From Jonesiaceae bacterium BS-20 (GTDB taxonomy: Bacteria; Actinomycetota; Actinomycetes; Actinomycetales; Cellulomonadaceae), in the NCBI GenBank assembly GCA_039995105.1, contig CP146203.1, positions 1,798,001-1,862,000 of the forward strand: a stretch of 64,000 nt of DNA, written 5' to 3'. Position numbers and translations under genes: made by a program. Below are positions 1 through 64,000 of this stretch, in pieces. The notes under the pieces were generated by a model that worked only from the letters and a program-made list of their open reading frames with translations, did no database searches and had not been told where the DNA came from. Numbering within the stretch: the stretch's first letter is position 1; every line of letters begins with the position of its first letter.

Positions 1-1139
1 CGCTCGGGTTCCGTCAGGTTCCACACGTCGTCCTCTGTGGCATCGGGAAGCTCATAGCCGTGCTCAATGCCGCGCAAGCCGGCCGCGAGCGCCAGCGCGT
101 ACGCCAAGTACGGGTTTGCCGCAGTGTCAATGGCCCGGTACTCCACCCGGGTCGAGTTAGCCTTGCCCGGCTTGTACATGGGCACACGCACCAGCGCGGA
201 GCGGTTGTTGTGGCCCCAGCAGATATAGCTGGGGGCCTCGGCCCCGCCCCACAGGCGCTTATAGGAGTTCACGTACTGATTGGTGACCGCGGTGATCTCG
301 GCTGCGTGGTGCAACAGCCCGGCAATGAACTGGCGCCCGGTCTTGGAAAGCTCGTACTCCGCGCCGGGCTCATAAAACGCATTGCGGTCTCCCTCGAACA
401 GGGAGAAGTGGGTATGCATGCCCGAGCCGGGGTGCTCGGCCATAGGCTTAGGCATAAAGGAAGCAAAAACGCCCTGCTCAAGCGCGACTTCCTTAACCAC
501 GGTTCTAAAGGTCATGAGGTTGTCCGCGGTGTTGAGCGCGTCCGCGTACCGCAGGTCAATCTCGTTTTGGCCCGGGCCGGCCTCATGGTGGGAATACTCC
601 ACGGAGATCCCCATCGACTCAAGCATGGTGATGACCTGGCGGCGGAAGTCGTGGCCCGCTGGGCGGGCCACATGGTCAAAGTAGCCGCCGTGATCAATTG
701 GCACGAGCGGACCATCCGCGGTAGGCGGTTCAAACAAGTAAAACTCAACCTCGGGGTGGGTGTAGAACGTAAAGCCTTGCTCGGCTGCCTTGGCCATGGC
801 CCGCTTGAGCACGTTGCGAGAGTCCGCAAGGGAGGGCTGCTGGTCCGGTGTCATGATGTCGCAGAACATCCGGGCGGTGCCCTGAGACTCCCCGCGCCAC
901 GGGAGCAATGAGAATGTGGTTGGGTCCGGGCGAGCGATCATGTCCGCCTCATACACGCGTGTGAGGCCCTCAATGGCGCTGCCGTCAAACCCAATGCCTT
1001 CAGCAAAGGCGGATTCCAACTCGGCCGGGGCTATCGCCACGGATTTGAGCATGCCGAGCACGTCGGTGAACCAAAGGCGAACGAAGCGTATGTCGCGCTC
1101 CTCGACCGTGCGTAGCACGAACTCTTGCTGCCTATCCAT
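1..1139 (-). CDS. glnA2: Type I glutamine synthetase, 3' end outside the window
   Basis: Catalyses ATP-dependent amidation of glutamate to glutamine in the cytoplasm. The reading frame starts at the ATG at 1139 (MDRQQEFVLRTVEERD) and stays open to base 1, so about 379 residues are visible and the C-terminus is missing. Visible GS-I landmarks are the N-terminal beta-grasp part (WFTDVLGMLKSV), GFDGSAIEG, the metal-binding stretch EVEFYLFEP, and the HPGSGMHTHFSLF and NNRSALVRVP motifs. A start followed directly by the beta-grasp and the linkage to nadE and panB fit actinobacterial GlnA2 rather than the main GlnA1, but the adenylylation site near the C-terminus is outside the window. It is divergent from nadE across 80 bp. 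Confidence 0.93.
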   Translation of the reverse strand, partial: MDRQQEFVLRTVEERDIRFVRLWFTDVLGMLKSVAIAPAELESAFAEGIGFDGSAIEGLTRVYEADMIARPDPTTFSLLPWRGESQGTARMFCDIMTPDQQPSLADSRNVLKRAMAKAAEQGFTFYTHPEVEFYLFEPPTADGPLVPIDHGGYFDHVARPAGHDFRRQVITMLESMGISVEYSHHEAGPGQNEIDLRYADALNTADNLMTFRTVVKEVALEQGVFASFMPKPMAEHPGSGMHTHFSLFEGDRNAFYEPGAEYELSKTGRQFIAGLLHHAAEITAVTNQYVNSYKRLWGGAEAPSYICWGHNNRSALVRVPMYKPGKANSTRVEYRAIDTAANPYLAYALALAAGLRGIEHGYELPDATEDDVWNLTEPE

Positions 1140-1219
1140 GGTTCTATCTTGCCTGATAACCGGGCATCAAAACTGGATGACAGGCGACCAATTTCTAAAA
1201 AAGCCATAAGGTAGGTTCC

Positions 1220-2863
1220 ATGCCTCAGTTACGCATTGCACTTGCCCAAACAGACAGTCATGTAGGCGACCTCGCAAATAACGTCGCAACGATCAAGGAT
1301 TACGCCGCTAAGGCTGCCCAATCGGGCGCCCAGGTAGTGGTCTTCCCGGAGATGGCGGTCACCGGGTATCCCATTGAGGATTTAGCCCAGCGGGCCAGTT
1401 TTGTGCGGGCCGCTGCCCTCACCACCGAGCAACTCGCCACGGACTTAGATGCGGCGGGCCTTGGTGAGCTGCACGTTGTGGTCGGGACCATCGGGGCTCC
1501 CCAGTCCCCTACCGCTAAGCCAACAAACCGCGCTGCGGTGCTCTTTGGCGGGCAAGTCATTGCCACCTACGACAAGCAGCACCTACCCAACTATGGCGTT
1601 TTTGACGAGTACCGCATTTTTGATGCCGGAACGACCCCGACCATTTTTGAGGTTGATGGACACCGCCTCGGGTTGGTGATCTGCGAGGACCTGTGGCAGG
1701 ACCACGGCCCCAGCGCCCAGCTAGCAAATCAAGACGTCCATGCTGTTATCGCGCTGAATGCCTCACCCTATGAGGAGGGCAAATCTGCCGCGCGTCAAGA
1801 CGTTGCTGCCCGTGGGGCGGCAACCGCCGGTGCCGCATTGCTGTACGTCAACGCAGTTGGCGGACAGGATGACCTCGTCTTTGACGGTGGGTCGTTCGCG
1901 GTTGGGGCAGACGGCCAGGTCCTGACAAGCGCCCCCCAGTTTGATTCACAACTGCTCCTGTGTGACCTGACCACAGAAAATAAGATCCTGCCCGGTCCAA
2001 TTGCCCCCGCACTCGAACCAGACCAAGAGGTCTATCAGGCTCTCGTCTTGGGCCTACGCGGGTACGTGGAAAAGAACGGGTTCAAGTCCGTCGTCCTTGG
2101 GGCATCGGGGGGCATTGACTCTGCCCTAGTAGCCACGGTCGCCGCCGACGCAATTGGCGGCGACCGGGTGTACGGCATTGCCATGCCTTCTAAGTACTCA
2201 TCCGAGCACTCCATTCAAGACGCCGAGGACTTACTCAAACGCTTGGGCGGGCATTACCGTAAGCAACCGATCGCACCAATTTTCGATGCCTTCCAGGCTG
2301 AGTTGGCCTTGACCGGGGTGTCCGAGGAGAACCTGCAGGCCCGCATCCGCGGTGTCATTCTCATGGGGCTTTCCAACCAAGAAGGTCACCTCGTGCTTGC
2401 CCCCGGAAATAAGTCAGAGTTGGCCGTGGGGTACTCCACCATCTACGGAGACGCTGTTGGCGGTTACGGCCCCATCAAGGACGTGTTCAAGTCCCGGGTT
2501 TGGCAACTCGCCCGGTGGCGCAATAACCACGCTTTGGATCAAGGGCTCATTCCCCCAATCCCCGAAAGCTCAATCACCAAACCGCCGTCAGCGGAGCTGC
2601 GTCCGGGGCAGGTCGACCAAGATTCACTGCCGCCCTACGATATTTTGGATGCCGTCTTGGCCGCCCACCTCGAACATAATGAGGGCCGGGCAGAACTGCT
2701 AGCCCGTGGCTTCGATAGCGAGGTCGTCGAGCGGGTGGTCTCACTCGTTGACCGCGCCGAATGGAAACGGCGCCAATATCCGTTGGGGACTAAGATTACG
2801 ACTATGGCCTTTGGCCGCGATCGTCGGGTTCCTGTCACAACTGCTTGGCGCGAACCTAAGTAG
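1220..2863 (+). CDS. nadE: Glutamine-dependent NAD+ synthetase
   Basis: Last step of NAD biosynthesis: amidation of deamido-NAD using ATP and ammonia released from glutamine. At 547 residues it is the two-domain form. The N-terminal nitrilase-like glutaminase domain (about 1-250) carries the Glu-Lys-Cys triad in VVFPEMAVTG, YDKQHLPNYGVFDE and LVICEDLW. The C-terminal synthetase domain (about 270-547) has the pyrophosphate-binding SGGIDSALVA loop and GNKSELAVGYST. The start is the ATG at 1220, preceded by AAGGTAGG. panB follows after 26 bp on the same strand, so the two may be cotranscribed. Confidence 0.97.
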   Translation: MPQLRIALAQTDSHVGDLANNVATIKDYAAKAAQSGAQVVVFPEMAVTGYPIEDLAQRASFVRAAALTTEQLATDLDAAGLGELHVVVGTIGAPQSPTAKPTNRAAVLFGGQVIATYDKQHLPNYGVFDEYRIFDAGTTPTIFEVDGHRLGLVICEDLWQDHGPSAQLANQDVHAVIALNASPYEEGKSAARQDVAARGAATAGAALLYVNAVGGQDDLVFDGGSFAVGADGQVLTSAPQFDSQLLLCDLTTENKILPGPIAPALEPDQEVYQALVLGLRGYVEKNGFKSVVLGASGGIDSALVATVAADAIGGDRVYGIAMPSKYSSEHSIQDAEDLLKRLGGHYRKQPIAPIFDAFQAELALTGVSEENLQARIRGVILMGLSNQEGHLVLAPGNKSELAVGYSTIYGDAVGGYGPIKDVFKSRVWQLARWRNNHALDQGLIPPIPESSITKPPSAELRPGQVDQDSLPPYDILDAVLAAHLEHNEGRAELLARGFDSEVVERVVSLVDRAEWKRRQYPLGTKITTMAFGRDRRVPVTTAWREPK

Positions 2864-2889
2864 TTAGAACCTTTTGGAAGGCAAATATC

Positions 2890-3750
2890 ATGAATGCATC
2901 ACCACGTCCGCAGGTACCCGCGGCGCAGCCATTTCCGGCAGGGTCCACACGTAAGCGGTTTCGGGTCCAGAACTTTGCTGAGTACAAGGCATCCGGGCGC
3001 AAGCTCACCATGCTCACGGCATACGACGGGCTGACCGCAAAGATCTTTGACCACAGCGGTATTGACCTCATCTTGGTTGGTGACTCAATCGGCGACAACA
3101 TGCTCGGGTATGAAAATACTATTCCGGTCACCATGGATGAGCTCGTAGTGGCCACCCGCTCGGTGACCCGTGCTACCAAGTACGCCATGGTAGTTGCCGA
3201 TCTTCCATTCGGCTCCTATGAGGCTTCTCCTGAGCAGGCATTTCACAGCGCCGTTCGCATGATGAAGGAAGCCGGCGCGCACAGTGTCAAGATTGAGGGT
3301 GGCGAGCGAGTAGCACAGCACGTACACCTTTTGACCTCAGCAGGAATCCCCGTGCTTGGCCACCTTGGTCTGACCCCGCAGTCAGAGAACATGCTGGGCG
3401 GTAAGCGCGTACAGGCTCGCTCTGATGCGGCAGCTGAACAACTTTGCGATGACGCTCTTGCGCTCCAAGAGGCGGGTGCCGTTGCGATTGTGCTTGAGAT
3501 GGTGCCGGCCCCAGTAGCCGAGCGAGTAACCGAGATCCTGCGCATCCCCACTATCGGTATTGGTGCAGGCATTAAGGTTGACGGCCAAGTCTTGGTGTGG
3601 ACGGATATGGCCGGCATGACCACCTGGTCGCCGCGTTTTGCCAAGCAGTTCGCCCAGATCGGTGAGGACCTGACCAACGCCACGCGAGAGTACATCGATG
3701 CGGTACAAACAGCCCAGTTCCCTGGAGCCGAGCACTCCTTTGATTACTGA
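2890..3750 (+). CDS. panB: 3-methyl-2-oxobutanoate hydroxymethyltransferase
   Basis: First committed step of pantothenate (coenzyme A) synthesis: transfers a hydroxymethyl group from 5,10-methylene-THF to 2-oxoisovalerate to give ketopantoate. At 286 residues it is slightly longer than usual because of an unstructured N-terminal tail of about 25 residues (MNASPRPQVPAAQP). Family signatures are MLTAYDGLTAKIFD, the metal-binding LVGDSIGDNMLGY and VVADLPFGSY, VKIEGG, and PVLGHLGLTPQS. The ATG at 2890 has GGAAGG 10 bp upstream. No panC or panD is seen nearby. A hairpin at 3778-3822 closes the unit. Confidence 0.97.
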   Translation: MNASPRPQVPAAQPFPAGSTRKRFRVQNFAEYKASGRKLTMLTAYDGLTAKIFDHSGIDLILVGDSIGDNMLGYENTIPVTMDELVVATRSVTRATKYAMVVADLPFGSYEASPEQAFHSAVRMMKEAGAHSVKIEGGERVAQHVHLLTSAGIPVLGHLGLTPQSENMLGGKRVQARSDAAAEQLCDDALALQEAGAVAIVLEMVPAPVAERVTEILRIPTIGIGAGIKVDGQVLVWTDMAGMTTWSPRFAKQFAQIGEDLTNATREYIDAVQTAQFPGAEHSFDY

Positions 3751-3777
3751 CCAAAATCAACAATAGGCGAGACTTAC

Positions 3778-3822
3778 GTTCCGGGATGGAAACCAGCACT
3801 TAGTTAGTCTTCATCCCGGAAC
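3778..3822. terminator. Hairpin shared by panB and the convergent small gene
   Basis: The inverted repeat GTTCCGGGATG (3778-3788) / CATCCCGGAAC (3812-3822) has an 11-bp stem and a 23-nt loop. It lies 28 bp after the panB stop and overlaps the last codons of the convergent 59-residue gene, so it could end transcription from both sides. No strong T-run is present. Confidence 0.5.
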
Positions 3823-3983
3823 TCTTTATCCTCTTCATCCCACGCTTGCGTCCGGGCCTGGGCGATTTCTAGGGCCTGCTGGGCCTCTTCAGCGGTGGCG
3901 TACGGACCCATCCGAGAGAACCAACTGAACTTGCGTCCCTTTTCTACCTGACCCGTTTTGGTGTTGTAGTAGTAGCGTGCCAT
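3804..3983 (-). CDS. Small SPOR-like hypothetical protein, 59 aa
   Basis: The frame runs from the ATG at 3983 to the TAA at 3804. The protein begins MARYYYNTKTGQVEKGRKFSW and ends with an acidic tail (DEEDKEFRDED). The YYYNTKTGQVE opening and the stretch GPYATAEEAQQALEIAQ resemble the small SPOR-domain-like proteins common next to map or panB in actinobacteria. The function is unknown; it is probably cytoplasmic because there is no signal sequence or membrane segment. It converges on panB and its 3' codons lie in a shared hairpin. That it is a real gene is inferred from its protein-like composition and the recurrence of this opening in such genomes. Confidence 0.8.
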   Translation of the reverse strand: MARYYYNTKTGQVEKGRKFSWFSRMGPYATAEEAQQALEIAQARTQAWDEEDKEFRDED

Positions 3984-4108
3984 GAGTATCCCGCCTCATC
4001 TTTGATTAGGTAAAAGTCGATTAGAGCAACTCGTTCTTGATAGTACCGTGATCCAACATGTTGGGTTGGTTGCACACACAAGCCCAAATCGTTACTAAAC
4101 TGGTGGGT

Positions 4109-4981
4109 ATGCAAACTTCTGTTGTCAATCCGAACCCAATCACCCCAGGGAAGGTTTCCCCTCAACTCGCCGTACCAAACTCGATTGCACGGCCCGAGTA
4201 CGTGGGTAAGCCCGGTCCCAAGGAATTTACCGGCTCGGACATTCCTACCCCCGAGGTACTCGAGAAAATCAGGGTAGCTTCCAAGATTGCTGCCCAAGCA
4301 CTCCAAGAGGTAGGCCGCAACGTCGCACCGGGTGTTACTGGCGATCAGCTGGACCGCATTGGCCACGAGTTCTTGCTTGACCACGGCGCATACCCGTCCA
4401 CCCTCGGTTACCGCGGGTTCCCCAAGTCGCTTTGCACATCGATCAACGAGGTCATCTGCCACGGCATCCCCGATGACCGTCCGCTACTAGACGGCGACAT
4501 CATCAACATCGACATCACCGCATACATTGGCCACGTCCACGGCGACAACAACGCTACCTTCGCGGTGGGTGACATCGATGAGGAATCAGCGCTGCTGATC
4601 GAGCGCACCCAAGAGGCACTCAACCGCGCAATTAAGGCGGTTAAGCCGGGCCGTGAGGTTAACGTGATTGGCCGCGTTATTGAAAAGTATGCCCAACGCT
4701 TTGGTTATGGTTCGGTGCGCGACTACACCGGCCACGGTGTCGGAGAGGCGTTCCACACCGGCCTCATTATTCCGCACTTCGATGCCGGCCCACTGTACTC
4801 AACCACGATCGAACCGGGCATGGTGTTCACCATCGAACCAATGCTCACCCTCGGCACAATCGAGTCTGACGTTTGGGATGATGGTTGGACCGTTGTTACC
4901 AAGGACCGCAAGCGCACGGCCCAGTTTGAACACACTCTCGTTGTCACCGAGTCCGGTACGGAGGTTTTGACACTGCCATGA
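4109..4981 (+). CDS. map: Methionine aminopeptidase, type I with N-terminal extension
   Basis: Removes the initiator methionine from nascent proteins. The pita-bread fold metal ligands are visible: two aspartates in [17 protein letters not shown], histidine in [12 protein letters not shown], and glutamates in FTIEPML and AQFEHTLV. The 290-residue protein has a proline-rich N-terminal extension of about 40 residues ([17 protein letters not shown]), as in the type Ic enzymes of actinobacteria, where it is proposed to contact the ribosome. I chose the ATG at 4109 rather than the upstream in-frame start at 4058 because the added residues are not family-like and a possible -10 (TAAACT) lies just before 4109, which would make the mRNA leaderless. 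The stop overlaps the ppgK start (ATGA). Confidence 0.95.
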
Positions 4982-5754
4982 GCAAAATGCCCAAGATAGC
5001 GTTCGGAATTGATATTGGCGGTAGCGGCATCAAGGGTGCCCCCGTTGATCTTCCTTCTGGGGAGTTCGCTGACTCCCGCGTTCGTATCCCGACCCCGGAG
5101 TTGTCTACCCCCGATGCTGTAGCAGACGTGGTTGCAGACCTCGTTGGTGAGTTCAACCTCGATAAGGGCACCCCGATTGGGGTCGCATTCCCAGCCCCGA
5201 TCAATCATGGCGTAGTGCCCTCGGTTGCAAACCTTGACCCCTCGTGGGCCGGGGTGAACATCGAGACGTTGCTTTCCACCAAGCTCAACCGCAAGATTCA
5301 CGCGCTCAACGATGCCGATGCCGCGGGCTACGGCGAGGCTCACTACGGCGCCGCTAAGGACCAGTTAGGCAAGGTTCTCCTAGTCACGCTGGGAACCGGC
5401 ATTGGTACCGCCTTGATTGTTGATGGCGTCTTGGTTACCAACACCGAGTTTGGCCACCTTGAGATCGATGGCTTTGACGCCGAGACCAGGGCAGCTGACT
5501 CAGCCCGCACCCGCGAGGACCTGAGTTGGGAAGATTGGGCGGTGCGTTTGCAGCGCTATTTCTCTCACGTAGAAGAGTTATTGAGTCCGGACCTCATTGT
5601 TGTTGGTGGCGGAGTTTCAAAGCACCACGACAATTTCTTGCCGTTGCTCAAGCTCAAAGCTGAGATCATCCCGGCGACCCTTCGCAACGCCGCAGGCATT
5701 AGTGGCGCAGCCGCATTTGCGGCCACCCAAGATGGTCACAAGCTGCACTCTTAG
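4978..5754 (+). CDS. ppgK: Polyphosphate glucokinase (ROK family)
   Basis: Phosphorylates glucose to glucose 6-phosphate using polyphosphate (and usually ATP). The 258 residues show the ROK phosphate-1 loop [12 protein letters not shown] near the N-terminus, AFPAPINHG, the catalytic aspartate region [11 protein letters not shown], the phosphate-2 loop [12 protein letters not shown] and the glucose-binding EFGHLEI. It is translationally coupled to map by a 4-base overlap. It would supply glucose 6-phosphate from the glucose released by the GH13 enzymes at 51-60 kb. A strong hairpin follows at 5761-5795. Confidence 0.95.
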
Positions 5755-5760
5755 AACCGT

Positions 5761-5795
5761 GCTAGGTGGCGCCGAACCCAACGGCGCCACCTAGC
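5761..5795 (+). terminator. Terminator of map-ppgK
   Basis: A 13-bp perfect stem GCTAGGTGGCGCC / GGCGCCACCTAGC with a 9-nt loop begins 7 bp after the ppgK stop. It has no T-tract and ends only 20 bp before the next start codon (5816), so the next gene must have its own promoter overlapping the hairpin or depend on readthrough. Confidence 0.75.
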
Positions 5796-5815
5796 AAACG
5801 TTGACCACAATCAAT

Positions 5816-6526
5816 ATGACCTTCCGGGATAGCGCCTTGGCCAAGACCATTAGCCCCACCTTTATTCACGCCACCATGCTGCATGATGGCCGAATGCTTC
5901 TTGAACTCCTCAACGGGCACTACAGTTCGCTGGCTTTCGCCGAGTGTTCGGTTAAGGACCAAGACGGTGTCGCCCAGATTCTCCTGACCTGGACAAGGTC
6001 TACGTTCACGCAGGAACAGCCCCGTACCGCAGCGACCCAAAATCTCTCAACCAGTTACGCACAGGGGTATCTCATTTCCCTGTCAGACCAACCCAGCCTC
6101 GACTTGCGGCGGCACATCCCTTGGCGCACAGATACCTCAGTTGATTTCAAGCAAGCATTCTCCGGCAAGCCCACCAAGATCGAGGACGCCAAGGTGCAGC
6201 GCTATTGCCAAACAATCGCCGATAATCTCAAAACGTTTTACGTAACGGCCCAAGAAAAGGCCCGCCTTCGACTCCTTGGGGGCCACTACCGCCGCGTCAT
6301 GGATGAGTATCTAAAAATCATGAAGTCCAAAACCACGGTCTCGGATCAAAACTATTACCAGGCATGGAGCAAGGGCATTGGCGCCATCATCGCCAATGAG
6401 CGCTACCTCTTGCTCGCGCAAAGCGACCCTGATCGCAGTAAGTATCTCAAGCTGACAGCCGAGGCTTCGAACCTCTATAACTGGTACATGGATCTAGCGC
6501 GCGCAGGTGTCTCCCGCTCCCGCTAG
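5816..6526 (+). CDS. Unrecognised protein, family X copy 1
   Basis: I do not recognise this 236-residue protein. It has no signal peptide, membrane span or known catalytic motif. It is homologous over its length to the product at 45260-45982. Shared blocks include FIH...L.NGH near residue 20-35, the spacing to TWTRSTF / HWSSGTF, and a C-terminal core: copy 1 VSDQNYYQAWSKGIGA and NERYLLLAQ...LYNWYM, copy 2 PSDQSYYHEWQQTIGA and REYLRLAQ...LYNWSQM. The start is the ATG at 5816 because both copies then begin 15 residues before a common [SK]PT motif; a TTG at 5801 is the alternative. No Shine-Dalgarno sequence is visible. Its 3' end overlaps the convergent repeat-protein gene by 33 bp. Confidence 0.75.
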   Translation: MTFRDSALAKTISPTFIHATMLHDGRMLLELLNGHYSSLAFAECSVKDQDGVAQILLTWTRSTFTQEQPRTAATQNLSTSYAQGYLISLSDQPSLDLRRHIPWRTDTSVDFKQAFSGKPTKIEDAKVQRYCQTIADNLKTFYVTAQEKARLRLLGGHYRRVMDEYLKIMKSKTTVSDQNYYQAWSKGIGAIIANERYLLLAQSDPDRSKYLKLTAEASNLYNWYMDLARAGVSRSR

Positions 6527-6530
6527 ATCC
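6490..6530. terminator. Hairpin inside overlapping 3' ends
   Basis: GGATCTAGC (6490-6498) pairs with GCTAGATCC (6522-6530). The two arms contain the stop codons of the convergent genes 5816-6526 and 6494-7318, so coding ends and a possible two-way terminator are the same DNA. Confidence 0.45.
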
Positions 6531-7318
6531 CAATCTTCATTTGCGAGCCACTTTGCAGCGCGAGAATCTCCGAGTTCTTTTGCCAGTGCAATGAAGGCCT
6601 TGGCTTCAAGCGGTTTACCGACTTGGTTCAGGTTGATCCCGAGATTGAAAGCCGCGTGCGACTCTCCGGCACTAATTGCCGCTCGTAGTACCTTTTCCTC
6701 ATCTTCAAATCTGCCCAACTTGGCGTAGAAGTTCGCAAGTGGAACACTTGCCAACAGATCACCAGCTGCCCAATAACCTTCCAAGATTGAAAGCCCACCA
6801 TCTTGAAGCTCCTTGCCATACTGGAGAACATACTCCACGGCAGCATCCGCATTGTGATCCATATGCCGCTGCAACACCGACTTGGCTTCCTCAATGAATC
6901 CGAGGCGTTTGGCCATTTTTGCATGATGGTAGGCGGACTCAGGAACGTCTGAACCTAAGCGGTACCATTTCAGCGCGGACGCGTATTTTCGTTCTTTTCT
7001 CAATAGGTCCCCTCGCATGACAGCTGCCCTTGGGTCCCCCTGGTGGTAGGCGATCTTGTACCACTTCTTGGCACCTGAAACATCATTTCGGTCATCAAGA
7101 AACCTGCCCAGGTTAAGCGCGGCAACTTCAACACCTCGCTTGTGGGCTGCCACATAAAGCCGCGTAATAATCTTGGTCTTGGTCAGAGCACGCAAGTCAT
7201 TTGCAAGATTGAAGATCCCATCGGGATCACCGTCTAGGATCCAATCGAGGTCTAGATCAATAGCCTGTTTGGAGGATAACTTGATTGCCTCAACGTTGTT
7301 CTCTGGACTCGGCTGCAT
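6494..7318 (-). CDS. Sel1/TPR-like repeat protein
   Basis: The 274-residue protein is built of helical repeats of about 35 residues, seen as AALNLGRFLDDRNDVSGAKKWYKIA, AAVMRGDLLRKERKYASALKWY and AAFNLGINLNQVGKPLEAKAF, typical of Sel1 or TPR solenoids that mediate protein contacts. It has no signal peptide or enzyme motif. The start is the ATG at 7318 with AGGAGGG upstream; the frame is open to 7462, but that part overlaps rnpB and is not protein-like. It converges on family X copy 1 with a 33-bp overlap. The specific partner is unknown. Confidence 0.75.
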   Translation of the reverse strand: MQPSPENNVEAIKLSSKQAIDLDLDWILDGDPDGIFNLANDLRALTKTKIITRLYVAAHKRGVEVAALNLGRFLDDRNDVSGAKKWYKIAYHQGDPRAAVMRGDLLRKERKYASALKWYRLGSDVPESAYHHAKMAKRLGFIEEAKSVLQRHMDHNADAAVEYVLQYGKELQDGGLSILEGYWAAGDLLASVPLANFYAKLGRFEDEEKVLRAAISAGESHAAFNLGINLNQVGKPLEAKAFIALAKELGDSRAAKWLANEDWDLAGAGDTCAR

Positions 7319-7420
7319 CGTTGCCGCCCTCCTAATTTTCCTACGTCGTGCCTGAGTAGGTTCAATATAGGATACTAGTTGCCTGGGAGCCAGCGCTTTA
7401 TCTCCAGGTTCACGATTAGC

Positions 7421-7790
7421 CGGATGAGATGGCCGATACGCCGGGTTTTGTAACCGCCACAATTACTTGTTAGCGGCTGACGATCATCCATCTAGGCCGT
7501 ACGTTGCCGTACGGCTCGAGCAGCCTACCCGAACACTCGGCGAGCCGCCTCAGCGTGTTCTGTCTGGCCTTGCTCCGGACGGGGTTTACCTAGCCGCTTC
7601 GGTCACCCGATGCGCTGGTGGTCTCTTACACCACCTTTTCACCCTTACCTAAACCAGTTAGGCGGTCTGTTTTCTGTGGCACTTTCCCGCGGGTCACCCC
7701 GGGTGGGCGTTACCCACCGTCCTGCTCTGCGGAGCCCGGACGTTCCTCGTCAGTGCAAGCACTGCCGCGATCGTCTGGCCATCTCATCCG
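7421..7790 (-). ncRNA. rnpB: RNase P RNA, bacterial type A
   Basis: This is the catalytic RNA that matures tRNA 5' ends. Read on the minus strand, the conserved P4-side element GAGGAACGTCCGGGCTCC occurs near the 5' end (about 7728-7745) and the 3' conserved block ACAAAACCCGGC occurs near the other end (about 7440-7455). The ends are set by the P1 helix: CGGATGAGATGGCC (7777-7790) pairs with GGCCATCTCATCCG (7421-7434), giving 370 nt. A possible -10 (TAGTAAT) lies directly upstream. No protein explains this interval; the short frames across it are artefacts. Confidence 0.95.
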
Positions 7791-7934
7791 TATTACTAGG
7801 TTAACGCCCATTGCGGATCCAGTTTTCATCCGCGCCCTGAAATTTAGCCCCTGATCCAGTGAGATGCGTTACGACGGCGCCAAGATCACGCTCTCGGTCC
7901 CATTCCGGATCGGCGGGGCAGGTAAAGTCAACAT

Positions 7935-8708
7935 GTGCTTATCTTGCTGCCTCCTTCTGAAGGAAAATCCGCTCCCGCTTCTGGCCCCACAATCGATTGG
8001 GCAGGCCTCAGCAGCCCGGAACTTAACCCGCGGCGCAAGGAACTCCTTACGGAGTTGGCTGAAGTCTCAGCACACACCGACGCTCTTACGTTGCTCAAGG
8101 TTGGCGCCAGCCTTGACGCCGAAGTAGCCGCAAATACTAGGTTGCTTGCGGCCCCGTGCGCACCGGCCGCCCGGGTCTATACCGGCGTGCTTTACGCGGC
8201 CGCCGGCCTTGACTCACTGAACGCCAAACAGCAAGACCGCGCTCATCGCACGGTTCGTACCGTCTCCGCGTTATGGGGTGCGGTGAGTCCCACGGATCTT
8301 ATTCCCGCGTATCGGCTTTCCATGGGAGTCAAACTCCCCCAAACCGGCAACTTAGCAACCGCATGGCGCAAGCACTTGGATCAGGTCCTTGCCCCGCTGG
8401 CCGAGAATACGGTCATTGTGGACTGCCGGTCATCCGCGTACCTCAACGCCTGGAAACCAGGAAAGGCCCTGAACACTGATTGGGTTACCGTTCGCGTACT
8501 GCGGGAACTCAACGGCAAGCGTACGGTGGTGTCCCACAATGCCAAGCACGCCCGGGGCATCTTGACGGCACACCTGTTACGCCTCGACACCGAGCCTAGG
8601 ACCGCCCAAGAGTTGCTCGTGGCAGCACAGCAATGCCCCGACTTCATCAGTGTTGAACTGCTTGAAACCGGGGCACGCACTGCAACGTTAGAACTCGTAG
8701 TTACCTAA
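7935..8708 (+). CDS. yaaA: Peroxide stress protein YaaA (DUF328/UPF0246)
   Basis: Homologues limit free iron and DNA damage under peroxide stress. The N-terminus LILLPPSEGKSAPASGPTIDW is the family hallmark; ARVYTGVLYAAAGLD, LWGAVSPTDLIPAYRLSMG, VIVDCRSSAYLNAW and VVSHNAKHARGIL follow in family order. The length of 257 residues is normal. The start is a GTG at 7935 because it puts the LILLPPSEG strand at residue 2; no strong ribosome binding site is seen. It is divergent from rnpB and appears to be a single-gene unit. Confidence 0.92.
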   Translation: MLILLPPSEGKSAPASGPTIDWAGLSSPELNPRRKELLTELAEVSAHTDALTLLKVGASLDAEVAANTRLLAAPCAPAARVYTGVLYAAAGLDSLNAKQQDRAHRTVRTVSALWGAVSPTDLIPAYRLSMGVKLPQTGNLATAWRKHLDQVLAPLAENTVIVDCRSSAYLNAWKPGKALNTDWVTVRVLRELNGKRTVVSHNAKHARGILTAHLLRLDTEPRTAQELLVAAQQCPDFISVELLETGARTATLELVVT

Positions 8709-8772
8709 ATATTGCAACTTAGATCACGAGCGACCGTAGACACCTAGACGGAACACGCTTGTTCCATCGCGG

Positions 8773-9531
8773 TTAGGCGTCGGCAAGCGGTGACTTTGCT
8801 TCAGGAACGCGCACGAGGATGCGTGAGCACTCTTCACAGCGCACGATCTTGTCTGCCGCAGAATCGCGAATCTGCTCAAGCTCAATCGGGTTGATCTCCA
8901 AGCGGCAGCCCTGGCACTTGTTGCCATACAGTGCGGCGGCGCCAACGCCACCCTGAGACGAGCGGATCCGCTCATACAGTTTCACTAGGCCCTCATCCAG
9001 GGTGCTAACCATGACGTTGCGCTCGGCCAGCACACGCTTGCCCTCAGCATCGATCACTGCCAGCTCTTGCGCCAGCTCAGCTTCCGCTGCCGTAAGCGCG
9101 TCTTCCATTCCGGAGTTCGCTGCTTCGAGCTTGTCTAGGGTGTCCTTGTGCGCTTCCAAACGCTCCATGAAACCGAGTTGAATCTCTTCCAAGATGCCTT
9201 GACGGTTATTGAGGGACTCAATCTCCGCAAGCAGCGCCTGCGCATCACGAGGGCTCACTGCCCCGGAGTCCAACCGTTCTTGGTTACGCGCGGTACGGGT
9301 TACCACTTGCTCAACGTCTTGCTCCGCTTTGGTGAGCTCGCGGGTGAGATCACTTGCGGCAGTTCTCGATGCCGTCAGGGCTCCCGAGAGATCGGCAATT
9401 TGGCTTTTCACTTCCGCTACCCGCGCCAGCCCGGGGGTGTTCTTACGTTGGTGAGCCAACTGTGCCAACTTTGTATCTAGCCCCTGCACATCCAGAAGTT
9501 GAAGTTGGTCTGCTACGGGTGCATTCGCCAC
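8773..9531 (-). CDS. C4-type zinc-ribbon coiled-coil protein
   Basis: A cytoplasmic protein of 252 residues. A long coiled coil fills about residues 10-190 (heptad-like stretches such as LTRELTKAEQDVEQVV and LDKLEAANSGMEDALTAAEAEL). A C-terminal zinc ribbon has CQGCRLEINPIELEQI and CEECSRILV, two Cys-x2-Cys pairs. This architecture (CT398-like/zf-RING_7) is conserved in actinobacteria beside the Nif3-like gene, as here. The molecular function is not settled. The GTG at 9531 is chosen over the open upstream frame to 9633 because it has AAGGGA at the right distance and gives the usual length. Confidence 0.9.
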   Translation of the reverse strand: MANAPVADQLQLLDVQGLDTKLAQLAHQRKNTPGLARVAEVKSQIADLSGALTASRTAASDLTRELTKAEQDVEQVVTRTARNQERLDSGAVSPRDAQALLAEIESLNNRQGILEEIQLGFMERLEAHKDTLDKLEAANSGMEDALTAAEAELAQELAVIDAEGKRVLAERNVMVSTLDEGLVKLYERIRSSQGGVGAAALYGNKCQGCRLEINPIELEQIRDSAADKIVRCEECSRILVRVPEAKSPLADA

Positions 9532-9647
9532 GAGTGGTCCCTTACGTTTGTTGAAGTAATCCGGATCTTGAAGTAAATATGATGCAAAACAAATTCTTAC
9601 AACCATCGGCCAGCGCGGTGTTACCTGCTGCAACCGGGCTTAACTAG

Positions 9648-10538
9648 TTACAGCCTAATGGTCCACGGGTCAGTATTGATCTCACACACTTTGACCTCAA
9701 CCACATAACCATCATTTTCGAGTTCTTTTGCTAAGTCCTCGGCACCATACTTCAGCCAAGGGCTCTCACTTGCATAGTGCGCGGTATCGACCAGGTATGG
9801 GCGCCCACCACGCCGATTACCCGCGAGCGCGGCGGCGTGTTCAAACTCAGCCACAAGATCCAAGGCGCCGTGATGCTTCATGTCCGAGGTCACGTAGACA
9901 TCGGCCTGCGCCTGAGCAGCGGCCTTTGCAAGTGACTCCCCCGACCCTCCCAATACGGCGACCGTCTGAACCATTGCTCCTAGGTCTCCCGCAACCCGGA
10001 CGCCCTGAGCGACCTTAGGTAAACGGTCCGCAACGACCGTGGCAAAGTCGCCAAGGGTGACGGGCTCAACCAATTTACCAACGCGCCCGAGTCCCAGTCC
10101 TGCTGCGGCATCGGCGGGGTCCTTTGCTGGCACAAGCGGTTCTGTATCAACCAATCCAAGCAAGTCCGCGAGTGCCCCATTCACCCCGCGTGCAGCGGAG
10201 TCCGCATTGGTGTGCGCACTAAATAGGGCACACTCGGCCTGAATCAATCGGTGGACAATCTCACCGCGGTCAGTGTCCCCGGATACCGAGTTCACGGCGG
10301 TAAAGAAAAACGGGTGGTGCGTGACTATCAGGTCCGCACCCCATGCAATGGCCTCATCTACCACGCAAGCGACCGGGTCTACCGCAAACAAAATCTTGCG
10401 CACCGGATCCTGGCGCCTGCCGATACTCAAACCAATCTTGTCCCAGCCTTCCGCTAGACGGGGCGGATACAACTTGTCGAGTGCCCCAAGCACAACATCG
10501 AGGTTGGGTGTCTGACCGGTGGAAGCAACAAAAGTCAT
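9648..10538 (-). CDS. Nif3-like dinuclear metal centre protein
   Basis: A 296-residue member of the NIF3/YbgI family, whose members form hexameric rings with a dinuclear metal site; the substrate is not settled (GTP cyclohydrolase I type 2 annotations are tentative). Metal-binding motifs are visible: DLIVTHHPFFF, ALFSAHTNAD, VYVTSDMKHHGALD and VDTAHYASE. The start is the ATG at 10538 (MTFVASTGQTPNLD); the frame extends to 10721 without family-like sequence. It precedes the zinc-ribbon gene by 116 bp on the same strand, the order found in other actinobacteria. Confidence 0.92.
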   Translation of the reverse strand: MTFVASTGQTPNLDVVLGALDKLYPPRLAEGWDKIGLSIGRRQDPVRKILFAVDPVACVVDEAIAWGADLIVTHHPFFFTAVNSVSGDTDRGEIVHRLIQAECALFSAHTNADSAARGVNGALADLLGLVDTEPLVPAKDPADAAAGLGLGRVGKLVEPVTLGDFATVVADRLPKVAQGVRVAGDLGAMVQTVAVLGGSGESLAKAAAQAQADVYVTSDMKHHGALDLVAEFEHAAALAGNRRGGRPYLVDTAHYASESPWLKYGAEDLAKELENDGYVVEVKVCEINTDPWTIRL

Positions 10539-10669
10539 GGTCCCACTGTATCTGCAAGGATCGAAGGTTCGCCTCCTCACCTGCCACAAGACCCGACACT
10601 GCCGGCCACTTCCCCGCAGGCAATAAATGAGTTCCGCACCACTTTTTGGCCAAATTGCCGGTTGTGTTT

Positions 10670-10697
10670 TTGTTTCTGGGCGCTGACCGGGTAATAT
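10670..10697 (+). promoter_or_regulatory. Promoter of tRNA-Val copy 1
   Basis: A -35-like TTGTTT (10670-10675), a 16-bp spacer and TAATAT (10692-10697) lie 33 bp before the tRNA. The same arrangement occurs upstream of tRNA-Val copy 2, where conservation of these elements within otherwise diverged spacer supports the call. Confidence 0.65.
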
Positions 10698-10730
10698 TTT
10701 CTTTGTTGCAACAAGCACCAACGCAATGAA

Positions 10731-10803
10731 GGGCCTTTAGCTCAGCTGGTAGAGCGCCACGTTTACACCGTGGATGTCATCGGTTCGATCCCGGTAGGGC
10801 CCA
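10731..10803 (+). tRNA. tRNA-Val(TAC), copy 1
   Basis: A cloverleaf of 73 nt: acceptor GGGCCTT / AGGGCCC, anticodon stem CCACG/CGTGG with loop TTTACAC (anticodon TAC), T arm CGG-TTCGATC-CCG. The discriminator is A and CCA is not encoded. It is identical to the copy at 20317-20389. Confidence 0.97.
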
Positions 10804-10809
10804 CAAACT

Positions 10810-10845
10810 AAGATCTCCTAGAAACAAAAGTTTCTAGGAGATCTT
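10810..10845 (+). terminator. Terminator of tRNA-Val copy 1
   Basis: A 16-bp perfect stem (arms 10810-10825 and 10830-10845) with an AAAA loop is followed by TTG and located 7 bp after the tRNA. Confidence 0.88.
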
Positions 10846-10934
10846 TTGTATCTAGCCTGCGCATTATGACGTTCCGGTCACAACTGCCTTGCGCAGTGCC
10901 AGAACCGAACCAACCTTCTTATAAAATGGCGACC

Positions 10935-11564
10935 ATGACTGAAATTGGAACATGGGTCTTTGAAGGCCTATGGATCACCGGGATTTTGGCTTTCGCGATC
11001 TCGGGAGCATTGGTTGGCGTACGGCACAACCTTGACCTACTTGGCGTCCTTGTAGTCGGCATTTCCACGGGAATTGGCGGCGGCGTTATTCGAGACATGA
11101 TCCTTGGAGTGCACCCACCCGTTTCCTTCCTACACTGGCCCTACTGGGTGACGGCACTTGTAGGTTCGCTTGCCGTGTTCTTCTTCCACCCCGGTTTATC
11201 AAAGATTCGCCGGTTCGAGATTGTCTTTGACGCATTTGGGTTAGGTATTTTTTGTGCCTACGGTGCGGCCGTTGCCACTGATGCCGGGATCGACGTTGTC
11301 ACCGCGGTGTTTGTAGGCACCATCGTTTCAATCGGCGGCGGGGTCATCCGTGACGTCCTTGTTAATGATGTACCCGGCGTACTGACCCGCGAACTCTACG
11401 CAGTCTCTGCGATCGTTGGGGCAACTATTGCAACGCTGATCACCTACTTCACCGGCAATCTGCTGATCGCATCGATCGTTGGTGGCACCGTAGCAACTGC
11501 GCTCAGGCTCACCTCCTACGCGAATGGTTGGCACCTTCCAAAACCACGAAAAGCAAGCGCATAG
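10935..11564 (+). CDS. TRIC-type (UPF0126) membrane channel protein
   Basis: A glycine-rich integral membrane protein of 209 residues with about seven spans and an internal duplication: GVLVVGISTGIGGGVIRDMILG and AVFVGTIVSIGGGVIRDVLVND repeat the GGG-x-x-RD motif that marks the TRIC/YadS family. Bacterial homologues are cation channels; the ion here is not known. The start is the ATG at 10935; an in-frame ATG at 10926 is possible. TATAAA at 10920-10925 would place transcription start at or near the start codon, so the mRNA may be leaderless. It is the first gene inside the segment bounded by the two tRNA-Val genes. Confidence 0.88.
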   Translation: MTEIGTWVFEGLWITGILAFAISGALVGVRHNLDLLGVLVVGISTGIGGGVIRDMILGVHPPVSFLHWPYWVTALVGSLAVFFFHPGLSKIRRFEIVFDAFGLGIFCAYGAAVATDAGIDVVTAVFVGTIVSIGGGVIRDVLVNDVPGVLTRELYAVSAIVGATIATLITYFTGNLLIASIVGGTVATALRLTSYANGWHLPKPRKASA

Positions 11565-11693
11565 GCACCAATCAAGAAGAAGTCATCGCCTGCAAGGGCG
11601 TCAGCCTCGGCGCAAACGTAGGCCAGATCGGTGCGGTAGTTACTTCACAAGACGGTCAGACTTGGCACGTTGTAATACCCGAGTCGGCAAAGC

Positions 11694-11734
11694 AAAGGTG
11701 TCCTGGAAATCGTAGAGATTTCCAGGACACCTTT
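11694..11734. terminator. Two-way terminator between the TRIC gene and dctM
   Basis: An 18-bp perfect stem, AAAGGTGTCC... (11694-11711) pairing with 11717-11734, with a 5-nt loop. Flanking A and T tracts allow it to work on both strands; both neighbouring genes point towards it. Confidence 0.85.
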
Positions 11735-11780
11735 GATTCTAGCTCCTAGAACCCAGATGGGAGTTGCTTGGGCAGGCGCA

Positions 11781-13082
11781 CTACATGCCCAACACTCCGG
11801 GCAGCCACAGCGAAAGCTGCGGCACAAAGGCCACCACGAACAGTACGGTTATAAGTGCAATGAAGAACGGCACCAGCGCCTTAATGACCGGCTCTGGGCG
11901 CAGCCCCGCAACTCGTGCTCCCACGAACAAGACGTTGCCCACGGGCGGGGTAATTGTTCCTAGGCACAGGTTGAAGGTGATCAAAATACCAAAGTGAATG
12001 GGGTCCATGCCTAGGTCCACAACGATTGGCAAGAAGATCGGTACGAAGATCAAGATCGCCGGGGTTGGATCCATGAAGGTACCAATAACCAACATGATGA
12101 GCATGATCAAAATAATGATCATGGTTGGGGAATTGGTGAGGCCAAGCAATCCTGAGGAGATGGCTCCTGGGATACCCGAGTAGGCCATGACCCACGCCAT
12201 GATCGTCGAAACACCGACCAGTAACATGACGATCGCGGTGGTTTCCGTAGCGTTGATAAAGATCCGCTTAAGGTCACTGACTTTGATTGCCTTATACGCA
12301 AACCCCAGAATCAGGCAGTACACCACAGCAATTGCTGCGGACTCGGTTGGGGTGAAAATACCGGCGAGAATACCGCCAATGACCACCACGATCATGAGGA
12401 TCGAGGGCACGGCCCGCCAGATCGTCTTAATCGCAACTCCGAACGTCACTGTCTCTTTCTTATTGAGCTCGGGGCGCTTACGCACGTAAAGCCAAACAAC
12501 GAGCATGCACGCCGCAGCCCACAAGATACCCGGAATGTAACCGGCAATAAACAGGGTCGCGATCGACGTGCTTGAGACAAGCGAATACACAATGAGCGTA
12601 TTACTCGGAGGGATCAACATACCCGACGGTGCCGAGGCAATATTGACCGCCGCGGAGAAGTTCTTGTCGTAACCTTCCTTCTCCTGGCGCGGTCCAATGA
12701 CTCCACCTACGGCTGCAGCTGAGGCCACTGCCGCCCCAGAAACCGAGCCAAACAGTGCGTTAGCAACGACGTTTGTCTGGGCAAGGTTACCGGGCATCCG
12801 GCCCACCAAGACCTTAGCGGCGTCGATAAGCCTGCCCGCAATTCCGCCATTATTCATCAGGACGCCAGCCAAAATAAAGAACGGAATGGCAAGCAGCGTA
12901 AACGAGTTGATACCGGTGAACAACCGCTGGGCGGCCACAAATGAAGCCTTTTCCGCGCCGATTACGGCTGCCACAGCAACGAACGCTGAGAAACCTACCG
13001 CAACCGCAATAGGTACCCGCAAAAGCAGTAAAATACCGATGCCGAGAACAAGAATAATTCCCGCTACGAGTGCCGGATCCAT
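11781..13082 (-). CDS. dctM: TRAP transporter large permease subunit
   Basis: The main transmembrane subunit of a tripartite ATP-independent periplasmic-type transporter driving sodium- or proton-coupled uptake of an organic acid. The 433 residues contain about 12 membrane segments, starting LVAGIILVLGIGILLLLRVPIAVAVG. Family landmarks are IPFFILAGVLMNNGGIAGRLID, NVVANALFGSVSGAAVASAAAVG, PPSNTLIVY, PTESAAIAVVY and FNLCLGTITPPVGNVLFVG. It is the last gene of dctP-dctQ-dctM, 1 bp after dctQ. The adjacent uronate genes suggest hexuronates as the substrate. Confidence 0.95.
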   Translation of the reverse strand: MDPALVAGIILVLGIGILLLLRVPIAVAVGFSAFVAVAAVIGAEKASFVAAQRLFTGINSFTLLAIPFFILAGVLMNNGGIAGRLIDAAKVLVGRMPGNLAQTNVVANALFGSVSGAAVASAAAVGGVIGPRQEKEGYDKNFSAAVNIASAPSGMLIPPSNTLIVYSLVSSTSIATLFIAGYIPGILWAAACMLVVWLYVRKRPELNKKETVTFGVAIKTIWRAVPSILMIVVVIGGILAGIFTPTESAAIAVVYCLILGFAYKAIKVSDLKRIFINATETTAIVMLLVGVSTIMAWVMAYSGIPGAISSGLLGLTNSPTMIIILIMLIMLVIGTFMDPTPAILIFVPIFLPIVVDLGMDPIHFGILITFNLCLGTITPPVGNVLFVGARVAGLRPEPVIKALVPFFIALITVLFVVAFVPQLSLWLPGVLGM

Positions 13083-13083
13083 G

Positions 13084-13593
13084 TCAGACCACCTCTACAT
13101 TCTTCTCGTCTTGGTCATTGGGTAGTCCGCGTCCGGCGAAGGCCTCGCGCATGTGAAACAGCGAGTAAAACGCAACAAGGAAACCGGACACCGGCAGCGC
13201 CAGGTACATTGCCCCTACAGATACCGGCAGACCAGACACGTTTTGGGACCACGTGATGCTGACGCCACGCATACCACCATAAATCAAGATGAACACGGCG
13301 AAGGCAAGAATGATGATGTTGACAAAGATCTCGGTCGAGCGCTTCTCATTGATCTTGAGCACCCGGACTAGGAAGTCAACTGCGATGTGACCGCGGTCCG
13401 AGAATACGAGGGCGGCCCCAAACAGGGACAGCCAGACAAACAGATATTGCGCGGTGGACGTGGTCCACGTGGCTGGGGCGTGCATGACCTGACGGGTGAA
13501 AACCTGCCAGCATACAACGACTAGCAGCGCGGCAAAGAGACCTACACAGATCCATTTGAGCGCCGCGTCTAGAGCGGACTTCACGGCGTTCAT
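13084..13593 (-). CDS. dctQ: TRAP transporter small permease subunit
   Basis: The four-helix membrane subunit that pairs with DctM. The 169 residues contain hydrophobic segments WICVGLFAALLVVVCWQVF, AQYLFVWLSLFGAALVF, IFVNIIILAFAVFILIYGG and GAMYLALPVSGFLVAFYSLF. The family motif VFTRQVMHAPATWTTSTAQYL after the first helix is visible. It overlaps dctP by 4 bp and is 1 bp from dctM, so the three are translationally linked. Confidence 0.92.
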   Translation of the reverse strand: MNAVKSALDAALKWICVGLFAALLVVVCWQVFTRQVMHAPATWTTSTAQYLFVWLSLFGAALVFSDRGHIAVDFLVRVLKINEKRSTEIFVNIIILAFAVFILIYGGMRGVSITWSQNVSGLPVSVGAMYLALPVSGFLVAFYSLFHMREAFAGRGLPNDQDEKNVEVV

Positions 13594-14600
13594 TTGGCTG
13601 CCTTTCGAATGTTGTCATAGAGTTCACGGGCGCTATCGCTGGTAAGCGCGTCTTCGACTACCGGTGCGAGCGCCGCAGCGAATGCCTCGGTATCCACGTC
13701 GTTAAACTTGGAACCGTTTGCTTCTGCTTCCGCAATAGCCTCATCGGTGTTCTTAAGCCACAGCTCGACGTGGTTGTCGACCGTGTTCTTCCATTCCTCG
13801 GTAAGGATTTCGCGGTCTGCCGGGTCCATCGAGTTCATGAGGTCGGAGTTAATGAGCATGTAGTCAAGTCCAACCAGGTGGCGGGTGCGTGCTACATATT
13901 GGGCTACCTCGTGGTGTTTTTGAGTCACGTAGGAGACCTCGTTATTCTCTGCCCCGTCAAGCACACCTGACTGCAGTGCGGTGTAGACCTCGCCGTAGGA
14001 CATCGGGGTTGCCGAGCCTCCCATGGCATTGATCATCGCGATATGCAGGTCGGATTCCTGGACTCGGATCTTCATACCGTTAAGGTCCTGCGGCACAACG
14101 ATCGGCCCCTCAACCGTGTAAAGGTTACGGTCTCCTTGGGTCAGTCCGCCAAGTACCGTCAGATTCTTGGAGTCCTCAAGCGATGAGAACAAATCCCCAA
14201 CAATCTCTTGGTTGCCAAGCACAGCAATCTGGTGCTCGATGCTGTCAAAGACCGTCGGTAGGTTGAGGGTGGCGAACTCCGGGTTGAGGTTTTCGAGTTG
14301 GGTACCGGAGGCAATTGCCATGTCCACTGAGCCGTCGCTGACTAGTTGGATCACTTCCTGTTGGGCACCGAGGGTCTCGTTTGGATATACCAAGATGTCC
14401 CAACGCCCGGCTGTTCGCTCCTTCAATCTTTCACCGAATGCTTCAAGCGCTATAAACGAGGGGTGCGACTCCGACTGGTTCAGGGAAAGGATCATGACCT
14501 TGCCCTCTTCCGCACTTCCGGAGATGCCTGTTGAGCACGCACCTAAGGCCAGCGTGGCGGCAAACGCCAGCGCTGCAAATCGTGATACACGATTTTTCAT
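13590..14600 (-). CDS. dctP: TRAP transporter substrate-binding lipoprotein
   Basis: The extracytoplasmic receptor that delivers substrate to DctQM. The 336 residues start MKNRVSRFAALAFAATLALG followed by the lipobox Cys (GAC), so it is membrane anchored, as expected for a Gram-positive cell. DctP hallmarks are GAQQEVIQLVSDGSVDMAIA, the carboxylate-binding arginine in LNGMKIRVQESDLH, and GEVYTALQSGVLDGAENN. I used the ATG at 14600; the frame is open to 14684 but the extra residues precede the signal peptide. It starts the transporter operon, divergent from the LacI gene. Confidence 0.94.
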   Translation of the reverse strand: MKNRVSRFAALAFAATLALGACSTGISGSAEEGKVMILSLNQSESHPSFIALEAFGERLKERTAGRWDILVYPNETLGAQQEVIQLVSDGSVDMAIASGTQLENLNPEFATLNLPTVFDSIEHQIAVLGNQEIVGDLFSSLEDSKNLTVLGGLTQGDRNLYTVEGPIVVPQDLNGMKIRVQESDLHIAMINAMGGSATPMSYGEVYTALQSGVLDGAENNEVSYVTQKHHEVAQYVARTRHLVGLDYMLINSDLMNSMDPADREILTEEWKNTVDNHVELWLKNTDEAIAEAEANGSKFNDVDTEAFAAALAPVVEDALTSDSARELYDNIRKAAK

Positions 14601-14732
14601 GTCTCGACTTCTCTTTCTGCCTGGAGGCAACACTGCCGCTGCCCAAGCAATTAGGCGTGTTTCGAGATACACAACCGACTTCATTGATGGATAACTTGAT
14701 GGTCACCTCCCAGTGACAACCATGGCTAGTTG

Positions 14733-14749
14733 TTGCCACAAGTTGCCAC
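14733..14749. promoter_or_regulatory. Candidate LacI-family half-sites in the dctP-lacI gap
   Basis: TTGCCAC occurs twice at a 10-bp interval (14733-14739 and 14743-14749), on one face of the helix. TTGCCA is also the half-site of the perfect palindrome upstream of uxaC, so the regulator encoded at 14791 may control both directions. Confidence 0.45.
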
Positions 14750-14790
14750 GGTTGGCGGTCTGGCGGCCCTACTGCTCGTATCATTGACCT

Positions 14791-15813
14791 ATGGCAGTCA
14801 ATGAGTCCGGCAGCGACAGGAAGATCACCATTTATGACGTGGCTGCGGCCGCGGGCGTATCTGGCTCGACCGTCTCACGTGCCTTTGCCCGGCCGGGCCG
14901 GGTGAGCTTTGCTACCGCGGAGAAAATCCGCAAAGTTGCAGAAGAGCTGGGCTATCAGTCAGTTGCGGTGCACCGCCCCATGGCTCAAGGTAATTCACGG
15001 CGTGGCATCATCGCCCTGGTAATTGCGGACATCGCAAATCCCGTGTACTTCGACATGATCGTCGGAGCCGAGAGTGAAGCGGCCAGGAACGGCTACACCT
15101 TGCTCCTTGCCCACAGCCAAGAATCTTCCAGCATTGAACGCGTTGCGCTCGAGCGGTCCATGGACATCATCGACGGCATCATCCTGTCGAGTTCACGCAT
15201 GTCTGATTCTGCTATTCGCTCGATGGCTAAGCAGAAACCAACAATTGTGATGAACCGAGGGGTGAACGGTGTTTCAAGTATTACCACCGACAACACCCGC
15301 GGTGTCGAGCGTTCACTTGAGCATCTAGCTGCGCTGGGACACGAAGAAGTGTTGTACGTTGCCGGCCCAAAGGCATCTTGGGCGAACGGTATGCGCTGGG
15401 GTGCGATCAAGCAGTTTGCCCCCAAACTCGGCATGCGATATTCCGCCATCACCCCTCAAGCACCCACCCGTGAGGCCGGGTCGGCGGTTGTCGCTGAGGT
15501 GGTTTCGAGCGGAGCCACGGCGGTCATTGCCTACAACGACGTCCTGGCGTTAGGGGTCATGCACGCATTGCAGTTGCGAGGGCTGCGCGTTCCGCTGGAT
15601 GTCTCAATCATTGGGTTTGATAACTCGTCCGCGGCAGAGTTAGTCCGCCCCGGCCTGACGACTGTTGCGGCTCCACTGCAGTCGCTTGGGGAAACTGCGG
15701 TGCGGAACCTTTTGGCCTTAACTCGAGGTGCGGTCTCATCCGCCGACTCGGCACTAGTGCTGCCCACCAAGCTAATCGTGCGTAATTCCACCGGGGCCCC
15801 ACGGCGGACATAA
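14791..15813 (+). CDS. LacI-family regulator of the uronate locus
   Basis: A cytoplasmic repressor of 340 residues. The N-terminal helix-turn-helix with hinge reads ITIYDVAAAAGVSGSTVSRA, then VSFATAEKIRKVAEELGY. The ligand-binding domain follows (RGIIALVIADIANPVYFDMI, TDNTRGVERSLEHLAALGH, VSIIGFDNSSAAELVRPGLT). Its place between the TRAP operon (divergent) and uxaC (downstream, 74 bp) makes it the likely specific regulator, with a hexuronate or intermediate as inducer by inference. Candidate operators with TGGCAA/TTGCCA half-sites flank it on both sides. Confidence 0.93.
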   Translation: MAVNESGSDRKITIYDVAAAAGVSGSTVSRAFARPGRVSFATAEKIRKVAEELGYQSVAVHRPMAQGNSRRGIIALVIADIANPVYFDMIVGAESEAARNGYTLLLAHSQESSSIERVALERSMDIIDGIILSSSRMSDSAIRSMAKQKPTIVMNRGVNGVSSITTDNTRGVERSLEHLAALGHEEVLYVAGPKASWANGMRWGAIKQFAPKLGMRYSAITPQAPTREAGSAVVAEVVSSGATAVIAYNDVLALGVMHALQLRGLRVPLDVSIIGFDNSSAAELVRPGLTTVAAPLQSLGETAVRNLLALTRGAVSSADSALVLPTKLIVRNSTGAPRRT

Positions 15814-15842
15814 ATTATTGCGTTGCAGGCCAAGGCAACTTT

Positions 15843-15858
15843 TGGCAATCAATTGCCA
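15843..15858. promoter_or_regulatory. Candidate operator upstream of uxaC
   Basis: TGGCAATCAATTGCCA is a perfect inverted repeat (7-bp arms, 2-bp centre) 29 bp before the uxaC start, in the gap after the LacI gene. Size and symmetry fit LacI-family sites; the half-site recurs at 14733-14749. Confidence 0.6.
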
Positions 15859-15887
15859 CCCGGCCCCAACTCTGGTGATCTTGGGGC

Positions 15888-17294
15888 ATGACCTCTTCAC
15901 TTGCTTCCAATCCGGATAGGTTATTTCCCGCGGACGCTGGCGTCCGGGAGATTGCCCGCCGGCTCTACGCTGACGTAGAGAATCTGCCTATTATTTCCCC
16001 TCACGGCCATGTTGACCCCAACATGATCCTTGAAGATTCCCCGTTTCCAGACCCTACTGCGCTGCTCCTGAGCCCCGACCACTACGTCACCCGGCTCATG
16101 CACGCCAACGGAGTCTCCCTCGATAAGTTGCGGGTGGGCGGCACCGAGGGCGCCTCCCCGCGTGAGGCTTGGCGTACATTCTCCAAGCACTGGAACGACT
16201 TTGATGGCACCGCCTCCGGCTACTGGCTGGCTCAGGAGTTTGACCACGTCTTTGGCCTAACGGACCCCATCAGTGAGGCCACTGCGGACGCTACCTTCGA
16301 TGCCATCTCAGCCAAGATTGCCGAGCCCTCATTTAGGCCCCGCGCTCTCATGGACTCGTTTAACATCGAGGTCCTCGCAACGACGGATGATCCCCTTGAT
16401 TCCTTGACCGCGCACGCCGCTTTGGCCGCGGATGACACCTTTGCGCCGCGCGTGCTGCCAACCTTCCGCCCCGATGCTTACATCAAGTTTTGGGTCGACG
16501 GCTTTGCTACCAAGGTTGAGGCGCTCATCCAGACAGCCGGCGATGGCCTGGCCGGATACGCCGGGTACATTCGTGCCATGGCAAACCGCCGGCAGTACTT
16601 TGCCCAGCACGGCGCGGTTTCTTCCGACCACGGCAGCCACACGGCAGCATTCCTCAAGCTCTCCCCCGGTGAGGCAGCCGCCCTGTTTGAAAAGGGCATG
16701 GCCGGCACCGCAACGTTCACCGAAGCCTTGGCCTTTGAGGCGCACATGATGTACGTTCAGGCATCCATGGCTGTCGAGGATGGTTTGGTCATGACCATGC
16801 ACCCGGGCGTCCACCGCAACACGCATGCCCCGTCATTGAATACGTTTGGGCCGGATACCGGACACGATATCCCGTTTGCGGTCGACTACGCCTCAGGTCT
16901 GTTGCCGATGCTGGAAGACTTTGGCACGGCGCCGGGCTTCCACTTCATCCCGTTCACGATCGACGAGACCGTGTTCTCCCGGGAGATTGCCCCGTTTGCG
17001 GGCTTCTATCCATCAATTTTCATTGGCGCCCCGTGGTGGTTCCTCGACGCTCCCGACGCCATGCTCCGGTTCCGCTCTGCCGTAACCGAGACCGCAGGCT
17101 TCACCCGGTCCTCCGGGTTTATCGATGACACGCGCGCGTTTTGCTCGATCCCGGCTCGCCACGACACGTCCCGGCGCATCGAGGCATCGTTCCTTGCCCG
17201 CCTTGTGGCCGAGCACCGCATTTCCGAGCAGCGCGCCCACGAGATCATTATTGACCTCGTTGACGGCTCACCACGAAGGGCATTCAAGCTATGA
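15888..17294 (+). CDS. uxaC: Glucuronate/galacturonate isomerase
   Basis: Converts D-glucuronate to D-fructuronate or D-galacturonate to D-tagaturonate, the first intracellular step of hexuronate breakdown. The length of 468 residues is normal for UxaC. Visible signatures are LPIISPHGHVDPNMI near residue 40 (metal-binding His-x-His), EVLATTDDPLDSL, FRPDAYIKF, VMTMHPGVHRNTH and the C-terminal RAFCSIPARHDTSRR. The ATG at 15888 follows a GGGG stretch. Its stop overlaps the next gene (ATGA at 17291), so UxaC and UxuB are made together. Confidence 0.96.
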   Translation: MTSSLASNPDRLFPADAGVREIARRLYADVENLPIISPHGHVDPNMILEDSPFPDPTALLLSPDHYVTRLMHANGVSLDKLRVGGTEGASPREAWRTFSKHWNDFDGTASGYWLAQEFDHVFGLTDPISEATADATFDAISAKIAEPSFRPRALMDSFNIEVLATTDDPLDSLTAHAALAADDTFAPRVLPTFRPDAYIKFWVDGFATKVEALIQTAGDGLAGYAGYIRAMANRRQYFAQHGAVSSDHGSHTAAFLKLSPGEAAALFEKGMAGTATFTEALAFEAHMMYVQASMAVEDGLVMTMHPGVHRNTHAPSLNTFGPDTGHDIPFAVDYASGLLPMLEDFGTAPGFHFIPFTIDETVFSREIAPFAGFYPSIFIGAPWWFLDAPDAMLRFRSAVTETAGFTRSSGFIDDTRAFCSIPARHDTSRRIEASFLARLVAEHRISEQRAHEIIIDLVDGSPRRAFKL

Positions 17295-18748
17295 CAACGG
17301 CAGTTCCTATCGCTCTCACCCGCGCAGCAACCGGCGCTACCAACGCCGCCCCCGTGCGTATTGTGCACATTGGTTTGGGCGCGTTTCACCGCGCGCATCA
17401 GGCCTGGTACACCGCCAAAGCTGACGATGCCTGGGGCATTGCCGCTTTTACCGGTCGTTCCCCTCAGGCGGCTCTCGAACTCGAGGCACAAGATGGGCTG
17501 TTCACGCTGATCACTCGTGGCGCTGCGGGCGACAGCTTTGAGATCATTGACTCGATCGTTGCGGCCCATGACGGCGTAAATATTGCCGCGCTGGCAGACT
17601 ATGTTGCTCGGGCCGAGGTTGGGGTCATCACGCTAACCATTACCGAGGCCGGTTACAAGACCGCCCCGGGTATCAGCCCCGCAACGCTCAATCTTGACGA
17701 TCCTGCAGTTCAAAGCGATCTCGCCGCGCTACGATCCGCCTTTGTTGCGGACGGACAAGGCGGAACATTTGACCTTGCTTCGCTCTCCGCATCCCCGGTC
17801 AGCACAACTCCGGCACGGCTTGTCGTTGCTTTGGCTGACCGTCGCGCTGCTGGTGTAGGTCCAATCGCAATCGTTTCTTGTGACAACCTGCCAGCCAACG
17901 GGCTCGCGGCGCGGGCCGGCATTGTTGGACTTGCCCAGGCGGTTAGTCCGGAACTGGCGGGGTGGATCACCGAGTCGGTTTCCTTTGTGGATAGTTCGAT
18001 TGACCGTATTACGCCCCGGACCACAGACGCGGACCGGGCTGCGGTTGCCGCAGCTACAGGCTTTAGCGACCAAAGCCCCGTTGTGACCGAGCCCTTTACG
18101 TCTTGGGTTCTCCAAGGTGAATTCCCTGCGGGCCGCCCGGCTTGGGAACAGGGCGGGGCAGAGTTTGTGACCAGCTTGGACCCGTTTGAGCGCCGTAAGT
18201 TGTGGCTCCTCAATGGTGCCCACTCCCTTATGGCCTACGCGGGGCAGTTGCGCGGTCACCAGACGGTCGCTCAGGCCTTAGCAGATCCGATGATGCGCTC
18301 TTGGGTTGAGGAATTTTGGGACGCCGCTGCACACCACCTCACGGAGAAGGGACTCAATGTTCCTGCGTACCGGGACCAGCTTATTGAGCGGTTTTCCAAC
18401 CCAAACATTGCCCACTTCCTGTCCCAGATTGCCAATGATGGCTCACTCAAACTTGGCGCCCGTGCGGTCCCCGTTTACCACGCGGAGAAGGCCGCTGGTC
18501 GCGATGGCAAGGCCGCGCTGCGTCTGCTTGCGGCGTGGTGTGATCAATTAGTTGCCCAGGTTGCAGCGGGTACGGCCATCACCGATCCAAGCGCAGACGC
18601 CTTGGGGGCAATCTTGGCCGCGCCAGAAACGGCACCGAGCACCGTCGATCAAACAAGGGCTCTCGTAGCCGTGGTCGATTCCCAGCTCGCACTTGATTCC
18701 CTAGTGGTCGCAGCCATCCATAGCCTGCGTGGACACTTCACAAACTAA
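17291..18748 (+). CDS. uxuB: Fructuronate reductase (mannitol dehydrogenase family)
   Basis: NADH-dependent reduction of D-fructuronate to D-mannonate. The 485-residue protein has the Rossmann N-terminus VRIVHIGLGAFHRAHQAWYTA, then AAFTGRSPQAALELEAQDGLFTLI, VSCDNLPANG, the catalytic lysine region RRKLWLLNGAHSLMAYAG and a C-terminal helical domain. The same family contains tagaturonate, mannitol and arabinitol dehydrogenases; the UxaC and ManD neighbours favour fructuronate. It overlaps uxaC by 4 bp. Confidence 0.9.
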   Translation: MTTAVPIALTRAATGATNAAPVRIVHIGLGAFHRAHQAWYTAKADDAWGIAAFTGRSPQAALELEAQDGLFTLITRGAAGDSFEIIDSIVAAHDGVNIAALADYVARAEVGVITLTITEAGYKTAPGISPATLNLDDPAVQSDLAALRSAFVADGQGGTFDLASLSASPVSTTPARLVVALADRRAAGVGPIAIVSCDNLPANGLAARAGIVGLAQAVSPELAGWITESVSFVDSSIDRITPRTTDADRAAVAAATGFSDQSPVVTEPFTSWVLQGEFPAGRPAWEQGGAEFVTSLDPFERRKLWLLNGAHSLMAYAGQLRGHQTVAQALADPMMRSWVEEFWDAAAHHLTEKGLNVPAYRDQLIERFSNPNIAHFLSQIANDGSLKLGARAVPVYHAEKAAGRDGKAALRLLAAWCDQLVAQVAAGTAITDPSADALGAILAAPETAPSTVDQTRALVAVVDSQLALDSLVVAAIHSLRGHFTN

Positions 18749-18830
18749 CGCTTCACCAGTTCTGTAGGAGCGTTCAAAAACGAGCGCCCCAAGACCCGCG
18801 TAACTTGCGCAACAATCCGAGAGGAACCCC

Positions 18831-20060
18831 ATGAAAATTGCAAAGGCTGAGGTTTTTGTAACAAGCCCTTCGCGTAACTTTGTCACCCTGCGCATCACCA
18901 CCGATGACGGTGTTGTGGGCATCGGTGACGCCACCTTGAACGGCCGCGAGCTTTCGGTTGCTGCCTACCTCAAGGAGCACGTAGCCCAGTTGCTCATTGG
19001 CAAGGACCCGCACCGCATTGAGGACACCTGGCAGTTCTTGTACCGCAGCTCATACTGGCGCCGTGGGCCCGTCACCATGGCCGCAATTGCAGCGGTTGAC
19101 ATGGCCCTATGGGACATCAAGGGTAAGGTTGCCGGTCTGCCCGTCTACCAACTCATTGGTGGTGCATCACGCAACGGTCTGCGCGCGTACGGTCACGCGT
19201 CAGGAACCGACAACGAATCGTTGTTTGACTCGGTCCGTGAACACCTCGAACTCGGTTACAAGTCCATCCGCATTCAAACTGCTGTCCCGGGAATCAAGGC
19301 CGTCTACGGCGTTGCAGCCCAGGCACAGGCATCGGGAGAACGCTACGACTACGAGCCTGCAGGCCGCGGCAACTTCCCGCTCGAGGAAGACTGGGACACA
19401 CGCGCGTACCTGCGCCACGTACCATCCGTGTTTGAGGCTGTTCGTAACGAGTTTGGCCCAGAGATTCCACTCTTGCACGATGGGCACCACCGCATGACCC
19501 CGCTTGAGGCTGCCCGCCTTGGTAAGTCCCTTGAACCATACGACCTGTACTGGCTTGAGGACTGCACCCCAGCAGAAAACCAGGACGCACTGCGGCTGGT
19601 GCGTCAGCACACCACCACCCCGCTGGCGATCGGTGAAATCTTCAACACCGTCTGGGATTTCCAAACCCTGATCCAAGAGCAGCTCATTGACTACGTGCGT
19701 GCGGCATCGACCCACTTCGGTGGTATTAGCCCACTGAAGAAGGTCATGGACTTCGCAGCTCAGTACCAGATCAAGTCCGGTTTCCACGGCCCAACTGATA
19801 TTTCCCCGGTCGGTTTTGCCGCACAACTGCACGTTGGTCTGGCAATTCACAACTACGGAATCCAGGAGTACATGCAGCACTCCGATAAGACCAACTTGGT
19901 CTTTGAACAGTCCATGACGTTCAAGGATGGTTACCTGCACCCAGGCGACCAGCCTGGATTGGGTGTTGAGTTCAACGAGGAAGCTGCACTTTCCTTCCCG
20001 TACCAGCAGGCTTACCTGCCGTACAACCGCCTGATCGATGGCACCGTCCATGACTGGTAA
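18831..20060 (+). CDS. manD: D-mannonate dehydratase, enolase superfamily
   Basis: Dehydrates D-mannonate to 2-keto-3-deoxygluconate. It is 409 residues, with a capping domain ([20 protein letters not shown]) and a modified TIM barrel. The metal ligands and catalytic residues of ManD/RspA are recognisable: LLHDGHHR (Asp and His), YWLEDCTP (Glu), IGEIFNT (Glu) and the histidine in [12 protein letters not shown]. It substitutes for the unrelated UxuA. The start has GAGAGG 9 bp upstream and lies 82 bp after uxuB. KDG kinase and aldolase are not in this window. Confidence 0.93.
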
Positions 20061-20125
20061 ACATCGCTTGGGGTTAGTAAGCAGGAACCTGACCGGCGCC
20101 ATAGCCAGTTACTGACCTAAAATGA

Positions 20126-20164
20126 CCTGTGGGTGGGACACGCAATGCGTGCCCCACCCACAGG
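20126..20164 (+). terminator. Terminator of the uronate operon
   Basis: A long stem (CCTGTGGGTGGG... at 20126 pairing with CCCACCCACAGG ending at 20164), extended by CACGCA/TGCGTG inside, is followed by TTGTTC, 66 bp after the manD stop. Confidence 0.8.
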
Positions 20165-20255
20165 TTGTTCAAGCCCGCCGTCACTTTCTAACAGTTCATT
20201 GAGCACCACGCACTGTGACGTTGACCCAACATGGGCGCCGGATGCTGGTTCGTTT

Positions 20256-20283
20256 TTGTTTCTGACTCAATTACCGGTAATGT
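20256..20283 (+). promoter_or_regulatory. Promoter of tRNA-Val copy 2
   Basis: TTGTTT (20256-20261), 16 bp, TAATGT (20278-20283), 33 bp before the tRNA. It matches the arrangement at copy 1 and is embedded in about 70 bp of upstream similarity. Confidence 0.65.
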
Positions 20284-20316
20284 TTTCCTTGTTGCAACCG
20301 CAAGGTACGCAATGAA

Positions 20317-20389
20317 GGGCCTTTAGCTCAGCTGGTAGAGCGCCACGTTTACACCGTGGATGTCATCGGTTCGATCCCGGTAGGGCCCA
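20317..20389 (+). tRNA. tRNA-Val(TAC), copy 2
   Basis: Identical over 73 nt to the gene at 10731-10803 (anticodon TAC, discriminator A, no encoded CCA). The preceding GCAATGAA and the promoter region are also alike, but the sequence after the tRNA is not. Confidence 0.97.
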
Positions 20390-20396
20390 CAATACA

Positions 20397-20438
20397 AAAA
20401 GTCTTGGAAATCACTTAGGTGGTTTCCAAGACTTTTTT
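20397..20438 (+). terminator. Terminator of tRNA-Val copy 2
   Basis: Stem AAAAGTCTTGGAAA / TTTCCAAGACTTTT with a 12-nt loop and following T residues. Its sequence differs from the terminator of copy 1. Confidence 0.88.
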
Positions 20439-20488
20439 GTTTGAAGGCCCTGCTCCGGGTTAACACTAAAAGCGTGTAGTGATGCTTC

Positions 20489-20863
20489 TTAGCCTGAGTT
20501 GAGAACCGCCCACGCGATCAAGCTATCGATGCGGCGAACGTCAGCCCCCTTACCTAACTTCACCTTGATATGCCCGGCACGGGTCCATAATTCAATCTCG
20601 CCATCACGGTCCAAAATTCCGCCAGCATTTTCAGAAGACCACATGTTGATTGAACTGTAGGGCAACGAATACACCTCGACTTTCTTGCCAGAAATACCTT
20701 GAGCATCACGCACGATCAACCGCTTAGTCGTAAATGTTGCCGAGTCACGAAACGTTTGGAATGCCGCAACAGCTTGTTCACCCTCAACAAGAAGTGATAA
20801 CACGTCTTGCGGAATTGGAATCTCATTGCGCAATGTCCACGCAAGGATTGGGGAAGTTTCCAC
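20489..20863 (-). CDS. PH-domain protein (bPH_1 type)
   Basis: 124 residues matching the small bacterial pleckstrin-homology family: a short helix (PIPQDVLSLLVEGEQAVAAF), then strands with the typical TFRDSATFTTKRLIVRDAQGI and VEVYSLPYSSINMWSSENAG, and a C-terminal helix. Such proteins form beta-sandwich oligomers of unknown role. There is no signal peptide. It starts with GTG at 20863 and is divergent from the MFS gene at 21007. It appears monocistronic. Confidence 0.82.
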   Translation of the reverse strand: METSPILAWTLRNEIPIPQDVLSLLVEGEQAVAAFQTFRDSATFTTKRLIVRDAQGISGKKVEVYSLPYSSINMWSSENAGGILDRDGEIELWTRAGHIKVKLGKGADVRRIDSLIAWAVLNSG

Positions 20864-21006
20864 TGAGAACTCTTTCTAGTCAAAGCGCCCAATACTGGAC
20901 GTGATCTACATGCTATCCCGCAGTTAGACATGACAAGATGAGTAACCAGCCGTGGCTCAGAGATATCTCGCTTGCAGGCCTGACAAAACGGGCAGACAAT
21001 TGCACC

Positions 21007-22653
21007 ATGAGTGAAACCCAAGCTCCGCCAGCAGGTTCAGTTCCCACTCGCAAGGATTGGCTCGCTCTCGCTGTCCTTTCAACTGGACTCGGGCTCATAG
21101 TTCTTGACGGCACCATTGTGGGTGTCGCGCTCCCCGCCATCATCGAGGATCTAGGGCTCAGCCTTACCGATGCCCAATGGGTCAACAGCTTGTATGCGGT
21201 TTTGCTGGCGGCATTGCTTTTATCCACTGGAAAACTCGTTGACCGGTGGGGTCGCAAACGGATGTTCCTGTTTGGGCTCGCCGTTTTTGTTGCTGGAAGC
21301 TTGGTTGCGGCTCTTTCCGGCGCAGCGGATACGCTCGTTACCGCCCGTGCTGTTCAAGCAGTCGGAGCCGCCTTCATCATGCCATCGACGCTTTCTACCG
21401 TGAACGCTGTGTTCCGTGGCAAATACCGGGCTGCGGCTTTTGGGGTCTGGGGTGCGGTCATCTCCGGTGCGGCCGCGATTGGTCCCCTAGCTGGTGGTGC
21501 GCTGACACAGTTCGCATCTTGGCATTGGATCTTTCTGGTCAATATTCCATTGGGAATCATAGTTGCGGTTGCCGCCATTATGACCGTTCCGGAAACTCGC
21601 GGCGGAAAGCAGGCCCGTGGAGCTGACGTTGATGGTGCGCTCCTAAGCGCAATCGGGTTTGGCGCTCTCGTATTCGCCGTCATCGAAGGCCCCGACCTTG
21701 GTTGGTGGAAGCCCAAGGCAGAGCTCTCAGTATTTGGCCTGGTGTGGTCTAAGGACTCGACCCTATCCATCGTCCCAGTTGCTCTTGGCATCGCCGCAAT
21801 CGCGTTGACACTCTTTGTTATCTGGGAGCGCCACCGGGCAAAAGTAAACCGGTCCGCAATTCTGGACCTTACGCTATTCAATTTCCCCACCTTCACTTGG
21901 GGCAATACCACTGCGGCGATGGTCGCTGTTGGTGAGTTTGCGATTATCTTTGTGCTTCCACTGTTCTTGATTAACGCCCTTGGTCTTTCAGTCATGGGCG
22001 CGGGACTAGTCCTAGCGGCTATGGCACTCGGCGCGTTCCTCTCCGGCGCCTCAGCACGGCACATCGCGGCCAAGTACGGCTCCCCCGGAACCGTACTCAT
22101 TGGCCTTGGACTCGAGGTCATTGGAGTAATTGCGCTAGCCCTACTCATCCGTGGCACTACCGCGGGCTGGATTGTTGCACTTCCGCTGATCGTCTATGGG
22201 CTGGGCCTCGGATTGGCATCGGCCCAGTTGACCGGAACGGTGCTGCGAGACGTACCCGTTGAGGCATCGGGACAGGCCTCCGCAACCCAAAGCACCGTAC
22301 GGCAGATCGGCTCCGCGCTGGGCACCGCTTTTTCTGGGACCGTGCTCTCGGTGACGCTCGCTATCAACCTGCCTGCGGCGCTCAAAGCGGCTGGTCTCAC
22401 CGGTCCCCACGCGGACCAGTTAGCCGAGCAGACTCGCCAGTCCGCTGGAACCACCATCATGCAACTACGCATGCAGGGAGCCGGGAGTGCCATGGGCAAA
22501 GATACTCCCGCCGCCATCGATGCCCTCGTGAATGGATTCGCTACCTCCACCCGTTGGGCGTTACTCACCGCAACGGTATTCCTCACGTTGGGCTTTGTTG
22601 GCGCCGTGCGACTGCAACGCGCGGCAAGTAGGCCGCCTGGTCAGCAACAGTAA
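21007..22653 (+). CDS. MFS exporter, DHA2 (14-TM) family
   Basis: A 548-residue integral membrane protein. Motif A is seen as GKLVDRWGRKRMFLFG after TM2, and motif C-like sequence lies in WGAVISGAAAIGPLAGGALT; about 14 hydrophobic segments follow. This family mostly exports drugs or toxic metabolites by proton antiport; the substrate cannot be inferred. The start is the ATG at 21007 (MSETQAPPAG); the frame is open from 20938 but the extra residues are not typical. No regulator gene is adjacent. Confidence 0.9.
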   Translation: MSETQAPPAGSVPTRKDWLALAVLSTGLGLIVLDGTIVGVALPAIIEDLGLSLTDAQWVNSLYAVLLAALLLSTGKLVDRWGRKRMFLFGLAVFVAGSLVAALSGAADTLVTARAVQAVGAAFIMPSTLSTVNAVFRGKYRAAAFGVWGAVISGAAAIGPLAGGALTQFASWHWIFLVNIPLGIIVAVAAIMTVPETRGGKQARGADVDGALLSAIGFGALVFAVIEGPDLGWWKPKAELSVFGLVWSKDSTLSIVPVALGIAAIALTLFVIWERHRAKVNRSAILDLTLFNFPTFTWGNTTAAMVAVGEFAIIFVLPLFLINALGLSVMGAGLVLAAMALGAFLSGASARHIAAKYGSPGTVLIGLGLEVIGVIALALLIRGTTAGWIVALPLIVYGLGLGLASAQLTGTVLRDVPVEASGQASATQSTVRQIGSALGTAFSGTVLSVTLAINLPAALKAAGLTGPHADQLAEQTRQSAGTTIMQLRMQGAGSAMGKDTPAAIDALVNGFATSTRWALLTATVFLTLGFVGAVRLQRAASRPPGQQQ

Positions 22654-22740
22654 TCTTGCGGTTCAGCCATTGTGCAAGTTTGCTTCCCTACCCCCGGCAG
22701 CTGTGGCAGGATGATCTAAGTCACAGCCGAAAGAAGCACA

Positions 22741-23679
22741 ATGGAACTCAACAACCACAGCGATGATGCAACACAGCAGGAGGTCTCCAGACCCTTCCAC
22801 CTTGGGCTTTGGCTGGCCATTGGAGTCGCCTGCGCAGTTGGTGGGATGCTCCCCTGGGTGATCACTGGAATGCGTCTCCCGTTACAAAATCTGTGGGCGA
22901 CTCAAAGCCTGCCAGATGAAATGCCCTACGTACTGCTTCCATTCAACCAATATAAAATTTTCCTCCTTGCAAGCATCATGATCCTTGGCTCAACTACCGC
23001 AGGCCTGCTGGCACGCGGTTTGCATGACCGGATAGGCAGGTGGGGCCTGCCGGCGCTGGTTGCGGGAATATTGATCGTCCAAGTCGGCGCCGTTGTGCAA
23101 ACCACGTTGGTTGTCAGTCGTGGTCTACAGGAACGACCGGAAGCTACGTTCTACCTCTCGATGCTTGTTATTGGTAGCGTCCTCGTAATTGCTTTGGGCC
23201 TCACAATTTTTTGGCTTCTAGTCAAGGCGCCAACTGCTGGGGTTGTCATTGCAGCGGCACTAGCCGCGGTGTTCACCACGCCGTGGCTCGCAGCGTTGCT
23301 GGCCCCCATGGGCTTCCCCACAAATCCGGTGATTGACCAACTGCTGGGTTACGTCAGGTTTGTTCCCGCGGTGCTGATTGGCATGGCCATAGCGTGGGGC
23401 GGGGTAAGGACAGTTGGGCGCGTATTCGCGGCAATCACAGCTCTCGGTTTACTCTGGCTTAGCCCCGCATTGATGACGAGCGTCAGTTCAGCCGCCGGCA
23501 CCCGGGCGTTGGTGCGCTTCCCAGCCGAACTACTCGATTACGGTTACAGCGTTCTCGTTTTATCCGCTACAACGCCGTCCTTGGTTGTGCCACCACTCCT
23601 GCTGGCTATCTTGATCGCCACCGTTGGAATCATTGCGCAGCGGTTAGTTTCTAATTCAACTCCCACGGTCAATCCGTAG
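22741..23679 (+). CDS. Hypothetical multi-span membrane protein
   Basis: I do not recognise a family. The 312-residue protein has about eight hydrophobic segments, for example HLGLWLAIGVACAVGGMLPW, IFLLASIMILGSTTAGLL, VGAVVQTTLVV and LLLAILIATVGIIAQRLV, separated by short loops, and no enzyme motif. The ATG at 22741 has a GAAAGAAG stretch upstream. It lies 87 bp after the MFS exporter on the same strand and may share its transcript. Confidence 0.7.
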   Translation: MELNNHSDDATQQEVSRPFHLGLWLAIGVACAVGGMLPWVITGMRLPLQNLWATQSLPDEMPYVLLPFNQYKIFLLASIMILGSTTAGLLARGLHDRIGRWGLPALVAGILIVQVGAVVQTTLVVSRGLQERPEATFYLSMLVIGSVLVIALGLTIFWLLVKAPTAGVVIAAALAAVFTTPWLAALLAPMGFPTNPVIDQLLGYVRFVPAVLIGMAIAWGGVRTVGRVFAAITALGLLWLSPALMTSVSSAAGTRALVRFPAELLDYGYSVLVLSATTPSLVVPPLLLAILIATVGIIAQRLVSNSTPTVNP

Positions 23680-23764
23680 CGCATCAGTCACCTGCTGTCT
23701 CCCTGAGGGTCACCGGGTCAGTGATGCCGGGCTTGTAGACTAGGCAGTGTGCAAGAATACAGGC

Positions 23765-24253
23765 ATGATCTTAGAAACTCTCGATCTCAATGGGACAGTC
23801 TTTCAGGTTCGCAAGGCGCAGACGGCAGACCTTAATGCCCTCATTGAGTTGATGACTAACGACCCTGTCCGCCAAGCAGAGACTTTCGCCCCTAATGCAA
23901 GTCTCGACGCCTACGAGGCCGCGTTCCAAGCAATCGACAGCGACCCAGCTCAACTGCTGGTGGTCGTCACCGACCAAGATGAAACCGTCGTTGCCACCAT
24001 GCAACTCACCACCATCCCAGGATTGGCCCGTGCAGGAGCCACCCGCATGCAAATCGAGGCTGTGCGCGTAGCTCAGTCCCAACGCGGTATTGGGATTGGC
24101 TCCGCCATGATCGCGTGGGCGGTCGATCACGCACGACACCAAGGAATCGATTTAGTCCAGCTGACCAGCGATAACCAACGCAGCGACGCCCACCGCTTTT
24201 ACGAGCGTCTTGGCTTTGCTGCTTCACACACGGGATTCAAACTCAAACTGTAA
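23765..24253 (+). CDS. GNAT-family N-acetyltransferase
   Basis: A cytoplasmic acetyl-CoA-dependent acyltransferase of 162 residues. The acetyl-CoA binding motif A is clear: QRGIGIGSAMIAWAVDHAR (Q/R-x-x-G-x-G/A), followed by motif B LTSDNQRSDAHRFYERLGF. The acceptor is unknown. I chose the ATG at 23765 (MILETLDLNG); an in-frame GTG at 23747 is possible. Confidence 0.88.
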   Translation: MILETLDLNGTVFQVRKAQTADLNALIELMTNDPVRQAETFAPNASLDAYEAAFQAIDSDPAQLLVVVTDQDETVVATMQLTTIPGLARAGATRMQIEAVRVAQSQRGIGIGSAMIAWAVDHARHQGIDLVQLTSDNQRSDAHRFYERLGFAASHTGFKLKL

Positions 24254-24344
24254 CGGCCCACGCGCAGCCTTTGGCAGGTCTTTCCTGGTCAACATGCACT
24301 GAGACTTAGGCAGGCACATTCGCTAACTGCGTTAGATACAACGA

Positions 24345-24375
24345 CGCTCGCAATCCCTGTACGGAATTGCGAGCG
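24345..24375. terminator. Hairpin between the GNAT gene and the small basic peptide
   Basis: CGCTCGCAAT (24345-24354) pairs perfectly with ATTGCGAGCG (24366-24375). It lies between two convergent genes and has no T-run, so termination is plausible but not proven. Confidence 0.5.
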
Positions 24376-24412
24376 CAGTGGTTATCGCAGTGTAAGTCCT
24401 ACTTTGTTAGTA

Positions 24413-24502
24413 CTACTTGGCCTTCTTTGCAGCCCGCTTCTCTTTGAGTGTTTGTGTAGCAGGTTTCTTGACCGACTTTTGGCCCTTATCTTTTCCAGCC
24501 AT
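24413..24502 (-). CDS. 29-residue lysine-rich peptide
   Basis: ATG at 24502 to TAG at 24413. The product starts MAGKDKGQKSVKKPATQTL and ends KEKRAAKKAK: more than a third Lys/Arg with almost no hydrophobic core. GAGGGAG sits 8 bp before the ATG, a good ribosome binding site. Similar very short KGQKSxKK...LKEKRxxKK proteins recur as hypotheticals in actinobacteria. Function is unknown; nucleic acid or ribosome binding is only a guess from charge. Confidence 0.75.
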   Translation of the reverse strand: MAGKDKGQKSVKKPATQTLKEKRAAKKAK

Positions 24503-24630
24503 TTCAACTCCCTCGTTTGAATTTGGTGGTACTGCTGAGACTAACAGGGCGTGGCCCATTTGGGTACGGAATTATCTGTTCCCCAACATCTACTCTGGTT
24601 TGGCACAACCCAACAGGCTTTTTGCCAAAT

Positions 24631-25485
24631 TTAGGCGGTTGTCTCTTGGCCGCGTAAGACTTCCGTAAGTGTCAGCGGTGCTTCACCCGTCAGCTCGTAA
24701 ACCGCGTTGGTAACCGCCGCTAGTTCGCCTGCCGCAATGGCCGTGTAAGTAGATACCCACGCATCAAGTTCCCAATCAGGCGCACCATACTTCGCGCGCG
24801 ACTCATATGCCTGTTTTACTGTCTCTTCCTCGTACACCGTTGCCCTACCTGTAACGTCTGAAATGATTCCCGCAGCTTGGCGCAATGTCAGCGCTTCGGG
24901 CCCGGTGAGGTCGTAGGTTTTCCCCGCGTGCTTGGCCGGATCCACTAGGACCGCACCTGCGCATCTGGCCACATCCATACGGGCCACTCCACCGACTAAG
25001 CCCTGACCTGCCGGTCCGCGAATGACCCCGTCTTGATCCGCTAGTTGCGGTAGAAAATCGAGGTAGAAGGAGTCCCGCAGGAACGTCCACGCCATACCAG
25101 ATTCTTTGAGGGCTTCCTCTGTAGCAAAGTGGTCCCGAGCCAAGGTAAAGGTCGCGGTTGGGCTTGCCCCAATGAACGACGTATAGACCACGTGCTTGAC
25201 GTTAGCTGCCGCAGCAGCGCGAACGAACGTGCGGTGCTGGTCTAGTCGGTCCTGGCTTTCAGAGCCCGAGACCATGAACAAGACTTCACAGCCTTCAAGC
25301 GCTTTTACCGATGCCTCAAAGTCACCGTAGTTGGCCTGCCGGACCTCGTGGTCTCCACTAGGGGCCCGCAATGGATCACGCACAATAAGGGTTGGGCTTT
25401 GTCCTTGGTCCAGGAGCAGTCTTAGGACCGCTCCGCCAAGATGCCCCGTAGATCCGGTTACCGTAATAGTGTTTGGCGCAGTCAT
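24631..25485 (-). CDS. NmrA-like NAD(P)-binding protein (QOR2 type)
   Basis: An atypical short-chain dehydrogenase of 284 residues. The dinucleotide loop TVTGSTGHLGGAVLRLLLDQG is at the N-terminus; VEYTSF-type sequence HVVYTSFIGASPTATFTLARDH and WTFLRDSFYLDFLPQ follow as in NmrA/QOR2 proteins, which reduce quinones or sense the NAD(P) redox state. The ATG at 25485 is preferred to one at 25503 because GAGAG precedes it. No partner gene is evident. Confidence 0.85.
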   Translation of the reverse strand: MTAPNTITVTGSTGHLGGAVLRLLLDQGQSPTLIVRDPLRAPSGDHEVRQANYGDFEASVKALEGCEVLFMVSGSESQDRLDQHRTFVRAAAAANVKHVVYTSFIGASPTATFTLARDHFATEEALKESGMAWTFLRDSFYLDFLPQLADQDGVIRGPAGQGLVGGVARMDVARCAGAVLVDPAKHAGKTYDLTGPEALTLRQAAGIISDVTGRATVYEEETVKQAYESRAKYGAPDWELDAWVSTYTAIAAGELAAVTNAVYELTGEAPLTLTEVLRGQETTA

Positions 25486-25592
25486 GGCTCTAGTCTCTCG
25501 CATTTACCAATGCCAAGTACACCGCCACGTCAGTTGGTTTAGTAGGAGCGCAATAAAATACTCGGTCCGGGTGCCAAACTAGTGCACGGTTG

Positions 25593-26414
25593 TCAGCTAG
25601 CGCCCAGCACAAACGCCATGACCGCCTGCTGGACAGGTAGGAGCGAGCGTTTGAACTCGTACCCCACAAATGCTGGGTGCTCGATTGCGTCGCCACTAAC
25701 TTCCCTGCCCCGAATAAATGGCGGGCAAGGCACTAGTTTCACTCGAGCCGGCGCATGAGCAAGGACCTCGGCGGTTACCTGGAACGGTGCCAGCACGGCC
25801 GCGTGCTTACCTGGCCCATCGGTCAAGATGACATCGGCTTCGGCAACCGCTTGCAATAGATCATCGGTCCATGCGAGCCCGGGAATGGCCAATTCCTTTG
25901 GACAGCACTGAACGATGTCAAGGTTGAACACTTGTGCTGCTTCCCACCACGCCCTGGCGATGTTCCCGTCCGCCCCCACAAACACGTACTTGAGCTGAGT
26001 AAGATCACGGTCACGTCCAAGCGTGAACAGGTCTGACAACACCTCGCACGGGTGGTTCACATCGGTCATCGCGTTAATTACCGGCAACGCGTTGGCCTGC
26101 GCTAATTCCTCGAGGACAGCGATATTTGGGTGGCGGGCAATGACAACATTTGCCCACTGGGCTAGGTATCCCGCTACGTCAGCGAGCGCTTCGGGCTTGT
26201 CTAGGGTTTGGGGTGGAAAAGTGACCGGTTGCAGGCCCAGTTGGGCTGCGCCCAACTCAAAGGTGGTCCGGGTTCGCAATGAGGAATCGGGAAAGAACAT
26301 CACGGCTGCGCCGGGAATCTGAGGCCCGGTTCCACGCCCATAGCGATGGGCCAGTGCAAACACTTCTGCAATGTCGGCGGCGGTGAAATCGGTCAGGCGG
26401 ATAAGGTGGCGCAC
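25593..26414 (-). CDS. Atypical aspartate/ornithine carbamoyltransferase-fold protein
   Basis: At 273 residues it is shorter than OTCase or ATCase (about 300-335). The carbamoyl-phosphate site is recognisable as DSSLRTRTTFELG (S-x-R-T-R) with NAMTDVNHPCEVLSDLFTL where HPTQ is usual. The amino-substrate side is neither type: the OTCase HCLPA and ATCase HPGPxxRGVEI positions read LVPCPPFIRGREVSG. The reaction is probably carbamoyl transfer to or from an amino compound, but the substrate is unknown. The GTG start at 26414 is adjacent to conserved MRHLIRLTDF. No arginine or pyrimidine genes are nearby; MFS and NmrA-like genes flank it. Confidence 0.78.
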   Translation of the reverse strand: MRHLIRLTDFTAADIAEVFALAHRYGRGTGPQIPGAAVMFFPDSSLRTRTTFELGAAQLGLQPVTFPPQTLDKPEALADVAGYLAQWANVVIARHPNIAVLEELAQANALPVINAMTDVNHPCEVLSDLFTLGRDRDLTQLKYVFVGADGNIARAWWEAAQVFNLDIVQCCPKELAIPGLAWTDDLLQAVAEADVILTDGPGKHAAVLAPFQVTAEVLAHAPARVKLVPCPPFIRGREVSGDAIEHPAFVGYEFKRSLLPVQQAVMAFVLGAS

Positions 26415-26476
26415 CAGGCAATGCTAGCAGGCCAGTGCGCTGCATCCCCATTGTTTTCTGCGCCTGCAGGCCGGCG

Positions 26477-27943
26477 TTAACTCTCCTTGGAGATTGCGCC
26501 AACCAGTGCGCCGGTTTGTTGGGTAGTTTGGGCTTGCTGCGGCATTGGCTTGGACCGCGGAATCAGCAGTGTTAACGCAAGCGCGAGTAGCGCGGCAGCC
26601 GAACCAACAACAAAGCAGAGTTGGAAGGCGCTTTGCGGAGCAACACTTACGTCCCCCACGGTCACCTTGTTGCTCGTGAGCATGATTGCCATGACCGCAC
26701 CGGCCACGGTTGAACCAATCGAGCGCATGAGGGCGTTGACGCCCACACTAGACGATGCCTTTGATTGCGGCACGTTGTTCATGATCAGGGTTGGCATGGC
26801 CGCATAGGCAATAGCTACCCCGGCAGAAGCCACCGATGCCGCCACCATGAGTTTCCATGGCGCGTCCGTCATGAAGACGGCAAAGGTGTAACCGCTCGCT
26901 ATTACTCCCGAGCCAATGGCTAGGGTGATACGGCCGCCAAGCCGGGTGAGGAACATTGAGGATAGCGGAGAGACCAGGAGCATGGTGATGCCGGCCGGCG
27001 CCATCCACAGGCCAGTTTGCATGATTGTTTGGCCCAGTCCGTGGCCTGCCGCAAGTGGCATTTGCAGGAGTTGCGGCACCACGATTGCGTGGGCCATCAT
27101 GCCAAATCCGACCATGAGACCGGCCAGGTTTGTCATTAGAACCGGAAGATGCGCGGTTGTCCGCAGGTCTACTAGTGGCGAGTCATGACGTAGTTCGAAG
27201 TAACCCCAACCGAGCAGCACTACAGCGCCACCGAGGATCAACGCGAGGGTTGTTGGGCTCCCCCAACCCCAGTCATTTCCTTTGGACACACCAACCAGCA
27301 GCGCCACCAAACCGGCCGACAGCCCAGCCGCACCGCCCAGGTCAAACCTTGCCCCGGAGGCGACCGTTGAGCTTGGCAAGATTGCTGCCGACAAAATAAT
27401 CATGATCGCAGCCAGCACCGTTGCCAGCCAAAACAGCATCCGCCAATCGAAACTCTCAACAATCCAAGCAGCCAGTGGAAGCCCAAGTGCGCCTCCTACG
27501 CCCATCATGGCGCTAACCGCCGCTAGGGCCGAGTTTGATTTTTCCCTCGGGGCGACGTCTCGCACCAGACTAATCGCTACTGGCACGTACCCCATTGCCA
27601 AGCCTTGCAACACCCGTCCCGCCAGGATCAATGAAAACTGGTCTGCCACGGCACACAAGAAAGCACCCATCAACAGCAGCACGGCCGATCCCACCAAAAT
27701 AGGCTTCTTACCGTAAATATCCGCCAGCCGCCCTGCCATGGGCATTGCCACAGCTCCACCCAGGAGCGTAGCAGTCACCACCCAAGAAGCATTGCTGGCC
27801 GAGGTGCTCAACAACGTTGGCAACTCAGATTGAATTGGCAGCACGAGCGACTGCATAAGCGAGACACAAAGACTTGAGAAGCCCAAGACCAAAACAACGA
27901 TCAAAGGGCCAATTCCTCGTGCGGGGCGAGGTGCTGTGTTCAT
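26477..27943 (-). CDS. MFS exporter, DHA2/EmrB-like
   Basis: A 488-residue proton-driven exporter with about 14 membrane spans. Motif A reads GRLADIYGKKPILVG; further landmarks are RVLQGLAMGYVPVAISLVRD and GGALGLPLAAWIVESFDWRMLFW. It is divergent from a MarR regulator at 28013, the usual layout for a drug- or metabolite-inducible efflux pump. Two copies of an operator-like 15-mer occupy the 69-bp gap. The exported compound is unknown. Confidence 0.92.
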   Translation of the reverse strand: MNTAPRPARGIGPLIVVLVLGFSSLCVSLMQSLVLPIQSELPTLLSTSASNASWVVTATLLGGAVAMPMAGRLADIYGKKPILVGSAVLLLMGAFLCAVADQFSLILAGRVLQGLAMGYVPVAISLVRDVAPREKSNSALAAVSAMMGVGGALGLPLAAWIVESFDWRMLFWLATVLAAIMIILSAAILPSSTVASGARFDLGGAAGLSAGLVALLVGVSKGNDWGWGSPTTLALILGGAVVLLGWGYFELRHDSPLVDLRTTAHLPVLMTNLAGLMVGFGMMAHAIVVPQLLQMPLAAGHGLGQTIMQTGLWMAPAGITMLLVSPLSSMFLTRLGGRITLAIGSGVIASGYTFAVFMTDAPWKLMVAASVASAGVAIAYAAMPTLIMNNVPQSKASSSVGVNALMRSIGSTVAGAVMAIMLTSNKVTVGDVSVAPQSAFQLCFVVGSAAALLALALTLLIPRSKPMPQQAQTTQQTGALVGAISKES

Positions 27944-27969
27944 CAGGTTCCTTCCATCATCCGGTCAAT

Positions 27970-28008
27970 ATGTAACTTACACATCTAACCGTTATGTAGA
28001 ATACACAT
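27970..28008. promoter_or_regulatory. Pair of candidate MarR operators
   Basis: ATGTAACTTACACAT (27970-27984) and ATGTAGAATACACAT (27994-28008) are near-identical imperfect palindromes with 24-bp centre spacing between the divergent MFS and MarR genes. The second ends 4 bp before the MarR start codon, so binding would block both directions. Confidence 0.6.
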
Positions 28009-28012
28009 ATCA

Positions 28013-28483
28013 ATGGATCGAAACAACACGGGATACACGGTGCCCTCAAGCAGCAACGAGAATCTGGCCAAAGAACTCATGGCCCTTCTGGAGAACTTTG
28101 ACGCCCAGCGGCGCCTTCTAGGCCAGCACGCCACGCTCAAGACCGCAGACATCCGCCTACTGTGGCTTTTTAACGACGGCAAATCACGCACGCTCAAGGA
28201 AATGGCCGCTGAGCTGGGCCTTGAACAATCAACCGTGAACCGTCAGGTCAACGCGGCCATCAACGATTCTTTGCTGACCAGAAACAAAAACGATCCCACC
28301 GAGCCCTATCGGTTTGAACCGTCAGAATTTGGCACCCAAGAGTTCTCCAAGTACATGGCGGCAACCACCGGCGCTTACACCCAAACGTTTGCGCAGCTGG
28401 GCAACCAAAACGAGGAGTTTATGACGCTCATGCGCTCGTTTGTTGCCTCATTCACCCAAAGCGTTCAGGGCTCGGCACCTTAA
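28013..28483 (+). CDS. MarR-family regulator
   Basis: A winged-helix DNA-binding protein of 156 residues. The recognition region KTADIRLLWLFNDGKSRTLK followed by EMAAELGLEQSTVNRQVNAA matches the MarR helix-turn-helix and wing (LTRNKNDPTEPYRF); helices at both ends would form the dimer interface. It probably represses the divergent MFS exporter and itself, with relief by a small ligand. The ATG at 28013 immediately follows the second operator copy. Confidence 0.88.
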   Translation: MDRNNTGYTVPSSSNENLAKELMALLENFDAQRRLLGQHATLKTADIRLLWLFNDGKSRTLKEMAAELGLEQSTVNRQVNAAINDSLLTRNKNDPTEPYRFEPSEFGTQEFSKYMAATTGAYTQTFAQLGNQNEEFMTLMRSFVASFTQSVQGSAP

Positions 28484-28510
28484 AAACTCCAGTGGCCCTC
28501 ACGTGACGAA

Positions 28511-29683
28511 TCAGGTCCCGGGCGGTTGCACAACGCCCCTAGCAGTAATTTCCATGGACGAGAGTGTGACCTGGGGATTCATTGCCATTTCCAGCGGTAA
28601 TCCAGGCTCATGAATGCATAAGACCTGATCAATGTTGGTAAGCGTCAGCCCCTGTAAGTCGACCTTTCCGGCAAGTGCAACAACCCGGGCGTTGCCCATT
28701 TTCTTTGCTAGTTTTGCAATCGCTGCGGGAGCCTTACCGCCCATGGTGCTGGCATCGATTGCACCCTCGCCCGTAAACACCAGGTCCGCGCCACGGAAAT
28801 ACTCGGTATAGCCCAATTGATCCACCAAGTATTTTAGTCCGGGCTTGACCTGGCCACCCAGTGCGAGCAGAGCCGCCCCCAAGCCTCCTGCCGCTCCTGC
28901 CCCTGGAATCTTAGCGACCGAGCGCCCCGCTGCCGCGAGAGCTTTGGCCCAGTGCTCCATGTGGCGTTCTAACAGGTCGATCTGGTCGCTGGTTGCCCCT
29001 TTTTGGGGACCGAAAATGCGGGCTGCACCGGCTGGTCCGGTCAGCCGGTTGGATACGTCGGTCATCGCAATGAGCTCAACGTTGCCAAAGCGTTTGTTCA
29101 GGTCAGGCAGTTCAACGTGGGTTGGGCCATCCAGCAAGGGATTCTTACCCGGAGTCACTTGAATTTTGTTGCCCTGCGCATCGGTAATTTTGGCTCCCAG
29201 TGCCTGTAGGAACCCAACTCCGCCGTCCGTGCAGGCACTTCCACCCAGGCCAATGGCAATGCTGGTAACACCCCGTTCTAAGACTCGCAGGACCTGCTCC
29301 CCTAAACCGGCCGATGACGCTCGCAGGGAGGTGGTGTCATCAATGACACCGGCCCCAACCAGCCCTACCGTTTGGGCGCATTCGAGTATTGCTCGCCTGG
29401 GTTTCTTGCCTCCCGGCAAGTTCTGCGTCTCAAGGAGGTATTGGGCGGGCACGGAGGCGCCAAAGCAGTTCGCTGCGGACTCGGGTACGAGCTGAGCGGT
29501 GGTATCCCGATGGTGCGGAGCCTTGGCCCATGCCTCTAACGTTCCTTCACCCCCATCGGCGATGGGCAACACGGTCACCTCAGCGCCCGGGTAGACCGCC
29601 CGCACGCCCTTGGCTACGGCCAGCCCGGCATCTACCGAACTGACCGAGCCTTTAAACGAATCAAGAGCAACAACTACCTGCAA
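28511..29683 (-). CDS. glxK: Glycerate kinase (GlxK family)
   Basis: Phosphorylates D-glycerate, giving 2- or 3-phosphoglycerate for glycolysis. At 390 residues it is normal for the type 1 family: VVVALDSFKGSVSSVDAGLAV at the N-terminus, VLPIADGGEGTLEAW, the nucleotide region TSIAIGLGGSACTDGGVGFL, and GAGAAGGLGAALLALGG with DLVFTGEGAIDASTMGGKAP. The start is TTG at 29683 with AAGGAAAA upstream. It follows the transaldolase gene by 13 bp and is probably cotranscribed with it. Confidence 0.94.
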   Translation of the reverse strand: MQVVVALDSFKGSVSSVDAGLAVAKGVRAVYPGAEVTVLPIADGGEGTLEAWAKAPHHRDTTAQLVPESAANCFGASVPAQYLLETQNLPGGKKPRRAILECAQTVGLVGAGVIDDTTSLRASSAGLGEQVLRVLERGVTSIAIGLGGSACTDGGVGFLQALGAKITDAQGNKIQVTPGKNPLLDGPTHVELPDLNKRFGNVELIAMTDVSNRLTGPAGAARIFGPQKGATSDQIDLLERHMEHWAKALAAAGRSVAKIPGAGAAGGLGAALLALGGQVKPGLKYLVDQLGYTEYFRGADLVFTGEGAIDASTMGGKAPAAIAKLAKKMGNARVVALAGKVDLQGLTLTNIDQVLCIHEPGLPLEMAMNPQVTLSSMEITARGVVQPPGT

Positions 29684-29696
29684 GAGTTTTCCTTCA

Positions 29697-30815
29697 CTAC
29701 TGCTTGCGGTGAGCTGCTACCGTATCCACCACGTCATGCCAGGCAACAATAAATTTATCCACGCCCTCTTGTTCGAGCAAGGCGGTGACGTCATCAATGT
29801 CGATGCCTAATGCGGCTAGGTCATCAATAACCTGCTGGGATGCTGCATAGGCTTGGGTGATGGTGTCCACGGTAATCTGCCCGTGGTCAAACGTTGCCTC
29901 AAGCGTCTTGGCCGGCATGGTATTGACCGTGTTTTGGGCCACCAGTTCTTCAACGTAAGCGGTGTCCCGAATACTCGGGTCTTTGACACCGGTAGATGCC
30001 CACAGGGGACGCTGCAGGTGTGCGCCGGCTGCGATAAGTTTTTGAGCCCGCGGGGTCGCAAACGTTTCCTCGAACAGTTTGTAGGCCAACCGCGCATTTG
30101 CAATCCCGGCCTTGCCTTTGAGCTCGACTGCCTTTGCTTGGTCACTCACCTTGGCCAGGCGGTTATCCACCTCGGTATCCACGCGGGAGACAAAGAACGA
30201 GGCAACCGAACGGATCTGAGAAATGTCCTTGCCCGCCGCCTGTGCCCGTTCCAAACCGTCTAGGTAGGCATCGAGCACTTGGGCGTACCGAGACAAGCTA
30301 AAAATCAACGTAACGTTGATGCTGATTCCGAGGGCAAGGGACTGGGCAATCGCTTCGATCCCGGCCTCGGTGGCCGGAATTTTGATGTACACGCCCTTGT
30401 GGTCAACCCGGTCATGCAGATACTGGGCCTGAGCGACGGTACCCTGCGTGTCATGGGCGAGCGTAGGCGACACTTCAATTGAAACCCGCCCATCTTCACC
30501 GTTTGAGGCAGCATAGGTGGGCTCAAAGATCTTGCAAGCAAGCCGCACATCCGTGGTCATGAGTTCAAAAATGGCGCTTTCGGTATCCAGATTTGGGTCC
30601 AGCTTGCCAAGGTCTTCTTCATAGTCAGCCGAGCTTGAGATCGCATTTTGAAAAATAGACGGGTTGGTCGTCACCCCAACAACATTGCGGGTGGCGATCA
30701 AGTTCTCTAGGTCCCCGGTGTTGATTCGTTTGCGGGAAAGATCATCGAGCCAAATACTCACCCCCGCATTACTCAACTGGGTGGTGGCGGAATCTTGTGC
30801 GGATACGTTTGACAT
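29697..30815 (-). CDS. tal: Transaldolase
   Basis: Non-oxidative pentose phosphate pathway enzyme transferring a dihydroxyacetone unit via a Schiff base. The 372 residues match the actinobacterial form. Landmarks are [25 protein letters not shown], the lysine-bearing [16 protein letters not shown] and [16 protein letters not shown], then [11 protein letters not shown]. The ATG at 30815 has AAGGAG 6 bp upstream. Unlike many actinobacteria it is not next to transketolase; glycerate kinase follows. Confidence 0.96.
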
Positions 30816-30887
30816 GACACTCCTTTGGATCGCGGTCTTCAGTACCACTATATGCCCCACCCTGGCAGCATTGGCAGGATACAGAAA

Positions 30888-30917
30888 TGCTCCCCCACCC
30901 GTTTGGGTGAGGGAGCA
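30888..30917 (-). terminator. Terminator of the DUF3052-peroxiredoxin operon
   Basis: A 13-bp stem with one mismatch (30888-30900 with 30905-30917) and a 4-nt loop, lying 39 bp after the peroxiredoxin stop on the minus strand and followed by TTTC. Confidence 0.75.
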
Positions 30918-30956
30918 CTACATGACCTCTAAAACTATTGGAGGCAACTATTGCCG

Positions 30957-31430
30957 CTACGACGCGTGTGCGGTCAACTCCGCAAGTGCTTGACGGTAGC
31001 CGGCAAAGTCACGAGCCTGGCCCCGCTGGTTAATGACAGACCAACGAACGGTTCCTGAGGCATCGAGAAGAAAACTCCCGCGCACCGCCAAACCGTTCTC
31101 GGTGTCAAACACCCCGTATTGCTGGGCAACCTCACCGTGCGGCCAAAAGTCGGACAGGAACGAGAACTCGTAGTTCTCCTGCTCTGCCCACGCCTTTTGA
31201 GCGAACATGGGGTCGCATGAAATCGCCAACAGCGTGACGTCCGCGTCCTCAAAGAGAGCTAAGTTATCCCGCAACTCACACAGTTCACCGGTGCAAATAC
31301 CAGAAAAAGCGAACGGAAAAAACACCAGCAGAACATTCTTGCCGCGCAACTCGCTCAGCGTGACGGGGGTGCCGTGGTTATCTCGCAGCGTGAAGTCAGG
31401 GGCTAGCTGCCCCACCAAACTCGCAGTCAT
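30957..31430 (-). CDS. Peroxiredoxin (AhpE/BCP-like)
   Basis: A thiol peroxidase of 157 residues reducing peroxides in the cytoplasm. The thioredoxin fold is shown by APDFTLRDNHGTPVTLSELRGKNVLLVFFPFAF, and the peroxidatic cysteine is in FSGICTGELCELRD. A second cysteine sits five positions later (C-x4-C), the spacing of atypical 2-Cys BCP/PrxQ enzymes rather than the one-Cys AhpE whose genomic context it shares. It follows the DUF3052 gene by 6 bp. Confidence 0.92.
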   Translation of the reverse strand: MTASLVGQLAPDFTLRDNHGTPVTLSELRGKNVLLVFFPFAFSGICTGELCELRDNLALFEDADVTLLAISCDPMFAQKAWAEQENYEFSFLSDFWPHGEVAQQYGVFDTENGLAVRGSFLLDASGTVRWSVINQRGQARDFAGYRQALAELTAHAS

Positions 31431-31436
31431 CAGTGC

Positions 31437-31850
31437 CTACCGGCCACGTCCGCGGTGGGAAAGCTTGGTTGCGGTCCAATCAGGAGCAACCGAAAGCGTT
31501 GACATGGCGTGCAGGCCCGCGGTTGTTGCGGCCTCCTGAATCACGTCATGACCAATGTGGCCATCGCGGCCGGGCTTGGCGTTAAATACCCAAATGCTGC
31601 CCCCGTCCTCAAGGACGGTTTGAGCGTCAACTAACGTATCGGTGAGGTCGCCATCTTCCTCACGCCACCAGACAATTGCACCGTCTGTTACGCCGTCATA
31701 ATCCTCATCGGCCAACTCGTTGTCCGTGTGATCCTCAATTGCCTCACGCAATGCCTGATCTACGTCCTCGTCCCAGCCAAATTCTTGGACGACAAACCCA
31801 GTCAGAAAACCAAATTGGTCTGGCTTCTGGGCGTCAGCGGTCGCTGCCAC
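31437..31850 (-). CDS. DUF3052 family protein
   Basis: 137 residues, acidic (WDEDVDQALREAIEDHTDNEL and EDYDGVTDGAIVWW). The order DUF3052, peroxiredoxin and divergent aceE is widely kept in actinobacteria, which supports the call. No catalytic motif is apparent; C-terminal VFNAKPGRDGHIGHDVIQEA is conserved in the family. Its function is unknown. It is first in the two-gene operon with the peroxiredoxin. Confidence 0.88.
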   Translation of the reverse strand: MAATADAQKPDQFGFLTGFVVQEFGWDEDVDQALREAIEDHTDNELADEDYDGVTDGAIVWWREEDGDLTDTLVDAQTVLEDGGSIWVFNAKPGRDGHIGHDVIQEAATTAGLHAMSTLSVAPDWTATKLSHRGRGR

Positions 31851-32273
31851 AGTGATGTGATTCCTTTCTAGATGTCCTCTACCGAATATTGAGGAACAGT
31901 GACGTCAATTTAACCTAAAATTACGGTCTTGCGCATCAAAACATGCGGAAACTGAGCAACTTCCCCCGTGTCTGCGCATTTCGCCTCGCATTTGACACTT
32001 CAATATCTCACTGAGCGATAGGCTTATTCAACTATGGCAACGTAATTGCCCCAGGGGCGAATATGGCTAAAAACCGCCACTTTTGACCCGGTGTCACGAA
32101 TGTCACGTCGATACTTGGACCCCCAAGGTGGAAATGCTGGTCAAACCTGACCAGAATTGATAGAAACCGGAAACGGTCAACAAGCAAACCTTGTAGCGCA
32201 CCAGCGCATGACCAAATGCCGGGTAGGCGAGCGTTAGGGCCAACTGCTCTAGAGCTCACGACACGTAGTGAGG
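31851..32273. promoter_or_regulatory. Divergent promoter region of aceE and the DUF3052 operon
   Basis: A 423-bp gap with no convincing gene. A TTGACA (31992-31997) is a possible -35 for aceE. An inverted repeat CTGGTCA-AACC-TGACCAG (32137-32154) is a candidate operator 120 bp before aceE, and GTGTCACGAATGTCACG (about 32091-32107) repeats GTCACG. The long distance suggests a sizeable leader or distal regulation. Confidence 0.5.
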
Positions 32274-35030
32274 ATGGCTGTGGCTGCGTACGAACAATCT
32301 GGACCAATTATCAATGGTCTCATTAGCCAAGTCCCAGATTTCGATCCGGAAGAAACCGGCGAGTGGATCGAATCTTTGGACGGGCTCATCGATGAAGCAG
32401 GGGGCCCGCGTGCCCGTTATATCCTGTTGAACCTGCTTAAGCGCGCACGCGAGCGCAACGTAACGGTCCCGTCATACCTGACTACTCCGTACGTAAACAC
32501 CATTGGCGTACACGACGAGCCGTACTTCCCCGGCGATGAAGCCATGGAACGCAAGTACCGTTCCTGGATCCGTTGGAACGCTGCCGTACTGGTTACCCGT
32601 GCGCAGCGACCAGAAATTTCCGTGGGTGGACACATCTCCTCCTACGCTTCAGTTGCCACGTTGTATGAAATTGGCCTGAACCACTTCTTCCGCGGCAAGG
32701 ACCACCCGGGCGGTGGAGACCAGATTTACTTCCAGGGTCACGCCTCCCCCGGTGTCTACGCACGCGCGTTCCTTGAAGGCCGCCTCGACGCTGACCACCT
32801 CGATGGTTTCCGCCAAGAGCACTCCCACGGCGGACTGGGTGCAGGACTCCCGTCATACCCACACCCGCACCAGATGCCTGACTTCTGGGAATTCCCAACC
32901 GTCTCCATGGGTCTTGGCCCAGCATCGGCCATCTACCAGGCGTGGACTAATAAGTACCTGCACAACCGAGGTATCAAGGACACCAGCCAGCAGGACGTAT
33001 GGGCCTTCCTTGGTGACGGCGAGATGGACGAGCCAGAGAGCCGCGGAATGCTCCAGCTTGCCGCTCAGCAGCAGCTGGACAACCTCACCTTCGTGGTTAA
33101 CTGCAACCTGCAGCGCCTTGACGGCCCGGTTCGCGGTAACGGCAAAATCATCCAGGAACTTGAGTCCTTCTTCAAGGGTGCTGGCTGGAACGTCATCAAG
33201 GTTATTTGGGGCCGCGAGTGGGACGTGCTGCTGAACGCAGACAAGGACCGCGCGCTAGTCAACCTCATGAACGTCACCCCGGACGGCGACTACCAGACGT
33301 ACAAGGCAAACGACGGCGCGTTCGTTCGTGAGCACTTCTTTGGCCGTGACCCACGGACCAAGAAGCTTGTTGAGAACATGACTGATGATGAGATCTGGGC
33401 ACTCAAGCGCGGTGGTCACGACTACCGCAAGATCTACGCCGCTTATGCAGCTGCCCGTGAGCACACAGGTCAGCCAACTGTCATCCTTGCCCACACCATT
33501 AAGGGCTACCAGCTCGGTTCTGGCTTTGCGGGACGTAACTCCACGCACCAGAAGAAGAAGTTGGACCTCGAAGACCTGAAGCTGCTGCGCGACTCGCTGC
33601 ACGTGCCAATCACGGACGAGCAGCTTGAAGCCGACCCAGCCGCGCCACCGTACTACCACCCTGGTATGGACGCACCTGAGATCCAATACATGATGGACAG
33701 CCGCGCCAAGCTTGGTGGATTCGTTCCTGAGCGTCGCACTAACCACGCCGAGATCACTCTTCCGGCTGACAAGCCATACGAGGTACTCAAGCGTGGTTCC
33801 GGTAACCAACAGGTTGCATCCACCCAGGCATTTGTTCGCTTGCTCAAGGAACTGATCAAGGACAAGGAATTCGGTCACCGCATTGTGCCGATCATTCCGG
33901 ATGAGGCCCGTACCTTCGGTCTGGACTCAATCTTCCCAAGCGCCAAGATCTTTAACACCCTGGGTCAGAACTACTTGGCTGTTGACCGCGACATGATGCT
34001 GTCATACAAGGAATCTGAAGCCGGTCAGATCATGCACACCGGAATCAACGAGGCCGGCTCGGCTTCCGCGTTCCAAAGCGTTGGTACCTCATACGCAACG
34101 CACGGTGAGGTTCTGGTTCCGTTCTACATCTTCTACTCGATGTTCGGATTCCAGCGCACCGGCGACCAGTTCTGGGCCGCAGGCGACCAGCTCACCCGTG
34201 GATTCATTATTGGTGCAACCGCAGGCCGCACCACCCTAACCGGTGAGGGACTGCAGCACGCTGACGGTCACTCACCACTGTTGGCCGGTACGAACGCCTC
34301 AATCGTTCAGTACGACCCTGCCTACGGCTACGAAATCCGCCACATCATCAAGGATGGTCTACAGCGGATGTACGGCAAGGACGACCCGCGCAACCCGGAC
34401 GTCATGTACTACCTCACCGTGTACAACGAGCCAATGCACCAGCCGGTTGAGCCAGAAGGTGTTGACGTTGAGGGCATCCTCAAGGGTATCCACTTCATCT
34501 CCCAAGGAGAGGGTGACGGCCCACGCCCAACCCTGCTCGCCTCGGGCGTTGGTGTGCCATGGGCTCTTGAGGCCCAGCAGCTCTTGAAGGACGACTGGGG
34601 CATTGCCGCAGATGTCTGGTCAGTAACCTCATGGAACGAACTACGCCGTGACGGTCTCTTGGCTGACGAGCACAACTACCTACACCCTGAACTTGAGCCA
34701 CGTGAGGCGTTTGTAACTTCACGTCTTAAGGGCAGCGCCGGACCATTCATTGCAACTTCTGACTACGACCACATGGTCCCAGATCAGATCCGCAAGTGGG
34801 TTCCAGGTGACTACGAGGTTCTCGGTGCTGATGGCTTTGGCTTCTCAGACACCCGTGCTGCCGCTCGCCGTTACTTCAAGATTGACGGCCCATCCATGGT
34901 GGTCCGCACTCTGCAAGCAATGGCACGCCGCGGTGAGGTTTCAGCTGACCTGCAGGCACAGGCTATTGCCAAGTACGACCTGCACAACGTGAAGGCCGGA
35001 ACTTCCGGAGTAGTTGGCGGAGACTCCTAA
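32274..35030 (+). CDS. aceE: Pyruvate dehydrogenase E1 component, homodimeric type
   Basis: Thiamine-diphosphate enzyme that decarboxylates pyruvate and acetylates the lipoyl groups of E2. The 918 residues match the homodimeric E1. Signatures are [18 protein letters not shown] near the start, [38 protein letters not shown], the thiamine-diphosphate motif [14 protein letters not shown]...[14 protein letters not shown], and [15 protein letters not shown]. The ATG at 32274 is used; a GTG at 32268 is in frame and no clear ribosome site discriminates between them. It starts the acetyl-CoA to fatty acid region; a 50-bp palindrome follows. Confidence 0.96.
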
Positions 35031-35047
35031 ACCGTAACGCGTAAGTA

Positions 35048-35097
35048 AAAATGCCGGTGGCGCCAAACCCAATTGGGTTTGGCGCCACCGGCATTTT
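35048..35097 (+). terminator. aceE terminator, a perfect 50-bp palindrome
   Basis: AAAATGCCGGTGGCGCC... (35048-35072) is exactly complementary to 35073-35097 with no loop bases between the arms. It starts 17 bp after the aceE stop and ends in TTTT. Confidence 0.88.
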
Positions 35098-35149
35098 AGA
35101 CGCTTTCAGCTGTGGCCCTACGCATCAGGCCAAGACATGAAACCTACCG

Positions 35150-35935
35150 CTAGTCCGCTGCCCCACCCTGAGTGTGTGGTGCAGCTTGGCCATCGCTATC
35201 CTCATGAGACAGTTGCGCGTAGGCACGCTCCACATCACTAACCAGAGCAGGGTCAAGCTCACTGATCTGGGCCGGGTCATAATGTTCTTGCAACTCGCTC
35301 AGGTGGGAATGGGCCTCGCCCACCTTTCCGCAGTCAAGTGCGGCCCGCACTACCGCGACCCCGGCAATGGGGTGGTGGTCCCTTGCCCGCCAGTGCCCGG
35401 CGCCCAATGCGTATGCCTCTTGAACCAGGTGGGAGTCTCGCAGCAAATCAATTGACCTGGCCAGTGCCTGACCGGTGTCATCCCTTGATATCCCGGCATT
35501 GAAACGGCGCATGCTGTCTTCCGCATTTGTTTCCAAAGACAGCCGAGCCAGTTGAATCATTGGGTACCAGCCCTTGGGGTGGCCAGCGTATTCCTCGGCC
35601 AGCGCCCACATCGCAACCAGTCTTCGCTCTTCGACCAACTCTGCGTTCGTTTGCGCGTTATGCTGCTGGATTTCCTCAGGATCCCCAAACAATGGATCCA
35701 GACCTGGGTTGTCAGATACTTCTTGTTCATCGCCGTGAACTGCGTTATCCGCGACGAGGTCTACGAGCGCCAAAAAGGCTCGCTCGTTGTTGGGATCATC
35801 CATAAGCATCGCTCGCAGCGCATCCTCTTGGAGCGCATGCGGGTTGTTCGTATGTTCGGATTCTCGGCGCCGCCCAACAGACAAAGCTGATTGGGGACGT
35901 TGCAGCATCTTTTGAATTCTGGGCATTATGGCCAT
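35150..35935 (-). CDS. Hypothetical helical (TPR-like) protein
   Basis: Not recognised. The 261 residues look helical with TPR-like periodicity (ERAFLALVDLVADNAV, RRLVAMWALAEEYAGHPKGWYPMIQLARLSL, AVVRAALDCGKVGEAHSHLSEL) and an acidic middle part, with a low-complexity C-terminus (DSDGQAAPHTQGGAAD). It has no signal peptide. It begins with MAIMPRIQKMLQRPQ at 35935 and is divergent from the PucR gene by about 120 bp. Confidence 0.72.
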   Translation of the reverse strand: MAIMPRIQKMLQRPQSALSVGRRRESEHTNNPHALQEDALRAMLMDDPNNERAFLALVDLVADNAVHGDEQEVSDNPGLDPLFGDPEEIQQHNAQTNAELVEERRLVAMWALAEEYAGHPKGWYPMIQLARLSLETNAEDSMRRFNAGISRDDTGQALARSIDLLRDSHLVQEAYALGAGHWRARDHHPIAGVAVVRAALDCGKVGEAHSHLSELQEHYDPAQISELDPALVSDVERAYAQLSHEDSDGQAAPHTQGGAAD

Positions 35936-36015
35936 GTATCGATTCTAGCGACTTTATTGAATCATTGCGCTTTCTTTGCAAACCAATGTGCCCTTGTGTG
36001 AGATGAGCGGGCCTG

Positions 36016-36036
36016 TTGTTTGTGGAAACCAAACAA
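36016..36036. promoter_or_regulatory. Inverted repeat upstream of the PucR gene
   Basis: TTGTTTG (36016-36022) and CAAACAA (36030-36036) form a perfect dyad with a 7-bp spacer, 20 bp before the PucR start; a possible autoregulatory site. Confidence 0.4.
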
Positions 36037-36056
36037 AGAACCACTATGCTCATGTC

Positions 36057-37244
36057 ATGGCAAAAACCGGACCACCCGCATCGATGGGGCCCAGCACCGC
36101 TTCACCAGCTAACCAGCAACGCGTCAAGGACGGCGCCGGTTTGCTGACTTCAGCAGCCCTCAAACGCCTTGATGAGGACCTCATCTGGTACCGCACCCTG
36201 CCCAAAGAGGATCGCACGTGGGTAGGCTTGGTCGCTCAATCCGGCATCACCGCGTTCATCAACTGGTTTACCAATCCCGCTACCGGGACTCAAAGCGCCG
36301 GTGAAATGTTCATGTCCGCACCCCCGGACCTCACCCGGTCTATTTCTTTGCAGCACACACTTCAGATTGTGCGCATCGCAGTTGAAGTTGTTGAAGAGTA
36401 TTCCGATCGTCTTGCCGCACCGGGCCAGGAGCGAGACCTGCGCGAGGCGGTTCTGAAGTACTCCCGCGAAGTCGCATTCGAGGCAGCCGAGGTTTACGCC
36501 CGCGCCGCGGAAGTCCGCGGCGCCTGGGACGCCCGCCTGGAAGCCCTGGTAGTAGACGCCATTGTGCGCGGAGACCGCGACAAGTCTCTGCGGTCGCGAG
36601 TGTCCGCGCTGGGTTGGTCCGGGACCGGCCAAGTCCTGGTCATGGTGGGCACCACGAGTTCGCAGCTGGACGACATTAAGTCCGCCGACCTACGCCGCGC
36701 TACCCGCAGGGTGGTTCAGGATGTCCTCGTGGGCATTCAAGGCGACCGGCTGGTTTTGGTCCTTGGCGGCGTTGGCGACCTCTATTCCGCTGCGGCCACT
36801 TTGGTCACCCGGTTTGGCCCCGACCCGGTCATCATCGGCCCCGTCGTTCCATCCTTAGATGAGGCCCCACGCTCGGCGGCCGCTGCACTTGCGGGTCTCG
36901 ATGCCGCACCGGCTTGGCCCCACGCTCCACGTCCCGTCATGGCGGATGAGCTTCTACCGGAACGCATGCTTGTCGGCGATCCACTGGCTCGCACGGCTCT
37001 GATTGCGCAGGCGTTTGAGCCTCTTTCAGCGGCCGGGGGCGCTCTGCTGGAGACTCTGAGCGCTTACTTAAGCACCGGCCGGTCACTTGAGGGCGCTGCC
37101 CGAGAATTGTATGTTCACCCCAATACGGTCCGGTACCGCCTACGCAAGGTTTCCGAGTTGACCGGTTGGGATCCGCTCGATGCCCGGGAGTCTTTTGTGC
37201 TTCAGGTCGCCTTGGCGGCGGGCCGGCTTCCCGAGCCACATTAG
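36057..37244 (+). CDS. fasR: PucR-type regulator of fatty acid synthesis (FasR-like)
   Basis: A 395-residue transcription factor directly upstream of fabD. The C-terminal helix-turn-helix of the PucR/CdaR group is clear: LLETLSAYLSTGRSLEGAARELYVHPNTVRYRLRKVSELTGWD. The middle has a GGDEF-like/RsbRD-like region (GQVLVMVGTTSSQLDD). In Streptomyces FasR at this position activates the fabD-fabH-acpP-fabF operon; the same role is inferred from synteny. The ATG at 36057 is chosen because the upstream open frame from 35976 lacks family residues. Confidence 0.88.
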   Translation: MAKTGPPASMGPSTASPANQQRVKDGAGLLTSAALKRLDEDLIWYRTLPKEDRTWVGLVAQSGITAFINWFTNPATGTQSAGEMFMSAPPDLTRSISLQHTLQIVRIAVEVVEEYSDRLAAPGQERDLREAVLKYSREVAFEAAEVYARAAEVRGAWDARLEALVVDAIVRGDRDKSLRSRVSALGWSGTGQVLVMVGTTSSQLDDIKSADLRRATRRVVQDVLVGIQGDRLVLVLGGVGDLYSAAATLVTRFGPDPVIIGPVVPSLDEAPRSAAAALAGLDAAPAWPHAPRPVMADELLPERMLVGDPLARTALIAQAFEPLSAAGGALLETLSAYLSTGRSLEGAARELYVHPNTVRYRLRKVSELTGWDPLDARESFVLQVALAAGRLPEPH

Positions 37245-37251
37245 GCAGGTG

Positions 37252-37268
37252 TTGTAGGGTTACTACAA
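37252..37268. promoter_or_regulatory. Inverted repeat between the PucR gene and fabD
   Basis: TTGTAG (37252-37257) and CTACAA (37263-37268) form a perfect dyad with a 5-bp centre, 69 bp before the fabD start. It is a candidate binding site for the adjacent PucR-type regulator, though it differs from the repeat upstream of that regulator. Confidence 0.45.
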
Positions 37269-37336
37269 AACCGGCTCGCACACTTGGTGCGGGTCGGTAC
37301 GTCACAAACATAGGTTCAATCAGGCAGAGTGGAACA

Positions 37337-38281
37337 GTGCTAGCAGTAGTATGCCCGGGACAGGGCTCTCAGACCCCCGCAATGCTCACGCCTTGGCTTG
37401 AGCTCGACAATGTTGCCAAGCAATTGGCCACCTTTAGCGACGCCGCAGATGTAGATCTGCTGCTCCATGGAACGCAGTCAGATGCGGACACCATCAGGGA
37501 CACCGCTGTGGCCCAGCCATTGATCGTGGCTTCGGCGCTAATCGCATTGCGCGCCATCTTTGAGGGCCGGGACATCGCCAAGGACGTAGCGGCAGTTGCC
37601 GGCCACTCAGTTGGTGAATTTGGTGCGGCCGCCGTCGCCGGTGTTTTCACCGACGCTCAGGCAGTTGGACTTGTTGCCCACCGTGCTAGGTTCATGGCCC
37701 AGGCTGCGGCACTTGAACCAACCGGGATGGCCGCCGTTATTGGTGGTAATCCACAAGAGGTTCTCGAGGCAATCGAGGCAGCTGGATTGTTCCCTGCCAA
37801 CATGAACTCCGAAACCCAGGTAGTTGCCGCTGGAAGCCTGGCAGGCATCGAGAAGTTGCAGGGCGCCGCTCCGGCGCGCGCCCGAGTTATCCCGCTTCAG
37901 GTTGCCGGCGCGTTCCACACCCCATTCATGGCTTCAGCGCATGAACAGTTCGCTCCCGTAGCCGCGCACTGGCCAGCCGCAGATGCGACCGTGTCTTTCA
38001 TATCGAACTCCAACGGCGCACCCGTCGCTGGGGGTGCCAACGGCTTTGGCTCCGGCCGCGACATCTCCCAGTTGTTGACAAACCAAATCATCTCCCCGGT
38101 TCGCTGGGACCTGACGCAGCAGTCCTTTGCCGAGCTTGGCATCACCGGTTTACTCGAGCTTGCCCCCGGTGGAGTCCTGACCGGTTTGGCCAAACGCAGC
38201 CTTAAGGGTGTAGACCTCGTAGCGGTCAAGTCCCCGGATGACATTGCCGCGGCCTGCGAGCTCATTGCCCAGCACGCCTAA
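37337..38281 (+). CDS. fabD: Malonyl-CoA:ACP transacylase
   Basis: Loads malonyl groups onto ACP for type II fatty acid synthesis. 314 residues: VCPGQGSQTPAML at the N-terminus, the nucleophile elbow AGHSVGEFGAAAVAG (Ser with His/Glu) and the catalytic histidine in VAGAFHTPFMASA, then ISNSNGAPV. The start is the GTG at 37337, placing the family N-terminus at residue 2; the upstream open frame overlaps the PucR gene. It is the first gene of the fab operon. Confidence 0.95.
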   Translation: MLAVVCPGQGSQTPAMLTPWLELDNVAKQLATFSDAADVDLLLHGTQSDADTIRDTAVAQPLIVASALIALRAIFEGRDIAKDVAAVAGHSVGEFGAAAVAGVFTDAQAVGLVAHRARFMAQAAALEPTGMAAVIGGNPQEVLEAIEAAGLFPANMNSETQVVAAGSLAGIEKLQGAAPARARVIPLQVAGAFHTPFMASAHEQFAPVAAHWPAADATVSFISNSNGAPVAGGANGFGSGRDISQLLTNQIISPVRWDLTQQSFAELGITGLLELAPGGVLTGLAKRSLKGVDLVAVKSPDDIAAACELIAQHA

Positions 38282-38353
38282 CGCTTTAAGATAATTGCAG
38301 ATCCAATTATCCAACTCACTTCAGTTTCAAGTCCCCGCCACAGAAAGCCCGCT

Positions 38354-39355
38354 ATGACCTCCCTCAAGCAAGCCGTAGGTTCTCAGTTCAGCCGAATCCT
38401 TGGATTCGGCGCTGCCCGCGGTGCCAATGTGGTCACCAACGATGACGTTGCCGGCCCAATCGATTCCTCCGATGAGTGGATCCGCCAGCGCACCGGGATC
38501 ATCACCCGCCGCCGCGCGGACGCCGATGTTACCGTCATTGACCTCTCAGTCGAGGCCGCACTCAAGGCGATTGCCGCCGCCAAGATCGACGCTTCCGAGA
38601 TCGACGCCGTTATCTTGTCGACCGTGACCTACTTCCACCAGACCCCAGCCGCCGCTGCCATTGTTGCCGACCGTATTGGCGCAAACCCTGCCGCGGCCTA
38701 CGACATTTCTGCGGCATGTGCCGGATACACCTATGGGATTGCGCAGGCCGACGCCCTGGTTCGCGCCGGAACCGCACGCAACGTACTTGTCATCGGTGCG
38801 GAGAAGATGAGCGACTTCATCGATCCAACCGACCGGTCAATCTCCTTCCTGCTCGGTGACGGCGCAGGAGCCGCGATTGTGGGCCCTTCAGAGACCCCGG
38901 GCATTGGCCCAAGCGTGTGGGGATCCGACGGTTCTAAGGCCGCTGCGATCTACCAAACGCACAGCTGGCAAGAGCTCGGCGCAAGCCCTGAACTTGGTAT
39001 GCCAACCCTGCGCCAAGACGGACCTTCGGTGTTCAAGTGGGCGGCTTTCAAGATGGCCCCCATCGCCCTGCAGGCTGTTGAAGCCGCGGGTTTGACCCCG
39101 GATGACATTCAAGTATTTGTGCCGCACCAAGCAAACATGCGGATCATTGACCAGATGATCAAGCAACTCAAACTTCCGGAACATGTAGTTGTCGGCCGCG
39201 ACATCGCAGACACCGGGAACACCTCAGCCGCATCAATTCCGTTGGCAATCGACAGGTTGCTGCAAGAGGGTCAAGCAAAGTCAGGCGATTTGTGTCTACA
39301 AATTGGCTTTGGCGCTGGTTTGGTCTACGGTGCTCAGGTTGTAGTTTTACCGTAA
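38354..39355 (+). CDS. fabH: 3-oxoacyl-ACP synthase III
   Basis: Condenses acyl-CoA with malonyl-ACP to start each chain. The 333 residues carry the triad: Cys in ISAACAGYTYGIAQ, His in VFVPHQANMRII and Asn in IADTGNTSAASIPLA. The N-terminus FSRILGFGAARGANVVTND and DEWIRQRTGI are typical. In actinobacteria this enzyme often accepts branched starter units, which would give iso/anteiso lipids; that is inference. The ATG at 38354 is 73 bp after fabD. Confidence 0.96.
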   Translation: MTSLKQAVGSQFSRILGFGAARGANVVTNDDVAGPIDSSDEWIRQRTGIITRRRADADVTVIDLSVEAALKAIAAAKIDASEIDAVILSTVTYFHQTPAAAAIVADRIGANPAAAYDISAACAGYTYGIAQADALVRAGTARNVLVIGAEKMSDFIDPTDRSISFLLGDGAGAAIVGPSETPGIGPSVWGSDGSKAAAIYQTHSWQELGASPELGMPTLRQDGPSVFKWAAFKMAPIALQAVEAAGLTPDDIQVFVPHQANMRIIDQMIKQLKLPEHVVVGRDIADTGNTSAASIPLAIDRLLQEGQAKSGDLCLQIGFGAGLVYGAQVVVLP

Positions 39356-39383
39356 TTTATTCATTTCACACAAGGAGTACACC

Positions 39384-39632
39384 ATGGCTTTCACCGAACA
39401 GGACATCCTCGCGGGTCTGCAGGAAATCGTTGCTGAAGAGACCGGTCTTCCAGTAGACACCATCACCGCCGAGAAGTCCTTCGTTGACGACCTCGACATT
39501 GACTCGCTGTCCATCATGACAATCGTGACCCTCGCTGAGGACAAGTTTGAGGTCACCATTCCTGATGACGACGCCAAAGAATTCACCACTGTTGGCTCCG
39601 CTGTTAGCTTCATTGTTAGCGCACAGGGCTGA
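39384..39632 (+). CDS. acpP: Acyl carrier protein
   Basis: The 82-residue acidic helical protein carries growing acyl chains on a 4'-phosphopantetheine attached to the serine in DDLDIDSLSIMTI. The start has AAGGAG upstream (ACAAGGAGTACACC). It lies 29 bp after fabH. A strong hairpin with a T-run follows, before fabF, which would raise ACP output relative to FabF. Confidence 0.96.
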   Translation: MAFTEQDILAGLQEIVAEETGLPVDTITAEKSFVDDLDIDSLSIMTIVTLAEDKFEVTIPDDDAKEFTTVGSAVSFIVSAQG

Positions 39633-39647
39633 TTTAATTTTCTGAGG

Positions 39648-39684
39648 CCGGGGCGGGGCACTTTTGCTTGCCGCCCCGGTTTTT
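39648..39684 (+). terminator. Partial terminator between acpP and fabF
   Basis: CCGGGGCGG (39648-39656) pairs with CCGCCCCGG (39671-39679), followed by TTTTT. It has a textbook intrinsic-terminator form 16 bp after the acpP stop, inside the operon. Confidence 0.8.
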
Positions 39685-39712
39685 CAAATCCCATTACTTT
39701 AAGGAGATCCAC

Positions 39713-40957
39713 ATGTCCCAAGCAATTGAAGTGGTTGTCACCGGACTAGGTGCTACAACGCCGCTAGGCGGAGATGTGGCCTCTACCTGGCAGGCTGCCC
39801 TGGCCGGTGAGTCCGGTGCCCGCACAATGGACAACGACTGGGCAGAAAAGTACGGCATGCCCATGGACTTTGCGGCGACCATCAAGGTTAAGCCGGAAGA
39901 AGTCATGAAGCGTCCCGAGATGAAGCGCATGGACCCGTCCACGCAGTACGCAATCATTGCGGCGCGTGAGGCATGGGCTGACGCCGGTGCACCCGAGGTT
40001 GATGGCGAACGCCTTGGCACCGTCGTGTCTTCCGGAATCGGTGGTATTTGGACCACCCTTGATGCTTGGGACACCCTGAGGGAAAAGGGGGCCCGTCGCG
40101 TCCTGCCCATGACCGTTCCAATGCTCATGCCTAACTCCCCCACCGGGTACGTTTCGCTTGAGTTCGGGGCCAAAGCTGGCGCACACGCTCTCGTGTCCGC
40201 TTGCGCATCCGGGGCAGAGGCCATTGGTTACGGCGTTGAGATGATTCGCACCGGCCGCGCAGACGTGGTTATTGCCGGCGGAACCGAGGCAACAATCCAC
40301 CCCATGCCTATCTCCGCATTTGCGGCATCGAGAACGCTTTCCCTGCGTAACGACGACCCGGCCGCAGCTTCACGTCCATATGACGTAGACCGCGACGGTT
40401 TTGTCATCGGTGAGGGCGCCGGCATTGTGGTCCTTGAGTCCGCAGCCCACGCTGCCGCCCGCGGCGCCAAGGTGTACGGCAAGATCACCGGTGTGGGCCT
40501 GAGCTCCGATGGTTACCACATCACCTCCCCCGAGCCCTCGGGCGACGGTCAGATCCGTGCCATGAACTCAGCTCTCAAGGACTCCGGCCTGAGCGCAACA
40601 GACATCTACCACGTCAACGCACACGCCACCTCAACCGTGGTGGGCGACCTCATCGAGGCTCGTTCCATTTCTAACGTCATGGGAGCGGCCCAGGACCAGG
40701 TAACGCTGTCTGCCACCAAGTCCATGACCGGCCACCTCCTAGGCGGCGCTGGCGCCCTTGAAACGATCTTCACGGTCCTTGCTGTCCATGACCGTAAGGC
40801 CCCACCAACCATCAACGTTGCAAACCCCGACCCGGAGCTCACACTCGACCTGGTCCGGGACACCCCACGCGAGCTGCCAGCCGGTGACATTGCCGCGCTG
40901 AACAACTCGTTTGGCTTCGGTGGTCACAACGTGGCCCTCGTGGTTGCCAGCGCGTAA
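39713..40957 (+). CDS. fabF: 3-oxoacyl-ACP synthase II
   Basis: Chain-elongating condensing enzyme. 414 residues with the Cys-His-His triad: SACASGAEAIGYG, YHVNAHATSTVVGD and NNSFGFGGHNVALV, and the conserved lysine in ATKSMTGHLLGGAGALE. The ATG at 39713 has AAGGAG 7 bp upstream (TTTAAGGAGATCCAC), better than the open start at 39668. It is the last gene of the fab operon and is followed by a near-perfect hairpin. Confidence 0.97.
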   Translation: MSQAIEVVVTGLGATTPLGGDVASTWQAALAGESGARTMDNDWAEKYGMPMDFAATIKVKPEEVMKRPEMKRMDPSTQYAIIAAREAWADAGAPEVDGERLGTVVSSGIGGIWTTLDAWDTLREKGARRVLPMTVPMLMPNSPTGYVSLEFGAKAGAHALVSACASGAEAIGYGVEMIRTGRADVVIAGGTEATIHPMPISAFAASRTLSLRNDDPAAASRPYDVDRDGFVIGEGAGIVVLESAAHAAARGAKVYGKITGVGLSSDGYHITSPEPSGDGQIRAMNSALKDSGLSATDIYHVNAHATSTVVGDLIEARSISNVMGAAQDQVTLSATKSMTGHLLGGAGALETIFTVLAVHDRKAPPTINVANPDPELTLDLVRDTPRELPAGDIAALNNSFGFGGHNVALVVASA

Positions 40958-41003
40958 CTTCAAACACCTGCTCTACGGCACCCTGTGTGCCCGTGAGTAC
41001 ACA

Positions 41004-41054
41004 GACGGCGGGCTCGGTAGGAAATTCCTACCGAGCCCGCCGTCATTCTTTTCA
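41004..41054. terminator. Terminator after fabF
   Basis: Two perfect 20-bp arms, GACGGCGGGCTC... (41004-41023) and its complement (41025-41044), with a single loop base, then ATTCTTTT. It lies between convergent fabF and the YbaK-like gene and can serve both. Confidence 0.88.
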
Positions 41055-41057
41055 GCC

Positions 41058-41537
41058 TCACTCGCAGACGTCGGCAACCTGAGCGCCCAACGCCGCGATC
41101 ATTTGATCGGCATCCACGGTTGCTGCGACCCCGTGCGCACCGGCGCCAATGGAGACCGTGGTGCCAAGGATCGAGCTGTCGGCAATCACCGGCCACGGCG
41201 TCAATGAACCAAACGGGGTGATGGTGCCGCGCACGTATCCGGTCACCGCGAGGGCGTTGTCCGCGTCCGGCATAGTCGCCCTGGAAATGCCCAAGTACTT
41301 GCGGAATTTTGGCCAAGAAATCTGGCGGTCGCCCGGTACCAGCACAAACAGATAGTCGCCCTCGCCTCTGCGAACAACCATGGACTTCACTATCGCGGAC
41401 GGGTCAACGCCTCGCGCGGCGGCGGCTTCCTCGAGTGATTCCACCGGGCCGTGCTCGGTGATGGTGAAATTGATTCCCGATGCCTCAAGCGCTGCCAGCG
41501 CGCGCTCACGTGGGCTCAGTGGTGCTTGTTCAGTCAT
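41058..41537 (-). CDS. YbaK/EbsC-type aminoacyl-tRNA deacylase
   Basis: A 159-residue editing-domain protein (YbaK/ProX superfamily) that hydrolyses mischarged tRNAs such as Cys- or Ala-tRNA(Pro). The catalytic lysine region is AIVKSMVVRRGEGDYLFVLVPGD; GYVRGTITPFG and ILGTTVSIGAGAHGVAA follow. The ATG at 41537 is preferred over the open start at 41567 (non-family residues). The exact tRNA substrate cannot be told. Confidence 0.88.
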   Translation of the reverse strand: MTEQAPLSPRERALAALEASGINFTITEHGPVESLEEAAAARGVDPSAIVKSMVVRRGEGDYLFVLVPGDRQISWPKFRKYLGISRATMPDADNALAVTGYVRGTITPFGSLTPWPVIADSSILGTTVSIGAGAHGVAATVDADQMIAALGAQVADVCE

Positions 41538-41709
41538 GGTCCAGATCCTTATCCATTGGCGGTGCACGCAGCACTAGGTACAACAGCTGGTTACGTCCGG
41601 GGCACGGCGGTAGCGCCGCTTGGGTGCTACTGGGTAAACAGGCTGGCGGCGATCGATATTCCAAGCAATATACTTTGAGCAGCCACGCACGTTATTCAAA
41701 GGAACCCTT

Positions 41710-42255
41710 ATGCTTGCACGCACCGTCACACACAGATTCACCGGAGAGCAGGTCACGTTCCTTGAAACTGCCGAGGATACCGGTGGTCAGTACCTCTTGA
41801 TCGAAGTTAGCCTGCCACCGCACAGCGACGGTCCGCCCCTGCACAGCCACTTATCCTTCACCGAACAGTTCACGGTCATCAGCGGCATGCTCACGGTTCG
41901 CGTAGAAAAGTCACGCAAGCAGCTCTCCGCCGGCCAGCAGGCACTGCTGGTGCCCGGCATCAAACACACTTTTACCAACGACCACGACGAACCCGTGACA
42001 TTTCAAGTTCAGCTCACCCCGCCATCCCAATTTGAGCAGTCCATGCGCATCCACTACGGGCTTATGGATGACGACCGCACCAACGCTAAAGGCGTACCCA
42101 AGAACCTATTCCACCTAGCGCTGATCCTGTCTCTTCAAGACACCCTCGTTACGGGTATCCCACCACGGCTGCAACGCATGTTTCTCAATGCCTTGGTCTG
42201 GTTGGGAAACAAGACCAAGGCATTTGCGGGGCTTGAGAACTACACAGGTAAGTAA
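41710..42255 (+). CDS. Cupin-domain protein
   Basis: 181 residues. The double-stranded beta-helix metal motif is present as PPLHSHLSFTEQFTVISGMLTV (H-x-H...E) and the second motif as PGIKHTFTNDHDEPVTFQ. A C-terminal helical tail (LFHLALILSLQDTLVTGI) has modest hydrophobicity and could lie on the membrane. No ligand or reaction is predictable. The ATG at 41710 has AAGG upstream. It converges on the surface-protein gene with an 11-bp gap. Confidence 0.82.
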   Translation: MLARTVTHRFTGEQVTFLETAEDTGGQYLLIEVSLPPHSDGPPLHSHLSFTEQFTVISGMLTVRVEKSRKQLSAGQQALLVPGIKHTFTNDHDEPVTFQVQLTPPSQFEQSMRIHYGLMDDDRTNAKGVPKNLFHLALILSLQDTLVTGIPPRLQRMFLNALVWLGNKTKAFAGLENYTGK

Positions 42256-42266
42256 ACTAAAGATCC

Positions 42267-43760
42267 CTAGGCGCGTACCCGGCGGGCAATAAATAGCCCC
42301 GCACCGACCACGAGCAGGAGGCCAGCCAGTGTGGCGGGCACCTGCCATTGCGCCCCGGTCTCCGGCAATTCTTCATCCGGAGTAGCTGGGTCGGTAGGGT
42401 CAGTCGGATCCGTTGGGTCGGTAGGGTCAGTCGGGTCCGTTGGATCAGTCGGGTCAGTCGGGTCAGTCGGGTCAGTCGGTTGTTCCTTAGCGAAATTCCA
42501 AGTTCCCACAAAGACAATGTCGTTTCCATCGACAACCACGCTAGTTGGGTTCCAAGCGTCAAAAGTCCACGTACCCGCGTCGGTTTTCACTTCAGTCTGA
42601 GCGGGAGCCTGCGGAGTTATAGTCTCCCCCTGTGTCACCGAATGCGGCTCCGGGAGCAATACATTGACACTATCTGGGAGGTCCAGTCCGTCGGCTTTTG
42701 AAGCAAAGCTGTACCCGGCCTCAAATGTCGCATCCGGGTTGACCTCGAACTTCCAGGTTCCAACAAAAGTGATGTTCTCGCCCGCCATAACAGCCGTTGT
42801 GGGTTCCCAGCCAACAAATGTCCACACAGCTTGATCGTGTGCAACCGTTGTCTGGTCAAGTTCAGTTGCAACTACCTCGGCGCCGTCGCGCAGCATGGTC
42901 TGGTTCCCAGGTAGTAGACCCATGACTTCAGCCGGCAGTTCCCGCCCCGGGGTCCCCGAGGCGAACGTGTGAATCGCGTCGTGCGTTTGCGTCATCGAGA
43001 GAGTGACATCATTACCAGTGTCATCGAATGTAATTGGCATGCCAATGTAAAAAGCATCCATCGCCAACTGTCCCACAACCCGTGGCTCGGTCATAGTAAA
43101 AGCATCGCCGGCAACGAACTTCTGCTGTTGTACGTACAGCGCCTGGTTTGGCGTCAGAAGTTGAAGCTTGTTTGGCTGGTTCGCGTCTAGTTGCGGCGCC
43201 TTGACCTTGGAACCGTCCTCGTTTATCAGGTTGAAGTTGGCCGAGTACATTCCAGTAGCCCCATCGAAACTAACGTCGGTGCAGCGCATAAACGACGGGA
43301 ACTTTGTCTCTGAATTTTGCTCGACAAACTGCGGCTGGAGCGCATCACAGGTGACAAAGCCTTGGTTGACACTCACGTAGTTGGGGTCAACCGTGAATGA
43401 GATTGTCCAGTTGCCCGTAAAAGTCTTTTGCTTCCACCGTTCAGGCGTATTGCCACTGCCCAAAGACCACAAGGACTTTGCTGTCCGGTACCTCGACCAC
43501 ACATTGGACATGTCCAGATTGCCTCGGTAAGCAATCTGATAAGCATCTTGGGCGGTGTTTCCTTTGGCGGAATCGTACAAGAATTCAGATCCGGTGGTAA
43601 TTTGCCCATTCTCACCCACTGCATCAGCGGTGACCGTGATGTCGACGGGAGTAGGTGCCGCAGTTGCGGGACCAGCCAATGGGGCAAGTAAACCAAGACT
43701 CAAAGCCAGCGCGAGCAGTAACCCCTTACGGCGAGATTTGATTTGTGTGCGTGAAGTCAT
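42267..43760 (-). CDS. LPXTG-anchored surface protein with SHIRT-like repeats
   Basis: A 497-residue cell-wall protein. The signal peptide is at 1-34 (GLLLALALSLGLLAPLAGPATA). The N-terminal 35-290 part is unrecognised. Two repeats of about 75 residues then each end FVGWEP...FVGTWKF or FDAWNP...FVGTWNF, resembling SHIRT/MucBP-like stalk domains. A TDP tripeptide repeat (about 11 copies) spans the wall, and the C-terminus has LPETG, a hydrophobic span and ARRVRA for sortase anchoring. It probably functions as an adhesin or stalk. No sortase gene is in the window. Confidence 0.88.
   Translation of the reverse strand: MTSRTQIKSRRKGLLLALALSLGLLAPLAGPATAAPTPVDITVTADAVGENGQITTGSEFLYDSAKGNTAQDAYQIAYRGNLDMSNVWSRYRTAKSLWSLGSGNTPERWKQKTFTGNWTISFTVDPNYVSVNQGFVTCDALQPQFVEQNSETKFPSFMRCTDVSFDGATGMYSANFNLINEDGSKVKAPQLDANQPNKLQLLTPNQALYVQQQKFVAGDAFTMTEPRVVGQLAMDAFYIGMPITFDDTGNDVTLSMTQTHDAIHTFASGTPGRELPAEVMGLLPGNQTMLRDGAEVVATELDQTTVAHDQAVWTFVGWEPTTAVMAGENITFVGTWKFEVNPDATFEAGYSFASKADGLDLPDSVNVLLPEPHSVTQGETITPQAPAQTEVKTDAGTWTFDAWNPTSVVVDGNDIVFVGTWNFAKEQPTDPTDPTDPTDPTDPTDPTDPTDPTDPTDPATPDEELPETGAQWQVPATLAGLLLVVGAGLFIARRVRA
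42385..42481. repeat. 9-bp tandem repeat coding for TDP units
   Basis: Variants of GGGTCAGTC (minus strand encodes Pro-Thr-Asp) repeat about ten times within the surface-protein gene. Slippage in whole 9-bp units keeps the frame, so stalk length may vary between strains. Confidence 0.85.
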
Positions 43761-43964
43761 CCGGGGTCCCGTCTAGCCTAAGGCCGCGGAAAGCCTGTGC
43801 TTTCCTAAGCGATCAGCCCCTAGCTTCCCAAAAGGTTAGTCGCAGAATTAGGCATTTCGCACCAGAAACTTGGTGTGATCCGCTGCACCCCACTAAAGAT
43901 GCAGGTCAGCGCGTATCGAAAGTCAAGAATTCACTTTCTCGTAACCTTGGGACCAGCGGTTCCA

Positions 43965-44465
43965 CTAGCCCACCCGGTGCAACCAGCGCACTGGGGCACC
44001 ATCGCCCGCGTACCTGAACGGCTCCAATTCGTTATCCCAAGCCGTACCCAGCGCAAGGTCAAGCTCATGACGCATTCGATAGGCATCGTAAGAAAATTCA
44101 AGCGCCTTACGGATCCGCTCTTCGGGGACCACAATGTTGCCATGTGTGTCGGTATGCGTGTGATAAATCCCAAGTGAGGGCGTGTAACTCCAACGCGAGC
44201 CGTCGCCACCGTGCGACGGGTCCTCGGTGACCTCGAACCGTAAGTGGTCCCACCCGTGCATGGCGGACACTATTTGCGAGCCTGTCCCAACTCTGCCCTG
44301 CCAAGCGACCTCGGTCCGCATGAATCCGGGCACGGCTGGCTGTTCAGTCCAATCAAGGGGCGCGGGCACGCCAAGGACACTGGCCAGCGCCCACTGAACG
44401 TGGACGCACATAGCCTTCGGTGCAGCATGCACAAATAGCACGCCGCTGGTAATTGCGCTGGCCAT
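43965..44465 (-). CDS. DUF3145 family protein
   Basis: 166 residues. The opening GVLFVHAAPKAMCVHVQWAL and EVAWQGRVGTGSQIVSAMHGW with SLGIYHTHTDTHGN are characteristic of the actinobacterial DUF3145 family, whose function is unknown. No catalytic site can be stated. There is no signal peptide despite the hydrophobic opening. The start is the ATG at 44465 with AAGGAGA upstream. It lies between the surface protein and deformylase genes, all on the minus strand. Confidence 0.9.
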   Translation of the reverse strand: MASAITSGVLFVHAAPKAMCVHVQWALASVLGVPAPLDWTEQPAVPGFMRTEVAWQGRVGTGSQIVSAMHGWDHLRFEVTEDPSHGGDGSRWSYTPSLGIYHTHTDTHGNIVVPEERIRKALEFSYDAYRMRHELDLALGTAWDNELEPFRYAGDGAPVRWLHRVG

Positions 44466-44596
44466 CGAGGTCTCCTTAGGGTACGAGGGTCATCTTCCCC
44501 AATGTCCTAGTACCCAAACTTGCTGCCAACGCACAATATGAAAATATGGTGTTGCCCATTTTGCCCTAGTAAACAGGACTGCGCCAACCGGCTATG

Positions 44597-45091
44597 TCAG
44601 AGGCTCGCGCGCAACTCACGCATAGCTTGGCGGCGCACGTTCTTCTCAAGCCGGTCAAGGTAAAGCTTTCCGTCCAGGTGGTCCACCTCATGCTGCAAGC
44701 AGCGGGCCATAATGTCCGTGCCTTCAACCGTAATCTTCTTACCGTCGAGGTTGATGCCCTCTACCCGTGCGTACAGTGCACGCCTAGTTGGGTACCACAG
44801 GGTTGGAACCGACAGGCAGCCTTCATCGCCATCTTGGAACTGATCCTCAGATAGAGCAACGATGACCGGGTTAATAATGTATCCCAGTTCATCCTCAATG
44901 TTCCAGGAGAATGCACGTAGATTCACCCCGATTTGGTTCGCCGCTAACCCCGCGCGCCCCTCCATGTCTACCGTCTCCAATAGATCTTCAATGAGGGATT
45001 TGATGCCCGCGTCAATTGTGGTGATCTCATCACACGCGGTACGCAACACTGGATCAGGAACAACCCGAATATCTCTTACAGCCATGGGCAT
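44597..45091 (-). CDS. def: Peptide deformylase
   Basis: Removes the N-formyl group from new proteins before methionine aminopeptidase acts. The 164 residues contain all three metal/active-site motifs: [17 protein letters not shown] and QHEVDHLDG. Start options are ATG at 45091 or 45085 ([11 protein letters not shown]). It is divergent from family X copy 2. Confidence 0.95.
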
Positions 45092-45259
45092 ATTCTGTCA
45101 TGGTTTTGCTTTTACATTTGCACGCGTCCGTGTCAGAGCCCCTCCCCTTGACCATGACCGCATACCCAACAGCCACCGGTTTAGTCCAGTATGGACAGGG
45201 CAAGGGCAACACCTATCCAATGAATTGCCCCCGAGCGCCAGTTGGGATTGAATATCTAG

Positions 45260-45982
45260 ATGCAAGTACCGGGACTTACCAGTACGACCTTTGTGAAGCC
45301 GACCTATCTAGATTTGGCCTTCATCCATTCCGGTCACGTTTACATTCGCTTGCTTGCGCGCAATCATTGGAAACTGGCATCTGCTGAGTTTCACGTAACT
45401 GATCGCGCAGCGATCATTGAAACCTTGTCGCATTGGTCTTCGGGCACCTTTTCCGAGAGCGTTCAGGAACCTTACGTTACGCCCATCACCACCCACGATT
45501 ACCGCAACGGCTTCAAAGCAGTCCTCTCGGAAGGCGAATACCAGAGCACCCAAAGTTTTGCACCGACTTGGGAGCCTCTCCAATCAGCGTTTACCCGGGG
45601 CCTGGCCGGTGGGAGGGGAATCGAAGACCCCGAGGCCGCCAGCTCTTTTGCACATGAAGCCGCGCAACAATTTGCAGCTTTCTTCACAGCCACCCAAAAG
45701 TTATGCAAAGCGCAACTTGCAACCGGCCAATATGGTCATGTACTCGCCGGTTACTTGGAGACCACCATGTCCAAGGTCGCACCCTCAGACCAGAGTTACT
45801 ACCACGAGTGGCAACAGACCATTGGGGCGGAATTACGGGGCAGAGAGTACCTTCGCCTTGCCCAAGACCCGCAGGTACGCCACTTCTACTGTGCCATCCT
45901 CAGCCGTGGCCAGCAGTTGTATAACTGGAGCCAAATGCGGTCAAGACTCGGGATCTCGTCCTCTTTCGAAGATCGAATGTGA
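45260..45982 (+). CDS. Unrecognised protein, family X copy 2
   Basis: 240 residues with no recognisable domain, signal peptide or membrane span. It is a diverged paralogue of the product at 5816-6526: similar length, a matching N-terminal block (IHSGHVYIRLLARNHWKL against MLHDGRMLLELLNGHYSSL) and a C-terminal helical block (KAQLATGQYGHVLAGYLE, PSDQSYYHEWQQTIGA, REYLRLAQ, QQLYNWSQM). The start is the ATG at 45260, which aligns with the start of copy 1. There is no obvious Shine-Dalgarno sequence, so it may be leaderless. It diverges from peptide deformylase and ends in a strong hairpin. Confidence 0.78.
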   Translation: MQVPGLTSTTFVKPTYLDLAFIHSGHVYIRLLARNHWKLASAEFHVTDRAAIIETLSHWSSGTFSESVQEPYVTPITTHDYRNGFKAVLSEGEYQSTQSFAPTWEPLQSAFTRGLAGGRGIEDPEAASSFAHEAAQQFAAFFTATQKLCKAQLATGQYGHVLAGYLETTMSKVAPSDQSYYHEWQQTIGAELRGREYLRLAQDPQVRHFYCAILSRGQQLYNWSQMRSRLGISSSFEDRM

Positions 45983-45992
45983 CCTAGTAACC

Positions 45993-46028
45993 AATGAGAG
46001 CCACCATCGAATGATGGTGGCTCTCATT
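45993..46028 (+). terminator. Terminator after family X copy 2
   Basis: Perfect 16-bp arms AATGAGAGCCACCATC (45993-46008) and their complement (46013-46028) with loop GAAT, 11 bp after the stop. Confidence 0.85.
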
Positions 46029-46101
46029 GAGATTCTTAACCGTTGGCTGTAGTGGTGGCTGCAGTTGCTGCTTTACTAGATACCAGAATCAGCTAAATCA
46101 T

Positions 46102-46178
46102 TGGTGCCCCAGGCAGGACTTGAACCCGCGACCAAGGAATTATGAGTTCCCTGCTCTAACCACCTGAGCTACTGGGGC
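46102..46178 (-). tRNA. tRNA with CAT anticodon (Ile2 favoured over Met)
   Basis: Read on the minus strand: acceptor GCCCCAG / CTGGGGC, D arm, anticodon stem GGGAA/TTCCC-type with loop CTCATAA, T arm GCGGG-TTCAAGT-CCTGC, discriminator A and encoded CCA. C4-G69 and C5-G68 in the acceptor and TTGGTCGC-x-GGTTCAAGTCC match tRNA-Ile2, which is lysidinylated by TilS at C34 and reads AUA. An elongator tRNA-Met cannot be excluded. Confidence 0.93.
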
Positions 46179-46241
46179 GCAGGTTATAGGATAGCGGGTT
46201 TTTGCAAAGACTTTTAATCGTGTTCGCAGTACCGTGTTGTT

Positions 46242-46784
46242 ATGTTGTTTAAGCGAACTACTTTGCCTACTACCCAAGCCCAGCAATTGCGGAAAGTTAC
46301 CTCGGCACGAGCCGTTGCTTGGATCGATTTCCCCTCGGTTGCGCCCGAAGACCTCGATCAGCCCGGGATCAAGAACGACGCTTGGGTCATTACTACGGCC
46401 AAACAACTAGTCCTTCTCACCGAAGGAGAAGAAAAAGTGTGGCCTTGGCATCTTGTTGACCGCGCCAGCTGGGACCCTGAGACCTCGCAACTAGTGATTT
46501 CCTTCGTTCAAAACATCAACCCGCTCGTGATTACTATCACAGATAAGGCGCCCAAGAAGCTCCTCACTCACTTCCGTGAGCGGGTAGACCACTCGGTCGT
46601 GGTGAGCGAGTCCGTACCCTTGACAATGACTCAAACTGCGCGGGTTGCGGTGCGTAGAGACGATCGTGGACAGCTGATTATTCAGACCGTTTACGACCCG
46701 GGCGTGAACCCAAATGCGGCCGCCGTCACACGCAAAATTGGCCCCGTAATTGAACGCCTCCGAGATATGTCCGGAGCACTGTAA
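46242..46784 (+). CDS. Conserved-looking hypothetical protein, 180 aa
   Basis: Not recognised with confidence. Beta-rich stretches (DAWVITTAKQLVLLTEGEEKVWPWHLVDRASWD, QLVISFVQNINPLVITITD) suggest a PH-like or sandwich fold, followed by a helical end (AAAVTRKIGPVIERLRDMSG). It has no signal peptide or membrane span. Its position directly before the tRNA-Asn genes recurs in actinobacteria as I recall it. The ATG at 46242 is the first in frame. Function unknown. Confidence 0.72.
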   Translation: MLFKRTTLPTTQAQQLRKVTSARAVAWIDFPSVAPEDLDQPGIKNDAWVITTAKQLVLLTEGEEKVWPWHLVDRASWDPETSQLVISFVQNINPLVITITDKAPKKLLTHFRERVDHSVVVSESVPLTMTQTARVAVRRDDRGQLIIQTVYDPGVNPNAAAVTRKIGPVIERLRDMSGAL

Positions 46785-46846
46785 AAAACCTGCTAGAGTT
46801 TATCTGCGGCCAACCTAGAGAGTCAGCACGATCTTGTTGCGCCCAA

Positions 46847-46918
<72 letters not shown>

Positions 46919-46947
46919 CAACAACTGAATAATAATTGAATAAGCAT

Positions 46948-47019
<72 letters not shown>

Positions 47020-47025
47020 CAGTAT

Positions 47026-47062
47026 AGGCCCAGACAAGTTAAAACCTGTCTGGGCCTTGTTG
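47026..47062 (+). terminator. Terminator of the tRNA-Asn pair
   Basis: AGGCCCAGACA (47026-47036) pairs with TGTCTGGGCCT (47047-47057), followed by TGTTGTTT, 6 bp after tRNA copy 2. Confidence 0.85.
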
Positions 47063-47196
47063 TTTACCGGTCTAACTTCCTATATCGTTCGGCGCCGACG
47101 ATTCGGGCATCGAAAACTCCCCCAACAGCGGCTTTGGCCAGCTAAGATAGTCCAAAGTTAAGGGCACGCGCCCTCCCTCGAGTCGAAGGCGTTCTC

Positions 47197-47712
47197 GTGC
47201 GATCTAAATTTATTGTGCCAGCAGTTTTGAGCCTGTCCGCGCCAGCACTTTCTGGATGTTCTACCCCCGGTCCGATTGCAAGCGTGGAAGAAGGTATTAC
47301 AACTTGCACGCTCACAAGGGAGGGCACAGACATCTTCTTTGGAGCACCGATAAACAATCCAAGTGACACAGAGATCACAATTCTTGACGTCACGGCCAAG
47401 AAATCGGTCAATACCGAAGCAGTCGAGTTTGGCATTGACGAGGCAGCGCACGTAGTTGGGGTCGCATACTACCCAGATTCCTCCGTGGAGGCGGACCCAG
47501 AAGCCACTACATCCATCGAGTTCATGGTTTCTCCCCAGAACGCCGTAATCAAACCGGATCACACTGCGGGGCTGGTATTGAAGATAGTTCCTCAGGATCC
47601 GACCAGCAACGCTAGTGTTTCTGAGATCAGAATCAAGTACCAAGTGGATGGAACCACCCACACAGCAACCGATCGGTCAGTCTATGAACTGGCCCCGCAA
47701 ACCTGCGAGTAG
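47197..47712 (+). CDS. Hypothetical secreted lipoprotein
   Basis: 171 residues starting with GTG at 47197. The signal MRSKFIVPAVLSLSAPA ends in the lipobox ALSGC, giving a membrane-anchored exported protein. The mature part is predicted beta-sandwich (INNPSDTEITILDVTAKKS, TAGLVLKIVPQD), with one cysteine in ITTCTL and another in PQTCE that could pair. No family or role is recognised. GAAGG lies upstream of the start. Confidence 0.75.
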   Translation: MRSKFIVPAVLSLSAPALSGCSTPGPIASVEEGITTCTLTREGTDIFFGAPINNPSDTEITILDVTAKKSVNTEAVEFGIDEAAHVVGVAYYPDSSVEADPEATTSIEFMVSPQNAVIKPDHTAGLVLKIVPQDPTSNASVSEIRIKYQVDGTTHTATDRSVYELAPQTCE

Positions 47713-47721
47713 TTACCTAGA

Positions 47722-47769
47722 CCAGCCCCGATGTTTTGTCTGTGTAGGAGTCGGGGCGTACGGGGCTGG
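47722..47769 (-). terminator. Possible terminator after dnaG
   Basis: CCAGCCCCG (47722-47730) can pair with CGGGGCTGG (47761-47769) or an inner TCGGGGC (47751-47757). It lies 14 bp downstream of the dnaG stop on the minus strand; alternative pairings make the call weak. Confidence 0.45.
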
Positions 47770-47782
47770 GCCTGCTCAAGGT

Positions 47783-49753
47783 CTAGTAGTTGCCGTACTC
47801 CCGCAGCAGGCGGCGTTGGGCCTCAAGTTCAAGCAGCATCCGGTAAATCTCGTCATGCTGTTGGGCCTCATGTTCACTATCCGTGCGCCGCAATCGGGAC
47901 TTGAGGTCACCGATCTGACGGGTCATTCCCATATCAATGAACGCTCGCACAATGCCCTGAACAAAGCCCGCAATGGCGTCCGGTCGGTCCTCCGGCAGTG
48001 GGCTGACCGAGAGTTCGTTAATCAGCGTAGTGATGGGCTCAGCAGACTCCTGGCACACCATCTGCACCCAGTGGGCCGCCGGATGTGTGGCGCCAACGGT
48101 AAGCCCGCCGGCAGCCCTGATAGCGTCAAAGACGGCCCGCCAGGCGGGGACCGTAAACGCCTCCGATGGCAGCGCGTCCATGACCGCTGGTGTGATGAAC
48201 TGAGGGAACTGCAAAATGACCTCGAGGGTTTGCCGCTCAAGGCGCACCACCGGGTCGTTGCTATTGGGACGCGCCAGCGTTGCGCCCGCGGGCGTTGCAT
48301 CCTGTGTTGGGCCGTTGGCACTTTGATTTTGAGGATTACGCGGGTTCTGCGCCCACGTTTGCTGACTCTGCTTTGGATTGCGCAGATCCCGCTCCGATTG
48401 GGCCACCGCGCGGCGGGCAAGCTCGCCATCGATGCCCAGCCAGCCAGCCAGCATGCGTGTGTACTCGGGGCGCAGGGCGTTATCCCGGATAGAAGCTACG
48501 ACCGGGGCGCAGGCACGCAGCGCTCCAACCCGGCCTTCAGCGGTGTCCAGGTCAAAGGACTTCAAGGTTGTTTGGATGACAAACTCAAACAACGGCTGGC
48601 GCCCCTCAATTAGAGCAACAACCGCCTGCGGACCGTGGTGTTGGCGCAGATCGCAGGGGTCCATCCCGGATTTCTCGACGGCCACGAACGTCTGGGCGTA
48701 AAACCGTTGATCCTCGTTGAAAGCCCGCATGGCGGCCTTTTGGCCGGCTGCGTCACCGTCGAACGTGAAGATGATTTCCCCTCCGAGGGAGCCGCCGTCG
48801 GCGAGGCGTACTCCCCCGCCGGCATTAGTGTCCCCTACGAGCCTGCGCACAATACGCACATGGTCGGTTCCAAACGCGGTGCCACACGTGGCCACAGCCG
48901 TGGTTACACCGGACAAGTGGGCCGCCATAACATCGGTGTACCCCTCAACCACAACGATCCGTTTGGTCTTTGCAATGTCACGTTTGGCAAGGTCAATGCC
49001 GTAGAGCACCGAGGACTTCTTATACAGGGCCGTTTCCGGGGTGTTCAAGTACTTGGGACCTTGGTCGTCGTCATAGAGCTTGCGGGCACCAAAACCAATT
49101 GGCTCACCCGTGACATCACGAATAGGCCAGATTAGTCTGCCGCGGAACCGGTCATACACACCGCGAGCGCCCTGCGAAACCAGACCTGAGGCAACAAGCT
49201 CTTGCTCATTGAAGCCTTTTTGCCGCAGGAAGTTGGTGAGGTTATCCCAGCCTTGGGGGGCGTATCCAACCCCAAAATGGGCAGCGTTTTCCTGGGTGAA
49301 GCTGCGTTCGGCTAAGAATTGGCGGCCGGTGTGAGCTTCAGGTGTTTGCAACTGCTCCAAAAAGTATTGGGCGGCAATGCGGTTAGCTTCCAGCAACCGC
49401 TGGCGCCGGCCCGGCTCTTCTTGGCGGCGCTCGGTGCCTTCCTCATAGCGCAGTTGCATGCCGATCTTGCTGGCTAGGTATTCGACGGCCTCGGCGAACC
49501 CTAGTCCATCGGTCTTTTGCACGAAGGAGATGACGTCTCCGCCCTCACCGCAACCAAAGCAGTGCCAGCGCCCCACCTGGGGACGGACATGGAAAGATGG
49601 GGTCTTCTCATCATGAAAAGGGCACAGCCCCTTCATGGAGCCTACCCCGGCGGTTCGCAGGGTTACCTGCGCACCAACGATTTCATCAATGTGCGAGCGT
49701 TCACGCACCGCATCTACATCTTCACGCAATATCAGGCCAGCCACACTGGTCAT
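47783..49753 (-). CDS. dnaG: DNA primase
   Basis: Synthesises RNA primers at the replication fork. 656 residues: the CHC2 zinc finger (CPFHDEKTPSFHV...HCFGCGEGGD) at about 45-70, the TOPRIM catalytic core (VVVEGYTDVMAAH and IFTFDGDAAGQKAA) at about 260-350 and a C-terminal helicase-binding domain. A 13-residue insertion (around TNAGGGVRLADGG) sits inside the TOPRIM region compared with the mycobacterial protein as I recall it. The ATG at 49753 (MTSVAGLI) is preferred to 49765. It follows dgt by 92 bp on the same strand, as in mycobacteria. Confidence 0.95.
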   Translation of the reverse strand: MTSVAGLILREDVDAVRERSHIDEIVGAQVTLRTAGVGSMKGLCPFHDEKTPSFHVRPQVGRWHCFGCGEGGDVISFVQKTDGLGFAEAVEYLASKIGMQLRYEEGTERRQEEPGRRQRLLEANRIAAQYFLEQLQTPEAHTGRQFLAERSFTQENAAHFGVGYAPQGWDNLTNFLRQKGFNEQELVASGLVSQGARGVYDRFRGRLIWPIRDVTGEPIGFGARKLYDDDQGPKYLNTPETALYKKSSVLYGIDLAKRDIAKTKRIVVVEGYTDVMAAHLSGVTTAVATCGTAFGTDHVRIVRRLVGDTNAGGGVRLADGGSLGGEIIFTFDGDAAGQKAAMRAFNEDQRFYAQTFVAVEKSGMDPCDLRQHHGPQAVVALIEGRQPLFEFVIQTTLKSFDLDTAEGRVGALRACAPVVASIRDNALRPEYTRMLAGWLGIDGELARRAVAQSERDLRNPKQSQQTWAQNPRNPQNQSANGPTQDATPAGATLARPNSNDPVVRLERQTLEVILQFPQFITPAVMDALPSEAFTVPAWRAVFDAIRAAGGLTVGATHPAAHWVQMVCQESAEPITTLINELSVSPLPEDRPDAIAGFVQGIVRAFIDMGMTRQIGDLKSRLRRTDSEHEAQQHDEIYRMLLELEAQRRLLREYGNY

Positions 49754-49845
49754 TCTAAGCGTCATTTGGCTTTGCCGGGTACGTTATCGCCTTCGGCTAG
49801 GTGTGGTGCATAACCGCACTGATCCAAAGGCACCGCATTACCCAA

Positions 49846-51138
49846 TCAGAACAGGTAAATGGTGTCACCTTCAGCGCAGAAACGCTCGTGCCAACGCATG
49901 ACGCTGACATCAGTCAGTGAGGCCACCTGGTCGATGATGACTCGCAGCCGACCGGCATCATCGCGGGCCACATGGTAATCACCCCGAAATGCGGGTTCCA
50001 GATCACCCGCACCCCGCAACGAGAGCGCCTCAACCAGTTCTTGGATGATGGTGCGCTGATCTTGGTAGGTGCTTTGTTCCTCACGCGGAGCCATCACATA
50101 AGCCACCGCAATTCCCTTGAGCACCAGGATCTCTGCCAGAGTCTCGGTGGGGATGATCAAGTTTGCTTGGTACCGCGTCAGTGGTCCGTCGCCGTACTTT
50201 TCCCGGGTTGCCTCATGTGCCGCCCAGGCAAACCGGCCGATCAGGTGGCTGGTGGCATCCTTGAGTACGGCCAGTGATCGCCTCGAGCCATCAAAGTCTG
50301 TGATGAGCACCTTCTCCGCACGCAGACGGTCAATCGCGTTACCCAGTTCATCGGCACTGATTTCTTTGCCATACCAAGCCTGCGTGTGCTTGATGACGCG
50401 TTTACGCTCCTTGTCCTCATCCAGTTTGGCCAAGTCCATGGCACCAGAAGCAATCGCGTCCTCAACATCATGCACCGAATAGGAGATGTCATCAGCCAAG
50501 TCCATGACCTGAGCTTCCATGCACTGCACACCCGGAGTTGCCCCCTGCCGCGCCCAATCAAACACCGGCTGATCATCGGCGTAGTACCCAAACTTGCGGG
50601 TTGGCTTACCGTCTTTTTGCGGGCCCTGTTCAAACGCCCACGGATACTTAATCGAGGCATCCAGGCTGGCCCTGGTCAGGTTAAGGCCTGCGGGAACCCC
50701 TAAGGACGAGAACACTTTAGCCTCGAGCCGGGTCAGCAACCGCAACGTCTGGGCATTGCCCTCAAACCCGCCAATATCCGCGGCAAGTTCTGACAATGCG
50801 CGCTCACCGTTGTGCCCAAAGGGTGGGTGTCCCAGATCATGGGCCAAGCAAGCGGTGTCTACCACGTCCGGGTCGCAGCCCAACGTTTTACCAAGCTCCC
50901 GGCCCACCTGGGCAACTTCAAGCGAGTGCGTTAACCGGTTACGGATGAAGTCATGGCTTTCTGGGCCCAACACTTGAGTTTTGTCGCTGAGACGTCTCAG
51001 GGCAGAAGAGTGCACCAACCGGGCCCGGTCGCGCTCAAATGCGGTGCGGCTCTTACTTTTTGGGGCCTCGGGGACCCAGCGGGTAGCGTCATCAACGTCA
51101 TACCCGCTCGTAAGTTCATGTGCTAGTGCTTCATCCAC
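49846..51138 (-). CDS. dgt: Deoxyguanosinetriphosphate triphosphohydrolase-like protein
   Basis: HD-domain enzyme releasing tripolyphosphate from dNTPs. The 430 residues include the metal-binding HD signature: RNRLTHSLEVAQVGRELG, CLAHDLGHPPFGHNGE and ADDISYSVHDVEDA. The N-terminus SRTAFERDRARLVHSSALRRLSDKTQV is the conserved family entry. Coupling to dnaG suggests a role in dNTP balance during replication. The ATG at 51138 is used. Confidence 0.94.
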   Translation of the reverse strand: MDEALAHELTSGYDVDDATRWVPEAPKSKSRTAFERDRARLVHSSALRRLSDKTQVLGPESHDFIRNRLTHSLEVAQVGRELGKTLGCDPDVVDTACLAHDLGHPPFGHNGERALSELAADIGGFEGNAQTLRLLTRLEAKVFSSLGVPAGLNLTRASLDASIKYPWAFEQGPQKDGKPTRKFGYYADDQPVFDWARQGATPGVQCMEAQVMDLADDISYSVHDVEDAIASGAMDLAKLDEDKERKRVIKHTQAWYGKEISADELGNAIDRLRAEKVLITDFDGSRRSLAVLKDATSHLIGRFAWAAHEATREKYGDGPLTRYQANLIIPTETLAEILVLKGIAVAYVMAPREEQSTYQDQRTIIQELVEALSLRGAGDLEPAFRGDYHVARDDAGRLRVIIDQVASLTDVSVMRWHERFCAEGDTIYLF

Positions 51139-51236
51139 AAGTTAACCCTAGCGAACATATTGGCCTAGTCCCTACCATAAACGCGAGAAACCGCGGGTTT
51201 TGGCCTAGATCAACCCTGTGGAAACATCATTTCTGA

Positions 51237-53165
51237 CTAGCGCAAACGCCAAATCCCTACACCCGGGCCAAAACCTTGAATAACAAAGTGATCACCTTCG
51301 GTGGCAAGGGTGGTGTTTCCGTACAACGTCTGTGGGATCTGTCCAATCGTAGCGTCGCTAGGCCCACCCGATTCGATGCTTTGCTCGGCCTGGGTATGTC
51401 CGCCCCACTGACCGGCTGGGACACCTAGGAACCGAGGGATCTTAGCCCCGGACCAAGGCGCGCGACTGAGCGCCACGAGGGCACAGGCATCGGCAGACTC
51501 TCGCAAGAAGACGACCGCGTCATCAGCCACAACGAGCCATCGCAGCCCACCTTGCGAAAACGCGGTGCTCGCACCGCGGACCGCAATGAGGTCCGCGTAA
51601 ATACGGTGGATCTGGTCATCCCAGCGTGACGGGTCATCCCACGGCATGGTCTTGCGTGCGTGTTCACCGTTGACACCGGTGAGCCCAACTTCATCACCTG
51701 CGAAAATTACCGGCACTCCCAGGTAGGTGAGCAGCATTCCAGCCGCAACCTCAACCATGGCGGTGTCCCCTACCAGCGTGCGCAGCCGCGGAGTGTCATG
51801 GGAGCCAAGCATGTTCCACTGGGAGGCTGTTACCTGGAACGGGATAGCCGCATCGAACTCGCGCATGGACGCAACCATGTCCCGGCCGGTGTTCTGGGGC
51901 AGGGCAGAAGGTAATCCAAAAGCTGGGGTGCCCAACTTGGGGTCTGCCACCCAAGACCAAACCGGGCGGGTAAACGCGGTGTAGTTCATGTTGGCATGCC
52001 AGCCATCCCCGTCAAGGTCGCGGGAGGCGTCATGGAAGTGCTCGGCTATGACCAAGCCCTGCGGGTTTGCGTCCGTCACCGTCTTACGGGCCCGGCGCGC
52101 AATGTCATGGGTCATGTCGTCGGTGCCGTAGCGTCCGGTCATATTTGCCACGTCTACACGCCAGCCATCGAGTGAATACGGTGGAGCCAACCACTTGCCG
52201 ATGGCCGATTCCGGGCCATCGATCATCCGCTGGGCCAACTCTTGGCTGTGATAGTTCAACTTGGGCAGCGAGGTGACTTCCTTCCAGCTGGCATAACCGC
52301 AAGGGTCATCGGTCCAGTAGAAAAAATCGTGCTCGAGGCTCTGTGGATCACTTTGGGCCGTGGTAAACCACTCATGTCCAATACCCGTGTGATTGGTGGT
52401 GATATCCCCCATCAGCTTCATGCCGCGGTCATGGACCGCCTGGGAAAGGCGAGCATAGGCCTCGTTACCGCCGAGAACCGGGTCCACCTCATCAAACGTG
52501 TTGGCGTCATAGCGGTGATTGGACTGCCCCGGGAACACCGGTGTCAGGTACACCGTGGTTACCCCGAGGTCTTTGAGGTAGTCCAGATGCTCGGTGATTC
52601 CGTCGAGGTCACCACCAAAGAAGTGTCTTCCAACATTCTCACCCGATGGAATTGGGTCCTGATTCCAGTCTGTTGCCGGCAATGCCCAATGAGGAAGGTC
52701 ATTGGAGGCAGTTTCAGGGGTGAGTTCCCCCTTGGCTTTGGACCGTGCAAACCGATCCGGGAAGATCTGGTAGACCAACCCCTCGCGGGCCCAATCCGGC
52801 GCTACCCCGTAAACGGTGACCTTGAAGTCATGTGCATCGGGGATCTCCCGGGTGTACCAGCCACTCGCGTTGAGCCACGCATACCCGGTCTCCAGCTCAA
52901 AGAAGAACCGATAGTTGGTTACAGGGTTGTGCACGAGTAGGTTGGCCTCGTACCAGCGCTCATACTCGGTAGTGGACACCAATCGGGCTGGTGAAATCCG
53001 TGGCTCGCCGTCACGTACTACCCGGAGGTGAACCGATTTCTCTGCGGTTGCTAGAGGTACCCGGACGCGGACGGTGATGGTCTGACCAACCTGCCGCGGT
53101 AACTCTTGCACGTACAGGCTAGACCCGTCGTGGTGAGGAACCGCGGCAGCAAGGATATGTGGCAT
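51237..53165 (-). CDS. GH13 alpha-glycosidase (neopullulanase/maltodextrin glucosidase-like)
   Basis: A cytoplasmic retaining alpha-glycosidase of 642 residues with no signal peptide. An N-terminal beta domain (about 1-115) precedes the catalytic barrel. The conserved regions are LMGDITTNHTG (I), GWRVDVANMTG with the nucleophile Asp (II), VIAEHFHDASRD with the acid/base Glu (III) and LGSHDTPRLRTL (IV). It likely degrades maltodextrins or cyclodextrins imported by the adjacent ABC permeases; it starts 15 bp after malG on the same strand and probably ends that operon. Confidence 0.93.
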   Translation of the reverse strand: MPHILAAAVPHHDGSSLYVQELPRQVGQTITVRVRVPLATAEKSVHLRVVRDGEPRISPARLVSTTEYERWYEANLLVHNPVTNYRFFFELETGYAWLNASGWYTREIPDAHDFKVTVYGVAPDWAREGLVYQIFPDRFARSKAKGELTPETASNDLPHWALPATDWNQDPIPSGENVGRHFFGGDLDGITEHLDYLKDLGVTTVYLTPVFPGQSNHRYDANTFDEVDPVLGGNEAYARLSQAVHDRGMKLMGDITTNHTGIGHEWFTTAQSDPQSLEHDFFYWTDDPCGYASWKEVTSLPKLNYHSQELAQRMIDGPESAIGKWLAPPYSLDGWRVDVANMTGRYGTDDMTHDIARRARKTVTDANPQGLVIAEHFHDASRDLDGDGWHANMNYTAFTRPVWSWVADPKLGTPAFGLPSALPQNTGRDMVASMREFDAAIPFQVTASQWNMLGSHDTPRLRTLVGDTAMVEVAAGMLLTYLGVPVIFAGDEVGLTGVNGEHARKTMPWDDPSRWDDQIHRIYADLIAVRGASTAFSQGGLRWLVVADDAVVFLRESADACALVALSRAPWSGAKIPRFLGVPAGQWGGHTQAEQSIESGGPSDATIGQIPQTLYGNTTLATEGDHFVIQGFGPGVGIWRLR

Positions 53166-53180
53166 GTATTTTAGATTCCG

Positions 53181-54071
53181 TTACTTAACCGAGCCGGCGG
53201 TGAGGCCGGAAACAATATACTTCTGCAAGAACATGAACAGCGCGATGATGGGGACCGCCGCTAAGACAGCACCCGCGGCGAATAGTCCCCAAGGTGCGTT
53301 CCGCTCATCGGCAGCCCACTGGTACAGACCCACCGCAAGTGTCATTTTGGACGGGTGCGAGAGCACCGTCTTAGCAATAATGAACTCACCATATGTACCA
53401 ACGAATGACAGTAGCGCAACGACCGCCAAAATTGGGGCCACCAGGCGCAGGATCATGGTCCAGAAAATCTGGGCATGGCTCGCTCCATCAATCTTGGCGG
53501 CCTCATCAATTTCCCTAGGCACGGTATTGAAGAACCCGTACATCAAGAAGGTGTTCACGCCCAGTGCTCCACCGAGGTAGACACAGATCAAGCCAATTTG
53601 GTTGTTTGCCCCCAAGAATGGGAACACATCTCGCAACGACAAGAGCAGCAAGAAGATCGCCACAACGGCCAGCATTTGCGGGAACATCTGGATAATCAGC
53701 AGAGCCGTTAGGGAGGCTTCACGCCCCTTGAACCGGAACCTCGAGAATGCGTAGGCAGCAGCCCCACCCATCAAAACCGTACCAATAGCTGTCACGGAGG
53801 AGATGACTAACGAGTTCATGGCCCAAGTACCAAAACCCTTACCCCACAGAGCCTGATAGTTACTCAGGTCAAACACGGAGAACAGGTTGTTTGATCCGGT
53901 CAAGGTGGCGTTGGGCTTCAGGGAAGCGCTCAGTACATACAGGAGCGGAAATATGGCGTAGGCAATACCCACCACACCAACAATGTGGCGCCAGCCAACC
54001 TGGGTAAACCACGCAGCTCCGCGGAGTTTGTTTTGGTGTACCTCAGTTGAGGGGTTGATCGTTGTAGTCAT
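53181..54071 (-). CDS. malG: Maltodextrin ABC transporter permease (MalG-like)
   Basis: Inner-membrane subunit of 296 residues with six spans. The ATPase-contacting EAA loop reads EIDEAAKIDGASHAQIFWTMILR. Other family stretches are NSLVISSVTAIGTVLMGGAAAYAFSRF and the C-terminal QKYIVSGLTAGSVK. The ATG at 54071 lies 1 bp after the malF stop, with GAGGAG inside the malF 3' end as its ribosome site. Confidence 0.95.
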   Translation of the reverse strand: MTTTINPSTEVHQNKLRGAAWFTQVGWRHIVGVVGIAYAIFPLLYVLSASLKPNATLTGSNNLFSVFDLSNYQALWGKGFGTWAMNSLVISSVTAIGTVLMGGAAAYAFSRFRFKGREASLTALLIIQMFPQMLAVVAIFLLLLSLRDVFPFLGANNQIGLICVYLGGALGVNTFLMYGFFNTVPREIDEAAKIDGASHAQIFWTMILRLVAPILAVVALLSFVGTYGEFIIAKTVLSHPSKMTLAVGLYQWAADERNAPWGLFAAGAVLAAVPIIALFMFLQKYIVSGLTAGSVK

Positions 54072-54072
54072 G

Positions 54073-55680
54073 TCAGAGCTCCTCAAGTGAACGGGTGCGA
54101 CGGAAACCAATCCAAGAGATCAGTCCGACTGCAATAAAGATCAAAATAGATACCGCTGATGCCAGACCGTACTGCTTCACGCCGCTTTCAAAGGCGACCG
54201 AGTACACCATGGAAATCAAAATATCTGTTGAACCCACCAGCAGCGGGCTACCCGCAAAGTTTGGTCCACCCCCGGTCAACATATAGATCAGGGAGAAGTT
54301 GTTGAAGTTGAACGCAAAACTAGCGATCAGCAGCGGAGCAGTCGAGATCATGAGCAGAGGCAAGATGACCGAGCGTAATACTCGCCAGGGGTTTGCGCCA
54401 TCCATCTTTGCAGCTTCAAGAACATCACCGGGAATGGATTGCAAGGTTCCCGTGCAGATCAAGAACATGTACGGGAAACCCAACCACAGGTTAACGGCAA
54501 GGACCGAGAACTTGGCCAGCCATGGGTCAGAGAGCCACGGGATGCTCGCTCCGCCGAGGAGGACGTCATTGATAAAGCCAAAACGTTCATTGAGCATGCC
54601 CTTCCACACAAGTGCGGACAGGAAGCCTGGAAATGCGTACGGCAAGATCAGCATTGCCCGGTAGAACTTTCGGCCGCGCACCCGCGGATCGTTAAAGATT
54701 AGTGCCAACGCCAGACCTAAGGCAAAGGTCGTTGCCACGGATAGGAACGCAAAGGCGAAAGTCCATACTGCAATTTGGAAGAATGGTCCGGACACGGCCT
54801 TGTCCGTGAACATTGACGTGAAGTTTTCAAAACCTACCAGGACTCGCCAACCGGGGGTGAGTTTTTCGCCCTGGTCAGACACAAAGTTACCGCGGTCGTT
54901 CGGGGTGTAGACAACCCCGGTTTCTTTGTTAGTCATGGTGTCAGCGGAAGCGTCGTATTCCAAGATGGGACTGTACACGAAGGCGCTTGACGCATCTTGG
55001 GTGCGCAATGAGCCGTCCTTGGCGTCATCGCTGAGTGGCACGCGTAACTCGGTCACTTCTTGTTGCCGTTGTACTACTTGGTTGAAGTTCAAGACGGTGT
55101 AACCAGGAACCGCCGTAATACGGTCATTTTCAACCGTTGCATCAACGCTTGCAAGGGGGTTATCGCTCGTTCCAACTTGGGGTTGGCCGTCACGAACAAT
55201 ACCAAAAGCGAGGTTCTTGTCGCCGTCTTCAAGAACAGCTACCGGGAACGCTGGCGACCCGTCAAGCCGCACCTCGTTGTAGGAAAGAATTGCAGAGATT
55301 GCGTCACTCTTAGTGGAATTGTGTCCATCGCCGTAGTTGGTGAAAGCGACATACCCCGTGTAGGCCATGGAGAACAGTTGGTACACAAACAGGAAGATGA
55401 GGCCGGGATAAAGGTACTTTGCAGGAATAGCGCGGCGGGAAAAGTACGCCCAGTTTGCGGCGATCAGTCCGACTGCAAGTCCCGTAAATACACCCCAGGA
55501 GCTAACCGCCCAGGCGGAGAATAGACCGTATAGCCCAAACGCATTCAGGAGGGCCATAAGGAAGAGTTTGGCAATGAAGCCGGCCTTGAAATTCCGGGCC
55601 CGTCCGTTGTCCATCCCCTTCTTTGGCTCATCCGAGCCAGTCGAGTTCGGCGGAGCTCCGCCTGCATCGGTGATCGTCAT
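54073..55680 (-). CDS. malF: Maltodextrin ABC transporter permease (MalF-like)
   Basis: A 535-residue membrane subunit. As in MalF, a large extracytoplasmic domain (about 100-270, containing SAILSYNEVRLDGSPAF) lies between early and late spans, and the core domain has the EAA loop DVLEAAKMDGANPWRVLRSVILP. It pairs with MalG. No ATPase (malK/msiK) is nearby, as in many actinobacteria where one MsiK serves many transporters. It is 133 bp after malE, separated by a hairpin. Confidence 0.95.
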   Translation of the reverse strand: MTITDAGGAPPNSTGSDEPKKGMDNGRARNFKAGFIAKLFLMALLNAFGLYGLFSAWAVSSWGVFTGLAVGLIAANWAYFSRRAIPAKYLYPGLIFLFVYQLFSMAYTGYVAFTNYGDGHNSTKSDAISAILSYNEVRLDGSPAFPVAVLEDGDKNLAFGIVRDGQPQVGTSDNPLASVDATVENDRITAVPGYTVLNFNQVVQRQQEVTELRVPLSDDAKDGSLRTQDASSAFVYSPILEYDASADTMTNKETGVVYTPNDRGNFVSDQGEKLTPGWRVLVGFENFTSMFTDKAVSGPFFQIAVWTFAFAFLSVATTFALGLALALIFNDPRVRGRKFYRAMLILPYAFPGFLSALVWKGMLNERFGFINDVLLGGASIPWLSDPWLAKFSVLAVNLWLGFPYMFLICTGTLQSIPGDVLEAAKMDGANPWRVLRSVILPLLMISTAPLLIASFAFNFNNFSLIYMLTGGGPNFAGSPLLVGSTDILISMVYSVAFESGVKQYGLASAVSILIFIAVGLISWIGFRRTRSLEEL

Positions 55681-55723
55681 TGAAATCCTTTCCCGCCCCG
55701 CATCGGTGCCCGTGTGTACTCAC

Positions 55724-55761
55724 AGGTTTACCGGGGGCCAAACCGCGCCCCCGGTAAACCT
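55724..55761 (-). terminator. Intercistronic hairpin between malE and malF
   Basis: A 15-bp perfect stem (arms 55724-55738 and 55747-55761) with an 8-nt loop and no T-run in the malE direction. It is likely an mRNA-stabilising or attenuating structure that lets binding protein exceed permease. Confidence 0.75.
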
Positions 55762-55813
55762 CATTCTTGACGCTGAACTGGTTATCAGCAATAGATCCGG
55801 CTATTGAGCTGGC

Positions 55814-57061
55814 TCAGAGCTTGCCCTCGATGTTCTTGACCATTGCTTCCCAAGCTGCTGGGGCATCGGCCGAAGTCCCGTTGATGATGGAAACTTGGGT
55901 TTGACCCCAGAACTCCCAAACGGCGCCCATCTCTGGGATGGATGGCATTGGAACACCCTTAGCTGCTACCTCAGAGAAGGAGCGAGTTACCTCATCCTTG
56001 ATCTTGTCCGCAGAGGCCTGCAAGGCTGGAATACGGCCACCGGAGTTGTAAATGGTGTCAGCGGCTGCCTCGGTGGACAGGTAGTTGACTACAAACTCAT
56101 TGGCTAGCAACGGGTTTTTGGATTGCGAAGAAATGTAGGCTCCCTGCACTCCCACAAATGGTTGCGCTGGCTCACCGCCGGCTGATGGGATCTCCAGCAC
56201 GGAGATGTCCATGTCAGCGTCCGTAAACGCGGTTGCATACCAAGGGCCAGTCACGATGTACGGGGACTCTCCTGCAAGGAAGGCCTCCTTGGCCTGATCT
56301 CCACCGATGTTGGAGTCAAGAACCTTGTCCGCGCCAAGTTTCTTGAGGTAATCGGCAAACCGTGCACCGTTCTCTCCACCCATTGCTAGTTCATTGGTAT
56401 ATGAACCGTCAGCGGCTTGGGTAAACACCGGTGCCCCAAAGGAGATCTGCAGCGGATACATGTGATAAGCGTCGCCCTCGGCGCTGACCTGCAGGAGAAC
56501 CGGGTACTTGGTCTCGGCCTGCTGGCCCTGTGCGATGAGCTCATCAAAGGTGGCCGGGGTATCAGCCGCAATTGCGTTGTTACGAACCAGAGCGATTGAC
56601 TCAACCGCGTATGGGACGCCGTAGTTGGTGCCGTTGTAGGCAAAGGCTTGGACGGATGTGGTGGAGAAACTCGCTGCCTTATCACCAAGCTCGACCGGAG
56701 CAACTACACCGTTGGTAACAAATTCACCCATCCAGTCGTGGGCGCCGATGATCACGTCTGGGCCTTCACCGGTTGGGACCTGCTGCACAAACTCGGTCCG
56801 GATGTCCCCGGAAGCCTTCTGGACAACCTCGACCTTGACACTGCGTTCCTTTTCAAAGGTTGCAATGACGTCATCGAAGTCATTAATGCGGGTTTCATCA
56901 ACCCAAATGGTCAGGGAGTTACTAGCTTCACCTTCTGGTGCGGCAGAGGTTTCAGTAGCTGTTGGCTCCGTGGTCGGCTCAGGCGTGGTCGAACCTCCGC
57001 AAGCCGAAAGTACAAGAGCGAGTCCTAGTGCTGTTGCAGCAACTGGGATGCTTCGTTGCAT
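55814..57061 (-). CDS. malE: Maltodextrin-binding lipoprotein (MalE-like)
   Basis: Extracytoplasmic receptor of 415 residues. Lipoprotein signal MQRSIPVAATALGLALVLSA plus the lipobox Cys, then a Thr/Glu-rich linker (TTPEPTTEPTATETS) and the type-1 binding fold: LTIWVDETRINDFDDVIATFEKE, GPDVIIGAHDWMGEFV, FLAGESPYIVTGPWYATAF. The ATG at 57061 has GGAGAA upstream (TTGGAGAAAATCAG). It is first in the operon, divergent from the LacI gene across a 298-bp region with two operator-like sites. Confidence 0.94.
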   Translation of the reverse strand: MQRSIPVAATALGLALVLSACGGSTTPEPTTEPTATETSAAPEGEASNSLTIWVDETRINDFDDVIATFEKERSVKVEVVQKASGDIRTEFVQQVPTGEGPDVIIGAHDWMGEFVTNGVVAPVELGDKAASFSTTSVQAFAYNGTNYGVPYAVESIALVRNNAIAADTPATFDELIAQGQQAETKYPVLLQVSAEGDAYHMYPLQISFGAPVFTQAADGSYTNELAMGGENGARFADYLKKLGADKVLDSNIGGDQAKEAFLAGESPYIVTGPWYATAFTDADMDISVLEIPSAGGEPAQPFVGVQGAYISSQSKNPLLANEFVVNYLSTEAAADTIYNSGGRIPALQASADKIKDEVTRSFSEVAAKGVPMPSIPEMGAVWEFWGQTQVSIINGTSADAPAAWEAMVKNIEGKL

Positions 57062-57153
57062 CTGATTTTCTCCAATGAGGTTAGTGGGATAAAGACGAGC
57101 GATGCTAGGCGAGCAATCGCCGCCATATCCAAAACCGTACCCAGTTTCTGCAA

Positions 57154-57174
57154 TTCTTGCAAGGCTTTGCAGAA
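57154..57174. promoter_or_regulatory. Second candidate MalR operator
   Basis: TTCTTGCAAGGCTTTGCAGAA is an imperfect version of the palindrome at 57295-57316, about 94 bp nearer malE. Confidence 0.5.
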
Positions 57175-57294
57175 ACTTGCGGAACTGTTTCTCCCAATAC
57201 CTGCCCATCGCCGCTGAACAGCCATGGTTTTCTCGGATTTCTGTTCTAAAATATGGGAACTATGAGCAGATGGGCTAGACTCGACCATGAAATC

Positions 57295-57316
57295 TTCTTG
57301 CAACGCGTTGCAAGAA
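57295..57316. promoter_or_regulatory. LacI-family operator, perfect 22-bp palindrome
   Basis: TTCTTGCAACG at 57295-57305 is followed directly by its exact complement (57306-57316). The central CG and TTGCAA half-sites are typical of LacI/MalR operators. It lies 44 bp before the regulator start. Confidence 0.8.
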
Positions 57317-57359
57317 TGGTCTAACGTGGATCGAAGACGCTTCGAAGAGGAGGTATGCA

Positions 57360-58424
57360 GTGTCCAATCCGATTGGGAACGCCAAAACCCGGCTCACTGA
57401 TCTTGCCGAGCAGGCTGGCGTAAGCACTGCAACAGTTTCCAGGGTCCTCAATGGCAAGGCGGGTGTTGCCTCGTCGACAAGGCAGGCCGTCCTTGCCGCT
57501 CTCGATGTCCTCGGTTACGAGCGCCCCGAGAAGTTGCGGACCAGATCAGCCGGTCTGGTGGGCCTCATTGTCCCGGAACTCACCAACCCCGTGTTTCCAG
57601 CATTTGCCCAGACGATCGAAGGTTTGCTCTCCCAGCAGGGCTACACCGCGATGCTATGCACCCAGTCGCCCGGTGGCACCACCGAAGATGAATACTTGGA
57701 GATGCTTCAGGAGCACCAGGTCGACGGCATTGTGTTTGTGGCCGGGCTGCACGCGGATACGACCGCAAGCCGGGCTCGGTATGACAATCTTCTCACCCGC
57801 GGTATCCCCGCAGTGTTCATCAATGGTTACGCGGAGGAACTCAAAGCCCCTTTCGTCTCATGTGATGATTTCACGGCAATGGATCTAGCCGTACGTCACC
57901 TTAGCTCCCTTGGACACCACCAGATCGGTCTTGCGATCGGTCCCTCCCGCTTTATGACATCGGCTCGCAAGATCACCGGTTTTAAGCAGGCCCTTGAAAG
58001 GCACCTTGGCCAAACCGACTCTAGTGACCGTATTGCCGAGTCACTCTACACCGTTGAGGGCGGCCAGGCTGCAACCACCGAACTGTTGAACCGCGGGTGC
58101 ACCGCAATTGTTTGCGGTTCCGACATCATGGCCCTCGGCGCAGCCAGAGCCGCCCGCCAAAAGGGTCTAAACATTCCGCATGACGTGTCCATCATCGGCT
58201 ATGACGACTCACCGCTCATTGCGTTTACTGACCCACCCTTGACCACCATCCGCCAACCGGTTGATGCCATGTCTCAAGCCGCCGTGAGTTCACTACGCGC
58301 CCTGATTGAGGGCGACCCGGTCACCCGAGGTGAACTCATGTTCCACCCTGAACTCGTTGTACGCAATTCCACGGGCACGTCTCCTGATGCCCGGCGCCAT
58401 GATTACCGCACGGAACCAAATTAA
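57360..58424 (+). CDS. malR: LacI-family maltodextrin regulator (MalR-like)
   Basis: 354 residues with the N-terminal helix-turn-helix TRLTDLAEQAGVSTATVSRVLNGKAGV and a hinge (LDVLGY), then a periplasmic-binding-like ligand domain (VGLIVPELTNPVFPAFAQTIEGLL, VSIIGYDDSPLIAFTDPPLTT). The start is the GTG at 57360 with GAGGAGG 6 bp upstream. It is divergent from malE and 27 bp before the alpha-glucosidase, so it controls both arms and itself by inference, probably with maltose or maltodextrin as inducer. Confidence 0.93.
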   Translation: MSNPIGNAKTRLTDLAEQAGVSTATVSRVLNGKAGVASSTRQAVLAALDVLGYERPEKLRTRSAGLVGLIVPELTNPVFPAFAQTIEGLLSQQGYTAMLCTQSPGGTTEDEYLEMLQEHQVDGIVFVAGLHADTTASRARYDNLLTRGIPAVFINGYAEELKAPFVSCDDFTAMDLAVRHLSSLGHHQIGLAIGPSRFMTSARKITGFKQALERHLGQTDSSDRIAESLYTVEGGQAATTELLNRGCTAIVCGSDIMALGAARAARQKGLNIPHDVSIIGYDDSPLIAFTDPPLTTIRQPVDAMSQAAVSSLRALIEGDPVTRGELMFHPELVVRNSTGTSPDARRHDYRTEPN

Positions 58425-58451
58425 CCACCCCTCGAAGAACCGGAGACTCTT

Positions 58452-60245
58452 GTGTCCCTTGCATTGACTACGACTTCTCCTGAAGTCACCGTTATTCACC
58501 CAGCAACTCAGGGCGCTGCTCAATGGTGGCGCGACGCCGTCATTTACCAGGTGTACCCGCGCTCGTTTGCAGACGGTAACGGTGATGGGATTGGTGACCT
58601 TCCCGGCATCACCTCGCGTTTGGATCACCTCGCTGAGCTCGGTGTAGATGCGCTGTGGCTTTCACCGTTCTACAAGTCACCCCAGGCCGACGCCGGTTAT
58701 GACGTCTCCGATTACCGCCAGATCGACCCACTCTTTGGGGGCCTCGATGACTTTGCCGCCCTCGAGAAGCGTGCCAAGGAGTTGGGCCTTAAAGTCATCA
58801 TTGACCTGGTCCCTAACCACACCTCTGACGACCACGAGTGGTTCAAAAAAGCCATTGCCGACGGCCCAGGTTCACCCGCCCGGGACATGTACATGTTCCG
58901 GGCGGGCAAGGGCGAGAACGGCGAGCTGCCACCAAACAACTGGCAGTCCATCTTTGGCGGCCCCGCGTGGACGCGCGTAGACCAGCGCTGGAACGCAGAC
59001 CTAGACGGTGTCCAAGACAAGCAGTGGTACCTGCACATGTTTGACACCCGCCAGCCGGACCTCAACTGGGACAACGACGCCGTCAAGGAGGACTTCAAGG
59101 ATGTACTGAAGTTCTGGCTAGACCGCGGCGTTGACGGGTTCCGCATTGACGTGGCCCACGGCATGGTCAAGGCACCCGGGCTTCCAGACTGGGATGGTGT
59201 CACCGCTATGGTGGACGGCTCCAAGGAAAACGAAGGCAACACCCAAGTACAAACCGATGGCACCCCGGATGAAGACGGTTCCAACGGCGGCGGCAACTCC
59301 GGTCCCATGTTTGACCAGGACGGTGTCCATGAGATCTACCGCTCTTGGCACAAGGTGCTTGAGCCATACGCCGGCGACCGCTGCCTCGTTGCCGAGGCGT
59401 GGGTTGAGCCGCTATCTCGCCTTGCTCTGTATGTGCGTGAAGATGAAATGCAGCAGGCGTTTAACTTCTCCTACCTCACCACCAAGTGGGATGCCTCAGC
59501 GCTTCGTACCGTGATCAACGCGTCTGTACGTGAAAACGACAATGTTGGCGCTCCTACCACCTGGGTGCTGTCCAACCACGACGTAGTCCGGCACGCCACC
59601 CGCATGGGTCTGCCAACCGTGGTGGCTGGCCTGGAGATGAACCCTAATGGTGTTGGCAAGAACGATCCACAGCCGGATGTTGCATTGGGTCTGCGCCGGG
59701 CACAGGCCGCTACCTTAGCGATGCTTGGCCTGCCGGGATCCGCCTACCTGTTCCAAGGTGAGGAGTTTGGTCTACCGGATCACACCACCATGGATGATAG
59801 TTTCCGCCAGGACCCCGCTTGGGAACGCAAGGGTCGCACCGAGGCTGGCCGTGACGGCTGCCGCGTGCCGATTCCTTGGGTCGCTGACGCTCCCGCATAC
59901 GGATTCAATGACACGGGCGAATCTTGGTTGCCGCAGCCAGACACTTACCGCACCCACGCGGCTGATGTTCAAAAGGCCACCGAAGGCTCAACCTTCAAGA
60001 TGTACCAGAGTGCACTCAAACTCCGTAAGGACCACGGCATTGGCTTGGGCTCGCTCGGTTGGGTGGACCAGTTTGCTGACAACCCAAGTGTCCTTGCATA
60101 CCAAAACGGCAACGTCACCGTGCTGACCAACTTTGGTGCCGAGCCGGTTACTTTGCCTGCGGGAGCCAACGTGCTGATCTCAAGCACTGCTCTTGAAAAC
60201 TCGAACAAGCTGCCAACCGATGCAACCGTTTGGATCACCGCGTAA
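58452..60245 (+). CDS. aglA: GH13 alpha-glucosidase
   Basis: 597 residues, cytoplasmic (no signal peptide). Releases glucose from the non-reducing ends of maltose and isomalto/malto-oligosaccharides. The four GH13 regions are present: VIIDLVPNHTSDDHEWF (I), VDGFRIDVAHGM with nucleophile Asp (II), CLVAEAWVEPLS with acid/base Glu (III) and WVLSNHDVVRHATR (IV). Glucose released could be phosphorylated by PpgK. The GTG at 58452 follows MalR by 27 bp; GGAGA precedes it. A strong terminator follows. Confidence 0.94.
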   Translation: MSLALTTTSPEVTVIHPATQGAAQWWRDAVIYQVYPRSFADGNGDGIGDLPGITSRLDHLAELGVDALWLSPFYKSPQADAGYDVSDYRQIDPLFGGLDDFAALEKRAKELGLKVIIDLVPNHTSDDHEWFKKAIADGPGSPARDMYMFRAGKGENGELPPNNWQSIFGGPAWTRVDQRWNADLDGVQDKQWYLHMFDTRQPDLNWDNDAVKEDFKDVLKFWLDRGVDGFRIDVAHGMVKAPGLPDWDGVTAMVDGSKENEGNTQVQTDGTPDEDGSNGGGNSGPMFDQDGVHEIYRSWHKVLEPYAGDRCLVAEAWVEPLSRLALYVREDEMQQAFNFSYLTTKWDASALRTVINASVRENDNVGAPTTWVLSNHDVVRHATRMGLPTVVAGLEMNPNGVGKNDPQPDVALGLRRAQAATLAMLGLPGSAYLFQGEEFGLPDHTTMDDSFRQDPAWERKGRTEAGRDGCRVPIPWVADAPAYGFNDTGESWLPQPDTYRTHAADVQKATEGSTFKMYQSALKLRKDHGIGLGSLGWVDQFADNPSVLAYQNGNVTVLTNFGAEPVTLPAGANVLISSTALENSNKLPTDATVWITA

Positions 60246-60268
60246 GCCTGCAAGTTAGTTGAGTACAC

Positions 60269-60307
60269 AAGAGCCCGTACCGGAATTTGATTCCGGTACG
60301 GGCTCTT
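60269..60307. terminator. Terminator between the alpha-glucosidase gene and dusB
   Basis: 18-bp perfect arms (60269-60286 and 60290-60307) with loop TTG. It is 23 bp after the glucosidase stop and 23 bp from the convergent dusB stop. Confidence 0.88.
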
Positions 60308-60330
60308 GTCATACCTAATTCAAGTAGAAC

Positions 60331-61506
60331 TTATCCGCCAGAGGTGTCTAACTCAGCTTCAAGCAACTTGGCCCGGAACTTGTCATCAAGTTCGCGGGAA
60401 TCCAACCACCCCTCGGGCAGGTGGGTGCGCTTTGGGTTACCCGCGCGGCCGCGTGGTCCCTCGGCGTCTTTACCCGGGTATGGGGTGGACAGGTCAAGAC
60501 GGTCAAGAATTTGGCGCAATTGCGCGAGCGACTCAACCAAGGCCAGTTCGGTACGGATTCCGCCCCCAGCCGCGTAACCCTTGAGGTACCAGGCCATGTG
60601 CTTACGCAGGTCCCGCAGGGCCCGATCCTCGCTGCCGTAGTAGTCAACCAGGTATTCACCGTGGCGGTAAATGGTGTCGGCTACATAATCCAGGCCGGGT
60701 TGGATCCGTGTGTCCTGACCGGAGAATGCCGCGGTCAGGTCCGCAAACAGCCAAGGACGTCCCTGGCAGCCACGTCCGACAACCACGCCGTCGCAGCCGG
60801 TCTGGGCGACCATTTCGAGTGCATCTTCAGCCGACCAAATATCACCGTTACCAAGAACAGGAATCGTTGTGACGGCTTCCTTGAGCATACGGATGGCGGA
60901 CCAGTCGGCCACACCGGAATAGTGCTGGTTAGCAGTCCGAGCATGCAGGGCAACTGCGGCAACACCGAGTTGCTCGGCTGTCTGTCCCGCTTCCAAGTAG
61001 GTCAGGTGCTCGTCATCAATACCTTTACGCATCTTGACGGTCACGGGTACATCATACTTGGCACCCTCGGTGACCGCGGCGTCGACAATGCGGCTAAACA
61101 ACTCGCGCTTCCACGGCAGAGCAGCTCCCCCACCGTTGCGGGTTACCTTGGGAACCGGGCAACCAAAGTTGAGGTCAACATGGTCGGCCATGCCCTCTTG
61201 GGCGATCATCTTGACTGCGGCCCCAACGGTCGCCGGGTCTACGCCGTATACCTGGGCGGAGCGTGGTGTTTCAAAGTCCTTGAAGGAAACAATGCGCAGT
61301 GAGGTCTCGTTACGCTCAACTAGCGCACGGGAAGTCACCATCTCCGCAACGAAGAGGCCGTCACCGTGCTCAATGCACAACCGGCGGAATGCCGTATTTG
61401 TTACGCCCGCCATGGGAGCCAGCACCACGGGAGTTTCAATCACGTGGCGGCCAATTTTTAGCGGCGGCAATACGGGGGTTGTCTGAGGTTTTACAAGAGT
61501 TTCCAC
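60331..61506 (-). CDS. dusB: tRNA-dihydrouridine synthase
   Basis: FMN-dependent reduction of specific uridines in the tRNA D loop. 391 residues: the TIM-barrel start VVLAPMAGVTNTAFRRLC, YGVDPA, the catalytic cysteine in VDLNFGCPVPKVTRNGGGAAL, VTVKMRKGID and ALHARTANQHYSGVADW, plus a C-terminal helical domain. The start at 61506 is METLVKPQTTPVLPPLKIG. The 87-bp leader before it contains a hairpin that ends the upstream lipoprotein gene. Confidence 0.95.
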   Translation of the reverse strand: METLVKPQTTPVLPPLKIGRHVIETPVVLAPMAGVTNTAFRRLCIEHGDGLFVAEMVTSRALVERNETSLRIVSFKDFETPRSAQVYGVDPATVGAAVKMIAQEGMADHVDLNFGCPVPKVTRNGGGAALPWKRELFSRIVDAAVTEGAKYDVPVTVKMRKGIDDEHLTYLEAGQTAEQLGVAAVALHARTANQHYSGVADWSAIRMLKEAVTTIPVLGNGDIWSAEDALEMVAQTGCDGVVVGRGCQGRPWLFADLTAAFSGQDTRIQPGLDYVADTIYRHGEYLVDYYGSEDRALRDLRKHMAWYLKGYAAGGGIRTELALVESLAQLRQILDRLDLSTPYPGKDAEGPRGRAGNPKRTHLPEGWLDSRELDDKFRAKLLEAELDTSGG

Positions 61507-61524
61507 AAGGACATTGTTTCATCT

Positions 61525-61571
61525 TTGAGCGGCGGGCGTGACGTTGTTCCCGTCACGTTCCCGCCGCTCAA
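61525..61571 (-). terminator. Terminator after the small lipoprotein gene
   Basis: TTGAGCGGCGGG... pairs with CCCGCCGCTCAA, with an inner GTGACG/CGTCAC helix; it lies 23 bp downstream of the stop at 61594 on the minus strand. Confidence 0.78.
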
Positions 61572-61593
61572 GACGCAAGATTTACTGCAGTAT

Positions 61594-61992
61594 TTACTCA
61601 ATTACCTGCGCGGCAACCTCAACCTTGACGTCGTCAGGGAACTTGGCACCGTCAGACAGGGAAATTTCCTGGCGGAACGTGCGGTAGTCCATGGTGCATG
61701 GCTGGGTAGGCTCGTACTTCTCGCGTTCGAGCTTGAGTACACCATCGGCATAGGTTCCGCTGGCAATCGTAGGAGGGCAAGTACTGGAACCCGCGGTGTC
61801 CAAGATGACTACGCCATCCTTAACCTCGGAGTTAAAGCCCTGCTCGCCAATATCGCCACCGATATCGGCGTCCATGGACGCTTCGGAGATTTCCACGGTC
61901 ACTTCGGCCCCGTTCGCCGCACTGCCACCGGAGCAGGCGGATAGGAACAGCAGTGCCACAGCGGCGGCACCAAAAAGAGTGGTTTTCTTCAT
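61594..61992 (-). CDS. Small hypothetical lipoprotein
   Basis: 132 residues. The signal MKKTTLFGAAAVALLFL ends in the lipobox SAC at about residue 20. The mature part is Asp/Glu-rich with a possible disulfide pair (SSTCPPT and TQPCTMD) and no recognisable domain. It is exported and membrane anchored; its function is unknown. The start has AGGAAGA upstream. It stands alone between glyS and dusB. Confidence 0.8.
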   Translation of the reverse strand: MKKTTLFGAAAVALLFLSACSGGSAANGAEVTVEISEASMDADIGGDIGEQGFNSEVKDGVVILDTAGSSTCPPTIASGTYADGVLKLEREKYEPTQPCTMDYRTFRQEISLSDGAKFPDDVKVEVAAQVIE

Positions 61993-62160
61993 GTTACGAA
62001 TCTTCCTCTTATGCGCTCAAGCGCCTGGACGCGGTTGTTTCCGCTAAAGAGACGTTAACATGCTGGTCGGCGGAGCAAAACTTGAAATGAACATGGCGGA
62101 GCCATCTTCACCGAGGTTCCACTTTTACGTTAGGTACCAGTCAAGAAGAATTTACCAAAA

Positions 62161-62203
62161 CGGCCGATGCCTTCCCCACCAAAGTGGGGGAAGGCATCGG
62201 CCG
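62161..62203 (-). terminator. Terminator of glyS
   Basis: A long perfect stem (CGGCCGATGCCTTCCCCA with TGGGGGAAGGCATCGGCCG, small loop) 51 bp after the glyS stop, followed on the minus strand by TTTTGG. Confidence 0.88.
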
Positions 62204-62253
62204 CGTATGGCTCAAGCAAAGCGCTAACCGCGCAAGACTTCGAACTCGGTAAG

Positions 62254-63648
62254 TTACGCTCCGATGAGGCGGGCAGCCAAGAACGCTGGCACCTGGTCGA
62301 GCGCAACGCGCTCCTGCTCCATCGAGTCACGGTGACGGATGGTCACTGCGTTGTCCTCGAGGGTGTCGAAGTCCACGGTGATGCAGAACGGCGTACCAAT
62401 CTCATCCTGGCGACGGTAACGGCGGCCAATGGCTCCGGCATCGTCAAACTCAATGTTCCATGACTTACGCAGCTCGGCGGCAAGAGCCTTCGCCTTTGGC
62501 GACAGGTCCGCGTTTCGGGATAGCGGCAGAACCGCGGCCTTAACCGGAGCCAAGCGTGGGTCCAACCGCAGCACGGTGCGCTTGTCTACTCCGCCCTTGG
62601 TGTTTGGAGCCTCGTCCTCGTGGTAAGCCTCAACCAAGAAGGCCATAACCGAGCGGGTTAGACCGGCAGAAGGCTCAATCACGTACGGGAAGTAACGCTC
62701 GCCCGCGGCCTGATCAAAGTAGGACAGGTCCTTACCGGACTTCTCTGTGTGGGTCTTGAGGTCGTAGTCCGTGCGGTTTGCAATGCCCTCGAGCTCGCCC
62801 CAGTCCCCACCCTGGAAACCAAACTTGTACTCAATGTCCACGGTGCGCTTGGCGTAGTGGGACAACTTTTCTTGTGGGTGCTCGTACTCGCGCAGGTTCT
62901 CCGCGGAAATGCCTAGATCCTGGTACCAGGCCATGCGAGCGTCGATCCAGTGCTGGTGCCACTCTTCGTCGCTGCCCGGCTTCACAAAGTACTGCAGTTC
63001 CATCTGCTCGAACTCACGGGTACGGAAGATGAAGTTTCCGGGCGTGATCTCGTTACGGAAGGACTTACCAATCTGGCCAATACCAAATGGGGGCTTCATC
63101 CGGGAGGTGCCCTGGACGTTGGCAAAGTTTACAAAGATACCCTGGGCGGTCTCCGGGCGCAGGTAGTGCATGCCCTCTTCGTTGTCCACGGCACCGAGGT
63201 AGGTCTTGAGCAGGCCGGAGAAGTTTTGCGGCTCAGTCCACTCGCCACGGGTACCACAGGCGGCACAGACAATTTCTTCCATGCCGGTGGCTTCGCGGCC
63301 CTTCTTGTTCTCAAACTCTTCCTGCAGGGTGTCTGCACGGTAGCGCTTGTGGCAGCTGAGGCACTCGACCAGTGGGTCGGTGAAGACCTCAACGTGGCCC
63401 GATGCTTCCCAAACCTTGCGTGGCAAGATGACGGCGGAGTCAATTCCAACAACGTCCTCGCGCCCGCGCACCATGGTTTGCCACCACTGGCGCTTGATGT
63501 TTTCCTTCAGCTCCGCACCCAGTGGTCCGTAGTCCCACGCGGAGCGTGAACCTCCGTAGATCTCACCGGACTGGAACACAAAGCCGCGGCGCTTTGCGAG
63601 GGAAATAACTGCGTCTAAACGGGAAGCCTTTGAGGCCAAAATGATCAC
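62254..63648 (-). CDS. glyS: Glycyl-tRNA synthetase, homodimeric class II
   Basis: Charges tRNA-Gly. 464 residues of the alpha2 type: [23 protein letters not shown] at the N-terminus, a Cys-x2-Cys pair set in [10 protein letters not shown] and [11 protein letters not shown], motif 2 [25 protein letters not shown], and motif 3 FLVEAY with [18 protein letters not shown] of the anticodon-binding domain. The GTG at 63648 is the listed start; a TTG at 63639 with GGAG 9 bp upstream is equally plausible. No T-box was recognised in the leader. Confidence 0.96.
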
Positions 63649-63854
63649 TCCATTAGATCAACCGGTGCCCGCACGTGGCTCGTGGGGCTGGGGCCCACCA
63701 CCTTCAAGACGGAGGGCAACCCCCTAATGTTACCCGACCTGCGATTAATATCCGGCAGTGGTCCCACTTCCACCCTTACTCCGTGCTCCTCTCCTTGCCT
63801 ACTGCTGGATAATATGAGGTAAGTAGAGGAACTCACCAGGTCAAGGAGGGCAAA

Positions 63855-64000
63855 ATGGGGTACCTAACCAACACGATCCTGGCGCTTGGATGCGGAGCCG
63901 TTCTAGGCGGATGCAGTACAAGTTCGGGACTGATTTCCACGACAGCCGGATTTCCAACTGAACCCGCCTTCGCCACTTACGATGAGGGCAGAAACGACCA
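63855..64000 (+). CDS. Putative lipoprotein, 3' end outside the window
   Basis: A frame from the ATG at 63855 with AAGGAGGG 6 bp upstream runs to the window edge. The product starts MGYLTNTILALGCGAVLGGC, an export signal with a lipobox LGGC, followed by a Ser/Thr-rich linker (STSSGLISTTAG). Only 48 residues are visible, so no domain can be assigned. It is divergent from glyS. Confidence 0.75.
   Translation, partial: MGYLTNTILALGCGAVLGGCSTSSGLISTTAGFPTEPAFATYDEGRND

What the first reader, a model, noticed from the sequence alone, without database searches (positions are those of the whole stretch)
5816..6526. A two-copy protein family with no recognisable function (family X)
The products at 5816-6526 and 45260-45982 are clear paralogues by eye (similar length, N-terminal IH...L.N.H block, C-terminal SDQ-YY--W---IGA, ERYLLLAQ/REYLRLAQ and LYNW blocks), yet show no known domain. 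One copy lies just downstream of map-ppgK and the other diverges from peptide deformylase, the two enzymes of N-terminal methionine processing. Both seem to lack a Shine-Dalgarno sequence. The link to protein maturation is only inference from position.
Basis: partly seen in the sequence, partly recalled or inferred. Interest (0 to 1): 0.6.

Follow-up and report, generated by a model that had tools for sequence, protein, structure and literature searches.

The report
Orphan accessory actinobacterial protein family
Two distantly related copies of an unnamed, patchily distributed bacterial protein sit in this genome; in the one genus where many strains could be compared it occurs only with a toxin-secretion island and nothing ties it to methionine processing, so it is probably an accessory gene, perhaps of bacterial competition, whose exact job is unknown.

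Summary
The core observation holds. X1 (5816-6526) and X2 (45260-45982) are paralogues (28% over 225 aa, E 8e-29; 96 bits against 24 for the best of 500 shuffles) without a significant Pfam, NCBIfam, PADLOC or PDB sequence match. The suggested link to methionine processing does not: 0 of 14 loci in other genomes has map, ppgK or def beside the gene, and a strong hairpin separates ppgK from X1. The family is rare: 15 genomes in my searches. In Curtobacterium 7 of 66 genomes carry it, each at or near the edge of a type VII secretion/toxin island; 0 of 28 informative island-less loci carry it, though this is not shown independent of descent. It evolves fast and is often broken. It is not the required immunity for the resident toxin: a sister strain has an identical toxin end but only a stub of X. 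Best guess, weakly held (0.33): a lone cytosolic binding protein of the orphan-immunity kind. The predicted fold (pLDDT 74) has no convincing match. New family of an ordinary kind; interest modest.

The parts
5816..6526 (+). X1, 236 aa; alternative start TTG at 5801
   Evidence: called by my codon-usage gene caller
45260..45982 (+). X2, 240 aa, divergent from def; long branch in the tree
   Evidence: not called by my gene caller
5760..5796 (.). perfect 15-bp hairpin between ppgK and X1, terminator-like but without a T run
6494..7318 (-). TPR-type protein convergent with X1, overlapping its 3' end by 33 bp; neighbour only
   Evidence: TPR hits E 8e-5, just under the curated cut-off

Best explanation
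X is a lineage-restricted accessory protein, probably cytosolic: a small N-terminal domain (three-stranded antiparallel sheet plus helix) and a C-terminal helical bundle (predicted). SHOWN: real homologous family; patchy presence; faster protein evolution than a neighbouring gene and several broken copies; in Curtobacterium found only beside a type VII secretion/toxin island. INFERRED: it works as a stand-alone protein that binds and neutralises something that only some strains meet, most likely a competitor's effector (an orphan-immunity mode), so that it is kept where the threat exists and lost elsewhere. The two copies here would be two specificities. The target is unknown, and it is not the resident island toxin.
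For: Patchiness: 1 of 221 genomes of the own family, 3 of 396 of an order sample, 1 of 384 of a class sample, 7 of 66 Curtobacterium, 1 of 23 of the genus of Arthrobacter sp. GMC3. Island tie: all 6 X loci with a qor flank plus the truncated 7th (L021) show the T7SS island markers, against 10 of 38 informative X-less loci (Fisher p 4e-4). In 4 of 4 gene-called island-less loci (of 28) qor runs into mannitol-type genes, in L048 after two others. In L016 the island protein has a TNT domain, PF14021 E 2e-16, and a WXG100 protein is present (other loci by tblastn similarity). dN/dS 0.29-0.65 over 15 pairs of Curtobacterium X genes (0.29-0.51 without G305) against 0.14-0.25 over 10 qor pairs. Broken copies: nonsense (L005), frameshift (L039), truncations (L021; L045). 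No long hydrophobic stretch in X1 or X2.
Against: G285 has a toxin whose last 100 residues are identical to that of G290, yet only a stub of X: X is not the required immunity for the resident toxin. X lies on the strand opposite to the toxin and to most presumed immunity genes. No relative of the Curtobacterium island genes lies near X in the window or in the 7 other non-Curtobacterium loci tested. The island tie is not shown independent of descent: 1-3 of 5 independent pairs go the same way, none the other way, underpowered. No significant immunity or defence family match. The fold gives no firm hint.
Confidence: 0.33

Rival explanations
1. X is a single-gene anti-phage or other defence protein, parked in variable regions.
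For: Patchy, fast-evolving, often broken, in an island in one genus. One A3-profile hit (E 1.3e-5 for that genome, one of 398 searched) fell in a SAVED-domain protein, a sensor of CBASS defence.
Against: PADLOC gives only E 0.02 hits for single members. The SAVED similarity is one short stretch (BLASTP 44 aa, E 0.002; hhalign probability 15%, E 0.0017) and the predicted X structure there is helical. I saw no obvious defence genes beside X in the gene lists, read by eye only, not scanned with PADLOC.
Confidence: 0.2
2. X is a passenger with an unrelated, mildly useful role (regulation, stress, metabolism), and its place in the Curtobacterium island reflects an integration-tolerant spot next to qor.
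For: Neighbours differ between the non-Curtobacterium genomes (by eye); the qor-proximal spot looks prone to rearrangement, with a ~50-bp repeat of the qor 5' region inside the island of G288.
Against: 0 of 28 informative island-less loci carry X at the same spot, although the spot exists there too.
Confidence: 0.3
3. X is a working part of the type VII secretion system (chaperone, regulator or substrate).
For: Island association in Curtobacterium.
Against: 10 islands lack X; the window and the 7 other non-Curtobacterium X loci show no relative of the island genes nearby, though T7SS elsewhere in those genomes was not tested; no Pfam match.
Confidence: 0.08
4. X acts in N-terminal methionine processing or protein maturation.
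For: In this genome X1 follows map-ppgK and X2 diverges from def.
Against: 0 of 14 other loci keep such a neighbour; hairpin between ppgK and X1; no match in 220 of 220 other family genomes.
Confidence: 0.03

Closest known systems
Orphan immunity proteins of polymorphic toxin systems (PMC10539506 and PMC9484751, seen as search listings and starts of abstracts only)
   Same: Small, stand-alone, fast-evolving, patchy genes; in Curtobacterium at the edge of a T7SS toxin island
   Different: No cognate toxin found, not in the toxin operon (opposite strand), no sequence match to a known immunity family, no functional test
TNT (tuberculosis necrotizing toxin domain, PF14021) T7SS toxin islands
   Same: X is cargo at the qor end of such islands in Curtobacterium (TNT tested by Pfam in L016 only)
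   Different: X has no TNT match and is not needed for immunity to the resident toxin; no relative of these genes near X elsewhere
SAVED sensor domain (PF18145)
   Same: One short weak profile hit
   Different: No SAVED match at E <= 1 for any of 13 X members

Membership tests
Orphan immunity protein | Genetic association with polymorphic toxin loci | tested here: inconclusive
   Seen in Curtobacterium (7 of 7 X loci) but not in the window or the 7 other loci tested, and not shown independent of descent
Orphan immunity protein | Homology to a known immunity family | tested here: not met
   No Pfam match below E 0.09 for 13 members
Orphan immunity protein | Neutralises a toxin by binding | not testable with these tools
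   needs a bench test
Cognate immunity of the resident TNT toxin | Present whenever that toxin is present | tested here: not met
   G285 has an identical toxin end and only a stub of X; 10 islands lack intact X
N-terminal methionine processing | Conserved neighbourhood with map or def | tested here: not met
   0 of 14 loci adjacent
SAVED (CBASS sensor) | PF18145 match | tested here: not met
   0 of 13 members at E <= 1
Known anti-phage defence family (PADLOC) | PADLOC profile match | tested here: not met
   only two single-member hits, E 0.021 and 0.024
Known fold | Structural match covering a domain | tested here: inconclusive
   best Z 7.0 for the helical part, 4.4 for the N-domain; Foldseek none at E <= 0.001; best for the N-domain is a ROK sugar kinase at E 0.20, probability 0.90, TM 0.34

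The most novel reading that the evidence does not exclude
X is a new class of stand-alone orphan immunity (or defence) protein in Actinomycetes, mobile with T7SS toxin islands and then kept as solitary chromosomal copies with different specificities, such as X1 and X2 here.
Probability: 0.2. Interest if true: 0.55.

Novelty: new member of a known kind. Interest (0 to 1): 0.27.

Why it matters
It adds a protein family without a match in the Pfam and NCBIfam copies searched and removes a misleading guilt-by-association link to methionine processing. If the orphan-immunity reading is right, it would show how immunity-type genes leave toxin islands and persist alone in other actinobacteria.

Tried and rejected
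Phages: 9 records, best E 0.09, none covering 80% of the query; plasmids none; viral contigs: 69 pattern matches, none confirmed. PHROG hits are single-member (best E 0.005) and do not recur across the 13 members. Profile search of PDB sequences: nothing below E 0.28. SAVED hit followed and set aside. The in-frame TGA of Arthrobacter X was considered as a recoded codon and rejected: by eye it stands where relatives have ordinary residues, and the TGA reported for G719 lies upstream of a start from which the frame is open. X1 and X2 as a recent duplication rejected: X1 is nearer to Arthrobacter X and to G719 X (34-35%) than to X2 (25%), though the tree leaves the two window copies together with Arthrobacter at 84/90. 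Recent transfer by composition: not seen, GC 0.55 and 0.54 against a gene mean of 0.576 +/- 0.026; X2 has a lower GC3, 0.60 against 0.64 +/- 0.05. Promoter and terminator scans: nothing useful. The N-domain's Foldseek resemblance to part of ROK sugar kinases (E 0.20) was not kept: VIA-align gives such kinases Z 3.5 at most. Fold searches listed no known family; a family that is not listed is not excluded. Three literature listings looked for T7SS, TNT, Curtobacterium and orphan immunity, none for this family itself, which has no name, so I make no claim about what is in print. Labels such as qor, mannitol operon, sdh, urease and presumed immunity genes are recalled from sequence, not from a call.

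Full report
WHAT IS THERE. BLASTP gives 62 of 225 identities, 96.3 bits, E 8e-29; the best of 500 shuffles of X2 gave 24.3 bits. The genome (3.53 Mb, one contig) gives these two and no other at E <= 1. No Pfam, PADLOC or PDB sequence match is significant for X1, X2 or the 13 family members scanned, and no NCBIfam match for X1 and X2, the only two run there. PHROG hits are weak and single-member. One detail is corrected: the N-terminal 'IH' letters of the two proteins are out of register; the aligned block is P-T-x7-H-x-G with L-L further on. The 'no Shine-Dalgarno' remark is right for X1 (-1.3 kcal/mol; 6% of 54 called genes are as weak or weaker) and undecided for X2 (-5.6; 44% of genes are as weak or weaker, but 36% of random sites reach -5). 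A caution: my codon-usage caller found X1 but not X2.

WHO HAS IT. Searches with X1 or with profiles found it in 1 of 99 genomes (own plus 98 relatives; only the own genome), 1 of 221 genomes of the own family, 3 of 396 of an order sample (own, G445, G536), 1 of 384 of a class sample, 1 of 23 genomes of the genus of Arthrobacter sp. GMC3, 7 of 66 Curtobacterium, 8 of 398 of that family's sample (four of the 8 are Curtobacterium already counted, and one, G1012, is a SAVED-domain protein that I drop), and 2 of 335 of the Arthrobacter family sample. One genome-contig scan with two short patterns found 2 loci. Samples overlap, only some first-look candidates per genome were scored, and scans by pattern miss distant relatives, so these are lower bounds. 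In all, 15 genomes bear 16 loci: 13 show no break and 3 are broken (L005 nonsense, L039 frameshift, L021 truncated). A seventeenth, a stub, turned up in G285. Assembly errors cannot be excluded for the breaks.

NOT METHIONINE PROCESSING. Of 14 loci outside the window, none has map, ppgK, def, the TPR gene or the gene right of X2 beside X by tblastn at E 1e-4; the only hit is a map-like gene about 7 kb away in L039. The loci are 9-21 kb long, so this tests close linkage only. Between ppgK and X1 stands a 15-bp perfect hairpin, -22 kcal/mol with DNA parameters, z -7.4; it has no T run, and the terminator scan did not list it.

THE CURTOBACTERIUM ISLAND. In the six Curtobacterium loci with a qor flank X lies directly beside a quinone-oxidoreductase-like gene (qor), or in L020 one gene away from it. 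Beyond X come small presumed immunity genes, a toxin-like protein (740-780 aa in six of the seven loci; split by my caller in L006), WXG-type small proteins and further genes that I read as T7SS parts (untested). In L016 Pfam gives TNT (PF14021) E 2e-16 for the toxin and WXG100 E 1.4e-6 for one small protein. I located qor in 63 of 66 Curtobacterium genomes at E 1e-100 and fetched 39 of the 59 X-less sites, reaching about 11.5 kb past qor. Island markers were found in 10 of the 38 informative X-less loci and in all 7 X loci; none of the 28 island-less loci carried X or an HMM-detectable remnant (Fisher p 4e-4). In 4 of 4 island-less loci that I gene-called, qor is followed by mannitol-type genes, in L048 after two other genes. 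On a qor tree of 45 loci the island label changes 10 times and X 5 times; independent pairs agree in 1-3 of 5 and never disagree, too few for a test. So X belongs to the variable cargo of this island, but the association is not shown to be independent of descent.

NOT THE IMMUNITY OF THE RESIDENT TOXIN. G290 (X+) and G285 (X-) are neighbours on that tree (99/74). Their toxins are 95% identical overall and 100% over the last 100 residues. G285 keeps only about the first 17 codons of X before the frame departs. X was therefore lost in the presence of the same toxin end; other immunity genes in G285 could of course cover for it. G288 carries a second ~50-bp copy of the qor 5' region inside the island, a sign of recombination at this spot.

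EVOLUTION AND STRUCTURE. dN/dS is 0.29-0.65 over 15 pairs of Curtobacterium X genes (0.29-0.51 without the divergent G305) against 0.14-0.25 over 10 pairs of qor from five of the same genomes: under selection, but weaker. X2 is a long branch (2.4 changes per column). AlphaFold2 on four sequences gives pLDDT 73.6, pTM 0.67: three antiparallel strands and a helix, one more strand, then a helical bundle; the N-domain alone gives the same topology at pLDDT 68. No Foldseek match at E <= 0.001 in PDB or viral models; the best for the N-domain is a ROK sugar kinase (E 0.20, probability 0.90, TM 0.34). VIA-align best Z is 7.0 (Translin, 80 residues, 2.9 A) for the helical part and 4.4 for the N-domain, within the range the tool calls common. 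No conserved catalytic set stands out; the invariant residues D48, W59, F111, G156, Y158, Y181, Y197, L198, R207, L220 look structural (inference).

WHAT IT MOST LIKELY DOES. The pattern (rare, fast, sometimes broken, alone, in a toxin island in the one genus where this could be tested) is that of a conflict gene. I commit to an orphan-immunity-like binding protein at 0.33, with a passenger role (0.30), lone defence gene (0.20), T7SS part (0.08) and methionine processing (0.03) as rivals. Everything after 'conflict gene' is inference, and 'conflict gene' itself is a pattern argument, not a demonstration.

Noticed in passing
window 5760-5796 and 35048-35097: Two strong hairpins share the core GGTGGCGCC(G/A)AACCCAA; these are the only two places in the window with it, possibly a repeated terminator-like element.
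   Followed up: partly
window 42267-43760: Protein with PTDPTDP repeats (tandem repeat 42387-42479) and an LPETG end, probably a sortase-anchored surface protein.
   Followed up: no
window 46847-47020 and 10731, 20317: Two neighbouring tRNA-Asn genes, and two tRNA-Val genes with the same TAC anticodon.
   Followed up: no
L019:9485-9547 and 6124-6175 (reverse complement 8455-8517 and 11827-11878): About 50 bp of the qor 5' region is repeated inside the T7SS/TNT island of G288, flanking the X-bearing segment.
   Followed up: partly
L016:12051-12689: A stand-alone TNT-domain protein (PF14021, E 2.9e-18) within the island, with a 46-50% identical relative on the far side of qor in the six Curtobacterium X loci that reach there.
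   Followed up: no
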